Assembly (NCBI GenBank): GCA_027063305.1
Contig: JAMORY010000017.1
Location: 1 to 49,806 of the forward strand
Origin: Sulfurovum sp.
Lineage (GTDB): Bacteria > Campylobacterota > Campylobacteria > Campylobacterales > Sulfurovaceae
Reading direction: 5' to 3'
Length of the DNA: 49,806 nucleotides
The notes under the pieces were generated by a model. That model was not told the origin of the DNA, ran no database searches, and saw only the letters and a list, made by a program, of their open reading frames with translations. This document shows, piece by piece, positions 1 to 49,806 of the stretch. A program made the position numbers and the translations under genes. How positions within the stretch are numbered: the stretch's first letter is position 1; every line of letters begins with the position of its first letter.

Positions 1-1
1 A

Positions 2-1027
2 AAACTTCGTGAGATGACCGATGCGGGAATGATGGACTGTAAAAAAGCCCTCACTGCCGCTGACGGTGACATGGACAAAGCGGTTGAGTGGCTTAGAGAT
101 CAAGGTATCGGTGCAGCTGCGAAAAAAGCAAGCAAAACGGCTGCTGAAGGTGCGATCGGTGTAAAAGTCGAAGGACCTAAAGCAGTGATCGTTGAGATCA
201 ACTCTCAAACGGACTTCGTTGCACAAAACGATAAGTTCAAGAACTTGATGAACGAAGTGATCGAGCATGCTTTCAACAATGATCTTGAAGATGCTGAAGC
301 TATTAACGCATCCGAGATCAACGGACAGCCATTTGCTGAGTTCTTGGCACAGAATATCGCAATTATCGGTGAAAACCTTGTTGTAAGACGTGCAGCGCTC
401 ATCAAAGGTGACGAAAAAATGGCAGTAAGCGGTTATGTTCACTCAAACGGTCAGAACGGTGTTATCATCGCGGCTGAGTGTGAAGATGCTGAAACTTGTG
501 AAAAAGTAACGCCTGTTCTTAGAGAGATCGCAATGCATGCTGCTGCAATGGCTCCTAAGACACTCTCTTACAAAGATTTTGATGCTTCTTACGTTGAAGA
601 AGAGACAAAAGGTCGTATCGAAGCGATCAAAAAAGAGAATGAAGAGCTTGAAAGACTTGGCAAGCCGCTTAAGAACATTCCTCAGTATATCTCAAGAGCA
701 CAGTTAACTGATGAGGTGATCGAAGCGGCTAAAAAAGCGATCGAAGAAGAGCTCAAAGCTGAAGGTAAACCTGAGAAGATCTGGGACAGAATCCTTCCCG
801 GTAAACTTGAAAGATTCATCTCTGATAACACGACGCTTGATCAGGAGCAGTGTCTTCTTGATCAAAAATTCGTTATGGATGACTCTAAGACCGTTGCTGA
901 GTACTTTGAAGAGAAGTCTAACGGTAAAGCGAAGATCACTACATTTACGCGTCTTGAAGTAGGTGAAGGGATCGAAGTAGAAGAGGAAGATTTCGCAGCG
1001 GAAGTTGCAAAACAGATGGGTGCGTAA
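2..1027 (+). CDS. tsf: Elongation factor Ts (5' end outside window)
   Basis: EF-Ts is the cytoplasmic nucleotide-exchange factor that releases GDP from EF-Tu during translation. The frame is open from base 2 and reads KLREMTDAGMMDCKKAL, the conserved N-terminal UBA-like segment. The initiator Met therefore lies a few codons upstream of the window, and the ATG at 14 is internal. The TDFVAQN motif near residue 70 is the signature of the EF-Tu-contacting core. The length of about 341 visible residues is that of the longer Campylobacterota form with two core subdomains. rpsB would be expected just upstream. The gene ends TAA at 1027 and a hairpin follows. Identity is certain; only the extreme 5' end is missing. 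Confidence 0.97.
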   Translation, partial: KLREMTDAGMMDCKKALTAADGDMDKAVEWLRDQGIGAAAKKASKTAAEGAIGVKVEGPKAVIVEINSQTDFVAQNDKFKNLMNEVIEHAFNNDLEDAEAINASEINGQPFAEFLAQNIAIIGENLVVRRAALIKGDEKMAVSGYVHSNGQNGVIIAAECEDAETCEKVTPVLREIAMHAAAMAPKTLSYKDFDASYVEEETKGRIEAIKKENEELERLGKPLKNIPQYISRAQLTDEVIEAAKKAIEEELKAEGKPEKIWDRILPGKLERFISDNTTLDQEQCLLDQKFVMDDSKTVAEYFEEKSNGKAKITTFTRLEVGEGIEVEEEDFAAEVAKQMGA

Positions 1028-1043
1028 CCCAGCCTCTTTACAA

Positions 1044-1064
1044 GGCAAGCGGTATGCGCTTGCC
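1044..1064 (+). terminator. Hairpin after tsf
   Basis: The arms GGCAAGCG and CGCTTGCC enclose a 5-nt loop, starting 16 nt after the tsf stop codon. A pyrimidine-rich tract follows, not a clean T run, so the site may be an imperfect intrinsic terminator or a processing hairpin. Confidence 0.5.
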
Positions 1065-1071
1065 ACGCTCC

Positions 1072-1101
1072 ATTTTCTTCTATTTTCTTCTATTTTCTTC
1101 C
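1072..1101 (+). repeat. Three tandem copies of a 10-bp pyrimidine unit
   Basis: The unit ATTTTCTTCT occurs three times in tandem, with the last copy ending in C. It lies between the tsf hairpin and the promoter region of the ABC ATPase gene. No function is evident. Confidence 0.7.
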
Positions 1102-1153
1102 ATATACATTAAAAATTTATGTTATGATACCTTAAAAAGAGGGTCTATAATAT

Positions 1154-1804
1154 ATGTCTAAAATACTTTTACAAGCAATGGATATCGCACATCGTTTTGA
1201 TACGGAACTCTTTCATGATGTCCACTTTACTCTCTTAGAAGGAGAAAGTATCGCTATTGTCGGTAGAAGCGGTTCGGGAAAATCTACGTTACTTCATATT
1301 TGTTCGAGCTTTATCAAACCGCAGAAGGGAAGTATAGAACTTTTGGGAGAAACACTATATGCCATGCCTGATCGATATATCGAATCGGTAAGACGGTATA
1401 ATATCGGTATCATTTTTCAGTTTCATTACCTTTTTAAGGGAATGAGTGCGATGGAGAATATTGAAGTGGCTACACTTCTTGCTAATGAAGTCTTAGATCA
1501 AAAATTGCTAGAGCGTTTAGAGATATCCGATGTGATGGGGCAGAAGGTCAGTGAGCTATCAGGAGGACAACAGCAGCGTGTTTCGATCGCACGGGTGTTA
1601 AGTAAAAAGCCCAAATTGATATTTGCAGATGAACCGACAGGAAACCTTGACAGTGAGACTGCTGCGTTGGTAATGGATGTACTACATGAATATGTATCAC
1701 AATACGGTGCAGGGTTGATCGTGGTAACTCATGATATGCAAATAGCGGCACAATGTCATAAAACCTATCAATTAAGCCAAAAAAAATTAAATATTGTCAA
1801 ATAA
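1154..1804 (+). CDS. ABC transporter ATP-binding protein, LolD/MacB type
   Basis: This 216-aa cytoplasmic ATPase subunit belongs to the LolD/MacB/FtsE class, which powers lipoprotein release or mechanotransmission by partner permeases. Walker A is GRSGSGKST (residues 37-45), the signature is LSGGQQQRVSIARVL, and Walker B runs into the D-loop as FADEPTGNLD. The FQFHYLF segment after the Q-loop is typical of LolD-like proteins. No permease gene is adjacent, so the partner must be encoded elsewhere. An ABC ATPase gene next to tsf is a recurring Campylobacterota arrangement, which suggests this is the last conserved gene before the accessory region. The substrate is not deducible. A TATGAT box lies upstream. 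Confidence 0.85.
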   Translation: MSKILLQAMDIAHRFDTELFHDVHFTLLEGESIAIVGRSGSGKSTLLHICSSFIKPQKGSIELLGETLYAMPDRYIESVRRYNIGIIFQFHYLFKGMSAMENIEVATLLANEVLDQKLLERLEISDVMGQKVSELSGGQQQRVSIARVLSKKPKLIFADEPTGNLDSETAALVMDVLHEYVSQYGAGLIVVTHDMQIAAQCHKTYQLSQKKLNIVK

Positions 1805-1943
1805 TCTCATTTACCTTTGCTGGTTCTTTCTTAAATTTATCAAAATATCATTATTTTTATATATAGTGTTACTATTTTACAATGTAGGGATATCAATATA
1901 AGATTTAGTAGATAGATTAAAAATACTTTTGTAGTTAAAATAC

Positions 1944-1949
1944 TATAAT
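1944..1949 (+). promoter_or_regulatory. Candidate -10 box for the first secreted-protein module
   Basis: TATAAT lies in a 217-bp AT-rich gap (1805-2021), 73 nt before the Tat-signal peptide gene. No convincing -35 is visible. The rest of the gap holds no recognisable gene. Confidence 0.45.
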
Positions 1950-2021
1950 TAGTTTACCTTATGAGATCACACGAGTGTCCAGAAGTGACAAAAAAGAGTT
2001 ATGTATTGAAGGAGATTAAGT

Positions 2022-2189
2022 ATGTCAGAAAATCAAGAAAAACCCGAGATGGAAATGCAAAGAAGAGGCTTTTTGAAAAAAGCCCTTTATGCAACCCCGA
2101 CCGTTGTTCTGTTAGGAACGATCGTAAAGCCCGTAAAAGGGCAAGCAGATGGATTTGGTGCAACACCAAGCGATCCAGGTACAGAGTAA
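2022..2189 (+). CDS. Small protein with Tat-type signal (module 1)
   Basis: This 55-aa reading frame starts at an ATG preceded by AAGGAG at good spacing. It reads MSENQEKPEMEM, then the twin-arginine motif QRRGFLKK, then a hydrophobic stretch (ALYATPTVVLLGTIVKP), then KGQA, a plausible signal-peptidase site. That leaves a mature tail of only about 13 residues, DGFGATPSDPGTE. A second peptide of the same design lies at 8592-8804. The stop codon is 9 nt before the start of the large secreted protein, so co-expression is likely. I do not recognise a named family. It may be an exported micropeptide or a membrane-anchored adaptor, possibly exported with a partner. The long overlapping frame at 1961-2248 is a shadow. 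Confidence 0.75.
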   Translation: MSENQEKPEMEMQRRGFLKKALYATPTVVLLGTIVKPVKGQADGFGATPSDPGTE

Positions 2190-2198
2190 GGAGTAAAG

Positions 2199-4739
2199 AT
2201 GAAAAAAAGTATATTAAGCATACCTGTTGCTATTGCATTATGGGGTAGTGGTCTTTATGCAGGTTCGGTAAATGAAACAGTTTCAGATCAGTTTGATACA
2301 GTGGCTTACGATATAAATGATGGAAGCATAAACTTTTCAGGACGATGGATTGATAGTGAGGATCAAGATGCCGAAAATGGTCAAATCACGATAAACGACT
2401 ATGGTGCATTAAGACTTAAAAATATTGATAGTTATACCATAACAAGAATGTATGACCTTTCACATGCTGTAGGGGACGTTGATCTGAACCTTACTTATAA
2501 GAGAGCAGATGGTGATGAGGTTCTGGATGTTTTACTTTGGGATAACGATAACAGTGAATGGGATATTATTGCTCAGTTGGATCCTAGTGACAATAATTAT
2601 CATGATTTTGGCTATACAATCAGTAAAACCAATCATCCTGAATACTTTTCTACAAATGCTGCAATCCGTTTTGCAGGAGATGATACTTCATGGCAGAATG
2701 ATGATGACTGGAAGATAGGAGAAGTGAAGTTTACAATCCCATATAATGACACAGATGCAGACAGTGTATCAGATGCCAAAGACATTGATAGTGATGGAGA
2801 TGGTATCTTAAATGCTGTAGAGATCCAAGGTAATGAAAGTTGTGGATACGGTTTTTATCAGGTAATCAGCGGTGTATTGTATGTGTATGACCCTGAGCAT
2901 AGTACCTATACCCAAATAGGTGATCAAAAGTTAGACTATAATGCATTAGGTTATGATCTTGATACTGGATCTATGTATGCAACTGTAAGGGAAGATGGAG
3001 AAGATGACTATGGAAATACTCTGTCTACTAATGATATGATCAAGATTGATAGACAAACGGGTAAGATCAAAAAAGTTGGAAGTATAAACTATGGTAGTGC
3101 AGTCGGTGACTTCTATGATGGCAAATTTTACTATGTGGATTCTGCAAACAATAATGATCTTCGTGTTTGGGACCCAAAAACAAATACAGATGATGTATAT
3201 ATTGATGGTGCCGATCTAAACACTGTCTATGATATTGCATTTATGGAAGATCAAAATGGTGATGTGTTTGGTTATGGAATGGGTGGGACTACATTATATC
3301 GTATCGATATGACAGAGAAAAGTGTAACAACAAATGCAACTGATATTGAAGCACCGGTTGATGGTGGTGAACTATCAAATTCATGGGGTGCAGCATTTGT
3401 TGCAAATGATAATGAACTTTTCATCTCAAATAACAATGGATATATCTATCAGATTACAGACTATGATACTGATACCCCAAAAGCAACATTTAAATACCGT
3501 TCAGCATTGACTAACTCAAATGATGGTGCCAGTTGTAGACATAAAAATATGTATGCACCGGACAGTGATGGAGATGGTTTTAAGGATTACCTGGATTTAG
3601 ATAGTGATAATGATGGAATTCCAGATAATATCGAAGCACAATCAACATCTGACTATACAGCCCCGAGCGGTACGGATGATGATAATGATGGTCTAGATGA
3701 TGCCTATGACAGTAATACAAGTGACGTATCTGGAAGCTATGGTCTTGTTCCTTTGGATACAGATGGTGATCATACACCTGACTATGTAGATAGTGATAGT
3801 GATAACGATGGTTATACAGACTGTGAAGAGGGTCATGTCGATGCGGATTGTAACAATATCACAGTAGGTGGTAACGGACTTGCTAGTTGGGCTGATGGGG
3901 ATGATGATGCATATACGGATCCAAACGGGAATGTAAATGATCCGGAAGATGATGGGAATCTTGTTAATGAAACAGGTGATTCGACAGAAGCAGGCTATAG
4001 GGAGTTCCTATGTGGTAATACACAGTTCCAACTTACTGAGTATCAGTGGAGAATGATCAGTGTTCCGTGTAGTACGGGGGATATTGCCATTAAAGACCTC
4101 TTTAGTATGTTGGGTACGTACGGCGATACCAATAACTGGGTTATGTACAAGCAAACCGGGACAACCGACAACTATGAGGTGAATGATACACATAAAAATA
4201 CGGATAAAACACAGCTTGCAGATACCGATACGCTGGAAGTCGGGAAAAGCTATTGGATCATTGCCGATGCAAACCACAGTATTACGATCGATAAAACACT
4301 GAATGGATTGGCTCCAACTTCAGCAGTAAATAGTAGTGATGTTGGGATCAGTGATGATCTTTTCTCTTCTATACATGAAGTAGCCCTTCCTGCAAATAGT
4401 GCAGATAATGAAAAGAAATACATGACTGGGAATGTATTCCCGTATAGATTTGATTTCTCGAAACTCTACTTTAAAAATGAAGATACAGACTATAAACCTA
4501 TGGGAGATACTACAAATGATACGTATGTGCTAGCACGTATCTATACACATGATAGCTCAGATACAAGTGATAAGAATACCAGTGCAGGTGGTGGATATAC
4601 GGTGATCGATCCTGCAACTCCAGGTCTGAGTGAAGGGCAAATTGTACCTATGGAAGGGTTCTTTATGAAGTTTGAAATAGAAAGTAATGAAAAAAACAAT
4701 AAAATTGCATATCCTTTGATGATGCAATATGGAAATTAA
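2199..4739 (+). CDS. Large secreted protein with TSP3-like calcium repeats and propeller-like region
   Basis: This 846-aa protein starts with a Sec signal (MKKSILSIPVAIALWGSGLYAG), with an AGGAG ribosome site upstream. Residues 23-180 look like a beta-sandwich. At about 183-207 and 454-535 there are Asp-rich thrombospondin type-3-like calcium loops (for example DSDGDGILNAVE and DLDSDNDGIPDNIE). Between them (about 210-450) lies a region of short repeated strands of the kind DMIKIDRQTGKIKKVG, resembling a secreted beta-propeller. Residues about 603-846 form a C-terminal module shared with the protein at 5678-7576: W-x-I/M-x-V/IP, D-L/V-F, W-x-x-YK, DTLE-x-G-x-x-YW and a final VPMEGFF. It is probably extracellular or on the cell surface. 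No enzyme motif is seen. Confidence 0.85.
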   Translation: MKKSILSIPVAIALWGSGLYAGSVNETVSDQFDTVAYDINDGSINFSGRWIDSEDQDAENGQITINDYGALRLKNIDSYTITRMYDLSHAVGDVDLNLTYKRADGDEVLDVLLWDNDNSEWDIIAQLDPSDNNYHDFGYTISKTNHPEYFSTNAAIRFAGDDTSWQNDDDWKIGEVKFTIPYNDTDADSVSDAKDIDSDGDGILNAVEIQGNESCGYGFYQVISGVLYVYDPEHSTYTQIGDQKLDYNALGYDLDTGSMYATVREDGEDDYGNTLSTNDMIKIDRQTGKIKKVGSINYGSAVGDFYDGKFYYVDSANNNDLRVWDPKTNTDDVYIDGADLNTVYDIAFMEDQNGDVFGYGMGGTTLYRIDMTEKSVTTNATDIEAPVDGGELSNSWGAAFVANDNELFISNNNGYIYQITDYDTDTPKATFKYRSALTNSNDGASCRHKNMYAPDSDGDGFKDYLDLDSDNDGIPDNIEAQSTSDYTAPSGTDDDNDGLDDAYDSNTSDVSGSYGLVPLDTDGDHTPDYVDSDSDNDGYTDCEEGHVDADCNNITVGGNGLASWADGDDDAYTDPNGNVNDPEDDGNLVNETGDSTEAGYREFLCGNTQFQLTEYQWRMISVPCSTGDIAIKDLFSMLGTYGDTNNWVMYKQTGTTDNYEVNDTHKNTDKTQLADTDTLEVGKSYWIIADANHSITIDKTLNGLAPTSAVNSSDVGISDDLFSSIHEVALPANSADNEKKYMTGNVFPYRFDFSKLYFKNEDTDYKPMGDTTNDTYVLARIYTHDSSDTSDKNTSAGGGYTVIDPATPGLSEGQIVPMEGFFMKFEIESNEKNNKIAYPLMMQYGN

Positions 4740-4749
4740 GGTGGATAAC

Positions 4750-5511
4750 ATGAAAAGAAAAGCTAGATTATTGGGAACAGCTTTACTAATTGGAATAATG
4801 ACAGGATGTGATAGTACTTCTGTAGAAAGCCCGGATACAACAACTGATACGATTGCCCCTGTTACAACAGAGGTGGTAACAAAAAAAGTTGAACCTAGTG
4901 GTTGGTATATGAGAACAGTGGTTAGTGCTGTGAGTGAAGACGGAACAGTCTATTCTCATAACACAGCAGGTGTTTTTGGAGAGTTGGATGAGAGTACGGA
5001 CGGGCTGGACAGACACGATGTTCCTAGCTCCGGGAGTGCGATCATTCAAGTTCGTTTTATCAATGATCAATTTGATGAGGGAGAAGAGTACTACTCGGAC
5101 TACCGTGAGTACAATGCATCCTCATCGAAAAAACAGACATGGACATTCCTTGTTGTAAATGAGATAGAAGAAGATCTCTCTAGTGCAAGATTACAAATAG
5201 GTGTGGAAGCACTAAAAAATGTTTACAGAAAGAGTGATAATACCTACTATGAGACGACATCTACGGATCAGAGTAAAAGAGACAGTCTTGTTCTGATCGA
5301 CCTAGATAATAACCGTACGTATAAATACGAAGAGTTAAAAAATGCTGATCTTTCTATGGATGGCAAAAATACAAGGCAATTTAGATGGGTGTTAAATGGT
5401 GAGGTGGATACACTAGATACCACACCGGTTAACTTGACAAAGTATCAACAGCCGTTTAAAAAGAAAATATATACCTCTTCAACCGACAAGTTCGGTCTTC
5501 CTCCACAATAA
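4750..5511 (+). CDS. Lipoprotein of secreted module 1
   Basis: The start was set at the ATG at 4750, because AAGGTGG lies just upstream and the N-terminus then becomes a lipoprotein signal: MKRKARLLGTALLIGIMTGC, with Cys20 as the lipid anchor. An earlier in-frame ATG at 4729 would add seven polar residues and overlap the previous gene. The protein is 253 aa. After a Thr/Pro-rich linker it has a domain beginning GWYMRT that contains GELDE and ends with SMDGKNTRQFRWVL. The lipoprotein at 7580-8599 shares this domain (NWYMQF, GELD, SMDGKNVRWFEWIL). It is likely inserted in the outer or inner membrane and paired with the large protein upstream. Its function is unknown. Confidence 0.8.
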   Translation: MKRKARLLGTALLIGIMTGCDSTSVESPDTTTDTIAPVTTEVVTKKVEPSGWYMRTVVSAVSEDGTVYSHNTAGVFGELDESTDGLDRHDVPSSGSAIIQVRFINDQFDEGEEYYSDYREYNASSSKKQTWTFLVVNEIEEDLSSARLQIGVEALKNVYRKSDNTYYETTSTDQSKRDSLVLIDLDNNRTYKYEELKNADLSMDGKNTRQFRWVLNGEVDTLDTTPVNLTKYQQPFKKKIYTSSTDKFGLPPQ

Positions 5512-5516
5512 AGATA

Positions 5517-5545
5517 TATCCTAAAGTACAAAGTACTTTAGGATA
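5517..5545. terminator. Perfect 13-bp inverted repeat after module 1
   Basis: TATCCTAAAGTAC and its exact reverse complement flank an AAA loop, 6 nt after the lipoprotein stop codon. There is no T run, so it may act as a factor-assisted terminator or an mRNA-stabilising 3' hairpin. Confidence 0.55.
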
Positions 5546-5633
5546 ACAGAACAATAGATTTATCTATATAACTATGAATTATTATCTAATAATAAAAATT
5601 CTCTACTTTGATATTTTCTATGATATAATTACA

Positions 5634-5651
5634 ATATATTTATGATATAAT
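5634..5651 (+). promoter_or_regulatory. Two overlapping TATAAT candidates for module 2
   Basis: TATAAT occurs at 5634-5639 and again at 5646-5651, as part of a short ATGATATAAT repeat, 27-39 nt before the ATG at 5678. Either could be the -10 box of the second module. Confidence 0.5.
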
Positions 5652-5677
5652 ATAGTATAAAAAGGGAGTGATATATC

Positions 5678-7576
5678 ATGAAACGATTACATCTGGCACT
5701 ATTGAGTCTCTTCTGCTTGCATATGTCTTTATTTGCTTCAACTGTTATTATTGATAACAATGATACACAAGCGATCGATGACAGGACATGTTTTGATGTG
5801 ACCTTTGATATGAATAGCTCCCTTATCCTAACTAATACTAGAATAGATATCAATATTACACATACCTATCGTGCGGACTTGGATATCTCTTTGAAGTCAC
5901 CTTCAGGTACGACGGTCGATCTTACCAGTGATAATGGTGGAGGCAGTGATAATCTCTATGTAATGTTTGAAGATAACGCAACAGAGTCCATTACGGATGA
6001 CAATAGTGACCAGAGCACATTCGTTGCCCGTAAGCCCGAAGGAACGCTCTCTGATTTTAATGATGAAGATGCAGAGGGGACTTGGACACTTACCGTTTGT
6101 GATGATGCCCGTCAAGATACCGGTACTTATTATAATGCTAGACTCTACCTTATCGATACACCTCCGCCACCTGTAGAAACAGGTCTTATGGTCAATTTTT
6201 ATATGGATGAGTGTTATTGGTTGGGTGGTGCGAACGGTGTGGATGATGATGTCATCGATAGCTCCGGAAATGGATTGAATGCACAATCAAGAAATAATGC
6301 GGACAATACGGCAACGAATTCGGTCATATGCCGTGCAGGTGACTTGAACAATACCTATAGTGATGCGGATGAGAGCGATGCTGTATTCTATCCCAATGAA
6401 ACCGATAATGAACTTGATATAGGGAAGAATGCCCCCTTTAGTGTATCGGCATGGCTCTACCGTCACGATGGAGATGATAAGTGGATGGCTGCGGTGATCA
6501 AGGTCAGTGATGAGTCTTGGGATGATGGCTGGGGACTTGTCCATACAAAGGACTCGGGAAATAATATCGACTTCTTTGTCGATGATTACGGCACGTATGC
6601 CAGAACGTCGCTTCAAACGGATAAATGGACACATATTGTAGCGACCTATGACGGTTCGACTATTAAACTCTATAAGAATGGTGACTTGGTTACACAAAAG
6701 AGTCAAGATAGTTATAACTCTGGGGCACATGCAGTGATGGTAGGAGATGACGTCTCAGGGAGTGATATTGATGATCGCTGGCAGGGCGGACTTGATGAAG
6801 TGAAGATATGGGGTCGTGTATTGTCAGATGATGAGGTTAAAGAGATATACGATAATGAGAGTAATGGATTGAACTTCGATGGTACGACCAGAGAGTGTAA
6901 GCAGTGTAACGGCTCTTCGATCGATGCAGATAGTTGGGCGTTTATTGGAATTCCTGTAGACTTTAGAGGTGAGAGTATTACCGTTGATGATGTCTTTGGA
7001 GACGATATGAACGGAACCTATGAAGATGACTGGATATTGTATAAACGTACATATAGTACAACGGATAACAGTAGTGACTATGAAGCATTAGCACTTGATG
7101 ATACGTTGGAGTTCGGTATCGGATATTGGCTTGGAAGCCGTTATGATAATGAATGGTTCGTTGATGGTCAACCAAGTGTTGACTATAATTCAACCAATGA
7201 TGATTGTGTGCGAAGTCCATGTGTAGAAATCGATCTTACACCGGTAACACTTAATTTCGAAGAAGATGAAGATGACGGTTCTGGCCCATATCGATATAAT
7301 ATGAGTGGTTTTATAGGATTGGATAAGCCTGTAGATTGGGCAGATTGTCGATTCATCATTGATGGAACAGCTTATACACCAAGTGATGCGAATGCTTCAG
7401 GATTTGCCAATAAGCAGATCTGGCTCTATAACGGCACAGGAACAGATGCAAGTAATTCATATATTACCTGTGATGATACAATGGATTGTAAGTTGGTTCC
7501 ATTCGAAGGATTCTGGGTTGAATTACACGGGCCAACAAAAGGGAAGACAGTGAAACTGTTGATCCCAAAGGAGTAA
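5678..7576 (+). CDS. Large secreted protein with P-domain and LamG-like domain
   Basis: This 632-aa protein has a Sec signal ending at about residue 21 (CLHMSLFAS) and an AAAGGGAG ribosome site. Residues about 22-165 match a proprotein-convertase P-domain (Homo B): DLDISLKSPSGT, then F-N-D-E-D-A-x-G-T-W-T-L-x-V-x-D and D-T-G-T-Y. No subtilisin-type catalytic domain accompanies it. Residues about 170-400 resemble a concanavalin/LamG-like fold (PFSVSAWLYRHD, WTHIVATYDGS, GGLDEVKIWGRVLSDDE). Residues about 405-632 are the C-terminal module shared with the protein at 2199-4739, ending VPFEGFWVEL. It is probably a surface or extracellular adhesion-type protein. It precedes its own lipoprotein gene by 3 nt. 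Confidence 0.85.
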   Translation: MKRLHLALLSLFCLHMSLFASTVIIDNNDTQAIDDRTCFDVTFDMNSSLILTNTRIDINITHTYRADLDISLKSPSGTTVDLTSDNGGGSDNLYVMFEDNATESITDDNSDQSTFVARKPEGTLSDFNDEDAEGTWTLTVCDDARQDTGTYYNARLYLIDTPPPPVETGLMVNFYMDECYWLGGANGVDDDVIDSSGNGLNAQSRNNADNTATNSVICRAGDLNNTYSDADESDAVFYPNETDNELDIGKNAPFSVSAWLYRHDGDDKWMAAVIKVSDESWDDGWGLVHTKDSGNNIDFFVDDYGTYARTSLQTDKWTHIVATYDGSTIKLYKNGDLVTQKSQDSYNSGAHAVMVGDDVSGSDIDDRWQGGLDEVKIWGRVLSDDEVKEIYDNESNGLNFDGTTRECKQCNGSSIDADSWAFIGIPVDFRGESITVDDVFGDDMNGTYEDDWILYKRTYSTTDNSSDYEALALDDTLEFGIGYWLGSRYDNEWFVDGQPSVDYNSTNDDCVRSPCVEIDLTPVTLNFEEDEDDGSGPYRYNMSGFIGLDKPVDWADCRFIIDGTAYTPSDANASGFANKQIWLYNGTGTDASNSYITCDDTMDCKLVPFEGFWVELHGPTKGKTVKLLIPKE

Positions 7577-7579
7577 GGG

Positions 7580-8599
7580 ATGAAAAGATATATCGTATTA
7601 AGTCTATCCGTACTGAGCCTGATTGGATGTGGTAGTGTTGAAGAGGAACCTGTACCACAACCTGAAGTAGTGAACGATACAGTTACGATTGTAGATGGAA
7701 ACAGTACTAGGATCGATGTGTTGGCAAATGACATGGTTAATGATTGTACTAGTGCGAAAGTGGTCTTGATGACACCCCCTAAAGAGGGGAATGCTACAAT
7801 TGTGGATAATAAGGTTACATATATACCTAGTGCCGGTTTTTCTGGTAAAGACAGTTTTACATACTGTGTCGAAACAAGAGGTACAGTGTGTAGTAAAGAA
7901 GCGCAGGTTATGATAACGGTAGAACAACCTTTAGTGAAAAGAACAATGCGTGAAATATTGAGGGATCCGAAGAACTGGTATATGCAGTTTTATGCAAAAA
8001 ACCTTGATAGTGCACAGCTATATCGTGGTGTGAAGGTGGGTGAACTGGATAAAGGGACAACTACAAAGAATTACTCATTAAAGGCATTCTCGGGATCAGG
8101 CTACCCTTATATCAAGATCACTGCGGTTGATGCGGATGGAGAGATAGCAGGAAGCTTTACAACTTTTTATAGACCCTATACTGAGATAGAGAATGAAAAA
8201 AGATGGCGTTTTAAGGTAGAGGTAAGCCAGACAGATGCTCTTGTAGAACTGGGGTGGCAAGGGCTTTATGTTCTGAATCCATATGTAGACAGAACGGGAA
8301 GAGAACGTTTTAAAGAAAATATTGTTTTACAGCATCCGTTACTGAAACGTATGAAGCTGATCGATACGGAGAACGGGGAAGAGATATCTGCGATCTATAA
8401 CGGATACTTACAAAAATATAGGTTTTCAATGGATGGCAAAAACGTACGTTGGTTTGAATGGATTTTAGAGAGTGAAGATATTGCACCGTCAACACAGAAG
8501 GTGCTCTTTAAAATAGAGAAGAAACGTCAACTCTTAAAGGTATGGAAAAATACGTTTGATCCTAAAAAGCCTCCTGTTACAGGATTGCAACATGAGTGA
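7580..8599 (+). CDS. Lipoprotein of secreted module 2 with Ig/cadherin-like repeat
   Basis: The 339-aa product has a clear lipoprotein signal, MKRYIVLSLSVLSLIGC, with Cys17 as anchor. Residues about 35-115 form a tandem-95/bacterial Ig-like repeat: DVLANDM, then YIPSAGFSGKDSFTYCVE. The rest begins NWYMQFY and contains GELDKG and SMDGKNVRWFEWIL, the domain shared with the lipoprotein at 4750-5511. Only this copy has the Ig-like insert. The gene starts 3 nt after the large protein and overlaps the following Tat-signal peptide gene by 8 nt, so the three are translationally linked. Its function is unknown. Confidence 0.8.
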   Translation: MKRYIVLSLSVLSLIGCGSVEEEPVPQPEVVNDTVTIVDGNSTRIDVLANDMVNDCTSAKVVLMTPPKEGNATIVDNKVTYIPSAGFSGKDSFTYCVETRGTVCSKEAQVMITVEQPLVKRTMREILRDPKNWYMQFYAKNLDSAQLYRGVKVGELDKGTTTKNYSLKAFSGSGYPYIKITAVDADGEIAGSFTTFYRPYTEIENEKRWRFKVEVSQTDALVELGWQGLYVLNPYVDRTGRERFKENIVLQHPLLKRMKLIDTENGEEISAIYNGYLQKYRFSMDGKNVRWFEWILESEDIAPSTQKVLFKIEKKRQLLKVWKNTFDPKKPPVTGLQHE

Positions 8600-8804
8600 C
8601 AAAAGTTCGAGTTTACAAAGTCGAAGAAGTTTTTTACAAAAAGCTGTTTACCATGCACCTGTACTTTATGCATTAGGTTCTATTGTAAACCCTACAGAGA
8701 TCGTTGCAGATGCTTCAGGAGGCCCTGCCGGGCCTCCAGGTAATGGGTTTTGGAATGGTAAAAGTGTCACGGCTCCTCAGCCAAGGCAGACATTACGGTT
8801 TTAG
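8592..8804 (+). CDS. Small protein with Tat-type signal (module 2)
   Basis: This 70-aa product starts at an ATG overlapping the previous stop codon. The N-terminus reads MSDKSSSLQ and then SRRSFLQK, a near-perfect Tat motif. A hydrophobic segment (AVYHAPVLYALGSIVNP) follows, then a likely cleavage site near VADA. The mature tail of about 29 residues is Gly/Pro-rich (SGGPAGPPGNGFWNGK). It is the counterpart of the peptide at 2022-2189, with matching spacing between the RR motif, the A-x-Y-x-x-P segment and the second Pro. No domain large enough to need folding before export is present, which is unusual for a Tat substrate. Confidence 0.75.
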   Translation: MSDKSSSLQSRRSFLQKAVYHAPVLYALGSIVNPTEIVADASGGPAGPPGNGFWNGKSVTAPQPRQTLRF

Positions 8805-8844
8805 TGTAGCGGGGATAGTGAATATAAAATAAAGGCAGAAGTAT

Positions 8845-11181
8845 ATGGGGCAGTGGAGAGAGTGGGATGTGAATAGATCGGAAGAGATAGATATGAAGGT
8901 GTTGCTTTTATCTTTAATGGAGTATCGCCGTTCTATCTTTTTTGTAGTAGTTGTTACAACGCTGATCTCTGCATATATCGCGTATTTCAAACCTTCCATA
9001 TATAGTGCTGAGACACTTGTTAAGATCACTTCAGAACGGCAAGGATATTATGAAGACTTTTTAATGGTCGCCCCGGTAGGACAGAATGGGGAGATCGATG
9101 ATGATCTTATTGTTTTTAAGAGTAGACCGATAGCAGAGAGAGTACTAAAAAAACTCAACCTTGGTACGCGCTACTATACAAAAAAGCGTTTACGTACGCT
9201 TGAACTCTATAAAAATACACCTTTTACGGTTAGCTATACCTATCTATCCCCAGATATCTATGGGGTCCCTTTTTTAATCGTACCTGTAGATAAGGAGCAT
9301 TTTCGCCTTGAGCTTAAAGAACACCCCTCCAGTATTGTAGATATACTTCTAGCGTATATATTTGAACCATCTTCGGAGAAAACTAAAGGTAAGGTTTATA
9401 CATATGATACGACTATCCAAAATGAGCTTTTTACTCTGCAAGTACATAAAGTATATGATCTTTCCCAAAGAGAGTATTGGTTTACAATGGTCCCCAATGA
9501 GAGAATGGTCAACTTTGTGCAAAGTGGGATCTCCGCCTCGACCATAACGAAGTTTGGAAGTATCGTTTCGTTAAAGTTCTATGATACGGTGCCAAGTCGT
9601 GCGGCAGAGATCATCAATCAGGTGGCAGAAGCGTATATAGAGCAGAATTTGGAACTAAAGTCAAAAGGGGCGAAAAAGCAACTTTACTTTATAGATATGC
9701 AGTTGGATGCGATCAATAAAACATTGAAAGGATCAGCAGAAAAGCTGCAAAAATATAAAGCCACCAACATAGTTGTGAACCTTTCAGAGAAAGCACAGTT
9801 GACAGCCAACAAGTTGAGTGGATATGAGAGTAAGCTCTATACGGTCAATATGCAACTTGAGATAGCAGAGAGTATGTTAATGCATATTATACAGCAGAAG
9901 AGTACGACAATGTTCAGTCTGGACTATGGACAGAGTGATAATGTCGTTATCAATAATCTTTTGGAGAAGATCCAAAAAGCAATGACAAAATATGCGGCAC
10001 TCTCTGCTAAATATACAGAAAAACACCCGGGTGTGATCACATTGAAAAAAGAGTTACGTTTTTTACGAGAGTCTTTGATCAAGACACTTCAAAGCCATAT
10101 TGCAACGCTCAAAAAAGAGAAGATCCATCTTCAACAAGTGATCGAGGAGCAGCAAAGGCGTTTACAGGAAGTACCAAAACAAGAACAGCAGCTTGAGCAA
10201 TTAAGCAGACACTTTATGGTGAATGAAAAGATCTACTCCTATCTGCTTGAAAAAAGAGCAGAGACCGCTATCTTGGCATCTTCAACGATCTCAAATACCC
10301 ATATCGTCCAAAAAGCTTTAGCTCCTTATTATCCTGTTAAACCAAAGCGAAAGCTTTATGTCTTTATTGGCTTTTTGATAGGAATAATATTAGGTGTTCT
10401 TCAAGCACTGATTAGAAACTTTTTGGATAATACCATCAAATCTAATGAGGATATTGAGAAATTAACGGATATACCCATTTATGGGACGTTACCTATTATA
10501 AAAGAGAAGAAAGGGCTTTCTGCCTATATGGAAGCGGTTCGTTCTTTATGGGTCAATCTTGCTTTTGTTCGGGGAAAGGGAAAGAGCAAGGTTGTTTCGA
10601 GCACTTCCAATATTTCGGGAGAAGGGAAGACCTTTACCATATACCATTTAGGAAAGATGATCGCAAAAAGCAGTGAAGATCGTGTTGTGATACTGGATAT
10701 GGATATGCGCAGAGCAACACTGCATAAAAAATTTGGAATAACAAACGATCATATAGGTGCTAGTACGGTTCTTAGCGGTGCACACACCATAAAAGAGGCT
10801 ATTAGACATACAGATATACCAAATCTCGACCTTATTTTAAGTGGTCCTAAAGCGCCTAACCCGACACGCCTTATTATGTCTGATGCATTTGATGATATGC
10901 TGATTGAACTTAGCAAAGAGTATGATCATATTTTAATCGATACACCACCTATCGGGATTGTATCGGATGCGATGAAGATCATGCATGCTTCAGATCTTGT
11001 GTTATTTATTATAAAGGCGGAGTATTCAAAAAAAGAGTTCATTCAAACGATCAACCGCTTAAACAAAAAAGAAGAGATCAACCTGGGGATCGTACTTAAT
11101 GGTGTGGATTACGAGAAGTCCTATTACTATTATGGGTATGGTTACCAATATACTTCAGATGAGTACTATTTGGAGAGGTAG
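8845..11181 (+). CDS. Wzz-type chain-length regulator fused to BY-kinase
   Basis: This 778-aa inner-membrane polysaccharide co-polymerase has a cytoplasmic tyrosine-kinase domain. The first membrane segment is at about residues 30-48, a periplasmic Wzz region with long coiled coils spans about 50-500, and a second membrane segment is at about 508-530. The C-terminal BY-kinase domain has Walker A (SGEGKTFT, near 590), Walker A' (ILDMDMR, near 617) and Walker B (ILIDTPPIG, near 695). It ends in a Tyr-rich tail (KSYYYYGYGYQY) that serves as the autophosphorylation cluster in this family. An ATG at 8893 with GGAAGAG upstream could also be the start, shortening the protein by 16 residues. No wzx, wzy or glycosyltransferase genes are nearby, so its polysaccharide pathway lies elsewhere. 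Confidence 0.9.
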   Translation: MGQWREWDVNRSEEIDMKVLLLSLMEYRRSIFFVVVVTTLISAYIAYFKPSIYSAETLVKITSERQGYYEDFLMVAPVGQNGEIDDDLIVFKSRPIAERVLKKLNLGTRYYTKKRLRTLELYKNTPFTVSYTYLSPDIYGVPFLIVPVDKEHFRLELKEHPSSIVDILLAYIFEPSSEKTKGKVYTYDTTIQNELFTLQVHKVYDLSQREYWFTMVPNERMVNFVQSGISASTITKFGSIVSLKFYDTVPSRAAEIINQVAEAYIEQNLELKSKGAKKQLYFIDMQLDAINKTLKGSAEKLQKYKATNIVVNLSEKAQLTANKLSGYESKLYTVNMQLEIAESMLMHIIQQKSTTMFSLDYGQSDNVVINNLLEKIQKAMTKYAALSAKYTEKHPGVITLKKELRFLRESLIKTLQSHIATLKKEKIHLQQVIEEQQRRLQEVPKQEQQLEQLSRHFMVNEKIYSYLLEKRAETAILASSTISNTHIVQKALAPYYPVKPKRKLYVFIGFLIGIILGVLQALIRNFLDNTIKSNEDIEKLTDIPIYGTLPIIKEKKGLSAYMEAVRSLWVNLAFVRGKGKSKVVSSTSNISGEGKTFTIYHLGKMIAKSSEDRVVILDMDMRRATLHKKFGITNDHIGASTVLSGAHTIKEAIRHTDIPNLDLILSGPKAPNPTRLIMSDAFDDMLIELSKEYDHILIDTPPIGIVSDAMKIMHASDLVLFIIKAEYSKKEFIQTINRLNKKEEINLGIVLNGVDYEKSYYYYGYGYQYTSDEYYLER

Positions 11182-11211
11182 AGACAATAAGTTTATCAGA
11201 TAAGTGTATGG

Positions 11212-11217
11212 TACAAT
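11212..11217 (+). promoter_or_regulatory. Candidate -10 box for the D-B2-kinase operon
   Basis: TACAAT occurs 33 nt before the TTG start of the exporter gene, between it and the BY-kinase stop codon. No clear -35 is visible. Confidence 0.35.
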
Positions 11218-11249
11218 ACGATTTCTAATAAAATGGGGAGGGGATACTT

Positions 11250-13010
11250 TTGGCAATATATACGTATCGTACGCTCTACCAAGAAGTACGTCGCCTACAT
11301 AAGGATTTTTGGAAAACAAATATCTATGGTCTGATAGGAACACTCCTTCTCTTGCCTGTTCCTATTTTTTTCCCCTTTTTGATCGATGAGGTTCTTCTTG
11401 CCCATCCTGGAAAGCTTACACACTACCTCTGGCCATTGACAGGAGGCTCGATATGGGTTATGGTACTTATTGTATTTATCATTGTGATGGGATTGAGGAT
11501 AGTTGCATTTGTTATCAATAATAAAAAAAGTTTTTATGCAACAAAGATATCGCAACATATAGCATATCGTTTAAGGGTACAAATTCTTGAGCATTTAAAA
11601 AGAGTCTCCATGAGAGAGTATGAGGTTTTAAGATCCGGAGCGATCACAACGAAGACGCTACAAGATGTTGAAACACTTGCTTCATTTGCTTCGAGTGCAG
11701 TCACTACAGCATTAAGTGCAGGAGTTATGTTGTTAGGGATCACTATTATTCTGATCTCAATGAATTGGATGTTGGCACTGCTTATTTTATTATTAAATCC
11801 ATTTGTGGTCCTTTTTTCTAAAATTCTGGGACGAAAAGTGGCCAAACTCTTAAAGCAAAAACATGAGGCTTATCAGATCTATCAAGAGATGATACATGAG
11901 ACGATAGAGTTGTTCGTTCAAGTGCGTGCTTCAAATAGAGAAGAGCATTTCTTTGAGTGCTTGAAAACATATGCAAAGAGAATCGAAGAGAGTAGTATAT
12001 CGTTTGGTTATCAAGCGTCTGTAGTAAGAAGTGCGTCCACCTTGATGGTCATGGGTATGACCGATATTGTTCGGGCGTTAGGTATCATTGCCGTTGCATA
12101 TAGCGATCTTACTTTAGGGATGATGATCGCTTTTTTATTTTATCTCTCTACGCTCTCTACACCTATTCAACAACTGATGGGATTGATCTTGCACTATCAA
12201 CGTACAGAGCCTGCACTGGAGAGGATCAATACACTTTTAACATTAGAGCGTGAACCTGATCATCCAACTCAAGTAAACCCCTTTTCCCAAAAAGGAAGTG
12301 TTTCTATTGAAATGAAAGATATCTCTTTTGGTTATCTTGCGGATCATGAGATCCTCCATAGTGTCAGTCTGTATGCATCTGAGGGAGAGACCATTGCATT
12401 AATAGGGAAAAGTGGTAGTGGGAAAACTACATTGGCACAACTTTTAGTCGGCTTCTATCAGCCTTGGAAAGGTCAGATATATTATGGAAGCACACCCATA
12501 ACGTCCATTGGTCTTACATGTGTACGGGAGCATGTATCTTACATGCTTCAACAAACACTTTTTTTTAACGATACGGTACGTATGAACTTGACACTTGAGC
12601 GTGACTTTTCAGATGAGCAGATATGGAAGGCTTTAGAAGAAGCACAATTAGATACATTTGTAGGGGCACTTCCCGAAGGCTTGGATACACGCATAGGAAA
12701 GAATGGGATCCGTCTTTCCGGAGGTCAACGGCAGCGGTTAGCGATCGCTAGACTGATCCTTTCTGATCCTCAAGTCGTTATTTTCGATGAAGCGACATCT
12801 GCTTTGGACAATAGTACGGAATATGCATTATATGAGACATTGGCTCCGTTTCTAAGGGGGCGTACCGTGATCATTATCGCACACCGTACTATGACGATCA
12901 AACAGGCGGATCGTATCTATGTGATCGATAATGGCCATGTTAAAGCAGAGGGTACATACGAGTCGCTTAGTGAAAAAGGGATGATCGTGGAGGATTTTGA
13001 TGTTTCGTAA
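11250..13010 (+). CDS. ABC exporter of the lasso-peptide locus (D protein)
   Basis: This 586-aa half-transporter has the membrane domain (about 1-320) fused to the ATPase (about 345-586). Walker A is GKSGSGKTT (near 386), the signature is LSGGQRQRLAIARL (near 488), and Walker B is VVIFDEATSALD (near 508). There is no N-terminal C39 peptidase, so it does not remove the leader itself. This fits lasso D proteins, which export mature peptide and give self-immunity. The start is TTG, supported by GAGGGG upstream; no in-frame ATG is better placed. It overlaps the B2 gene by 11 nt. MsbA-like lipid export is the main alternative, but the context favours peptide export. Confidence 0.85.
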   Translation: MAIYTYRTLYQEVRRLHKDFWKTNIYGLIGTLLLLPVPIFFPFLIDEVLLAHPGKLTHYLWPLTGGSIWVMVLIVFIIVMGLRIVAFVINNKKSFYATKISQHIAYRLRVQILEHLKRVSMREYEVLRSGAITTKTLQDVETLASFASSAVTTALSAGVMLLGITIILISMNWMLALLILLLNPFVVLFSKILGRKVAKLLKQKHEAYQIYQEMIHETIELFVQVRASNREEHFFECLKTYAKRIEESSISFGYQASVVRSASTLMVMGMTDIVRALGIIAVAYSDLTLGMMIAFLFYLSTLSTPIQQLMGLILHYQRTEPALERINTLLTLEREPDHPTQVNPFSQKGSVSIEMKDISFGYLADHEILHSVSLYASEGETIALIGKSGSGKTTLAQLLVGFYQPWKGQIYYGSTPITSIGLTCVREHVSYMLQQTLFFNDTVRMNLTLERDFSDEQIWKALEEAQLDTFVGALPEGLDTRIGKNGIRLSGGQRQRLAIARLILSDPQVVIFDEATSALDNSTEYALYETLAPFLRGRTVIIIAHRTMTIKQADRIYVIDNGHVKAEGTYESLSEKGMIVEDFDVS

Positions 13011-13473
13011 GCTCAAACGGTTCAGTATGCTTTCCTCGAAGGAGCGGATATTGTTTGTGGAAGCTTATATATATACTGGTATCTACCGTTTATCGTTATT
13101 GGTATTATCCTTTAAGTTCCTAACACGTACGCTTGAGCAGTATAAACCTGGAGAGAAAGTCCCTTCTTTGAGCGGTTTTCAAAAAGATGAAGCGAAGATG
13201 ATCGGAGAAATAGTAGAGAAAGCTGCTATGAACACACCGTGGCAGAGTGCATGTCTTGTACAAGCCTTAAGTGCGCAAAAAATGTTACGGTGCCGTAACA
13301 TCCCCGGTTTTTTTGCACTTGGTGTCAGAAAAGATAAAGATAAGATGAAAGCACATGCCTGGACATTGTGTGATGATATGGTCATTACCGGTAGATTAGG
13401 GTATGAGAGCTTTACGGTCGTCTCTCTTTTTGGTTGGCAGGTATTACACGATAGCAAGCAGGAGAGTACATGA
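13000..13473 (+). CDS. Lasso peptide biosynthesis B2 protein (leader peptidase)
   Basis: This 157-aa protein has a transglutaminase-like cysteine-protease fold that removes the leader peptide before cyclisation. The family hallmark WQSACLVQAL holds the catalytic Cys85. It is followed by KMLRCRNIPGFFALGV and by KAHAWTL with the catalytic His119; an Asp pair at 125-126 supplies the third residue. The ATG at 13000 has GGAGGA at good spacing and is preferred over a TTG one codon earlier. The gene overlaps both neighbours, 11 nt with the exporter gene and 4 nt (ATGA) with the kinase gene, which indicates translational coupling. B1 is not fused here; a separate PqqD-like gene lies at 18767. Confidence 0.9.
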   Translation: MFRKLKRFSMLSSKERILFVEAYIYTGIYRLSLLVLSFKFLTRTLEQYKPGEKVPSLSGFQKDEAKMIGEIVEKAAMNTPWQSACLVQALSAQKMLRCRNIPGFFALGVRKDKDKMKAHAWTLCDDMVITGRLGYESFTVVSLFGWQVLHDSKQEST

Positions 13474-14375
13474 AAAGCAATATACATCAATATACGATCT
13501 TTGGAACGGAGATACGATCAGATATTCCTTTCCCTCTGCAACTTCCTTCTTCATCGCAGACACGGTATATGCTTACACTGTCTTCAGATGTACCCTCTTT
13601 TTTTCATGAAGCGATCAGTTGTGGCTTTTTGCTTTATCGTGCACATGGAAGAAGTGTGAGACTTTACTCCAACAGAGAGTTTGCAGGAGAAAGCTTTAAG
13701 GATCAACCGTGGTGCTATGAAGTTGAAGGAGTGGGATCTTTTTATTGGAAAGGAGGGGGGGGAAGTATCTATTATGATTTTGGAGAAAGTCCAGATACGC
13801 ATCTTCTCTCTTTTTGGTTCATTCACCTTATGTTACCGTTCTTCTTCGCACTTGAAAAGAGATATGAGATGTTCCATGGAGGAGCGGTTCTGATAGAGGG
13901 GAAAGCCGTTATGTTCTGTGCCCCCTCCATGGGTGGTAAATCTACAATGACAGACTATTTTATTCAAAAGGAACATACGCTTATCTCTGATGACAAGATT
14001 CCTATGATCGTAGAAAATGGACAATTCATGCTTACGGGAAGTCACCCTTATCATCGTCCTTACCGTAAGTTTGAAGATCTGGGATATCGAGTATCTGACT
14101 TCCTTGATAGCTATCTACCACTTCATGCCATGTACATTTTGGAAAAAAGTGAACATAATGCCCCGATAACGATAGAAGAGGTAAGAGGGTTTGGAAAATT
14201 CAATGCGATGCTCCCTCATTATCTATTCTCTTTTCCTTCCCAAAAACAGTATAGAATGACCTGTCTTTCGAAGTTATTAAATAAAATCCGCGTATTTAGA
14301 GTCTATCGGCCTTGGAATATTTCACGTCTTTCTGAGGTATATACATCAATTGTTGAACATAGTAAAACTCTTTGA
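13470..14375 (+). CDS. HprK-like tailoring kinase 1 (contains G8 tract)
   Basis: This 301-aa protein belongs to the HPr-kinase-like P-loop proteins found in RiPP clusters. The P-loop APSMGGKST lies at about residues 150-158, and LISDDKIP about 20 residues later is the acidic strand. In paeninodin-type clusters such a kinase phosphorylates the C-terminal Ser of the precursor, and the precursor here ends in Ser. A run of eight G at 13755-13762 encodes part of KGGGGS near residue 97; losing or gaining one G would break the frame. The paralogue at 17755-18651 has no such run at the aligned site. Expression is coupled to B2 through an ATGA overlap. Confidence 0.82.
   Translation: MKSNIHQYTIFGTEIRSDIPFPLQLPSSSQTRYMLTLSSDVPSFFHEAISCGFLLYRAHGRSVRLYSNREFAGESFKDQPWCYEVEGVGSFYWKGGGGSIYYDFGESPDTHLLSFWFIHLMLPFFFALEKRYEMFHGGAVLIEGKAVMFCAPSMGGKSTMTDYFIQKEHTLISDDKIPMIVENGQFMLTGSHPYHRPYRKFEDLGYRVSDFLDSYLPLHAMYILEKSEHNAPITIEEVRGFGKFNAMLPHYLFSFPSQKQYRMTCLSKLLNKIRVFRVYRPWNISRLSEVYTSIVEHSKTL
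13755..13762 (+). repeat. G8 homopolymer inside the kinase gene
   Basis: Eight consecutive G form codons for Gly in the kinase at 13470-14375. Poly-G tracts of this kind are the known contingency-locus switches of Campylobacter and Helicobacter. Eight is at the low end of the lengths usually reported as variable. Confidence 0.85.
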
Positions 14376-14419
14376 CTTCTTATATTTAATTTCATGAAAA
14401 TCATTAAAAGATTTTATTT

Positions 14420-14453
14420 TTGATATATTTTAATGATATTCTTCTGGTAATAT
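14420..14453 (+). promoter_or_regulatory. Possible promoter before the tandem riboswitches
   Basis: A TTGATA-like element (14420) and a TGGTAATAT extended -10-like element (about 14445-14453) lie between the kinase gene and aptamer 1. Their spacing of 22 nt is too long for a classical sigma-70 pair, so only the extended -10 may count. The stretch 14376-14526 contains no gene. A small AAGGA/TCCTT hairpin is visible near 14475-14493. Confidence 0.3.
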
Positions 14454-14526
14454 ACATGCATAAACGCTACAAAGGAAGGGGGGAGTCCTTACTTTGATGC
14501 GTCTCTGGTTGATGTTTTCAAACAGA

Positions 14527-14599
14527 AATGCCAAACCCGTTGTGAAGCGGGGACGGAAAGCCACGGGTCTCAGGGGGGAGACAGCCGGGTTGCCTCATT
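14527..14599 (+). ncRNA. Cyclic di-GMP-I (GEMM-I) riboswitch aptamer, copy 1
   Basis: The element opens with GCCAAACC, followed by a hairpin with arms CCCGTT and AGCGGG around the GNRA loop GTGA. Next come the conserved GACGGAAAGCC core and a second stem, and it ends GCCGGGTTGCC. AATG at 14527-14530 can pair with CATT at 14596-14599 as P1. This order matches the c-di-GMP-I class, including the tetraloop that docks into the second stem. The G in GCCAAA fits c-di-GMP preference over the cGAMP-selective variant, though this is not proof. The expression platform could not be assigned. Confidence 0.9.
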
Positions 14600-14619
14600 G
14601 TTCAACTTTTACATTTCAG

Positions 14620-14690
14620 AAAAGCCAAACTTGATGCGAATCAGGGACGGAAAGCTACGGGTCTCAAGCAGACGGCCGGGTTGCCTCAAT
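14620..14690 (+). ncRNA. Cyclic di-GMP-I (GEMM-I) riboswitch aptamer, copy 2
   Basis: This is a second complete aptamer about 20 nt after the first: GCCAAAC, arms CTTGAT and ATCAGG around the GNRA loop GCGA, the core GGACGGAAAGC, a GTCT/AGAC-closed second stem and GGCCGGGTTGCC. The two copies differ in the stems but keep pairing, so both are probably functional. It ends about 34 nt before the ATG at 14724, close enough to influence translation initiation. No T-tract terminator lies between it and the gene. Confidence 0.9.
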
Positions 14691-14723
14691 CATAGAACAT
14701 TCAATAAACAAAGGAAGAATGGA

Positions 14724-16145
14724 ATGAATAGAAAAGTCTTTTTAAGTCTGGTTGCAAGTATGGTTGTCGCAGGAACACAAGCAAATGCATTTGGATTTGG
14801 TGGTATGAGTGGTAACAACTCTACAACTACTAGTGGTACTACAGGTAACATGGCTGGTGCTTCAAATGGTATGGGAGGAAGTGTTCAGTATGGTATGAAT
14901 GCAAACGGAGGCTATATCTGTATAGATGGTTTCAGCCCTATGGGTGGTGGAAGCATGGCGATGAGTTATGGTTCTGCTAGTGGATGTGGTGCAGATGACT
15001 TTGACTTCTACTACAAAACATTTGGTGGGTTTATAGAAGAGAGTTCAGAGTATAACTCTCCAAATATGCATCCAGGTAAAGATGATACAACTCAGGATGG
15101 TTTCTGGTGGAGAGAGGGTAAATTCTCTGCAAATGTTTACTATGGTGATATGGAAAATGACGGTAAAAGATACGCCGATGATCCAAACGGGGCATACCCA
15201 GCATGGACTTGGGGACACCCTGAAAAAGCACCATTTGTAAGTGAAGATGGTGCAGGTGATGATATAGGTGGTTCTAACGGTATAGGACTTGGTGGATTTG
15301 GTATGGGTGAAGGAAACAAACTCAAAGCTGGTGATACAGATACATTTTATCCACTTAACTTCATAGAAGTGAACAACTACAAAAATAGCTTTGTTGGTAC
15401 ACACTCTTCAGATGTAAGCTGGAATGTAGCTATCTATGACAAAGACCACAATGAAGTGTTCAAGAAGAACTATACTACTACTATGTATTATTGGGAAACA
15501 ATTAACTTCCAAAGAGATAGCTGGGGGCTGATCTGTCCAAGAAGCAGTGTTGATGCAGGTGAAGTGGTAAATGATCTTGCTTATGATACTGCGGTACATG
15601 AAAATATCTTAAGTGGATGGCCAGCATATGGTCTGGATATTGATTTTAAAGGTGATGGTGTTACTGATGCTGTTGCTTGTGCGGATGCAATGAAGATCAA
15701 AGATACTAGTATGACAGATACATTTACTGTAAGTAAAAAGATGATGGGTATGACTATCCCTGGTAGTGAGAAAGAGTATCAGCTTAGCTTTGATGGTCCA
15801 TACATCTATGATGCTAGCAAAGAGGGATGTCCAGCAGTAAATGAACAAGGATTACCAAATACAACAGACAAATGGCCAGCAGAGTGTTTCCAAAAAGTTG
15901 ATACTATCTGGACAGATGAAGAGAGTAAAACTAGAGCATTTATGCGTATGAGTGTTACAGAGGTAGAAGATGACAACTGTGGTATCAAGATGCCTGAAAT
16001 GCCTTGTAATATGGAGCTTCCTATGGAAGAAAAAGTAAAATCAACTATTAATAATATGATGCAAAAATGTAATACTACATTAGAACAAGCACAACAAGCT
16101 GTAGAAGATGCACAAGATTGTGATATGCCTGAATTGAGAGGATAA
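14724..16145 (+). CDS. Large secreted protein of unknown function, riboswitch-controlled
   Basis: The start was set at the ATG at 14724, where AAAGGAAG lies upstream and a Sec signal begins: MNRKVFLSLVASMVVAGTQA, with likely cleavage after NA at residue 22. An open frame extends upstream, but only by reading through aptamer 2. The mature protein (about 451 aa) starts with a Gly/Met/Ser/Thr-rich low-complexity stretch (residues about 23-90). It continues as an acidic, aromatic-rich region with scattered Cys (among others CGADDFDFYY, WGLICPRSS, CADAMKIKD) and ends in a Cys-containing helical tail. I do not recognise a family. Its stop codon is 6 nt before the precursor gene, whose ribosome site lies inside this gene, so the two are surely co-transcribed. 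It could be a matrix or surface protein. Confidence 0.85.
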   Translation: MNRKVFLSLVASMVVAGTQANAFGFGGMSGNNSTTTSGTTGNMAGASNGMGGSVQYGMNANGGYICIDGFSPMGGGSMAMSYGSASGCGADDFDFYYKTFGGFIEESSEYNSPNMHPGKDDTTQDGFWWREGKFSANVYYGDMENDGKRYADDPNGAYPAWTWGHPEKAPFVSEDGAGDDIGGSNGIGLGGFGMGEGNKLKAGDTDTFYPLNFIEVNNYKNSFVGTHSSDVSWNVAIYDKDHNEVFKKNYTTTMYYWETINFQRDSWGLICPRSSVDAGEVVNDLAYDTAVHENILSGWPAYGLDIDFKGDGVTDAVACADAMKIKDTSMTDTFTVSKKMMGMTIPGSEKEYQLSFDGPYIYDASKEGCPAVNEQGLPNTTDKWPAECFQKVDTIWTDEESKTRAFMRMSVTEVEDDNCGIKMPEMPCNMELPMEEKVKSTINNMMQKCNTTLEQAQQAVEDAQDCDMPELRG

Positions 16146-16151
16146 GTAAAA

Positions 16152-16277
16152 ATGGAAGAAGTTAAAAAGTCGTATAATACACCAAAACTAAATAAAATAG
16201 ATGTAAGACTGCATACCCTTGGTGGTGGGGAAGTTAATACGGATAGTGAAGGCCTTGAGGGTGGTACAGCGAGCTAA
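16152..16277 (+). CDS. Lasso peptide precursor (A)
   Basis: This 41-aa gene has the ribosome site GAGGATAAG 6 nt upstream. The leader (residues 1-23) contains YNTPKL (8-13), an exact YxxPxL motif recognised by the B1 RiPP-recognition element, and has Thr at position -2 before the predicted cleavage site (HTL|GGG). The predicted core is GGGEVNTDSEGLEGGTAS, 18 residues. Gly1 would be the amine and Asp8 the acceptor, giving an 8-residue macrolactam ring. The tail lacks bulky aromatic plug residues, so a stable threaded fold is not assured. The C-terminal Ser matches the two HprK-like kinases. Cyclase gene C starts 2 nt after the stop codon. Confidence 0.88.
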   Translation: MEEVKKSYNTPKLNKIDVRLHTLGGGEVNTDSEGLEGGTAS

Positions 16278-16279
16278 TA

Positions 16280-17740
16280 GTGTATTACTCTATAAAAGCA
16301 AATAAGCATATAATATCTAAAAATATGGGAGAGCTTTTAAAGCTCTCTTCCATCTCTGTCAATATTTGTGCTGTGCAAGATTTTTTATGGCATGGTACAA
16401 TTCAGCCTGATGCTACCATGTATCAGAATATTTATAAAGTTCCTCATGGACATATCCTAAAAGATGATGGAACTCTTACTTCAAAAATAGATTATACTTC
16501 TATATCTATTGATAATCATATTTCCTTTCAAGATGCTTCTGTTAAGTTTCGACAGCTCTTTGAAGATGCTACACAAAACCTCATAGATACTTCTAAGATG
16601 ATAGGGTGTCAGCTTAGTGGAGGATTTGATTCTAGTTCTGTATATGGTATAGCTACTAAATATACAGATAATATCATCGCGTTAAGTATGGACTTTTCTC
16701 ATCCTTCATGTGATGAAAGAGACTATGTAGATGCTGTGATGAAATTTCATGGATATAAGACTGATATTATAAGAAAGGATTGTACAGCACTGGATTATAA
16801 GTATAGATATAATATGAAATGGAATTATGATTTAAATCCACATTGGCCTATATGGGTAACTTTTACAATGTTGGCTCCACTTATGGAAGCTGTCAGAGAA
16901 AACAACATAGATACAGTACTTACAGGTCAGGTAGGAGATCATACCTTGGCAGGAAATCAAGCTAGTATCATCAATCATCTTTATCGTGGTAAGATAAGTG
17001 ACTTTGCAAGGGAAGTTAGTTATCTTAAACATCCAAAAAGATATATACAAAGACATTTCAAAAATAAACTCAAAGATAAGATAGGTGAAGCTAGTTTTAA
17101 CCGTTTAAAAATGCTTTTGGGTAAATCTGTGATACAGCCTAGTTGTGAAGAAGTATTTGGAGAGAAAGTACCTTCTCGTTCATTTGTAGATATTGTAGAT
17201 AGAAAGACTTTTAAATGGGAAGATCAAGCAAGAATTGTATATTCTTTAACATCTTCTTTTTTTCATATGAGTAGATATAGTAGTTTTTCAAATGCAGTAT
17301 ATGAAAAGTATGGTATCAAATTTGTTTCACCTTTTGAAGATGAAGAGTTGATCAAGTTTATGTTGAGTGTACCACCTGAGTATCGTTATAGTATGGGTAA
17401 CAACCGACATCTTCATGCACATGCGATGAAAGATGTCTTACCTCCTAAAGTGTTGAACCGTAGAGATAAAGCAGAGTTTAGTGTTATAGTTCGTCAACAG
17501 ATAGATGCGATAGATAGAGAGAAGCTTTGGCAAGATCCTACTTTGGTAAAAATGGGATTGATAAAACTTGAAACTATCAAAGCACATGAAGAAGCTTATA
17601 TAGGTGGTAAAATGAAACCACGAGATTTCAATCGCTATTGGCGTATGATAAATATAGAGTATTGGTATGCACTTAATCCATATCTTGATAAGTCTGAATT
17701 TGCTCCAAACCCTTATGTGTTAGAAAGCTGTAAAGATTAA
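16280..17740 (+). CDS. Lasso macrolactam synthetase (C protein, asparagine-synthetase-like)
   Basis: This 486-aa enzyme would activate the ring Asp by adenylation and close the Gly1-Asp8 amide. The ATP-pyrophosphatase loop SGGFDSSS is at residues 113-120, and QVGDHTLAGNQ and SPFEDEELIKFM are other typical stretches of the AsnB synthetase domain. The N-terminal region is short and has no Cys at position 2, so the glutaminase half is not functional, as in lasso C proteins. The start is GTG, 2 nt after the precursor stop codon. Codons are AT-rich compared with the core genes downstream, which suggests acquisition. A primary-metabolism AsnB is unlikely given the missing Cys and the context. Confidence 0.88.
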   Translation: MYYSIKANKHIISKNMGELLKLSSISVNICAVQDFLWHGTIQPDATMYQNIYKVPHGHILKDDGTLTSKIDYTSISIDNHISFQDASVKFRQLFEDATQNLIDTSKMIGCQLSGGFDSSSVYGIATKYTDNIIALSMDFSHPSCDERDYVDAVMKFHGYKTDIIRKDCTALDYKYRYNMKWNYDLNPHWPIWVTFTMLAPLMEAVRENNIDTVLTGQVGDHTLAGNQASIINHLYRGKISDFAREVSYLKHPKRYIQRHFKNKLKDKIGEASFNRLKMLLGKSVIQPSCEEVFGEKVPSRSFVDIVDRKTFKWEDQARIVYSLTSSFFHMSRYSSFSNAVYEKYGIKFVSPFEDEELIKFMLSVPPEYRYSMGNNRHLHAHAMKDVLPPKVLNRRDKAEFSVIVRQQIDAIDREKLWQDPTLVKMGLIKLETIKAHEEAYIGGKMKPRDFNRYWRMINIEYWYALNPYLDKSEFAPNPYVLESCKD

Positions 17741-17754
17741 ATATCTTAAATACT

Positions 17755-18651
17755 TTAATATAGACTATTGATATGCCTTTTGATCGTTTGATAGCTTTCT
17801 TCTAAGTATGCCTTTCCCCACGGACGGTCGATCACGAAAAAAGGTATGATGTTCAGTAGTCTTCCTAGGTAAGCCTCATGGTCGAGACGAAAACTTTTAA
17901 GTGTGTAGATAAGACTGTTCTTTCGTACAAGGGTAAATTTCTCGATGCCTTCAAGGGCTCTTATGGTTGTTTCTGTCGTTTCTGAATGGTTCTGTAAAAT
18001 GTAGACTGCATCGATCTTTCCAAAAGTGTTTTTAAAGTGTTCTACTTTGTCTCCAAGGGTCTGTATCTGTCTAAAAGGGCGGGAGAAGGGGTGAGAAGGG
18101 GCATAGTGAAGGGTATCGTTCTCGATCCATGTGGGGAGTATGTCATCTGCAATAAGCCGATACCCTTTTTCTTGAGAGAGGTAGTACGTGAGGGTTGATT
18201 TTCCGCTGTTGTACGGAGCGAGGAAGAGAATGGACCTGCCTTCGATCTCAACGGCACTTCCGTGTAGGAGCGTATAGTACTTCTCCATACTTAAAAAAAG
18301 TGGGAAAAAGGTGTGTACGAACCAGAAATCAAAATCTTCCGAAGCCGTATCGATGATCTCATAGTAGAGTGTGGTATCTTTATAATACCAGTAGAAGCGG
18401 AGCTTCCCTTCCACTTCGTAACAGAGCGGTTGTTTGGCAGTAAGTGGTTTGTTGATGCTTTTGTTACTGTAAAGAAAGATACGGTGCTTGTGGGTAGTGT
18501 GCAGATATGTACCGCAGGTGAAAGATGCTTTTAATGAGGTGGGGGGTATCGCCTTGAGGGTAAGGGTTTTTTTGAAAGGAGATGTCTTTGGAAAGGGTAG
18601 AGAGAATGCTCTGTCACTGATGATACGAATGCCGTAAATTACCAAAACCAT
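17755..18651 (-). CDS. HprK-like tailoring kinase 2
   Basis: This 298-aa paralogue of the kinase at 13470 shares LCYEVEG, FYWY, the P-loop APYNSGKST (about residues 140-150), LIADDILPTW, and RPFRQIQTLGDKV (RPYRKFEDLGYRV in the other). It is encoded convergently with the C gene, ending 14 nt from it. The ATG at 18651 lies directly against its AAAAGGA sequence. A TTG two codons later is better spaced and may be the real start. There is no G tract. It may phosphorylate the same precursor at another site, a different substrate, or stand in when kinase 1 is phased off. Confidence 0.8.
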   Translation of the reverse strand: MVLVIYGIRIISDRAFSLPFPKTSPFKKTLTLKAIPPTSLKASFTCGTYLHTTHKHRIFLYSNKSINKPLTAKQPLCYEVEGKLRFYWYYKDTTLYYEIIDTASEDFDFWFVHTFFPLFLSMEKYYTLLHGSAVEIEGRSILFLAPYNSGKSTLTYYLSQEKGYRLIADDILPTWIENDTLHYAPSHPFSRPFRQIQTLGDKVEHFKNTFGKIDAVYILQNHSETTETTIRALEGIEKFTLVRKNSLIYTLKSFRLDHEAYLGRLLNIIPFFVIDRPWGKAYLEESYQTIKRHINSLY

Positions 18652-18669
18652 TCCTTTTTTTAATCTTGC

Positions 18670-18675
18670 ATTATA
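18670..18675 (-). promoter_or_regulatory. Candidate -10 box for kinase 2
   Basis: TATAAT on the minus strand lies 19 nt from the ATG at 18651, which would make a very short leader. It is divergent from the B1 promoter. Confidence 0.45.
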
Positions 18676-18730
18676 GCATTTTGATCTCCTTGAACGGCTT
18701 TAACGTACGAAAAAACTATACTTTTTATGC

Positions 18731-18736
18731 TATACT
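18731..18736 (+). promoter_or_regulatory. Candidate -10 box for B1-rsmG
   Basis: TATACT occurs 31 nt before the ATG at 18767. Together with the minus-strand box it forms a divergent promoter region at 18652-18766. Confidence 0.45.
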
Positions 18737-18766
18737 TTATAGGATAAATTGAATCGTAAGGATAAG

Positions 18767-19051
18767 ATGTTGGATATCACACAAAAAGTTACATTCGCAG
18801 ATACGATCTTCGCTCAGGAGGTGGACGGAGAGATGGTTCTGCTTGATATGGAGAGTGAGAACTATTTTGGGCTTGATGCTGTCGGAACGGATATTTGGCA
18901 GCAGATCGAAACGCATGAAGGAGACTTGCAGAAAGTATTTGATGCGCTGTTGCAGATGTATGAAGTGGATGAGGAGAGATTGAGACAGGATCTTCTTACA
19001 TTTGTAGAAAGACTTACGCAAAGCGGACTGGTCAAGGTCGTAGCAGCGTGA
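18767..19051 (+). CDS. PqqD-like RiPP recognition element (lasso B1 protein)
   Basis: This 94-aa PqqD-family protein would bind the YxxPxL leader and present the precursor to B2. The pattern [25 protein letters not shown] is the beta-hairpin and winged-helix start typical of the family, and a helical C-terminus follows. The ATG at 18767 has AAGGA at good spacing and is preferred over a TTG at 18749. The gene is separated from B2 by more than 5 kb, and its end overlaps the rsmG start by 4 nt (GTGA), so it is co-transcribed with a housekeeping gene. Alternatively it belongs to an HprK/PqqD pair together with the divergent kinase 2. Confidence 0.85.
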
Positions 19052-19644
19052 AGTTAGCGAAGATGTTGCAAGGAGAGGGGATAGCACTCTCTTCGGAGAC
19101 GATAGAGAAGCTTATGCGCTTTAGTGATCTTTTGCATGAGTGGAACAAGGTACATAACCTTACGGGGGCTAGAACAGTAGAGGCGATCTATGCCAATATT
19201 ATCGATGCGCTCTATCCGTTGAACTTTATCGATATTCCAAAAGATATGCTTGATGTCGGTACCGGGGCAGGCTTTCCGGGTCTGGTATTGGCGATATCTC
19301 TGCCACAGACAGATGTGGTGCTCTCCGAGCCACTTAAGAAACGGGTAGCCTTTTTAAAGTATGCTTGCATCGATCTTGGTATTACGAATGTCAAAGTAGA
19401 AGCGAAACGAGTAGAGACCATCACACACACACCGTTCGAACTTATTACATCACGTGCCGTGACCAATACGAAGCTACTGCTTGAATTGACCGGGACGGTC
19501 AGTGATGCCCATACACAGTATCTCTTCTATAAAGGAAGTCGGGTATTTGATGAGGTGGAAGGATTGGCTTCCCATCTAACATATGAGATCGTGCAAAAAG
19601 AGATGCGGAACTATCTCTACATGAAAGGAAAAGAATGCTCTTAA
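19048..19644 (+). CDS. rsmG: 16S rRNA (guanine-N7) methyltransferase G
   Basis: RsmG methylates a guanine of 16S rRNA (G527 in E. coli numbering) with S-adenosylmethionine. The 198-aa sequence has [11 protein letters not shown], the SAM-binding loop [16 protein letters not shown] (about residues 67-82) and SRAV, all hallmarks of GidB/RsmG. The GTG start overlaps the B1 stop codon, and the 3' end overlaps the next gene by 10 nt. It marks the return to core genes after the accessory region. Confidence 0.95.
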
Positions 19645-19859
19645 AACTATTGATCCTTGCGGTGATCGGTGTGATGATCTACCGTTTTTTTGGAGGGAAA
19701 ATCCCAATTTTAGATAAGACCTCGAAACCTCGTACAAAAAGATCGAAACCTAAGATAGAAGAGGAGACGATGGTAGAGTGTGCCAAGTGCGGTACATGGG
19801 TCGTGGTCGAAGAGATGACCGTGGTACAGGGCAAATACTATTGTGATGAGTGTGTATAG
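19635..19859 (+). CDS. Small PP0621-like membrane-anchored Cys protein
   Basis: This 74-aa protein has an N-terminal membrane segment (residues 2-18, [17 protein letters not shown]), a basic linker ([10 protein letters not shown]) and a C-terminal CAKCGTW...YYCDECV module, which looks like a small zinc ribbon. This matches the PP0621 family of short proteins, whose function is unknown to me. It overlaps the end of rsmG, so it is in the same operon. Confidence 0.75.
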
Positions 19860-19890
19860 TATTTTTGTTCCGAAGTGGCGTGATTTATGC

Positions 19891-19896
19891 TACAAT
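19891..19896 (+). promoter_or_regulatory. Candidate -10 box
   Basis: TACAAT occurs 29 nt before the ATG at 19925, in the gap after the small Cys protein gene. Confidence 0.35.
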
Positions 19897-19924
19897 ACAT
19901 CATGTTCAATTCAAGGAGATGAAG

Positions 19925-20305
19925 ATGATACTCATAGGTCACCCATGGATCAAAAGTCCACAATTTTGCAGGGTTTTTTCTCTGAATGATATTAAGGCGA
20001 GCAAGCCTGATCAGGTGTTGCTTCTCGAACCTCTTGTCGACTCTCATGCTTTGGCACAATATTGTCAGGAGAATGCACTGCCGTATGCAATAGTGATCAA
20101 CACGCTTGATGAAGCGCTCTATGCCAATGCGCTGGGTGCTTCATATGCGATCTGCGATGAAGATACTGCACTGATGGTGCAGCCTGTGGCACAGGAGTAT
20201 CTTTTTGATACCCGTATTTTGGTACTCATTCACAGTGAAAAAGAGATCAGCAAGATCGCTCGCGGCGGGATAGACGGTGTGATCTTTGCAGAGGCGATCT
20301 GTTAG
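19925..20305 (+). CDS. Conserved-looking hypothetical protein, 126 aa
   Basis: The ATG at 19925 has AAGGAG 6 nt upstream, whereas an ATG at 19919 abuts it. The product starts MILIGHPWIKSP and has alternating strands and helices (QVLLLEPL, YAIVINTLDEALYANALGA, RILVLI, IARGGIDGVIFAEAI). This is a compact alpha/beta protein, perhaps a half-barrel or flavodoxin-like fold. It has no signal peptide and no catalytic motif that I can name. The next gene, for a rhomboid protease, starts 5 nt later, so they may be co-expressed. Confidence 0.7.
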   Translation: MILIGHPWIKSPQFCRVFSLNDIKASKPDQVLLLEPLVDSHALAQYCQENALPYAIVINTLDEALYANALGASYAICDEDTALMVQPVAQEYLFDTRILVLIHSEKEISKIARGGIDGVIFAEAIC

Positions 20306-20310
20306 TTTAT

Positions 20311-20991
20311 ATGAAAGAACTTCTCAAACAATACCCGCTTACGGGCGGGCTTATTCTTCTTAATCTATTTGCATACCTTTTTTGTATACTTCTTAGCGGC
20401 GATGTGATCGATATGAATCTGCAAGTGTTGGTCGATATGGGTGCGCTTTACGGGCCGTTGGTGGTGCTTAAAGGGGAGTGGTGGCGGCTCTTTAGTGCGA
20501 TGTTCCTGCATGGAGGGATGACCCATATTTTGATGAACATGGTCTCGCTCTATATTGTCGGGCGGGGTGTGGAGAGCTACTATACAAAGTCGGCATATCT
20601 TGCACTCTATCTTTTCTCAGGACTCATCGGTGCGCTTGCCTCTTTGGCGGTGCATCCACAGAGTGTCGGTATCGGGGCATCGGGTGCGATATTCGGGCTT
20701 TTCGGTGCGCTTGCAGGCTTCTTTTTGGCACACAGGGCGCAGATTGCCGCCTATAGCCGCGAGTTCATGAAGGATTTTGTCGCGATCATCGGGATCAACC
20801 TCTTCTTGGGACTTGCCATTCCCTCTATCGATATGAGCGCGCATATCGGCGGGCTTATTAGTGGCTTTATCGGCGGATATATGCTGGCAAAACGTCCAAA
20901 TTCACTTTGGGTCTATGTTTTGCTGATGTTCATGGCTGTGCTTGGCGGTATGGCCTATCTTTTTGGCTACTATGCACAGCTTTATCGCTAG
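20311..20991 (+). CDS. Rhomboid-family intramembrane serine protease
   Basis: This 226-aa inner-membrane protein has six hydrophobic helices. The catalytic Ser lies in GIGASGAIFGLFGA (about residues 119-132) and the catalytic His in MSAHIGGLISGF (about residues 174-185). The WWRLFSAMFLHGGMTHILMN stretch is the L1/TM2 hallmark of the family. It cleaves transmembrane segments of unknown substrates. Its end overlaps the next lipoprotein gene by 20 nt. Confidence 0.92.
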   Translation: MKELLKQYPLTGGLILLNLFAYLFCILLSGDVIDMNLQVLVDMGALYGPLVVLKGEWWRLFSAMFLHGGMTHILMNMVSLYIVGRGVESYYTKSAYLALYLFSGLIGALASLAVHPQSVGIGASGAIFGLFGALAGFFLAHRAQIAAYSREFMKDFVAIIGINLFLGLAIPSIDMSAHIGGLISGFIGGYMLAKRPNSLWVYVLLMFMAVLGGMAYLFGYYAQLYR

Positions 20992-21532
20992 CGTATGGCT
21001 CGTAGCGCTCCTGTTGTTACAGGGGTGCGTCCCTCCCTCTCTCATTGCTAAACGAACACCGGAGAATATCGCCGTGATGCTCGCCTCGTTAGATAAGACG
21101 ATCCCACGCTCAGAAGCAAAACGGTTAGCACAAGACCTTTACTACGCTACGTATCGCCTGAACGAAGCTTTCTTGCGTACCACCTCCCCAAAAGTACATA
21201 ATTTTCTGGTAAATATCGGCGTTAAAGAGAAGGGACTGTGTTACCACTACAGCGATGCGCTCTATCGTCACGTTGTCAACGGGGATTACCCGCACTTCTC
21301 ATTTCATCTTGCCGGAGCGAATATCGGCTCATACTGGAGAGAACACAACGCACTGGTCGTAACAGCGAAGGGCAAGCCGGTAGAGGAGGGGCTTATCATC
21401 GATGCATGGAGAGACCCCGAAGGGCTTTATGTCGTTGCATTCAACAAAGACCCCGACTACCATTGGCTGCATCGTCCAAAGCGCGGGTGTTGTCAAAAGA
21501 GTCTCTTATCTCGGACGAAGGCATCGTTATGA
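20972..21532 (+). CDS. Lipoprotein with possible transglutaminase/papain-like triad
   Basis: The start at 20972 gives a lipoprotein signal, MHSFIASVWLVALLLLQGC, with Cys19 as anchor. An upstream ATG at 20942 would extend it into the rhomboid gene. The 186-aa product contains KGLCYHYSDALYRHV, EHNALVV and LIIDAWRDPEGL. The spacing and order of Cys, His and Asp resemble a transglutaminase-like cysteine peptidase fold. This is an inference from the motifs, as I do not know a named family. It is probably periplasmic and co-expressed with the rhomboid protease. Confidence 0.7.
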   Translation: MHSFIASVWLVALLLLQGCVPPSLIAKRTPENIAVMLASLDKTIPRSEAKRLAQDLYYATYRLNEAFLRTTSPKVHNFLVNIGVKEKGLCYHYSDALYRHVVNGDYPHFSFHLAGANIGSYWREHNALVVTAKGKPVEEGLIIDAWRDPEGLYVVAFNKDPDYHWLHRPKRGCCQKSLLSRTKASL

Positions 21533-21574
21533 CATATGTTATAATAGCTTACATGGAAATATTGGGAGTGGACG

Positions 21575-21700
21575 ATGCATGAATTGTAAACACTGAGAAG
21601 TTTAAAAACGGTTCTATCGGAAAAGTTCGGTATTGAAAAGATAGCTATTTTCGGCAGTGTTGCCAGAAATGAAGCCGATCTCAAGCTTTATAAGTATTAA
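21575..21700 (+). pseudogene. Decayed nucleotidyltransferase (MNT-type) fragment
   Basis: From an ATG with GGGAG upstream the frame reads MHEL, a TAA stop, then TLRSLKTVLSEKFG and IEKIAIFGSVARNEADLK, before a stop at 21698. The GS-x-AR-x-E-A pattern is the start of a minimal nucleotidyltransferase, the antitoxin-like half of MNT/HEPN pairs. The downstream SDID catalytic part and any HEPN partner are absent. A nonsense codon and a truncation make this a pseudogene. Confidence 0.7.
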
Positions 21701-21705
21701 AGCTA

Positions 21706-22674
21706 TTAAAACGGCAAATATATCTTGTCGATAAGCTCTTTGTATTCACTTTGGGCGTCAGAATCGATGGTGATGCCGCCGCCACTTTTGTAGAGGAGTT
21801 TGCCGTTTTGCGCTTCGATAAAGCGGATCATGACAGCTGAGCGTAGGTTGGTGCCGTCATATATGCCGAAGATGCCGGTGTAGAAGCCGCGTTCGTAGTT
21901 TTCTACTGTGTCGATGATCTCCATGGTCTTCTTTTTGGGTGTTCCGGTAATGGAGCCTGCCGGGGTGATCTTCTCCAGCAGAGTGCCGATCTGGTCATGC
22001 CAGTTGGAAGGGAGTTTGGCACAGATCTTTGAACTGACCTGCAAAAGCGCTTTTCTGCCGGCTTTGATACGGTCGACATAGCGGAAGCGTTCCACTTTGA
22101 CATCCGTACCGATGATGCCGAGGTCGTTTCGCATCAAATCGACGATCATGACGTGTTCTGCCATCTCTTTTTCATTGGAAAGGATATGCGCTTTGGCATT
22201 TGGCAGATCGGCATCGATGGTGCCTTTCATGGGGTAGGTGGCGATGGTATTGCCCTCTATCTGGACAAATCGTTCGGGAGAGAAGCAGATAAATTCGCCT
22301 TTGAAGTAGAGCTTGAACCTGGCTTGGGCGTAGGTGAATATCTCTTTAAGCGAAAGATCCGTTTGAATAGGGGTGGCGAAGGTGAGGTTGAGCAGGTAGG
22401 TATTGCCCGAGCGTATCTGCTCAAGAACCCTCTCCAGTGATTTTTTGTACGTTGGAAGATCGATAGGCAAAAAGGAGAACGTAAAATCTTGTTCGCGTTT
22501 TTTGACAGGGTAGTTACGCCAATCTTCGAGTTTATAGAAGATGTCACCGTCGAGTTCTTCCAAAGGCTGAGCGAATATCTTTGTTCTGTCATAAGAGATG
22601 ATGAAGAGAAAAGGAGTACGTGCGGAGCCCAATCTATTAATCTGGTCAAACCCCTCTTGTCTATCCATGAACAC
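21706..22674 (-). CDS. pabB: Aminodeoxychorismate synthase component I
   Basis: PabB converts chorismate and ammonia to 4-amino-4-deoxychorismate for folate synthesis. The 322-aa chain is a short form lacking much of the N-terminal subdomain. It carries PMKGTI, VDLMRNDLG, GSITGTPKKKTMEIID, GIFGIYDG and SGGGITIDSDAQSEYKE, the chorismate-binding core motifs. The GTG start at 22674 has GGAGAG 6 nt upstream; an ATG two codons on is less well spaced. TrpE or a salicylate synthase are unlikely, given the short length and the folate-type motifs. It lies downstream of pyrB on the same strand. Confidence 0.9.
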   Translation of the reverse strand: MFMDRQEGFDQINRLGSARTPFLFIISYDRTKIFAQPLEELDGDIFYKLEDWRNYPVKKREQDFTFSFLPIDLPTYKKSLERVLEQIRSGNTYLLNLTFATPIQTDLSLKEIFTYAQARFKLYFKGEFICFSPERFVQIEGNTIATYPMKGTIDADLPNAKAHILSNEKEMAEHVMIVDLMRNDLGIIGTDVKVERFRYVDRIKAGRKALLQVSSKICAKLPSNWHDQIGTLLEKITPAGSITGTPKKKTMEIIDTVENYERGFYTGIFGIYDGTNLRSAVMIRFIEAQNGKLLYKSGGGITIDSDAQSEYKELIDKIYLPF

Positions 22675-22791
22675 TATGGTCTCTCCGTAGGTCGGGGTCT
22701 TTTGATCCCAATACCGATATTGATGTGCATAAAGAAGTAGGGAGATGCTATCAGATGATAAGACTCTCTCCTATGCCAAGCAGGTAGCACC

Positions 22792-23673
22792 TTATGAATC
22801 CAAAAGAAGCAGTTTCAATACAGCCATACGGAGGAAAACCCCGTTTTTAACCTGTTCTAGCACTTTGCAGCGCGGGTCGTCGAGCATCTGGTCGCTAATA
22901 TCGATGTTACGCATGACAGGCCCTGGGTGTAGGAGTAGAATATTACGCTCTTGTAAACGCTCTTTGGTGATGCAGTAGTGTTTTGCGTACTCTTCATAGT
23001 CGTCGAATATCGGCTTGGCATGGCGCTCCAGCTGTGCACGAAGGCTCATGACGATATCGACATTCTCAATGACATCTTCAAGGTGTTCGTATTGCGGAAG
23101 TGTACTCTCTTGCGGCATGAACGGCTGCGGTGCGACAAGTACCACGTCAAGACCGATGCGTTTGAACAGACGAATACCGGAGCTTGCCACTCTGGAGTTG
23201 GCGATATCTCCGACAATAGCGATACGCTTACCTTGGATATCTCCCTTGAAGTGCTCATGGATGGTAAAAAGATCCAACAGCGCCTGGGTCGGGTGGGCAT
23301 AGTTCCCCGCACCGGCATTGATAACGGAGGTCATCTGCATATTGGCAAGGAGCCCGGGGGCACTGTTGTTTTCATGGCGGATGATCACACCGTCAGGCCC
23401 CATGGCACAAAGATTGGCAAAAGTATCTTCCAGACTCTCTCCTTTTTTGGTCGAAGAGCGGCTGGGGTCAAGGTGAACGACCGAGGCACCCAAGCGCTTT
23501 GCTGCAACTTCAAACGAGCTTCGCGTACGGGTGGAGGGCTCGAAAAAGAGGGTGATGAGCAGTTTGTCCTTAAGAAGTTGTGGGGGACGTTGTGCTTTAA
23601 AATGTGCGGCATCATTGAGAAGTTGTTGTAGTTGGATGTCGGAAAGGTCATTGGTATCGACAAGGTGTTGCAT
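22792..23673 (-). CDS. pyrB: Aspartate carbamoyltransferase catalytic subunit
   Basis: This enzyme condenses carbamoyl phosphate with aspartate in the committed step of pyrimidine synthesis. The 293-aa product has the carbamoyl-phosphate site FEPSTRTRSSFE (about residues 41-52), HPTQALLDLFTI and HPGPVMRNIDISD. The ATG at 23673 begins MQHLVDTNDLSD, where homologues begin. The frame is open further upstream without a good start. No pyrI regulatory gene is adjacent. Confidence 0.95.
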   Translation of the reverse strand: MQHLVDTNDLSDIQLQQLLNDAAHFKAQRPPQLLKDKLLITLFFEPSTRTRSSFEVAAKRLGASVVHLDPSRSSTKKGESLEDTFANLCAMGPDGVIIRHENNSAPGLLANMQMTSVINAGAGNYAHPTQALLDLFTIHEHFKGDIQGKRIAIVGDIANSRVASSGIRLFKRIGLDVVLVAPQPFMPQESTLPQYEHLEDVIENVDIVMSLRAQLERHAKPIFDDYEEYAKHYCITKERLQERNILLLHPGPVMRNIDISDQMLDDPRCKVLEQVKNGVFLRMAVLKLLLLDS

Positions 23674-23712
23674 GGGGTTTCCTTGAGTATTTCGAGATAT
23701 TTTCAGTATGTG

Positions 23713-23718
23713 ATTATA
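23713..23718 (-). promoter_or_regulatory. Candidate -10 box for pyrB
   Basis: TATAAT on the minus strand lies 40 nt upstream of the pyrB ATG, in the bioD-pyrB gap. Confidence 0.45.
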
Positions 23719-23770
23719 GCCTATCATTGGTAAAAGAGGAGTGTAGAAGCATCAGCTAGGGACAAAGCCC

Positions 23771-24409
23771 CTATGATAGTGAAGTGACGAATCGTTCAAC
23801 TCCTTCATCCAGATGCCACCAGTGTGGGAATACGGCATCATAGTAGGGTTGTGTCACCTCTGCAAAGCGCTCTTTGTCTTCATGGAGGTTGACACACCAT
23901 TCAAAGTCGATATCGAAAGTCTTGAGTGCCATGATAGAGAGCAGGGTATCGTTAATGCACCCAAGACGGCTTGGGGTGACAAGCAGGGCTTTGGCTTCCA
24001 CCTCTTTGATGAGGTTGATCATCATATAGGTTTCTGTAATGGGAACCATCAGGCCACCCGCTCCCTCTACCAGAAGCAGATCGCAACGCTTGAGAAGCAT
24101 ATCGTGCATGTCGATGATGCGCTGAAGATCGATACGTTTGTCCGTATCGGCACAAAAAGGTGCGGCAGGGAGCGGGAAGGTATAGGCGGTAATATCGTTT
24201 GTACTGAAGTCGGCAAATTCCGGATTGACCTTTTTGCATGCCTCAAGCAGTACGCTTGCATCAGGCGGTGTGGCCGTCACTCCCGTTTCGATGGGTTTGT
24301 AGACCCCCGGGCGGATACCATTTTTTGCCAGTGCTTCGATCAGTTTCAGTGTGGTGTGTGTTTTCCCGACATTGGTGCCCGTCGCCGTAATAAAGAGGCT
24401 TCTCATCAT
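23771..24409 (-). CDS. bioD: Dethiobiotin synthetase
   Basis: BioD is the ATP-dependent carboxylase that closes the ureido ring of dethiobiotin in biotin synthesis. The 212-aa sequence begins MRSLFITATGTNVGKTHTTL after one or two extra Met. TGTNVGKT is the P-loop with the biotin-specific Asn, VYKPIETGV carries the substrate Lys, and LLVEGAGGLMVPI is the diagnostic strand. The start was placed at an ATG at 24409; a GTG at 24412 and an ATG at 24406 are equally in frame. The gene stands alone, without other bio genes. Confidence 0.93.
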   Translation of the reverse strand: MMRSLFITATGTNVGKTHTTLKLIEALAKNGIRPGVYKPIETGVTATPPDASVLLEACKKVNPEFADFSTNDITAYTFPLPAAPFCADTDKRIDLQRIIDMHDMLLKRCDLLLVEGAGGLMVPITETYMMINLIKEVEAKALLVTPSRLGCINDTLLSIMALKTFDIDFEWCVNLHEDKERFAEVTQPYYDAVFPHWWHLDEGVERFVTSLS

Positions 24410-24440
24410 CACATAGCTCCTTTGTTAACCTTTATTTTGT

Positions 24441-24446
24441 TATACT
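24441..24446 (+). promoter_or_regulatory. Candidate -10 box for clpS-clpA
   Basis: TATACT occurs 34 nt before the clpS ATG, divergent from bioD. Confidence 0.4.
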
Positions 24447-24479
24447 ATTAAAAAACCAAGTAAGGAATATTAGCACAAT

Positions 24480-24779
24480 ATGCCAAAGTTTGAAGAAGAG
24501 TTAGATGTCGCCTTGGTACTACAAGAACCGCAGATGTTCAAGGTGTTGCTACATAATGATGATTATACAAGTATGGATTTTGTCGTAGAGATCCTTACGG
24601 GAATATTTCGAAAAGATACCCAACAAGCGGAGCGTATCATGCTTCAGATCCATGAAAAGGGTAAGGCGGTATGCGGGGTCTATATCTATGAGATCGCCAA
24701 GACGAAAGTGGAGCAGGTCAGACAGCGTGCCAAGCAGAACGGTTTTCCGCTCTTAGCGACAATGGAAGAGGAGAGCTAG
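24480..24779 (+). CDS. clpS: ClpS adaptor (N-recognin)
   Basis: ClpS binds proteins with destabilising N-terminal residues and hands them to ClpA-ClpP. The 99-aa product has the core FKVLLHNDDYTSMDFVVEIL (about residues 21-40), including the HNDDYT segment that holds the N-degron pocket, and the helix AERIMLQIHEKGKA. The N-terminal tail is short and acidic. The stop codon is 1 nt before the clpA start, so the two are coupled. Confidence 0.96.
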   Translation: MPKFEEELDVALVLQEPQMFKVLLHNDDYTSMDFVVEILTGIFRKDTQQAERIMLQIHEKGKAVCGVYIYEIAKTKVEQVRQRAKQNGFPLLATMEEES

Positions 24780-24780
24780 A

Positions 24781-26976
24781 ATGATCAGCGTTGCATTGAA
24801 CGATGTCTTTAAAGAGGCGGTAACCTACGCAAAAGAGAAGCATCATGAGTATTTGACGTTGGAGCATCTCTTTTTGGCGATCCTTCATGCTAAAGAGGGG
24901 CGTGCTATTTTAGAGATGCTCGGTGCCGATATTGCGCACTTGGAAGCAGCCGTTACGCAATATATCGACAAGACCGTTCCTGTATTGGAAGAAGCGGGTG
25001 AACCGATGGAGACCGTACCGCTTACACAGGCGATCACGGATATGATGAACCATATCCATGCCTCCGGCAGAACGGAAGCACGTGTGGGTGATATGCTCGC
25101 TTCGATCCTCTCACAGGAGCATATTTTTGCCGTGACCCTGCTCAAAGAGGAGGGGATCGAACGGGTAGATGTGCTTGAGGTCATCTCCCATGCACATGAA
25201 GAGGAGCTATCGGATACGGATGGTGGGCAAAGCCCTTCACAAGAGAGTCTGCTTTCACAGTTTACCATGGAGCTTGTCTCTTTGGCGAAAAGCGGCAAGA
25301 TCGATCCTGTCATCGGGCGTGTCGATGAGATAGACCGTGTGATGCAGACGCTTTGCCGACGCAAGAAGAACAACCCACTGCTTGTTGGAGAACCCGGCGT
25401 TGGTAAGACTGCGATCGCAGAGGGGTTGGCATTAAAGATCAGTGAAGGGGATGTGCCTGATGTCCTCAAAGAGGCTAAAGTCTATGCCCTTGATCTGGGG
25501 GCGCTGATCGCGGGTACGAAGTACCGTGGTGATTTCGAGAAGCGTCTTAAGGGTATACTCAAAGAGCTTAAAGCTCAAAAAGGTGCCATATTGTTCATCG
25601 ATGAGATCCATACGATGGTGGGAGCAGGGGCGACAAGCGGCGGGAGCATGGATGCGAGCAACCTGCTCAAACCCGCCCTTGCCAGAGGTGAGCTTAAATG
25701 TATCGGTGCGACGACCTATCAGGAGTATCGTAACTTCTTTGACAAAGACAAGGCGCTCAGCCGCCGTTTTGCCAAGATCGATGTGGAGGAGCCGAGCATT
25801 GAAGATACCTTTACCATCCTCAAAGGCGTACAGCACAAGTATGAAGCGTTCCATAAGATCAGCTTCAGCGATGCTGCTTTGCAACGTGCGATAGATCTTT
25901 CTGTTAAGTACCTGCATGACCGGTTCTTGCCGGACAAAGCGATGGATATTGTCGATGAGGTGGGTGCGCACTTTATGCTCCGAGGTAAAGAGGGGGTACG
26001 TGTCAAACCTAAAGATATCGAAGAGAGCGTGGCTAAGATGATGAAGCTTCCTTCCACGGTCGTAGGTACGGAAGATACGCTTAAGCTGAAAAACCTCGAA
26101 AAGGATCTTAAAGCACATATTATCGGGCAGGATGAGGCCATTGCAGCATTGGCAACGGCGATCAAGCGCTCCTACGCAGGGCTCAACGGGGAGAACAGAC
26201 CTATCGGTTCATTCCTCTTTGTCGGCCCTACCGGTGTGGGTAAAACCGCACTGGCGACCCAGCTTGCCGAAACGATGCACGTGCACTTTGAACGTCTGGA
26301 TATGAGTGAATATATGGAAACACATACGGTTAGCCGTCTTGTCGGTGCGCCTCCGGGCTATGTAGGGTATGAGCAGGGAGGTCTGCTGACCGAGATGATC
26401 AAACGAAACCCGCACACCGTACTGCTGCTTGATGAGATCGAGAAAGCCCATCCCGATATTATGAATATCCTGCTTCAAATCATGGATGGTGCCAAATTGA
26501 CCGACAACAACGGAGTGGTAACGGATTTTAAGAACGTTATCTTGATCATGACCTCCAACCTTGGTACCAAAGAGCCTAATGTAATGGGCTTCAACAAAGA
26601 CAACACTATGAAGACGGACAAGGCGATCAATGCCTTCTTCTCTCCGGAATTTAGGAACCGCCTTAGTGCCGTTGTCGAGTTCAATCCGTTGAAACTCGAT
26701 GCGTTGGTAGAGATCATCGATAGGGAGATAGCAAAGCTCAACAAACTGCTTGAGGCTAAGAAAGTGAAGGTCAAAGTCGGTAAAAAAGCCAAAGAGTGGC
26801 TGGCACAGCAAGGCTATGACGAACGCTACGGCGCACGTCATATTGCCCGTGTGATCGATGAGAAGATCAAAGAGGCACTGACCGATGAGATCCTGTTTGG
26901 AAAACTCAAAAAAGGCGGCAGTGTCAAAGTAGGATTGAAAGATCAAATGTTGACGTTTGACTTTTTGAATGAATAA
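24781..26976 (+). CDS. clpA: ATP-dependent Clp protease ATP-binding subunit ClpA
   Basis: This 731-aa double AAA+ unfoldase feeds substrates to ClpP. It has an N-domain (about 1-145), D1 with Walker [10 protein letters not shown] (near 206) and [12 protein letters not shown], and D2 with GPTGVGKTA (near 483) and [12 protein letters not shown]. There is no long middle domain, so it is ClpA rather than ClpB or ClpC. Where E. coli ClpA has its IGL loop for ClpP docking, this protein reads VMGFNKD, so the docking tripeptide may be MGF. The adjacent clpS and the downstream aat support a complete N-degron pathway. Confidence 0.96.
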
Positions 26977-26985
26977 TGTCGGTAT

Positions 26986-27010
26986 GTTTTTCCAGGGGAA
27001 AAACTTTTAT
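26986..27010 (+). terminator. Terminator-like hairpin after clpA (dispersed repeat copy 1)
   Basis: GTTTTTCC and GGAAAAAC enclose an AGG loop and are followed by TTTTAT. The hairpin sits in a repeat also seen after pheA and, inverted, before aat (see 27151 and 34880). Confidence 0.65.
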
Positions 27011-27025
27011 TAAGCGTGTGGGTAG

Positions 27026-27053
27026 GGTGTTGTCCTCTGACAACACCTTTATC
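27026..27053 (+). terminator. Second terminator after clpA
   Basis: A perfect 9-bp stem GGTGTTGTC/GACAACACC with a CTCT loop is followed by TTTATCT. Confidence 0.8.
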
Positions 27054-27118
27054 TGATGCTAAAATAAAATAGATTTGAATGTAGATCAATCTTTGGTGCC
27101 GTGAGGGTACAAGCACCT

Positions 27119-27124
27119 TATAAT
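27119..27124 (+). promoter_or_regulatory. Candidate -10 box for aat
   Basis: TATAAT occurs 91 nt before the aat ATG, after the clpA terminators. Confidence 0.4.
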
Positions 27125-27150
27125 GAATAAAGGAAAAGAGAGTGTATAAC

Positions 27151-27196
27151 CATAAAAGTGTTGCAGAGCAACGCATACCAAAATCATTCATCACTC
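27151..27196 (-). repeat. Dispersed hairpin repeat, copy 3 (inverted)
   Basis: On the minus strand this reads GTGATGAATGATTTTGGTAT, then GC, a GTTGC/GCAAC hairpin and ACTTTTATGG. It is the same architecture as the copies after clpA and pheA. With copy 1 it frames the 27-kb intergenic stretch as an imperfect inverted repeat. Confidence 0.6.
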
Positions 27197-27215
27197 AAAC
27201 GCGGAGCGTTTGCTG

Positions 27216-27956
27216 ATGGGTTCCATATTCGAAGAGGAGACCTACCTTATTCCTCCTTTAAGTGACTACTCCTACAGTTTTCCCAATCCCCGTTTTGCCT
27301 CTGATGAAGGGTTGCTCGCCTATGGCGGTGATCTCTCTTCCACCCGTATATTGACAGCGTATCGCAACGGCATTTTCCCATGGTACAGTGAGGGTGATCC
27401 GATTTTATGGTGGTCTCCCGATCCGCGTTTGGTACTTTATCCAGAGAACTTCAAATTGAGAAAATCATTCAGAAGAGTATTGCGCAGTGGTAGATTTACC
27501 GTGACGTTCGATCATCGATTTGCCGATGTCATACGCTATTGTGCGACCGTCCCGCGTGAGGGGCAGAACGGTTCATGGATCGTTCCTCAGATGCAAAAGG
27601 CGTATATTCGCCTGCATGAAGAGGGGTATGCACATAGTGTGGAGGTTTATAAAGAGGGAGAGCTTGTTGGTGGACTTTACGGTATTTCCATGGGAAAGGC
27701 CTTTTTCGGTGAGTCGATGTTCTCTCTGGTTTCCGATGCTTCAAAGGTGGCATTTAAAGCGCTCAGTGATGTTTTAGGTCAGAGAGGTTATGATTTTATC
27801 GACTGTCAGATGAGGACCGATCATATGGTCGGACTTGGTGCAATAGAGATACCGAGGGAGCAGTTCCTCGACGAACTTGAAGCGACTCTGCAAAAACCGA
27901 GTCATATCGGATCGTGGCGTGAACTCATTTGGGAATATCAAGAAGAAGGAAAGTAG
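27216..27956 (+). CDS. aat: Leucyl/phenylalanyl-tRNA-protein transferase
   Basis: Aat adds Leu or Phe from tRNA to proteins with N-terminal Lys or Arg, creating ClpS substrates. The 246-aa sequence shows FPNPRFASDEGLLAYGGDL, AYRNGIFPWYSEGDPILWWS, GQNGSWIV, EGYAHSVEVY and GESMFS, all typical of the family. The ATG at 27216 has GGAG nine nt upstream; a TTG at 27210 is in frame but too close to that site. Its proximity to clpS-clpA groups most of the N-degron pathway in 3.5 kb. Its stop codon directly abuts the tal ATG. Confidence 0.95.
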   Translation: MGSIFEEETYLIPPLSDYSYSFPNPRFASDEGLLAYGGDLSSTRILTAYRNGIFPWYSEGDPILWWSPDPRLVLYPENFKLRKSFRRVLRSGRFTVTFDHRFADVIRYCATVPREGQNGSWIVPQMQKAYIRLHEEGYAHSVEVYKEGELVGGLYGISMGKAFFGESMFSLVSDASKVAFKALSDVLGQRGYDFIDCQMRTDHMVGLGAIEIPREQFLDELEATLQKPSHIGSWRELIWEYQEEGK

Positions 27957-28940
27957 ATGGTAGACAGAGAGATTGGATTCTCCTTATGGTTGGATTTTGT
28001 AGAGCGTGACTATTTGAAAAATGAGTTCGGAACACTGATAAAGAATGGGATCATCAACGGTGCGACAAGCAACCCTGCGATCTTCGCTTCGGCGATCACG
28101 ACCTCTCCTGCGTATAAAGAGCAGCTGGAGAGTCTGGCAGATAAAAGCCCGAAAGAGAAGTATGAAGCGTTGGCGATCGAAGATATCAAAACGGCCGCTC
28201 AAGCGCTTAGACCGTTGTATGACGAGGGAAATGACGGCTATATCTCCATAGAAGTAGACCCCTTCCTCTCCAACGATACGCAAGGAACCATTGAAGAGGG
28301 GAAACGCCTTTTTGCCGCTATCGGTGAGCCGAACGTCATGGTCAAGGTACCTGCTACCAATGCGGGTTATGATGCAATGGGCGCACTGCTTGCAGAAGGT
28401 ATCTCCGTCAATGCGACGCTTATCTTCTCTCCGACACAGGCACAGCGTTGTGTCAAGGCGATGGAGAAGGGGATGGAGCAGACGGATAAAAAGGTCGACG
28501 GTGTCATCTCCGTATTCGTCAGCCGTTTCGACCGTATGCTCGATGACGATCTGGCACAAAACGGGATCGATACGAATCTGACGGGTATCTACAATGCCGC
28601 AAAGGTCTATAACCTTATCGAGAAGAGTCAGAACCCTCATATTCGAACGCTTTTTGCCAGTACCGGTGTGAAAGGGGATGACCTGCCACCATATCATTAT
28701 ATGAGAGAACTGCTTGCTCCGCACTCGGTCAACACCGCACCGCTTGCGACCATCGAGTCATGGCTAAAGGTTAAACCGACACCGCCGAAACTGCCGATGG
28801 AGGACGCGGTCATCAACGGGTATTTCACCAAACTTTCCGATAACGGTTTTGATATGGACGCAGTTTATGATACACTTCTAAACGAGGGACTTGAAGCCTT
28901 TGAAAAAGCATTCGCACAAATGCTTGAAAGCTTAAAGTAA
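27957..28940 (+). CDS. tal: Transaldolase
   Basis: Tal transfers dihydroxyacetone units in the non-oxidative pentose phosphate pathway. The 327-aa barrel protein has NGATSNPAIFASAI near the N-terminus, and VMVKVPATNAGYDAM with the Schiff-base Lys of KVPAT. SVNATLIFSP and ISVFVSRFDRMLD follow. It begins immediately after the aat stop codon. The length is close to the bacterial long-form transaldolases. Which pathway load it serves here is not visible. Confidence 0.94.
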   Translation: MVDREIGFSLWLDFVERDYLKNEFGTLIKNGIINGATSNPAIFASAITTSPAYKEQLESLADKSPKEKYEALAIEDIKTAAQALRPLYDEGNDGYISIEVDPFLSNDTQGTIEEGKRLFAAIGEPNVMVKVPATNAGYDAMGALLAEGISVNATLIFSPTQAQRCVKAMEKGMEQTDKKVDGVISVFVSRFDRMLDDDLAQNGIDTNLTGIYNAAKVYNLIEKSQNPHIRTLFASTGVKGDDLPPYHYMRELLAPHSVNTAPLATIESWLKVKPTPPKLPMEDAVINGYFTKLSDNGFDMDAVYDTLLNEGLEAFEKAFAQMLESLK

Positions 28941-28960
28941 AAGAGAAAGAGGGTAGTCAA

Positions 28961-30091
28961 ATGGAAGAAAAGCTAAAACTGTATCTGCGTACGATGATCA
29001 GTAATGAAGGAAGTGACCTTCACTTGAAAGCGGGATCACATGTACGTGTGAGAATCCACGGAGTATTGAAGATCCTTGGAAAAGATGAACTGAGTGCCGA
29101 GCAGATGGATCAGCTTGCAAAAGAGATCGCAACGGCAGACCAGTATGACAAGCTTAAAAAAGAGCGTAATCTGGACTTCTCCTACTCTATGGGACAGGAG
29201 TACCGTTTCAGGGTCAACTTCTTCTACCAGATGGATGGTTTGAGTGCGGTCTTCCGTATTATTCCCGTTGAGATCAAGACCATTGAAGAATTGGGACTTC
29301 CGACCGTTGTCAATGAGTTCGCATCCATCCAACGTGGTCTGGTACTGGTAACTGGGGTAACGGGTTCTGGTAAATCGACCACGCTCGCTGCGATCCTCGA
29401 TAAGATCAACCGTGAACAGAAAAAGCATATTATTACAGTTGAGGATCCGATCGAGTTCGTTCATAAAGACAGAGGATGTTTGATCAATCAAAGAAGTATC
29501 GGACAAGATGCCCACTCCTTCTCCGATGCGCTTAGAGCGGCACTGCGTGAAGACCCCGATATTATTTTAGTCGGGGAGATGAGGGATCTTGAGACCATCG
29601 ATATCGCACTTCATGCAGCCAATACGGGGCACTTGGTATTCTCGACTCTGCATACACTCGATGCAAAAGAGACCATCGACCGTATTGTCGGTATGTTCCC
29701 CAATGATGAGCAGAACCGTATTAGAATGTCACTGGCATCGGTACTTGAGGGGGTACTTTCCCAACGGCTTATCCCGACCAAGCGTGGCGGACGGGCTGCT
29801 GCGATCGAGATATTGAAAAAGACCGCACGTATCGAACAGTTGATCGCCGAGAACCGTGATGCGGAGATCCCCGATGCACTCTTTGAAGGTAAGGAGATCT
29901 ACGGTACACAGACCTTTGACCAAGCAGTGCTCGATATTTTCCGCCGTGGTGATATTGATGAAAAAACAGCTCTTGACTATGCGACAAACCCTGCCGATAT
30001 GAAGCTGAAGATGCAAGGTGTCGGTAAAGGTGCTATTGTTAAAGACAAACAAGATAAAGAACTAGACTTCTTCGATTTCAAGGATGAGTAG
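28961..30091 (+). CDS. pilT: Type IV pilus twitching ATPase, PilT family
   Basis: PilT is the cytoplasmic hexameric ATPase that depolymerises type IV pili and powers retraction. The 376-aa protein has the N-terminal PAS-like domain, Walker A GVTGSGKSTT (near residue 130), DPDIILVGEMRDLETI with the Walker B Glu, and AANTGHLVFSTLHT with the His box. It ends in a charged tail. No other pilus genes are in the window, so it works with components encoded elsewhere. A PilU-like paralogue cannot be excluded. Confidence 0.88.
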   Translation: MEEKLKLYLRTMISNEGSDLHLKAGSHVRVRIHGVLKILGKDELSAEQMDQLAKEIATADQYDKLKKERNLDFSYSMGQEYRFRVNFFYQMDGLSAVFRIIPVEIKTIEELGLPTVVNEFASIQRGLVLVTGVTGSGKSTTLAAILDKINREQKKHIITVEDPIEFVHKDRGCLINQRSIGQDAHSFSDALRAALREDPDIILVGEMRDLETIDIALHAANTGHLVFSTLHTLDAKETIDRIVGMFPNDEQNRIRMSLASVLEGVLSQRLIPTKRGGRAAAIEILKKTARIEQLIAENRDAEIPDALFEGKEIYGTQTFDQAVLDIFRRGDIDEKTALDYATNPADMKLKMQGVGKGAIVKDKQDKELDFFDFKDE

Positions 30092-30092
30092 C

Positions 30093-30135
30093 GTTAAGAA
30101 AACAACACCTGCGTGTTGTTTTTAGCTACGGAACC
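30093..30135 (+). repeat. 43-bp direct repeat with terminator hairpin, copy 1
   Basis: This starts 1 nt after the pilT stop codon. It contains AAAACAACAC / GTGTTGTTTT around a CTGC loop, followed by T residues, and ends TTAGCTACGGAACC. An identical copy begins 81 bp downstream. Confidence 0.85.
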
Positions 30136-30173
30136 GGAGCGGTCGTAACGAAGTGGAGCCGTGGAGGCAAAGT

Positions 30174-30216
30174 GTTAAGAAAACAACACCTGCGTGTTGT
30201 TTTTAGCTACGGAACC
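30174..30216 (+). repeat. 43-bp direct repeat with terminator hairpin, copy 2
   Basis: This is identical over 43 nt to the copy at 30093-30135. The two form tandem intrinsic terminators between pilT and rplY, separated by a 38-nt GC-richer spacer. Confidence 0.85.
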
Positions 30217-30243
30217 TTTCAACTCCCTTTAAAAAACTTTCGG

Positions 30244-30249
30244 TATAAT
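30244..30249 (+). promoter_or_regulatory. Candidate -10 box for rplY
   Basis: TATAAT occurs 30 nt before the rplY ATG and just after the tandem terminators. Confidence 0.5.
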
Positions 30250-30278
30250 CCCACCCTATTTTAATTTAAGGACATAAT

Positions 30279-30815
30279 ATGTTAGAAGGTATCGTTAGAG
30301 AGAGTATCGGAAAGACGACTGCAAAGAAGCTTAGAAGAGATGGTTATCTAACTGCAAACCTTTACGCTAAAGGTGTAGAGAACATTCAAGCTGCGTTCAA
30401 GCGTGGTGAGTTTGTAAGAGCAGTAAGAGCCAAAGAGAATCTTGCATTCCCAGTAAAACTCGGAGACAAAGAGTTGAACGTAGTGATCCAAGAGTATCAA
30501 CTACACCCTGTTCATGGTGAAGTGGTTCACGTTGACCTTAGAATCGCAGTACCAGGTCAAGTGACTGACTATCTTGTACCGGTTGTTACGCACGGTACAC
30601 CGGTTGGTTTGAAGAACAAAGGTGTACTTGTTATGTCTAAAAGACGTGTTAAAGTAAGAGGGGCTATCGAAAATATCCCTGCGAAGTTCGATCTTGATGT
30701 TGCACACTTGAACAGAGATGAGTCTATCCTTGTAAGAGACGTAGAAGTACCGGAAGGTTGCCGTATGATGGACAGACCTGACGTTGCTATCTGTGGTGTC
30801 ATCAAAGCCAAGTAA
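30279..30815 (+). CDS. rplY: 50S ribosomal protein L25 (CTC form)
   Basis: L25 binds 5S rRNA in the large subunit. The 178-aa protein is the long CTC version with an N-terminal L25 domain (residues about 1-90, ending VHGEVVHVDLRIA) and a C-terminal beta domain. It begins MLEGIVRESIGK. The ATG follows AAGGACATAAT. The gene is followed directly by pth, a common pairing. Confidence 0.95.
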   Translation: MLEGIVRESIGKTTAKKLRRDGYLTANLYAKGVENIQAAFKRGEFVRAVRAKENLAFPVKLGDKELNVVIQEYQLHPVHGEVVHVDLRIAVPGQVTDYLVPVVTHGTPVGLKNKGVLVMSKRRVKVRGAIENIPAKFDLDVAHLNRDESILVRDVEVPEGCRMMDRPDVAICGVIKAK

Positions 30816-30828
30816 TGAAAGTTTTGTC

Positions 30829-31401
30829 GTGACGCTCTTTGTCGGTCTAGGAAACCCCGGATCAAAGTACGAAGATACACGACACAATATCGGCTTCAAG
30901 GTCATCGATGCACTTGTGCATGACCTTGGTGCACGAGATATCTCCAAAAGTACGTTTTACGGTGAACTCTACCGTACATCCTCCGCTCTTTTTTTAAAAC
31001 CCACTACCTTTATGAACCTTTCGGGGAAAAGCGTATTACCCGTAAAGCAGTTTTTCAAGGTCGATACTGAAGATATTATCGTGATACATGACGATATCGA
31101 TCTTCCCTTTGGTGCAGTGCGTTTTAAAAGAGGAGGAGGGCATGGCGGTCATAACGGCTTAAAGTCGATCGATGCGGCGATTGGCAAAGAGTATTTGCGT
31201 GTGCGTGTCGGGGTCGATAAGCCCGAACGCAAATCGCAGGTGGCCGATTATGTACTGCATGACTTCACACCTGAAGAGATGGCGGATATACCGGCGCTTA
31301 TCGCACATGTGGTAGAGGCGTGCAAGGCATTGACCAAACATGATCTCGATGCGGTACGCTCTACCTATACGCTTAAATCGATCAAGACATTACGACCATG
31401 A
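30829..31401 (+). CDS. pth: Peptidyl-tRNA hydrolase
   Basis: Pth recycles stalled peptidyl-tRNAs. The product (190 aa from the GTG at 30829) begins MTLFVGLGNPGSKYEDTRHN, the canonical N-terminus with the catalytic His in TRHNIGF. FLKPTTFMNLSG, HDDIDLPFG and GGGHGGHNGLKSI follow. The frame is open back to 30784, but that start would overlap rplY and add non-homologous residues. The ribosome site is weak. The last bases overlap the following permease gene (ATGA). Confidence 0.94.
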   Translation: MTLFVGLGNPGSKYEDTRHNIGFKVIDALVHDLGARDISKSTFYGELYRTSSALFLKPTTFMNLSGKSVLPVKQFFKVDTEDIIVIHDDIDLPFGAVRFKRGGGHGGHNGLKSIDAAIGKEYLRVRVGVDKPERKSQVADYVLHDFTPEEMADIPALIAHVVEACKALTKHDLDAVRSTYTLKSIKTLRP

Positions 31402-32480
31402 GCCTGCTCAATCCACCGCTCTATTTTCGTTACCTCGCAAGTTATTATCTTAAGAATCTTTTTGCCATTTTGTTCGGTTTGGCATTTGCGTTCGCGGCGA
31501 TCGATTATTTTCAGCACATCCAATCACTCGATATCCCCGGTAACTATAAGGTGCTCTATATCTTTTATATGTGGCAAGAAGCCCTAAGTCTGCTCTATCC
31601 GTTGGCGATCGTATTTGCCCTTATCATGACAAAGCTCTCTTTGGTCAAGCACAATACGATGGGTGCTTTCCATGCGTTCGGGTACAGCAAAAGGCGTCTG
31701 TTGCAGCCTATCATGCTTATTGCGATGTTGACCTATACGACCTTTGTTCTTTTGCATACCACCTCGTTCTCCTATGCCAAGGATAAAGCTTCGCAACTTT
31801 TGAAGAATCAGCTCAATGCCTACAAGGTCAATGACCTCTTTTTTAAATATAACGATACTTTTGTTTATATGAAAAAACTTGATCCCGTACATAAACGACT
31901 GGAAGATATTACGATCTTTAAGGTCGAAGGGCATAAGGTTCAGTATACGATCCACGCTACACATGCGATCTTTGACGGAGAGAAGTGGGATGCGAAGAAC
32001 GCTACACTAAAAGAGCATATTTACGGCCCTAAAGGTGATTTATTGAAATATACCATCTCCCACCGTGATACGATCGAAACGCTTAGAGGGTATAAGCCTA
32101 AGATCATGGAATCGCTCTATGAAGGGAAAGCACTCAATATCGTCGATGCGATCAATACATGGCAGCTTCTCGATCAGCAGCATATCGACTCTCAGAAGAT
32201 CCGCGCTTCGATCTATGAGAAGGTGATCGTCCCGCTCTTTGCTCCGGCAATGCTTCTGATACTCTTTTTCAAGCTTCCTTTCCATGCCCGTATGATGAGC
32301 TTCGGTTCGGTCGTTGCACTTTCGTTGGGTGTAACGTTCGTGATCTGGGGTGTACTGTTCGGTTTGAACCAGATCGGATCGAATGGTGTCGTTGCCCCTG
32401 AGTACACGGCGATCTTACCCATTGCACTTCTATGGGTCTATGCGATCTATCTCTATTTGACCGATGAGAAGACGATATAA
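31398..32480 (+). CDS. LptF/LptG family permease
   Basis: This 360-aa inner-membrane protein belongs to the YjgP/YjgQ family, the membrane part of the LptB2FG machine that extracts lipopolysaccharide. It has membrane helices at about residues 16-36, 55-75 and 98-118, a periplasmic beta-jellyroll (about 130-260) and three C-terminal helices. GAFHAFGYSKRRLLQP is the coupling-helix region that contacts LptB. Without a sister gene in the window, F versus G cannot be settled. It overlaps pth by 4 nt. Confidence 0.85.
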   Translation: MSLLNPPLYFRYLASYYLKNLFAILFGLAFAFAAIDYFQHIQSLDIPGNYKVLYIFYMWQEALSLLYPLAIVFALIMTKLSLVKHNTMGAFHAFGYSKRRLLQPIMLIAMLTYTTFVLLHTTSFSYAKDKASQLLKNQLNAYKVNDLFFKYNDTFVYMKKLDPVHKRLEDITIFKVEGHKVQYTIHATHAIFDGEKWDAKNATLKEHIYGPKGDLLKYTISHRDTIETLRGYKPKIMESLYEGKALNIVDAINTWQLLDQQHIDSQKIRASIYEKVIVPLFAPAMLLILFFKLPFHARMMSFGSVVALSLGVTFVIWGVLFGLNQIGSNGVVAPEYTAILPIALLWVYAIYLYLTDEKTI

Positions 32481-32502
32481 CTCTCTCTTAGTGATTTTTC
32501 GA

Positions 32503-32508
32503 TAAAAT
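32503..32508 (+). promoter_or_regulatory. Candidate -10 box for lysA
   Basis: TAAAAT in GATAAAATCT lies 36 nt before the lysA ATG. Confidence 0.35.
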
Positions 32509-32543
32509 CTATCCCTAAACACACCTTGTAAACAGGACGATCA

Positions 32544-33752
32544 ATGACCATTGACTATAAAGCATTAGTAGAGAAGTACGGTTCTCCACTCTATATGTAC
32601 GATTTCGACTATATCGAAAATCGCTATAAGACGCTCAAAGAGGCATTTGCCGGTAAGAAATCCCTCATTAACTATGCGGTAAAAGCCAACTCCAATCTCT
32701 CTGTCATTGCGCACCTTGCCAAACTCGGTGCGGGAGCGGATTGTGTGAGTATCGGTGAGGTTCAGCGTGCATTGGATGCAGGCGTGAACAAGTACAAGAT
32801 CATCTTCTCGGGTGTCGGGAAGCGTGATGATGAGATCGAAGAGGCACTGGAAAAGGATATCCTCATGCTCAACCTTGAGAGTGAAGCGGAGATGAAACGT
32901 GTGGAGATGGTAGCCAAGAAGCTTGGCAAAGAGGCGCGCATCTCCATCCGTGTCAACCCGAACATCGATCCGCAGACACACCCCTATATCTCAACGGGAC
33001 TGCATGAGAACAAGTTCGGTGTCGAGATCGATATGGCAAAACGTATGTATATCTATGCGAACAAGTCCGAGCATCTCAATCCGGTAGGCATTCACTTCCA
33101 TATCGGTTCGCAGTTGACCAACCTCGACCCTATCCGCGAGTCGGCGATGATCGTTGCCGATCTGGTACGTTCGCTCAAAGCGATCAAGATAGACATCAAG
33201 TTCTTCGATGTAGGCGGTGGGCTCGGTGTAGTCTATGATGATGAGACGACCATCCGTGAAACTGACTATACCGCGGCGATCTTTGAATCGGTCAAGGGGC
33301 TTGATCTGACGATCATGTGTGAACCCGGACGCTATATGGTCGCCAATGCAGGTGCATTCTTTACCCGAGTACTTTATGAGAAACAAAACGGTGAGAGACG
33401 CTTTGTCATTGTTGACGGTGCGATGAACGACCTGATCCGTCCAAGCCTCTACAACGCTTACCATAAGATCGAAGCGTTGGGTGTGGAGGGTGAGACGACA
33501 CCTGCCGATGTGGTAGGGCCTGTCTGTGAGAGCGGTGACTTCTTCGGTAAGAACGTACCGCTGCCGCCATTGAGCCATAACGATATCATTGTGGTCCAAT
33601 CAGCCGGAGCGTACGGATTTACGATGGCAAGCAACTACAACACCCGTCCCAAACCTGCCGAAGTGGCACTGCAAGGTGGAGAGGACAGATTGATCCGCAG
33701 ACGTGAGACCTATGAGGATCAGGTACGTTTGGAGCGAGAGTTCCTTCAGTAA
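32544..33752 (+). CDS. lysA: Diaminopimelate decarboxylase
   Basis: LysA is a PLP enzyme that makes L-lysine from meso-diaminopimelate. The 402-aa product has NYAVKANSNLSVI with the PLP-binding Lys, HFHIGSQ, FFDVGGGLGV, CEPGRYMVANAG and GPVCESGDFF with the catalytic Cys. Spacing matches the alanine-racemase-like barrel plus beta domain. It leads a run of amino-acid genes, followed by pheA after 18 nt. Confidence 0.96.
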   Translation: MTIDYKALVEKYGSPLYMYDFDYIENRYKTLKEAFAGKKSLINYAVKANSNLSVIAHLAKLGAGADCVSIGEVQRALDAGVNKYKIIFSGVGKRDDEIEEALEKDILMLNLESEAEMKRVEMVAKKLGKEARISIRVNPNIDPQTHPYISTGLHENKFGVEIDMAKRMYIYANKSEHLNPVGIHFHIGSQLTNLDPIRESAMIVADLVRSLKAIKIDIKFFDVGGGLGVVYDDETTIRETDYTAAIFESVKGLDLTIMCEPGRYMVANAGAFFTRVLYEKQNGERRFVIVDGAMNDLIRPSLYNAYHKIEALGVEGETTPADVVGPVCESGDFFGKNVPLPPLSHNDIIVVQSAGAYGFTMASNYNTRPKPAEVALQGGEDRLIRRRETYEDQVRLEREFLQ

Positions 33753-33770
33753 CCGCAAAAGGAAAATGTG

Positions 33771-34829
33771 ATGACACTCGATGAGTTAAGAGAGAAGATA
33801 GACCATATCGACGATACGCTGTTAAAGCTCTACAATGAGCGTATGGAGCTGGTGCATCAAGTGGGAGAACTCAAGAACACCACCGGTGCGCCCATCTATC
33901 GTCCCGAGAGAGAACAGGCGATCCTTAACCGCCTCAAAGCACAGAACAACGGCAAGTTGACCGATGAGGCGATCGATGCGCTCTTTTTGGAGATGTTCGC
34001 CGTAGCGCGTAACCTTGAGCGTCCCGAGGCGGTTGCCTATCTTGGGCCTGAAGCGAGTTTCACCCATCAAGCCGCAGAGAGCAAGTTCGGTGCGATGAGC
34101 GTCTACTATCCGGTCGCGACCATCAAAGGTGTCTTTAGGGAGGTAAGCAACGGTAAGGCGAAGTTTGGTGTGGTGCCGATCGAGAACAGCTCCAACGGGA
34201 TCGTCTCCGATACCATCAGCTGTCTGAACGACTATGACTTGAAGATCATTGCCGAAGTGGTCGTGGAAATCCACCATGTGCTTGCGACACAGGCGGAGAA
34301 GATCGGTGATATCAAACGTATCTACTCCAAAGATATCGCTTTTGGGCAGTGTCAGAACTTCTTGAACGATTTTGGTTTCGATGATGTCGAGCAGATCCCG
34401 GTAGAGTCAACGGCAAAAGCGGCGAAGCTTGCGGCGGAAGACCCTGAAAGCGCAGCGATCTGTTCGGCCGTTGCGGCAAAGATCTACAACCTGCCGATCC
34501 TCTTTGAAAATATCGAAGATAACCAGAACAACCGTACCCGTTTCTTCGTTGTCAGTGATTTTGAGAATGCGCCAAGTGGAAAAGATAAGACATCGCTGCT
34601 TGTCAAGCTTCCTAACAGACCGGGTTCACTGGTGGAGTTCCTTAATGATTTTGAAGCGGCACACATCAACCTTACCAAGATCAAGTCGCATATTGTTGAG
34701 GGGGATTCCATCTTCTTTATTGAATTCAACGGGCATAAAGACGATCCGAAGATCAAAGAGATTATCGAAAAACACAAAGACTCCATTAAAGTGCTTGGAT
34801 CGTATGTGAAAGAGACAGACGACATTTAA
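33771..34829 (+). CDS. pheA: Bifunctional chorismate mutase / prephenate dehydratase
   Basis: PheA catalyses two steps toward phenylalanine. The AroQ mutase domain spans about residues 1-85 (DELREKIDHIDDTLLKLYNE). The prephenate dehydratase domain spans about 88-270 (YLGPEASFTHQAA, VPIENSSNGIV, NRTRFFV), and a C-terminal ACT domain covers about 275-352 (SLLVKLPNRPGSLVEFL), which senses phenylalanine. The ATG at 33771 has AGGA seven nt upstream; a GTG one codon earlier is possible. A terminator hairpin in a dispersed repeat follows. Confidence 0.96.
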   Translation: MTLDELREKIDHIDDTLLKLYNERMELVHQVGELKNTTGAPIYRPEREQAILNRLKAQNNGKLTDEAIDALFLEMFAVARNLERPEAVAYLGPEASFTHQAAESKFGAMSVYYPVATIKGVFREVSNGKAKFGVVPIENSSNGIVSDTISCLNDYDLKIIAEVVVEIHHVLATQAEKIGDIKRIYSKDIAFGQCQNFLNDFGFDDVEQIPVESTAKAAKLAAEDPESAAICSAVAAKIYNLPILFENIEDNQNNRTRFFVVSDFENAPSGKDKTSLLVKLPNRPGSLVEFLNDFEAAHINLTKIKSHIVEGDSIFFIEFNGHKDDPKIKEIIEKHKDSIKVLGSYVKETDDI

Positions 34830-34879
34830 AATGCTGGGGCATTTTAGAAGTGAATGATGAACAGTGAATGATGAATAGT

Positions 34880-34911
34880 TTTGGTATGCTTTTCTGGTGA
34901 AAAGCTTTTAT
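34880..34911 (+). repeat. Dispersed hairpin repeat, copy 2 (terminator of pheA)
   Basis: TTTTGGTAT is followed by GCTTTTC-TGGT-GAAAAGC and TTTTAT. Compared with the copy after clpA, the stem bases differ but still pair. The preceding GTGAATGATGAA units (34851-34876) are a short direct repeat. Confidence 0.65.
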
Positions 34912-34922
34912 AGAGAATGTAG

Positions 34923-34940
34923 GGTAGGCTTTAGCCTACC
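34923..34940. repeat. Short palindrome before hisC
   Basis: GGTAGGC/GCCTACC with a TTTA loop lies 15 nt before the hisC ATG. Nearly the same sequence recurs at about 43961-43975 beside the dnaX 3' end. Confidence 0.6.
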
Positions 34941-34955
34941 AAGTAAGGATCTGGG

Positions 34956-36050
34956 ATGAAATTTAACAAAGTATTGGAAAACATTAAGACCTACGAAGCG
35001 GGAAAGCCTATTGAGTTGGTGGTACGAGAGTTCGGTATCGCTCCTGAGGATGTAGTAAAACTCGCTTCCAATGAGAACCCTATCGGTACTTCGCCGGCGG
35101 TTGCAAGTGTCATTAGAGAGAATGCGACCAAAGCGCACCTTTATCCTGATGACAGTATGTTCGAGCTCAAAGCGGCGCTTTCTCAAAAGTTCGATGTGCA
35201 AGATGAGAATATCATCATCGGTGCAGGGAGCGACCAGGTATTGGAGTTCATCTCCCGTGCACTACTGAATGAAAATGAATCCGTACTGATGTCGGCGGTC
35301 ACCTTTGCGATGTATGAGATCTATGCCAAGCAGATGGGGGCGAAGATCGTCCGTACACCAAGCTGGGAGCATAAGTTCGATGAGTTCATCGAAGCGTACC
35401 GTACCCATAAGCCAAAGATCGTTTACATCTGTACACCAAACAACCCTACAGGCGATGCAACGAGTAAAGAGGAAGTATTGCGTATCATCGAAGCGATTGA
35501 TCCAGAGACCCTTGTGGTGGTCGATGGTGCCTATATGGAGTATGCCGCTGCCAAAGATACCGACTATGCCATTGGTCCTAAAGATCTTATCGGGTACGAA
35601 CATGTGATCTATCTGGGGACGTTCTCCAAAGCCTACGGGCTTGGCGGTATGCGTGTGGGGTACGGTATTGCGCAAGCAGCGCTTATTCAAGAGCTTTATA
35701 AGATGCGTCCTCCGTTTAATATTACGACTCTCTCTTTGGCAGCGGCGATAGCAGCGGCCAAAGATGAGACGTTCGTAGCAGAGTCCATTAGGTTGCATCA
35801 AGAGGAGTTGACACGTTACGAAGCGTTTGCAAAGGTGTATAAGTTCGGCTATATTAAGAGCTATACCAACTTCATTACCTACCTCTTCCCCAAGACGATG
35901 GATTCGACGCAGATCGCCGATGCCCTGCTTAGACGCGGGGTGATCATCCGTGATCTGGCATCTTACGGTATGAACGCGATTCGTATCACCGTCGGGACCA
36001 AGAGACAGAACGATATCTTCTTTAAGCAGTTTGAAGAAGTGATCGCATAG
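34956..36050 (+). CDS. hisC: Histidinol-phosphate aminotransferase
   Basis: HisC is a PLP aminotransferase (fold type I) in histidine synthesis; it also accepts aromatic substrates in many bacteria. The 364-aa sequence has [44 protein letters not shown] and [16 protein letters not shown] with the PLP Lys. The PheA and aromatic context leaves room for an aromatic aminotransferase role, but the sequence type is HisC. Confidence 0.93.
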
Positions 36051-36073
36051 AGAAACAAGACTAAAGAGAGATC

Positions 36074-37876
36074 ATGGATATTACACACTACTCGGTAGAA
36101 GAGCTTGAATCATTGGCACAGAAGATACGTGAACGTATCTTGGAGACGGTCAGCAAGAACGGTGGGCACCTAAGCTCGACCTTGGGTGCGACGGATCTGA
36201 TCGTGGCGATGCACAAGGTCTTTGACGCATCCCGCGACCCGTTCATCTTTGATGTCTCTCATCAGGCATACGCGCATAAACTTTTAACGGACCGCTGGGA
36301 TACCTTCGATACTCTTCGTACATTCGGCGGTATCTGCGGCTATACCAAACCGAGCGAATCCTCTTACGACTACTATGTAGCAGGACACAGTTCCACTTCC
36401 ATCTCTTTGGCGGTAGGTGCGGCAAAAGCGATCGCCCTCAAAGGGGAGGATCGCATTCCTGTCGCTTTCATCGGTGACGGGAGTATGAGTGCGGGGATGG
36501 TCTATGAAGCGCTTAACGAGCTGGGTGACAGAAAATATCCTGTGGTGATCATCTTGAATGATAATGAGATGAGTATTGCCAAACCTATCGGTGCGATCAG
36601 TAAACTGCTCTCTCAGACTATGGCAAGCCCGTTCTATCAGAAGTTCAAGTCCAAAGTTGAAAAGATCGTCGATATGATGCCAGAAGGCACCAGCTATATG
36701 GCAAAGCGAGTGGAGGAGTCTTTCAAGCTTATTACCCCGGGTATTCTTTTTGAAGAGATGGGTATTGAGTATATCGGCCCTGTTAACGGACATGATATTG
36801 CCGCACTGATAGAGACGATGGAGGTTGCCAAAAGCCTTGGAAAACCGGTGATCATTCATGCCCAGACGACCAAGGGAAAAGGGTATGAGATCGCCGAGGG
36901 TACCAAAGAACACTGGCACGGGGTCGGTGCGTTCGATCCTGAGACAGGAAAGGCATATAAAAAAAGCAGTGCCAAAGCAGCGACCCAGATATTCTCAGAA
37001 ACACTGCTGTCTATGGCGGAAGAGGATGAAAAGATCGTAGGTGTGACCGCCGCCATGCCAAGCGGTACGGGAATGAGTGCGGTTATGGAGCGTTTCCCTG
37101 ATCGTTTCTGGGATGTTGCGATCGCCGAGCAGCATGCGGTCACCTCTATGGGGCCGTTGGCAAAAGAAGGCTTCAAACCCTTTTGTGCCCTCTACTCGAC
37201 CTTCTTGCAGCGTGGATACGATCAGGTCATTCATGATATCTGTCTAATGGATCTGGGAGTGGCATTCGCTATTGACCGTGCGGGGATCGTTGGAGAAGAC
37301 GGAGAGACACATCAAGGCGCGTTCGATATCTCTTACCTAAGAGCTATTCCGAACATGACACTATTTGCTCCGTACAATGAAACGACCATGAAACATGCCA
37401 TGGCATTTGCCAAAGTCTATGAACACCCTTGTGCATTCCGTTATCCAAGAGGAGCGTTCATTGCAGAAGACCGTGAAAGCCCCGCATACGAGCTGGGAAG
37501 ATCGCTACTGCTTCAAGAAGGAGAGGGTGAGGTACTTCTGATCGGTTACGGTAACGGAGTGGGACGTGCGCTAAAGACGGCTGCATTGCTCGATAGTGAA
37601 CCTGCCATCTTGGACCTTCGCTTTGTTAAACCGCTGGATGAAGCGATGCTGAAGCTTTTGAGTAAACAGTATTGCCGATGGTATGTCTTTTCCGATTCGG
37701 CAAGACTGGGTGGCGTGGGGTCCGCTATTTTGGAATTCTTAAGCGAAGCGGATATCGAAGGGGTATCGTTAACCTCTTTTGAGTATGATGATGCATTCAT
37801 CACACACGGTAATACAAAGCTGGTAGAAGAGAGCCTTGGGTTGTTGCCTGAGCAGTTGGCACAACGTATTATGTAG
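36074..37876 (+). CDS. dxs: 1-deoxy-D-xylulose-5-phosphate synthase
   Basis: Dxs condenses pyruvate with glyceraldehyde 3-phosphate and opens the MEP isoprenoid pathway. The 600-aa protein has the thiamin-diphosphate motif GDGSMSAGMVYEALN (near residue 138) ending in NDNEMSI, then PVNGHD, then the C-terminal transketolase half with AEQHAVTSMGPLA and HQGAFDISYLRAIP. Its GHLSSTLG N-terminal motif fits the family. The stop codon lies in a short repeat-like stretch that also appears in dnaX. Confidence 0.96.
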   Translation: MDITHYSVEELESLAQKIRERILETVSKNGGHLSSTLGATDLIVAMHKVFDASRDPFIFDVSHQAYAHKLLTDRWDTFDTLRTFGGICGYTKPSESSYDYYVAGHSSTSISLAVGAAKAIALKGEDRIPVAFIGDGSMSAGMVYEALNELGDRKYPVVIILNDNEMSIAKPIGAISKLLSQTMASPFYQKFKSKVEKIVDMMPEGTSYMAKRVEESFKLITPGILFEEMGIEYIGPVNGHDIAALIETMEVAKSLGKPVIIHAQTTKGKGYEIAEGTKEHWHGVGAFDPETGKAYKKSSAKAATQIFSETLLSMAEEDEKIVGVTAAMPSGTGMSAVMERFPDRFWDVAIAEQHAVTSMGPLAKEGFKPFCALYSTFLQRGYDQVIHDICLMDLGVAFAIDRAGIVGEDGETHQGAFDISYLRAIPNMTLFAPYNETTMKHAMAFAKVYEHPCAFRYPRGAFIAEDRESPAYELGRSLLLQEGEGEVLLIGYGNGVGRALKTAALLDSEPAILDLRFVKPLDEAMLKLLSKQYCRWYVFSDSARLGGVGSAILEFLSEADIEGVSLTSFEYDDAFITHGNTKLVEESLGLLPEQLAQRIM

Positions 37877-37926
37877 TACTTCGACAAGCTCAGTGACCGT
37901 TTGTATGTCACTGGCTGAGCTTGTTG
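37876..37926. repeat. Palindromic repeat at the dxs 3' end
   Basis: GTACTTCGACAAGCTCAGTG and a downstream GGCTGAGCTTGTTGATG form an inverted repeat. The left arm closely matches the 33-bp repeats in the dnaX linker (44224-44312). Confidence 0.65.
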
Positions 37927-37947
37927 ATGCCATCCTCAAGATTGAAT

Positions 37948-37978
37948 TTAAAAAAAAGGTGTATGCACACTTTTTTTA
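37948..37978. terminator. Bidirectional terminator between dxs and metK
   Basis: A run of A, then GGTGT-ATGC-ACAC, then a run of seven T give a stem that would terminate on either strand. The remaining stretch 37979-38100 holds no gene; a GAAGAAGGAG ribosome site precedes metK. Confidence 0.7.
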
Positions 37979-38100
37979 AGTTCAGTGACAGTGGACGAAC
38001 ATTAAATGAATCATAGCTGCTATGTCTGAGCCGATAGGCGAAGCTTTAGTGAGATGAATGGACAGACGGCTTTGCCGGATGTTCAGAAGAAGGAGTAATA

Positions 38101-39258
38101 ATGAACGAATACATTTTTACCAGTGAATCGGTAACTGAAGGGCATCCTGACAAGATGGCGGATCAGATCTCGGATGCGATCTTGGACTATATCATCAAGG
38201 AGGATCCCAATGCCAGAGTGGCATGTGAAACGTTACTGAGCAATGGTTTTTGTGTGATTGCAGGCGAGTTGAAAACAACAGCGTACGCTCCTATGCAGGA
38301 GATCGCACGTGAAGTGGTACGCGATATCGGCTATACCGATGCGGCATACGGATTTGACTATAGAAGTGCGGGTGTACTCAACGGGATCGGCGAACAGTCT
38401 CCCGATATCAACCAAGGGGTTGACAAAGCGTGTGGAGAGATTGGTGCAGGTGATCAGGGATTGATGTTCGGATATGCATGTAAGGAGACACCGGAGCTGA
38501 TGCCTCTGCCTATTACATTGGCACACAAGCTGACGGCGAAACTTGCCGAAGTACGAAAGAACGGTACGGTTCCGTTCCTTAGACCTGACGGTAAGGCACA
38601 AGTCTCGGTAAAGTATGTAGATGGAAAACCTGTAGAGGTCGATACGGTCGTTATCTCTACACAGCATCATGACAATGTCTCGTTGGCGCAGGTACAAAAA
38701 GCGGTACAGGAGGAGGTAATCATCCCTGTACTCGAAGCATACGGTATGCTTAAAGAGGGAATTACCTACCATATCAACCCGACAGGACGTTTCGTGATCG
38801 GTGGACCGCAAGGTGATGCGGGACTGACAGGACGTAAGATCATCGTTGATACGTACGGTGGTTCCTGTCCTCACGGAGGGGGAGCCTTCTCAGGGAAAGA
38901 TCCGACCAAGGTGGATCGTTCTGCAGCCTATGCAGCACGTTATGTAGCCAAGAACCTTGTTGCTGCGGGCGTATGTGAGAAAGCGACATTGCAAGTTGCC
39001 TATGCCATCGGTGTCGCAAAGCCTGTTTCGATCCATATCGACACACATGGAACAGCCACTATTGATGAGGAAAAGATCGTTGCATGTATCGAAGAGCTCT
39101 TTGACCTGACACCAAAAGGGATCATGGAAACACTGGACCTTCTAAGACCGATCTACCGTAAAACAGCGGCATACGGACACTTTGGAAGAGAGGATACCGA
39201 TTTCACATGGGAAAAAACGGATAAGGTGGAGGCGATTAAGTCCTTTTTGGGGATTTAA
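38101..39258 (+). CDS. metK: S-adenosylmethionine synthetase
   Basis: MetK makes S-adenosylmethionine from ATP and methionine. The 385-aa chain carries [20 protein letters not shown] at the N-terminus, [13 protein letters not shown] with the ATP-site residues, the P-loop-like [19 protein letters not shown] and [11 protein letters not shown] near the end. Length and motifs are standard. Confidence 0.97.
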
Positions 39259-39318
39259 TTAAAGAATAATTCAAATAAGTTTTGCTATAGTTTGAGCATC
39301 TTAATAAAGGAGAAACAA

Positions 39319-39594
39319 ATGGCAGTAATTATTACAGATACTTGTATCAACTGTGCAGCTTGTATCGACGAATGTCCGGTAGAAGCGATCGTTGACGAGG
39401 ATGATAACCCAACAGGTGAAGAGATCTACTACGTATACCCAGACAAATGTGTTGAGTGTGTAGGTCACTTTGATGTACCGGCATGTGCAGAAGCATGTCC
39501 AACTGAAGGATGTATTCAGTGGGATGACTGTGTTGACGGTATGCCTTGCGCTGAGAACAGAGGCGAAAAAGGTACACCTGTTATCGAAGACTAA
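39319..39594 (+). CDS. Ferredoxin, 2[4Fe-4S] type
   Basis: This 91-aa electron carrier begins MAVIITDTCINCAACIDECP at an ATG with AAGGAG upstream. The first cluster is CxxCxxCxxxCP. The second uses CVECVGHFDVPACAEACP, with the longer insertion found in YfhL/Alvin-type ferredoxins, and further Cys follow in the tail. An upstream frame to 39292 would add non-homologous residues. Confidence 0.93.
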   Translation: MAVIITDTCINCAACIDECPVEAIVDEDDNPTGEEIYYVYPDKCVECVGHFDVPACAEACPTEGCIQWDDCVDGMPCAENRGEKGTPVIED

Positions 39595-39606
39595 TCTCGA
39601 TATATC

Positions 39607-39625
39607 GGTCGGAGTCTCTCCGACC
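39607..39625 (+). terminator. Terminator after the ferredoxin gene
   Basis: GGTCGGAG and CTCCGACC with a TCT loop are followed by a weak T-rich stretch. The rest of the gap to ndk (39626-39743) holds a TAGAAT-like -10 candidate near 39684. Confidence 0.7.
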
Positions 39626-39743
39626 ATCTCTTATTAACCTCTTCTTTTTATCTTTTTAATCCCTATTTAAACTACTGTTGGGTAGAATTCCGCCCGAATA
39701 CTTCACCTTTTACGAAGTAAATTATCCCGTAGGAACATAAAAT

Positions 39744-40157
39744 ATGGAACAAACACTATCAATCATCAAACCAGATGCAGTAGCAAAGAACGTTGTAGGA
39801 AAGATCCTTTCTCGTTTTGAGGATGCAGGACTTAGAATCGCAGCAACTAAAAAGATCCAACTTAGCCGTGCGGATGCGGAAGCATTCTACGCAGTACACG
39901 CAGAGAGACCATTCTTCAATGACCTTGTAGAGTTCATGATCTCAGGACCGGTTGTGGTTTCTGTACTTGAAGGTGAGAACGCAATGGCAAAGAACAGAGA
40001 GCTTATGGGTGCAACAAACCCAAAAGAGGCTGAGCCGGGAACTATCCGAGCTGACTTCGCTGACAGCATCGATGCGAACGCAGTACACGGAAGTGACTCT
40101 TTGGAGAATGCAGCGATCGAGATCGCATTCTTCTTCGCACAAAGAGAAATCTGCTAA
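39744..40157 (+). CDS. ndk: Nucleoside diphosphate kinase
   Basis: Ndk equilibrates nucleoside di- and triphosphates through a phospho-His. The 137-aa sequence begins [16 protein letters not shown] and contains the active-site stretch [12 protein letters not shown] (His near residue 115). All hallmark segments are present and in order. Confidence 0.97.
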
Positions 40158-40169
40158 GAAACGATCCTT

Positions 40170-40544
40170 TTGAAGATCATTTTCGATAAGGTCGGTCAGA
40201 CCGCAAAACCTGTTTCCTTAAAGGTAGGGGAGGTGGCTTTGACCGGTACATTGCAAAAGAGCGGTTATCATCGTGTCTTACTGGATGCCAAAATGGAAGG
40301 AGCACTTCCTTTGGTATGTGACCGTTGCGGTCAGGCATTCGACCAGCAGGTCGATGCACCGCTTAAGTTGACCTTGAGCGATCGGATATCAGAAGATAAA
40401 GATGATTTGGATATAATTGAATTTTTAGATGGCGTTATTGACGTAACGTACATCCTCGAGAGCGAAATGAACGCGATCGAAGGTGCATTCCACTACTGTG
40501 ACAGCTGTGACGGAAGTGAAGAGGCGCTTGAAATAGAATACTAA
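40170..40544 (+). CDS. DUF177 (YceD-family) protein
   Basis: This 124-aa protein has LVCDRCGQAFDQQVDAPL, the family signature with a Cys pair, and a later CDSCDG pair. It lies directly upstream of rpmF, the conserved position for YceD, which is linked with 23S rRNA maturation in other bacteria. The start is TTG at 40170; the ribosome site is weak. Confidence 0.85.
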   Translation: MKIIFDKVGQTAKPVSLKVGEVALTGTLQKSGYHRVLLDAKMEGALPLVCDRCGQAFDQQVDAPLKLTLSDRISEDKDDLDIIEFLDGVIDVTYILESEMNAIEGAFHYCDSCDGSEEALEIEY

Positions 40545-40566
40545 AACCTAAAATAAAGGATGAATT

Positions 40567-40728
40567 ATGGCAGTACCTAAGAGACGTGTGAGTAAAACAA
40601 GAGCGGCAAAAAGAAGAACACACTACAAGTTGACACTTCCTATGCCTGTAAAAGATAGCGACGGAACATGGAGAATGCCTCACCACATGAACATGACGAC
40701 AGGTGAGTACAAAACGACTAAAGCGTAA
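40567..40728 (+). CDS. rpmF: 50S ribosomal protein L32
   Basis: This 53-aa basic protein reads [20 protein letters not shown], the universal L32 N-terminus, followed by a domain ending TGEYKTTKA. The zinc Cys residues of some L32 proteins are absent. AAGGATGAATT lies upstream. The start of plsX is 5 nt after the stop codon, the usual rpmF-plsX-fabH arrangement. Confidence 0.96.
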
Positions 40729-40733
40729 GTGCA

Positions 40734-41726
40734 ATGATCAGAATTGCAATTGATGCGATGGGTGGGGACTTCGGTCCCGAACCGATAATCGAAGGTGTGG
40801 TACAAGCACTAGAAGAGAAATCATTTTTACCTATTCTCGTAGGTGATAAGAACGAGATCCTCTCACTACTCCCCCAATATTATATTAACAAAGTTGAAGT
40901 TGTAGATGCATCAGATGTCATAGATATGGCCGATCAGGCGACCAATGCGCTTAAACGTAAAGAGTCATCGATCTATAAAGCGGTCGAGCTGGTACGTAAC
41001 AAAGAGGCCGATGCCGTTGTTTCTGCCGGACACAGTGGTGCGACCATGACACTTGCAACTTTGCGTATTGGGCGTTTGCCGCATATCTCCAAGCCGGCAC
41101 TCGCGACACTGATGCCAAGTATCGGGAAGAACAAGACCTTGGTGCTTGATGTGGGTGCAGTGACCGATTGTACACCGCAGAACCTATATGAGTTCGGTGC
41201 GATGGGTGAAGCATACATGGAAAAAGCGATGCATATCGCACATCCTCGTGTAGGGCTTCTCTCTAACGGTTCGGAGGATTCGAAAGGAAACGCTTTGACG
41301 AAAGAGGCGTTCAAACTTCTTAAGAACCTACGCGGTTTCGTCGGGAACGTCGAAGGGAAGAATATCTTTGACGGCAGTGTCGATGTGATCGTATGTGACG
41401 GGTTTACGGGGAACATTCTGCTCAAGACAAGTGAAGGGGTCGTTACAACGGTCTTTACTCTGATGAAGCAGTATATCCGTAAATCCCTACCTGCAAAGAT
41501 CGGGGCGTTGATGATGCGTAAGAAGGTCTTTGTGAACATGAAAAAAGAGGTTGACAAAGATGAGTACGGTGGAGCACCGCTACTGGGGATCGATGGTTGT
41601 GCCATTATCTCTCACGGTGCGTCCAATGCAAAAGCGATCAAAAATGCTATCTTCCAGGCGATGGCATACACGCAGTCGGATGTCAATAAAGAGATCGAAT
41701 CTCTCTTAAGTCATAAAGAGGGGTAA
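40734..41726 (+). CDS. plsX: Phosphate acyltransferase PlsX
   Basis: PlsX converts acyl-ACP to acyl-phosphate at the start of phospholipid synthesis. The 330-aa product begins [20 protein letters not shown]. It also has [22 protein letters not shown]-like [11 protein letters not shown], and [15 protein letters not shown]. Peripheral membrane association is expected. Confidence 0.96.
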
Positions 41727-41860
41727 CGCAGTCGTTGTGTTGCCACCTCTTCTACACACCCTTCCCTCACATTATATGGCTATTACTTCTTATTCTCTCC
41801 TCAATTCTTAGAAACTTATGGTAAAATAAAGGTTATGAATTTACGGCTCTAAGGATAACA

Positions 41861-42877
41861 ATGTCACACACTACACCCCTTTATGCTTCTTTCCGATCGA
41901 TCGGTGCATATATCCCTAAAAAGATCCTTTCCAACGAAGACTTAGAAACAATGGTCGATACAAGTGACGAGTGGATCACTAAACGAACCGGTATTAAAGA
42001 ACGTCATATTGCCGCTGAAGACGAATACACCAGTGATATGGGTGCAAAAGCCGCAGCGATCGCTATTGAGCGTGCGGGTCTAAGCACGGATGAGATAGAC
42101 CTTGTGTTGTGTGCGACCGTTACGCCTGACTACTTCAATATGCCATCAACCGCATGTGTGATCTCCGATAAGCTTGGGATCAAGAATGTACAAGCGTTCG
42201 ATATCTCCGCAGCATGTAGCGGGTTTGTCTATCTACTCTCTTTGGCAAAAGCATTTATCGAGTCGGGAATGAAGAAGAACGTTCTTATCATCGGTGCAGA
42301 GAAGTTCTCTTCGATCGTGGACTATACCGACAGAAGCACTTGTATCCTCTTTGGTGACGGTGCGGGTGCGGCGGTTATCTCTGCTACGGATAAAAAAGAG
42401 GAAGCCTTTATCGATGTGCATGCCAGCGCGGATGGTTCCTACTCGGACTTCCTGGTTACACCTGCTCCGGGAAGCCGTAACCCCGCAAGTCAGAAAGTGA
42501 TCGATGAGGGGCTTCAGTATGTACAGATGAAAGGGAATGAGACCTTTAAATTGGCGGTCAAGACCTTGACCAAAGATGTTAAGGAGATCTTGGAGAAGAA
42601 TGGTATCGCTTCAGAGGATATTCCTCACTTCGTACCACACCAAGCCAATTACCGTATTATTAAAGCAGTAGGCGATGCATTGAAGATGCGCCAAGAACAA
42701 GTGGTCGTTACGGTACATAAGTATGGGAATACCTCTGCTGCCTCCATTCCAATGGCGATCAATGACATTTGGGAGTCGGGAAGACTGAAAAAGGGTGAAT
42801 TGATGTTGCTTGATACTTTTGGCGGCGGATTGACATGGGCGTCAGCGCTACTCCCCTTTGCAGGGGAGAGCATTTAG
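41861..42877 (+). CDS. fabH: 3-oxoacyl-ACP synthase III (FabH)
   Basis: FabH starts fatty-acid synthesis by condensing acetyl-CoA with malonyl-ACP. The 338-aa sequence has [32 protein letters not shown] with the catalytic Cys, [10 protein letters not shown] with the catalytic His and [13 protein letters not shown] with the Asn. A 134-nt gap after plsX contains a TAAAAT box, so it may have its own promoter. Confidence 0.96.
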
Positions 42878-42902
42878 CGTTCAGCGTGTAGCCTTATTTT
42901 GT

Positions 42903-42992
42903 GTTACTTTTGCACTTTTTGTGCAGATATGCAGGCACCCATATTTGCGAAGCAAGGTGCCGGAATATCGTCCGCACAATTGCAAAAGTAAC
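42903..42992. repeat. Nested palindromic element downstream of fabH
   Basis: Three inverted-repeat pairs are nested: GTTACTTTTGCA with TGCAAAAGTAAC (42903 and 42981), TTGTGC with GCACAA (42919 and 42974) and GGCACC with GGTGCC (42934 and 42956). The resulting 90-nt fold would be a long interrupted hairpin. It is not coding. Confidence 0.65.
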
Positions 42993-43002
42993 GCTTTTTT
43001 GC

Positions 43003-43025
43003 CTACTTTTTTCTAAAAAAAGTAG
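43003..43025. terminator. Bidirectional terminator before the YmdB-like gene
   Basis: CTACTTTTTT and AAAAAAGTAG with a CTA loop lie about 50 nt before the TTG start at 43076. Confidence 0.65.
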
Positions 43026-43075
43026 AATAAAAACCTAAAATACAAAAAAATGTATTTTTTTAAAAGGCTTCTTCT

Positions 43076-43885
43076 TTGAAAATAGGATTTATCGGTGACA
43101 TTGTCGGTAAGCCCGGCAGACTTATCATTAAAAGACATCTTAAACGGCTCCGGGAGGAGCACTTTCTCGATCTTGTTATCGCAAACTCTGAAAATGCATC
43201 TCACGGCTTTGGATTAACAGCAAAGAACTGTGAAGAGCTACTTGGGTATGGTATTGATGTGATGACAGGAGGGAATCACAGCTTCGATAAAAAAGAGATA
43301 TTCGAACTCTTTGAGACCCATCCGGTGATACGTCCTATGAACTATCCTCTTAGCGCTCCGGGAAAAGGTATATACTTTGCGGATGTCAACGGGATAAAAG
43401 TAGCGGTCTTGAACTTGATGGGGCACTATACCATGCCGATGGTCGATAACCCTTTTACCATGATAAGCGGTGTTGTCGCCTCGCTAAAAGCGGAAGGTAT
43501 CACCCATATCGTTCTTGATATGCATGCAGAGGCGAGTTCGGAGAAGAATGCACTGCTTCATATCGTTGGGGAGGAGGTGTCGGCTATCTTGGGTACACAT
43601 ACGCATATTGGAACGGACGACCTGCAAGTAATTGGTGGTTGCTGTTATGTTACCGATGTAGGCTTGACCGGATGTAGGGACGGTGTGATCGGTATGGATA
43701 AAGCCGTTCCGCTAAAACGTTTTCTTAGCGGTCTTGGCGGACACCATAATATCCCTAACGAGTGTCAAGCGATCTTTCAAATGGTCGTGTTTGAGATGAA
43801 CGAGCAGGGGCGCTGTATCGGTGCGGAGAAGATCAAGATCTATGATGACGCTCCCAAGGTTGTGACATCGGCTTGGATGGATTAA
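43076..43885 (+). CDS. YmdB-type metallophosphoesterase
   Basis: This 269-aa cytoplasmic enzyme belongs to the TIGR00282/YmdB family of metal-dependent cyclic-nucleotide phosphodiesterases. It has FIGDIVGKPG with the first metal Asp, ANSENASHGFGLT, TGGNHSFDKKE, DMHAEASSEK and GTHTHIGTDD, which together provide the metal ligands. The start is TTG with AAAAGG 6 nt upstream. Its physiological substrate in this lineage is unknown. Confidence 0.9.
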   Translation: MKIGFIGDIVGKPGRLIIKRHLKRLREEHFLDLVIANSENASHGFGLTAKNCEELLGYGIDVMTGGNHSFDKKEIFELFETHPVIRPMNYPLSAPGKGIYFADVNGIKVAVLNLMGHYTMPMVDNPFTMISGVVASLKAEGITHIVLDMHAEASSEKNALLHIVGEEVSAILGTHTHIGTDDLQVIGGCCYVTDVGLTGCRDGVIGMDKAVPLKRFLSGLGGHHNIPNECQAIFQMVVFEMNEQGRCIGAEKIKIYDDAPKVVTSAWMD

Positions 43886-43979
43886 TAGTGTCATTTTGGG
43901 ATTGATCCGGAATCTTGAAATTGTCACCCGTATATTGTTTTGACAATTGGTTTTACAAGGTAGGCTTTAGCCTAGCATG

Positions 43980-46043
43980 TTAGACATTTTTTTTGATACG
44001 TACTTTCTTCGGATAGAGCATTTCCAGTGCCGCTTTGACCATAGGTTCTTCAAGCAGGGTTGATGGGTCTTTCTCTTTTGCCGCTTCGGTATCACCGGCA
44101 TCAGGCATGATGCATGAACTCTTCATCTCTACCGCTTCGATCATTGAACCGCTGTCTGCGTCGGAGTGTGGGGGGTTGGCAGACTCAGCCACCGGATTAT
44201 TTAGATCGTCTATTGGTGTTTCGCTCATTGAGCTTGTTAAAGTAGTTTGCCCTTTGGTTGCCGGGCTTGTCGAAACAGCTTGATCTCCGGTTGCTGAACT
44301 TGTCGAAGTACTAACTACTTTTTTTTTAGCAATATTTACGATCTTCGTATCGATCCCGAAGGTCTCTTTGACGAACATATTAATAAGCCCCCAGTACTTA
44401 ATGAGTGCTTTTTTCTCATCGCCCTCGGCAGTGGACTCCCATGTGAGTGTTTGTGCCTCAAACGAGACGAAGGTAATGTTCTGCTCGAAGACTACACCCA
44501 GATCATAGTCGCGGTCGTAAATCTTTTTGACGAGGTTGTCAAAAAGATTAGCGTTCAGGGTTTGGCGTTTAGTGTTCAGAGAAGGCTCTTTATCCTTTTG
44601 AACTTCTTCCTGTGTAATAGGTGTCTCTTCTGAATTAGCTATAGTAGATGGAGGAGTTTTAGATTGAGAAGATATTTCAGTTATATTTTCTATTGTTGTT
44701 TTTGTAATGGAAGGTTCAGAAACAGGCACAGATGTTTCTGCTTCAGTATTCACTACAGGCTCTGAACTTTTCTTTTCTTCCGGAAGGCTGTCCTTTGGAC
44801 TCTGAGTATTCTCCATTTTAGATGGAGTCTCCTCCTGAACGCTGAGCTCTGAACGCCGAATGCTCTCCGACTCTGTCGGAGCAGGAGCAAGAATCTCCTC
44901 TTCTGTAATGGTGATCACCTCTTTGGGGGTAGAGAGGTCTGTGTGTGGCGTAGTAACCATGATCTCATTGATCTCAATACCTTTAAGTTCTTTTTCAAGT
45001 CCTTTGATCATTGTATCGATATCTTTGATCTGAAGTGCTTCGACCATCTTAAAAAGGGTCAAAGAGAGGACGAACTCACCGTCGCTTCCGAGCGCCAAAA
45101 GGCTTTTGGATTCAGCGATAATACGGAAAAAACGTTCGATGATCATCGGGCTTAGCACATTATTGCCTTCTAAAAGCAGGGTTTTCAGGTAGAGAGTCAG
45201 TTCATCGAGGATCATCTCCGCCTCATACTCGCCTGCGGCCTTGATGAAAGTAAGGATCGCTTGTGTGTTCTTTTGCATGATATCTTGAAGCAGTTGCTCA
45301 AGAAGGCTTGGTTCGATGATACCGAGCATCCCCGTAACGGTTGGTACATCGACGAAATTGTGAGAGTAGACGATGGCTTGATCGAGCAGTGTAAGCGAGT
45401 CTCTCAAACTTCCCGCACCCGTACGTGCGATGATGGCGATCGCCTCCTTCTCAAAACCGATCCCCTCCAGATTTAAAATATGCTCCAAGTGCCGTTCGAC
45501 AAGCGGTTGAGGGATCTTCTTGAAACGGAAGTGCTGTGTCCGTGAAAGGATGGTTGCAGGAAGTTTTAGCGGGTCGGTCGTTGCCAGAATGAATTTAACG
45601 AAATCAGGCGGCTCTTCAAGGGTCTTTAGCAGGGCGTTGAACGCCTGATTGGTAAGCATGTGGACTTCATCGATAATGAATATCTTGTATCTGGCGGAGC
45701 TTGGTTTGTACTTGGTATGCTCGATAAGGTCTTTAATGTCGTCGATCCCGCGGTTACTTGCCGCATCCATCTCGATAATATCCATATGGCGGTTCTCCGC
45801 TGCCATGATGCAGTGGGTACACTCGCCGCAGGGGTGGGAGCTTTCTCCCTTTTCGCAGAGCAGTGCTTTGGCGAAGATACGGGCGGTGGAGGTCTTTCCG
45901 CTTCCTCTAAGACCTGAAAAGAGGTAGGCGTGGGAGAGGCGTTTGTTATCCAGAGCCAAAGAGAGTGTCTGTGAGACCGCCTCTTGTCCGATGAGGTCGG
46001 CAAATGTTGCGGGACGGTATTTTCTGGCTAGGGCTAATGACAC
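43980..46043 (-). CDS. dnaX: DNA polymerase III subunits gamma/tau, with A9 slippage site
   Basis: DnaX is the clamp-loader ATPase and organiser of the replisome. The GTG start at 46043 (LALARKYRPATFADLIGQ) has AGGAGGAG upstream; the open frame beyond it is non-homologous. Of 687 residues, about 1-370 are the AAA+ core: GLRGSGKTSTA, zinc module CGECTHC, FIIDEVHML and LSRTQHF. A Thr/Glu/Ser/Pro-rich linker and an alpha-binding-like domain (about 490-575) follow. At codons 573-575 a run of nine A lies just before a Ser/Thr-rich 11-residue repeat region; both alternative frames hit a stop codon within three codons. The last 25 residues are a conserved-looking tail. Confidence 0.95.
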   Translation of the reverse strand: MSLALARKYRPATFADLIGQEAVSQTLSLALDNKRLSHAYLFSGLRGSGKTSTARIFAKALLCEKGESSHPCGECTHCIMAAENRHMDIIEMDAASNRGIDDIKDLIEHTKYKPSSARYKIFIIDEVHMLTNQAFNALLKTLEEPPDFVKFILATTDPLKLPATILSRTQHFRFKKIPQPLVERHLEHILNLEGIGFEKEAIAIIARTGAGSLRDSLTLLDQAIVYSHNFVDVPTVTGMLGIIEPSLLEQLLQDIMQKNTQAILTFIKAAGEYEAEMILDELTLYLKTLLLEGNNVLSPMIIERFFRIIAESKSLLALGSDGEFVLSLTLFKMVEALQIKDIDTMIKGLEKELKGIEINEIMVTTPHTDLSTPKEVITITEEEILAPAPTESESIRRSELSVQEETPSKMENTQSPKDSLPEEKKSSEPVVNTEAETSVPVSEPSITKTTIENITEISSQSKTPPSTIANSEETPITQEEVQKDKEPSLNTKRQTLNANLFDNLVKKIYDRDYDLGVVFEQNITFVSFEAQTLTWESTAEGDEKKALIKYWGLINMFVKETFGIDTKIVNIAKKKVVSTSTSSATGDQAVSTSPATKGQTTLTSSMSETPIDDLNNPVAESANPPHSDADSGSMIEAVEMKSSCIMPDAGDTEAAKEKDPSTLLEEPMVKAALEMLYPKKVRIKKNV
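44224..44312 (-). repeat. 33-bp (11-aa) tandem repeats in the dnaX linker
   Basis: On the coding strand TTCGACAAG recurs with a 33-nt period, giving STSSATGDQAV, STSPATKGQTT and LTSSMSETPID. The nucleotide unit resembles the palindromic repeat after dxs. Confidence 0.7.
44319..44327 (-). promoter_or_regulatory. A9 run in dnaX, candidate slippage/frameshift site
   Basis: Nine A on the coding strand (AAA AAA AAA, codons 573-575) are followed by GTAGTTAG. Gaining one A gives AGT AGT TAG; losing one gives AAG TAG. Both truncate the product at once. Confidence 0.6.
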
Positions 46044-46070
46044 GGTCTCTCCTCCTGAAATTTGTCGTAT

Positions 46071-46104
46071 ATTGTAGTCTATTTTTACTTTTGGTTGGTA
46101 TAAT
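46071..46104. promoter_or_regulatory. Divergent -10 boxes for dnaX and the metallopeptidase gene
   Basis: TACAAT on the minus strand (46071-46076) faces dnaX, and TATAAT on the plus strand (46099-46104) faces the metallopeptidase gene. Confidence 0.45.
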
Positions 46105-46132
46105 TTGGAAGAATTTAACGGGGAGGGAAACC

Positions 46133-47020
46133 ATGCGTTTGGATGATGAACGAGAGAGCAGTTATGTAGAGGATAGACGCGGCAGCAGTAGCGGCAGAGG
46201 CGGTGGTATGTCGATGGGAACAGCAATGATGCTGTGGCCGCTGATCCGTCCTCTGCTTCGTACCAAGTTCGGATGGGCGATCATCGGGATCGGGGTGGTC
46301 GCCTATATGGCGGGTTTGAACCCGTTGGCATTGGTGGGCGGTGGCGGTATGCAGAGTCATACGCCGGTGAACAAGGCGAAAGAGGATAAACAGGTCGTTT
46401 TCATGAAGAAGGTACTTGCTGGTACCGAAGATGTCTGGAAAGCGATCTTTGCCAAGCATGGTGCGCGCTATAAAGAGCCGAGACTGGTTATTTACCGCGG
46501 CTATACCCACAGCGGATGCGGCGGTGCACAGGCGGAGATGGGACCTTTTTATTGTCCGGCAGATAAAAAAGTCTATCTGGATCTGAGCTTTTTCGATGAG
46601 CTGGCACATAAGCTCAATGCACCGGGGGATTTTGCACAGGCGTACGTGCTTGCGCATGAGATAGGACACTATGTGCAGGATCTGCAAGGGACGCTTGATA
46701 AGGTGCAAAAAGCAAAGCAGAGCTGGGGCAGAAGCAGTGCCAGATCCAATGCTTTGCAGGTGAAAGTGGAGCTTCAAGCAGACTGCTATGCGGGTATCTG
46801 GGGACACTATGCGCAGCAGAAGTTCCATATTCTTGAACCTGGAGATATCGATGAAGCGCTCAATGCCGCAAGCTCCATCGGGGATGATACGCTTATGAAA
46901 AAGGCCGGGCGCGCCGTTAGGCCCGATGCCTTTACCCACGGCTCTTCCGCACAGCGCGTAGCATGGTTCAAGCGTGGCTTTGAGACGGGTGATATCCGTC
47001 AGTGCAATACCTTCCGTTAA
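46133..47020 (+). CDS. YpfJ-family neutral zinc metallopeptidase
   Basis: The start at 46133 (MRLDDERESSYVEDRRGSS) has GGGGAGGG upstream. The 295-aa protein has an N-terminal Gly/Arg-rich segment and one membrane helix (about residues 40-62). The protease domain contains AHEIGHYVQD, the HExxH zinc motif, with ELQADCYAGIWG supplying a further metal ligand. The RLDD...SS-V-x-DRRG start is characteristic of this family. It is inner-membrane anchored with the catalytic domain probably outside the cytoplasm. The substrate is unknown. Confidence 0.9.
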   Translation: MRLDDERESSYVEDRRGSSSGRGGGMSMGTAMMLWPLIRPLLRTKFGWAIIGIGVVAYMAGLNPLALVGGGGMQSHTPVNKAKEDKQVVFMKKVLAGTEDVWKAIFAKHGARYKEPRLVIYRGYTHSGCGGAQAEMGPFYCPADKKVYLDLSFFDELAHKLNAPGDFAQAYVLAHEIGHYVQDLQGTLDKVQKAKQSWGRSSARSNALQVKVELQADCYAGIWGHYAQQKFHILEPGDIDEALNAASSIGDDTLMKKAGRAVRPDAFTHGSSAQRVAWFKRGFETGDIRQCNTFR

Positions 47021-47074
47021 GTTTAGTTTGAGACTACATACAGGGGTGAAACCCGCCCCTAACCACACATGCGC

Positions 47075-47080
47075 TATAAT
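47075..47080 (+). promoter_or_regulatory. Candidate -10 box for leuS
   Basis: TATAAT in GCGCTATAATCCC lies 39 nt before the leuS ATG. Confidence 0.5.
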
Positions 47081-47118
47081 CCCTTCAATTAAATTATATC
47101 CAGAATAAGTGAGAAACA

Positions 47119-49563
47119 ATGAGTTACAAGCCAAGTGAAATAGAAGCCAAATGGCAAAAGATCTGGGAAGAGGAGCAGGCGTTCGAGCCGAGTGACTCGA
47201 CCACACAGAAGAAGAAATATATTTTAAGTATGTTCCCTTTTCCAAGCGGAAGACTGCATATGGGGCATGTGAGAAACTATGCGATCGGGGATGCGTTGGC
47301 GCGTTACTACCGTAAGCAGGACTTCAATGTGCTTCACCCTATCGGATGGGATGCGTTCGGTATGCCGGCGGAGAATGCTGCCATTAAACACGGCAGACAC
47401 CCTAAAGAGTGGACATACAGCAATATCGATTACATGAGAAAAGAGCTTAATACACTGGGGCTGAGCTTCTCGAAAACAAGAGAGTTCGCTACCTGTGACG
47501 AGGTCTATACCAAGCATGAGCAAAAATTCATCATCGAGATGTATGAAAAAGGCTTGCTCTACCGTGAGAGTACGACGGTTAACTGGTGTGAGACCTGTCA
47601 TACCGTACTTGCGAACGAGCAGGTAGAAGAGGGGTGCTGTTGGCGTTGTGACAACCCGGTCGAACTCAAAGAGATGCCCGGATACTACCTTGACATCATT
47701 TCCTACGCGGACGAGCTTCTTGATGACCTTACGCAGCTTGAAGGGAAATGGCCAAGTCAGGTCATTACCATGCAGCGTAACTGGATAGGAAAATCTCAAG
47801 GGTTGGAATTCAAATTTGAACTGACCAAGGAGAGTAAAGCTAAGCTTGACGGGAAGTTTGACGGCTATGAGGTCTTTACCACCAGACCCGATACCATCTA
47901 TGGAGTCACCTACTCGGCATTGGCGCCGGAGCATCCGATTACCAAGTATCTGGTAGAAAAAGGTCTGCTTGATGCAGAGGTGGCAGAAAAGATCAAAGCG
48001 ATCGCCAACATGACCGAAGTGGAGCGTGCGCAGCAGGATAAAGAGGGGTACCCGCTTGGTATCTCCGTGATCCATCCGCTTACGGGTGAGGAGATCCCGG
48101 TTTGGACGGCGAACTTTGTCTTGGCAAGTTACGGCGGCGGTGCGGTCATGGCTGTACCGGCGCACGATGAGAGAGACTTTGAGTTTGCGACCAAATATAA
48201 GCTTCCGATCAAACGCGTTATTGAGGGTGGTGACGAACTGCCCTACACCGGAAGCGGAACGCTTATTGACAGCGACCGTTTCAGCTGTGTGGAGAATGAA
48301 GAGGCGAAGATCGCCATCATCAACTACATGGAGGAAGAGGGCAAAGGGAAAGGGACGACTAATTACAAGCTTCGTAACTGGGGTGTAAGCCGTCAGCGCT
48401 ACTGGGGTGCGCCTATTCCGTTCGTGCATTGTGACGATTGCGGGCTTGTACCTGAAAAGACGGAGAACCTGCCTGTAGCCCTCCCTGAAGATGTGGAGAT
48501 CACCGGTGAAGGAAACCCGCTGGAGAACCACCCGACATGGAAACACTGCAAGTGTCCTAAGTGTGGCAAGGATGCGCTTAGAGAGACCGATACGCTCGAT
48601 ACTTTCGTGCAGTCAAGCTGGTATCAGTTCCGTTATGCGACCAACCCTAAGAAGTGGGATGAGGTGGGCATCGACAAAGAGGAAGCCAACTACTGGCTGG
48701 GGGTAGATCAGTACATCGGTGGGATCGAGCATGCGATCTTGCACCTTCTTTATGCGCGTTTCTTTACCAAAGTGCTGCGTGACCTTGGCTACCACGACAT
48801 CGATGAGCCTTTCACCCGTCTTTTGACGCAGGGAATGGTCTTGATGGACGGTGCGAAGATGAGTAAATCCAAAGGCAACACCGTCGACCCTGATGCATTG
48901 GTCGAGAAGTATGGTGCCGACACCGCGCGCTTGTTCATCCTTTTTGCCGCACCGCCGCAAAAAGAGCTTGAGTGGAACGACTCGGCGGTTGACGGCGCTT
49001 TCAGGTTCATCAAAAAGCTTTATGACAGGAAGTCGAAAGTCACGGGAAGTGCACTGCCAAATATCGACCACAGCAGTTTGAGTAAAGAGAGTAAGCTTGC
49101 GCGTCAAAAGGTCTATGAAGCGTTGCAAAAGTCCAAAGATGTTTACGAAAGCACCTTCGCGTTCAATACACTCATCGCTGCATGTATGGAAGCGCTCAAT
49201 GCGCTTGACAAGCAAGATAACGGCGATGTATGGACGGAGGGGATGTATGTGATGCTCAATCTGCTTGAACCAATTATCCCGCATGTGACCACAGAGTTGA
49301 GTGAAGAACTCTTTAATAGAGCGAACCTCAAAGCGGTCTTGGAGGTCAAAGAGGAGGTCTTTGTTCAAGAGAGTATTCTCTATGTGGTGATGATCGGCGG
49401 GAAAAAACGTACCGAGATCGAAGTAAGCCCAAGCGCATCCCAAGAAGAGATACTTGCAGCTGCCAAAGAGGCGGGAGAGAAGTGGTTAAACGGTATGCAG
49501 ATCGTTAAAGAGATCGTCGTACCGAACAAGCTGGTGAACCTTGCGGTGAAACCGGTGAATTAA
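47119..49563 (+). CDS. leuS: Leucyl-tRNA synthetase
   Basis: LeuRS charges tRNA-Leu. The 814-aa class I enzyme has the HIGH-type motif [16 protein letters not shown] (near residue 43), the editing domain with [12 protein letters not shown], the [10 protein letters not shown] zinc-ribbon region and the KMSKS loop [11 protein letters not shown] (near 580). It also makes the Leu-tRNA used by Aat. lptE starts 41 nt after the stop codon. Confidence 0.97.
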
Positions 49564-49604
49564 TGAGTAATGAGGAACTAGGAATGAGTAACCGAGGAGA
49601 TATA

Positions 49605-49806
49605 ATGCAATTTTTGTTAAATAGAAACAGATCCGGTTTTCGGTTACTCATTACTCATTACTCATTACTCATTTCAATAGCTCTGCTATTGACTGCTTGC
49701 GGCTACAAACCCTCCGCTCATGCGATTCAAAATCTTTTTTTTGATACGGTCTATGTTGAGGTGAAGGTCGATCGTGCGGAGCCGGAGAATGCGCCTTATC
49801 TGAAAG
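49605..49806 (+). CDS. lptE: LPS-assembly lipoprotein LptE-like (3' end outside window)
   Basis: The ATG follows GAGGAGATATA. The 67 visible residues are a lipoprotein signal ending LLLTACGYKPSAHA, where Cys33 would be lipidated, then FFDTVYVEVKVD, as in LptE proteins of the outer-membrane LPS translocon. The position after leuS is the usual one. The hydrophobic core of the signal is partly encoded by a 7-bp repeat (LLITHYSLLIS). Confidence 0.82.
   Translation, partial: MQFLLNRNRSGFRLLITHYSLLISIALLLTACGYKPSAHAIQNLFFDTVYVEVKVDRAEPENAPYLK
49644..49671 (+). repeat. Four tandem 7-bp repeats in the lptE signal-peptide region
   Basis: TTACTCA occurs four times in a row. Together with the GAGTAATGAG-rich stretch at 49563-49594 it forms an imperfect inverted repeat that flanks the lptE start codon. 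Confidence 0.8.

Follow-up and report, generated by a model that had tools for sequence, protein, structure and literature searches.

Tandem cyclic di-GMP-I riboswitches ahead of a secreted protein and a lasso-type precursor in Sulfurovum, with related riboswitches at other lasso-type loci of Sulfurovaceae

The locus

The stretch of DNA analyzed here, hereafter the window, comprises 49,806 nt of Sulfurovum sp. and lies on a single contig (contig 17) of the 2.03-Mb Campylobacterota genome G000. Two aptamers of the c-di-GMP-I class are followed by genes for a secreted protein, a lasso-type precursor and a cyclase (Table 1), in agreement with the first-pass annotation, which had placed the aptamers ahead of a secreted protein and a lasso precursor. 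The three genes are tightly packed, with gaps of 6 nt between secreted protein and precursor and 2 nt between precursor and cyclase, and the ribosome-binding region of the precursor overlaps the 3′ end of the secreted-protein gene. No terminator-like sites were found between the aptamers and the precursor. The genes for the ABC exporter, the B2 leader peptidase and a kinase-like protein lie 5′ of the riboswitch and are therefore not under it.

Table 1. Features around the tandem aptamers, in positions of the window
Feature	Position	Strand	Basis
ABC exporter	11250..13010	+	PF00664, PF00005
Lasso B2 leader peptidase	12997..13473	+	NF033537 82.4 bits, cut-off 33
HPr-kinase-like protein, presumed precursor kinase	13470..14375	+	weak PF07475 below cut-off; GGKS...SDD motif
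Predicted 5′ leader hairpin, ACGC..GCGU stem with CAAAG/CUUUG	14463..14507	+	RNA fold
c-di-GMP-I aptamer 1	14522..14598	+	RF03167 64.4 bits, E 5e-13; RF01051 66.3 bits
17-nt linker between aptamers	14599..14615	+	sequence; gap between Rfam bounds
c-di-GMP-I aptamer 2	14616..14689	+	RF03167 59.9 bits, E 1e-11; RF01051 59.4 bits
Presumed expression platform	14690..14727	+	RNA fold; no better than shuffled sequence
Secreted protein of 473 aa, signal peptide recognized by eye	14724..16145	+	no Pfam/NCBIfam match
Lasso-type precursor, 41 aa	16152..16277	+	sequence; motifs as in PMC10368454
Cyclase, asparagine-synthase family	16280..17740	+	PF00733 1.4e-31; NF033535 1.4e-35, below curated cut-off
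Second HPr-kinase-like protein	17755..18651	-	weak PF07475 and TIGR04352, below cut-off
B1, PqqD-like recognition protein	18749..19051	+	PF05402 63.9 bits (cut-off 23.4)

Lasso precursors are marked by a YxxPxL leader motif, Thr at position -2 and an acidic residue at core position 7-9 (PMC10368454). The window precursor, MEEVKKSYNTPKLNKIDVRLHTLGGGEVNTDSEGLEGGTAS, matches no Pfam or NCBIfam model; its leader (YNTPKL...HTL) has the YxxPxL motif and the Thr at -2, and its predicted core, GGGEVNTDSEGLEGGTAS, offers Asp8 as ring acceptor and ends in Ser. The cyclase has a clear Asn_synthase domain, and its best NCBIfam match is the lasso cyclase model NF033535, from model position 147 onward, so that the N-terminal glutaminase-like domain found in other lasso cyclases appears to be missing. 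The same seems true of a cyclase at a Nitratifractor locus described below (L204:11455-12702), and both start right after the precursor. B1 scores 58.1 bits with NF033536, below the cut-off of 80.

Farther upstream the window holds a series of large genes for secreted proteins or lipoproteins that have adhesin-like features (2199-8599), and a Wzc-like polysaccharide kinase (8845-11181) stands between this series and the lasso genes. G000 encodes enzymes of c-di-GMP metabolism (20 GGDEF and 10 EAL matches). Elsewhere in this genome, c-di-GMP-I riboswitches precede PAS-domain-like (aerotaxis-like) sensor genes on two contigs (C14:89881-89959 and C28:78592-78668).

The tandem aptamers

A covariance-model search, which the first-pass annotation had proposed as a check on its call of two complete aptamers, matched both copies at full length and above cut-off with two Rfam models (cmscan; RF01051, 66.3 and 59.4 bits against 35; RF03167, cut-off 59 bits); aptamer 2 clears RF03167 barely and RF01051 by a wide margin. 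The details of that call, a GNRA-capped hairpin, core and closing strand in each copy, are found as described: the P2 loops are GTGA and GCGA, the cores GGGACGGAAAGC and the closing strands GGGTTGCC. The two aptamers do lie close together, with a spacing between Rfam bounds of 17 nt rather than the 20 or so first given. Within the linker, TACATTTCAGAAA is common to the window and to a triple aptamer array of a third genus (L237), and TACATTTCAGAAAA, around the linker 3′ end, resembles the linker of that array.

The best Rfam label of both aptamers is the "GGC" variant model (RF03167). The columns that we matched to G20, A47 and C92 of Vc2 hold G, A and C in both copies, as is usual for c-di-GMP aptamers; the match of Rfam columns to Vc2 numbering is itself inferred. 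The mark of the variant, which we infer from the family name and consensus to be G at position 47, is absent, both copies having A there, so the label follows from the score, and the pocket does not bear it out. The window RNA is an ordinary member of the c-di-GMP-I class. That its ligand is c-di-GMP rather than cGAMP is inferred from these putative pocket residues, without binding data.

The stems had also been described as paired while varying in sequence, and covariation among 26 aptamers of the family upholds this. Both partners had changed in 12 of 21 pairs, where shuffles gave 7.4, and such changes occupied 65 cells (23 ± 4 when shuffled); slid structures scored far lower. Pairing is kept in 98% of cells in P2 and 98.5% in P3; P1 is weak, pairing in 50% of aligned cells.

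The secreted-protein family

Searches with the window protein alone found no homologues in 60 other genomes of the genus or about 400 of the class, nor in phage, plasmid and viral collections, and its AlphaFold2 model has a mean pLDDT of only 50. Its apparent orphan status was overturned when homologues were reached through a lasso locus of another genus, that of Nitratifractor sp. S013_45 (L204). Here a c-di-GMP-I aptamer (10028-10101, 64.3 bits) precedes a homologue that is 54% identical and starts at 10137, followed by a lasso-like precursor of 36 aa ending ...KSTKASPTGENFDATDWKASS and by the cyclase, from 11455; the order riboswitch, secreted protein, precursor, cyclase is thus the same as in the window. 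The third genus (genome G518, locus L237) has two paralogues, one behind three near-identical aptamers with a 103-nt period and the other behind a single aptamer. All four family members known from the 175 family genomes searched therefore stand behind one to three c-di-GMP-I aptamers. One L237 paralogue (G518:C204, 1609-3627) carries KHGSK repeats and weakly matches the His-Xaa-Ser protein HxsA4, a likeness that hints at another peptide-modification system.

Riboswitches at other B2 loci

The association extends beyond the one locus to which the first-pass annotation was confined. A search of 78 genomes of GTDB Sulfurovum with NF033537 yielded 24 B2 genes, and c-di-GMP-I aptamers lie near 11 of them, the window and 10 of the 23 others. 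The 320 kb of these loci hold 20 aptamers; at the density seen across the genus, 3.5 per Mb (251 aptamers in about 71 Mb), roughly 1.1 would be expected. Because this background figure was taken from only 37 genomes, scanned under stricter settings, the enrichment may be inflated somewhat, and loci that are related do not count as independent samples. On the B2 tree the riboswitch state is found on several branches with 5 changes, at least two of which are forced by well-supported branches.

The placement of the riboswitches varies. Seven stand before an operon of ABC exporter, B2 and kinase (L058, L063, L065, L070, L072, L073 and L076), with a short open frame coming first in L070 and L073. 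Others are directly 5′ of a precursor, lasso-like and of 59 aa in L066 and of about 54 aa in L073. Tandem aptamers precede a secreted S8 subtilisin-like protease between B1 and cyclase in L058 (3600-4739), L063 and L065, and large secreted proteins follow riboswitches in L064 and L075. B2 loci outside the family (Desulfocapsa, Clostridium, Chloroflexi, Gammaproteobacteria and others) had no c-di-GMP-I aptamer, and their sole other riboswitch is a fluoride switch at L195.

Just three of the precursors read, from the window, L066 and L204, obey the lasso ring rule; judged by their sequences, the rest may be another RiPP type. Precursor-like minus-strand genes at L058:4806-4990 and L073:6776-6958, near B1, B2 and kinase, have a YxxPxL-type leader and no acidic residue at core position 7-9, and their putative products may not be lasso peptides.

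In a group of aptamers the inner loop is a variant that departs from GCCAAACC..GGGACGG and reads GCUACACC..GGGUCAG or GCCACACC..GGGCCGG; the A-to-C and A-to-U/C changes occur together. These aptamers are L058:9941-10039, L063:10180-10278, L065:10267-10363, L064:15173-15271, L072:10271-10349, L076:6149-6249, L075:1877-1975 and L082:3306-3404, and such aptamers stand before most of the ABC operons and some secreted-protein genes.

Expression platform and direction of control

A terminator-based platform was rejected for the window, where no terminator was found. Strong pairing against the ribosome-binding site was not found there either; the duplex of aptamer tail and ribosome-binding site is predicted at -2.8 kcal/mol. 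Predicted folds allow pairing between the tail (14690-14693) and the start codon region (14724-14727), and they include a hairpin (14698-14702/14717-14721) whose loop carries the Shine-Dalgarno sequence AAAGGAA; the ATG is at 14724. The start-codon hairpin has z = -0.2 against shuffled sequence, and forcing the aptamer fold left the predicted accessibility unchanged. The 10-mer ACAAAGGAAG of the stable leader hairpin is the same 10-mer as the ribosome-binding region at 14708-14717, and the 3′ arm of this hairpin could pair with that region instead.

A comparison of leaders took in about 100 riboswitches, almost all from the same genus; 36 of them have a short gap to the start codon. In these the aptamer 3′ strand forms stronger pairs with the ribosome-binding region of its own leader than with regions taken from other loci (mean -5.1 vs. 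-4.5 kcal/mol, n = 36, permutation p = 0.009). L064, L072, L073 and L065 are the strong cases; examples are GCCUAU/AUAGGC in L064, GUUGCC/GGCAAC in L072, and ACCUA/UAGGU in L058 as against GCCUA/UAGGC in L065. L073 forms a 10-pair hairpin with z = -6.1, and the G518 triple array has z = -3.2. On these predicted pairings the platform is probably translational. Pairing of the 3′ strand with the ribosome-binding site or start codon in relatives predicts an ON switch, and we lean toward that direction, which is inferred, with some but limited confidence; in the window itself the direction is unsettled because the tail pairing is weak.

Proposed mechanism and alternatives

We propose, with a probability of roughly three in four, that a tandem c-di-GMP-I riboswitch, likely ON, controls the operon of secreted protein, lasso-type precursor and cyclase, and that the peptide is probably tied to the sessile state; binding, control and direction are all inferred. 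Binding of c-di-GMP would alter translation of the secreted-protein gene, and the tight packing of the operon would pass the change on to precursor and cyclase. In the absence of ligand, the aptamer 3′ strand would be available for pairing with the ribosome-binding site or start codon; once c-di-GMP is bound, that strand would be kept within the aptamer and the start site left open, and two aptamers would make the response sharper. The same logic would be in use at many RiPP loci of Sulfurovaceae, with peptide production probably tied to a high-c-di-GMP sessile state. The synteny in Nitratifractor and the riboswitch enrichment at lasso loci both speak for control of the peptide genes, and with it for the first-pass inference that c-di-GMP governs this transcript.

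The same riboswitch and targets might instead work as an OFF switch, with expression in the low-c-di-GMP motile state. We think this unlikely, while granting it more room than any other alternative: the window lacks both a terminator and convincing anti-RBS pairing, the start-codon pairing is compatible with the aptamer core in folds, and OFF-type class I switches exist (Cd1, PMC9262584); what speaks for ON is that in relatives the aptamer 3′ strand pairs with the ribosome-binding site or start codon beyond permuted partners. Slightly less credible is a riboswitch that serves the secreted protein alone, precursor and cyclase being expressed from their own signals. Translational control need not extend to downstream genes, and all four members of the protein family are riboswitch-led, two of them on a short contig where no lasso gene was found. 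Against this stand the short gaps and the overlap of the precursor's ribosome-binding region with the first gene, the gene order kept in another genus, and the riboswitches right before a precursor (L066, L073) or before the ABC operon (seven loci).

It is improbable that the aptamers sense 3′,3′-cGAMP or are non-binding relics. The variant model gives the best Rfam label, but the equivalent of Vc2 G20 is G, where cGAMP variants have A, the two remaining pocket columns hold A and C, and the stems are intact and covary in the family. Chance closeness of a common riboswitch to a common peptide locus can be nearly dismissed: c-di-GMP-I aptamers are indeed abundant in the genus (251 in about 71 Mb), but they occur at 10 of the 23 B2 loci besides the window, when about 1 such locus would be expected, an excess that relatedness weakens and does not remove, and placement right before lasso genes is repeated.

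We retain control of the whole operon by a c-di-GMP riboswitch as the preferred reading. The recurrence of these sensors at about half of the lasso-type loci in relatives suggests that peptide output is tied to the switch between swimming and settling. A broader proposal, for which we see even odds, is that Sulfurovaceae have a c-di-GMP riboswitch regulon that repeatedly captures lasso and lasso-like RiPP loci through the precursor, the exporter operon or a companion secreted protein, the peptides being sessile-state products and secreted protein and peptide acting together outside the cell.

To our knowledge, the roles of lasso peptides for their producers are mostly unknown and their regulation has been described for few. 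A second-messenger riboswitch found repeatedly before lasso loci makes a direct, testable statement on the timing of peptide production and offers a route to turn silent loci on; a c-di-GMP-I aptamer adjoining B2 can also serve as a search rule for similar loci.

Comparison with known systems

What appears to be new is the regulatory link that connects the riboswitch with lasso loci and with a new family of secreted proteins. We found no papers on c-di-GMP or riboswitch control of a lasso locus, in a search that did not reach many subscription journals, and the sources that bring lasso peptides together with riboswitches or c-di-GMP, judged by title, abstract and counts, yielded co-mentions only. 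The aptamers themselves share fold, GNRA loop, core, pocket residues and tandem copies with c-di-GMP-I (GEMM-I) riboswitches (RF01051/RF03167), for which tandem copies are common (347 doublets and 12 triplets; PMC9481103); the window differs in its target, a lasso-peptide operon, in having no terminator and in its seemingly translational platform. The triple-tandem Bc3-5 of Bacillus thuringiensis, with its more digital ON response (PMC4759541), likewise has several complete class I aptamers in one leader. In Bc3-5 each copy has its own expression platform and a csp mRNA is controlled by transcription read-through (PMC4759541), whereas the window shows no terminators and has just its last aptamer next to the start codon. 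The GEMM-I riboswitch of Geobacter metallireducens pilM is an ON switch in which aptamer and repressing folds are mutually exclusive (PMC9262584), the logic proposed for the window; unlike the window it senses cGAMP and acts by transcription termination (PMC9262584).

In gene content the window matches the phosphorylated proteobacterial lasso loci with split B1/B2, cyclase and kinase (e.g., bsf; PMC10368454), and shares with them the YxxPxL leader, the acidic residue at core position 7-9 and the C-terminal Ser as a possible phosphosite (PMC10368454). It is set apart from bsf-type loci by its riboswitch control, its extra secreted protein, a cyclase that seems to be without the N-terminal domain and two kinase-like genes.
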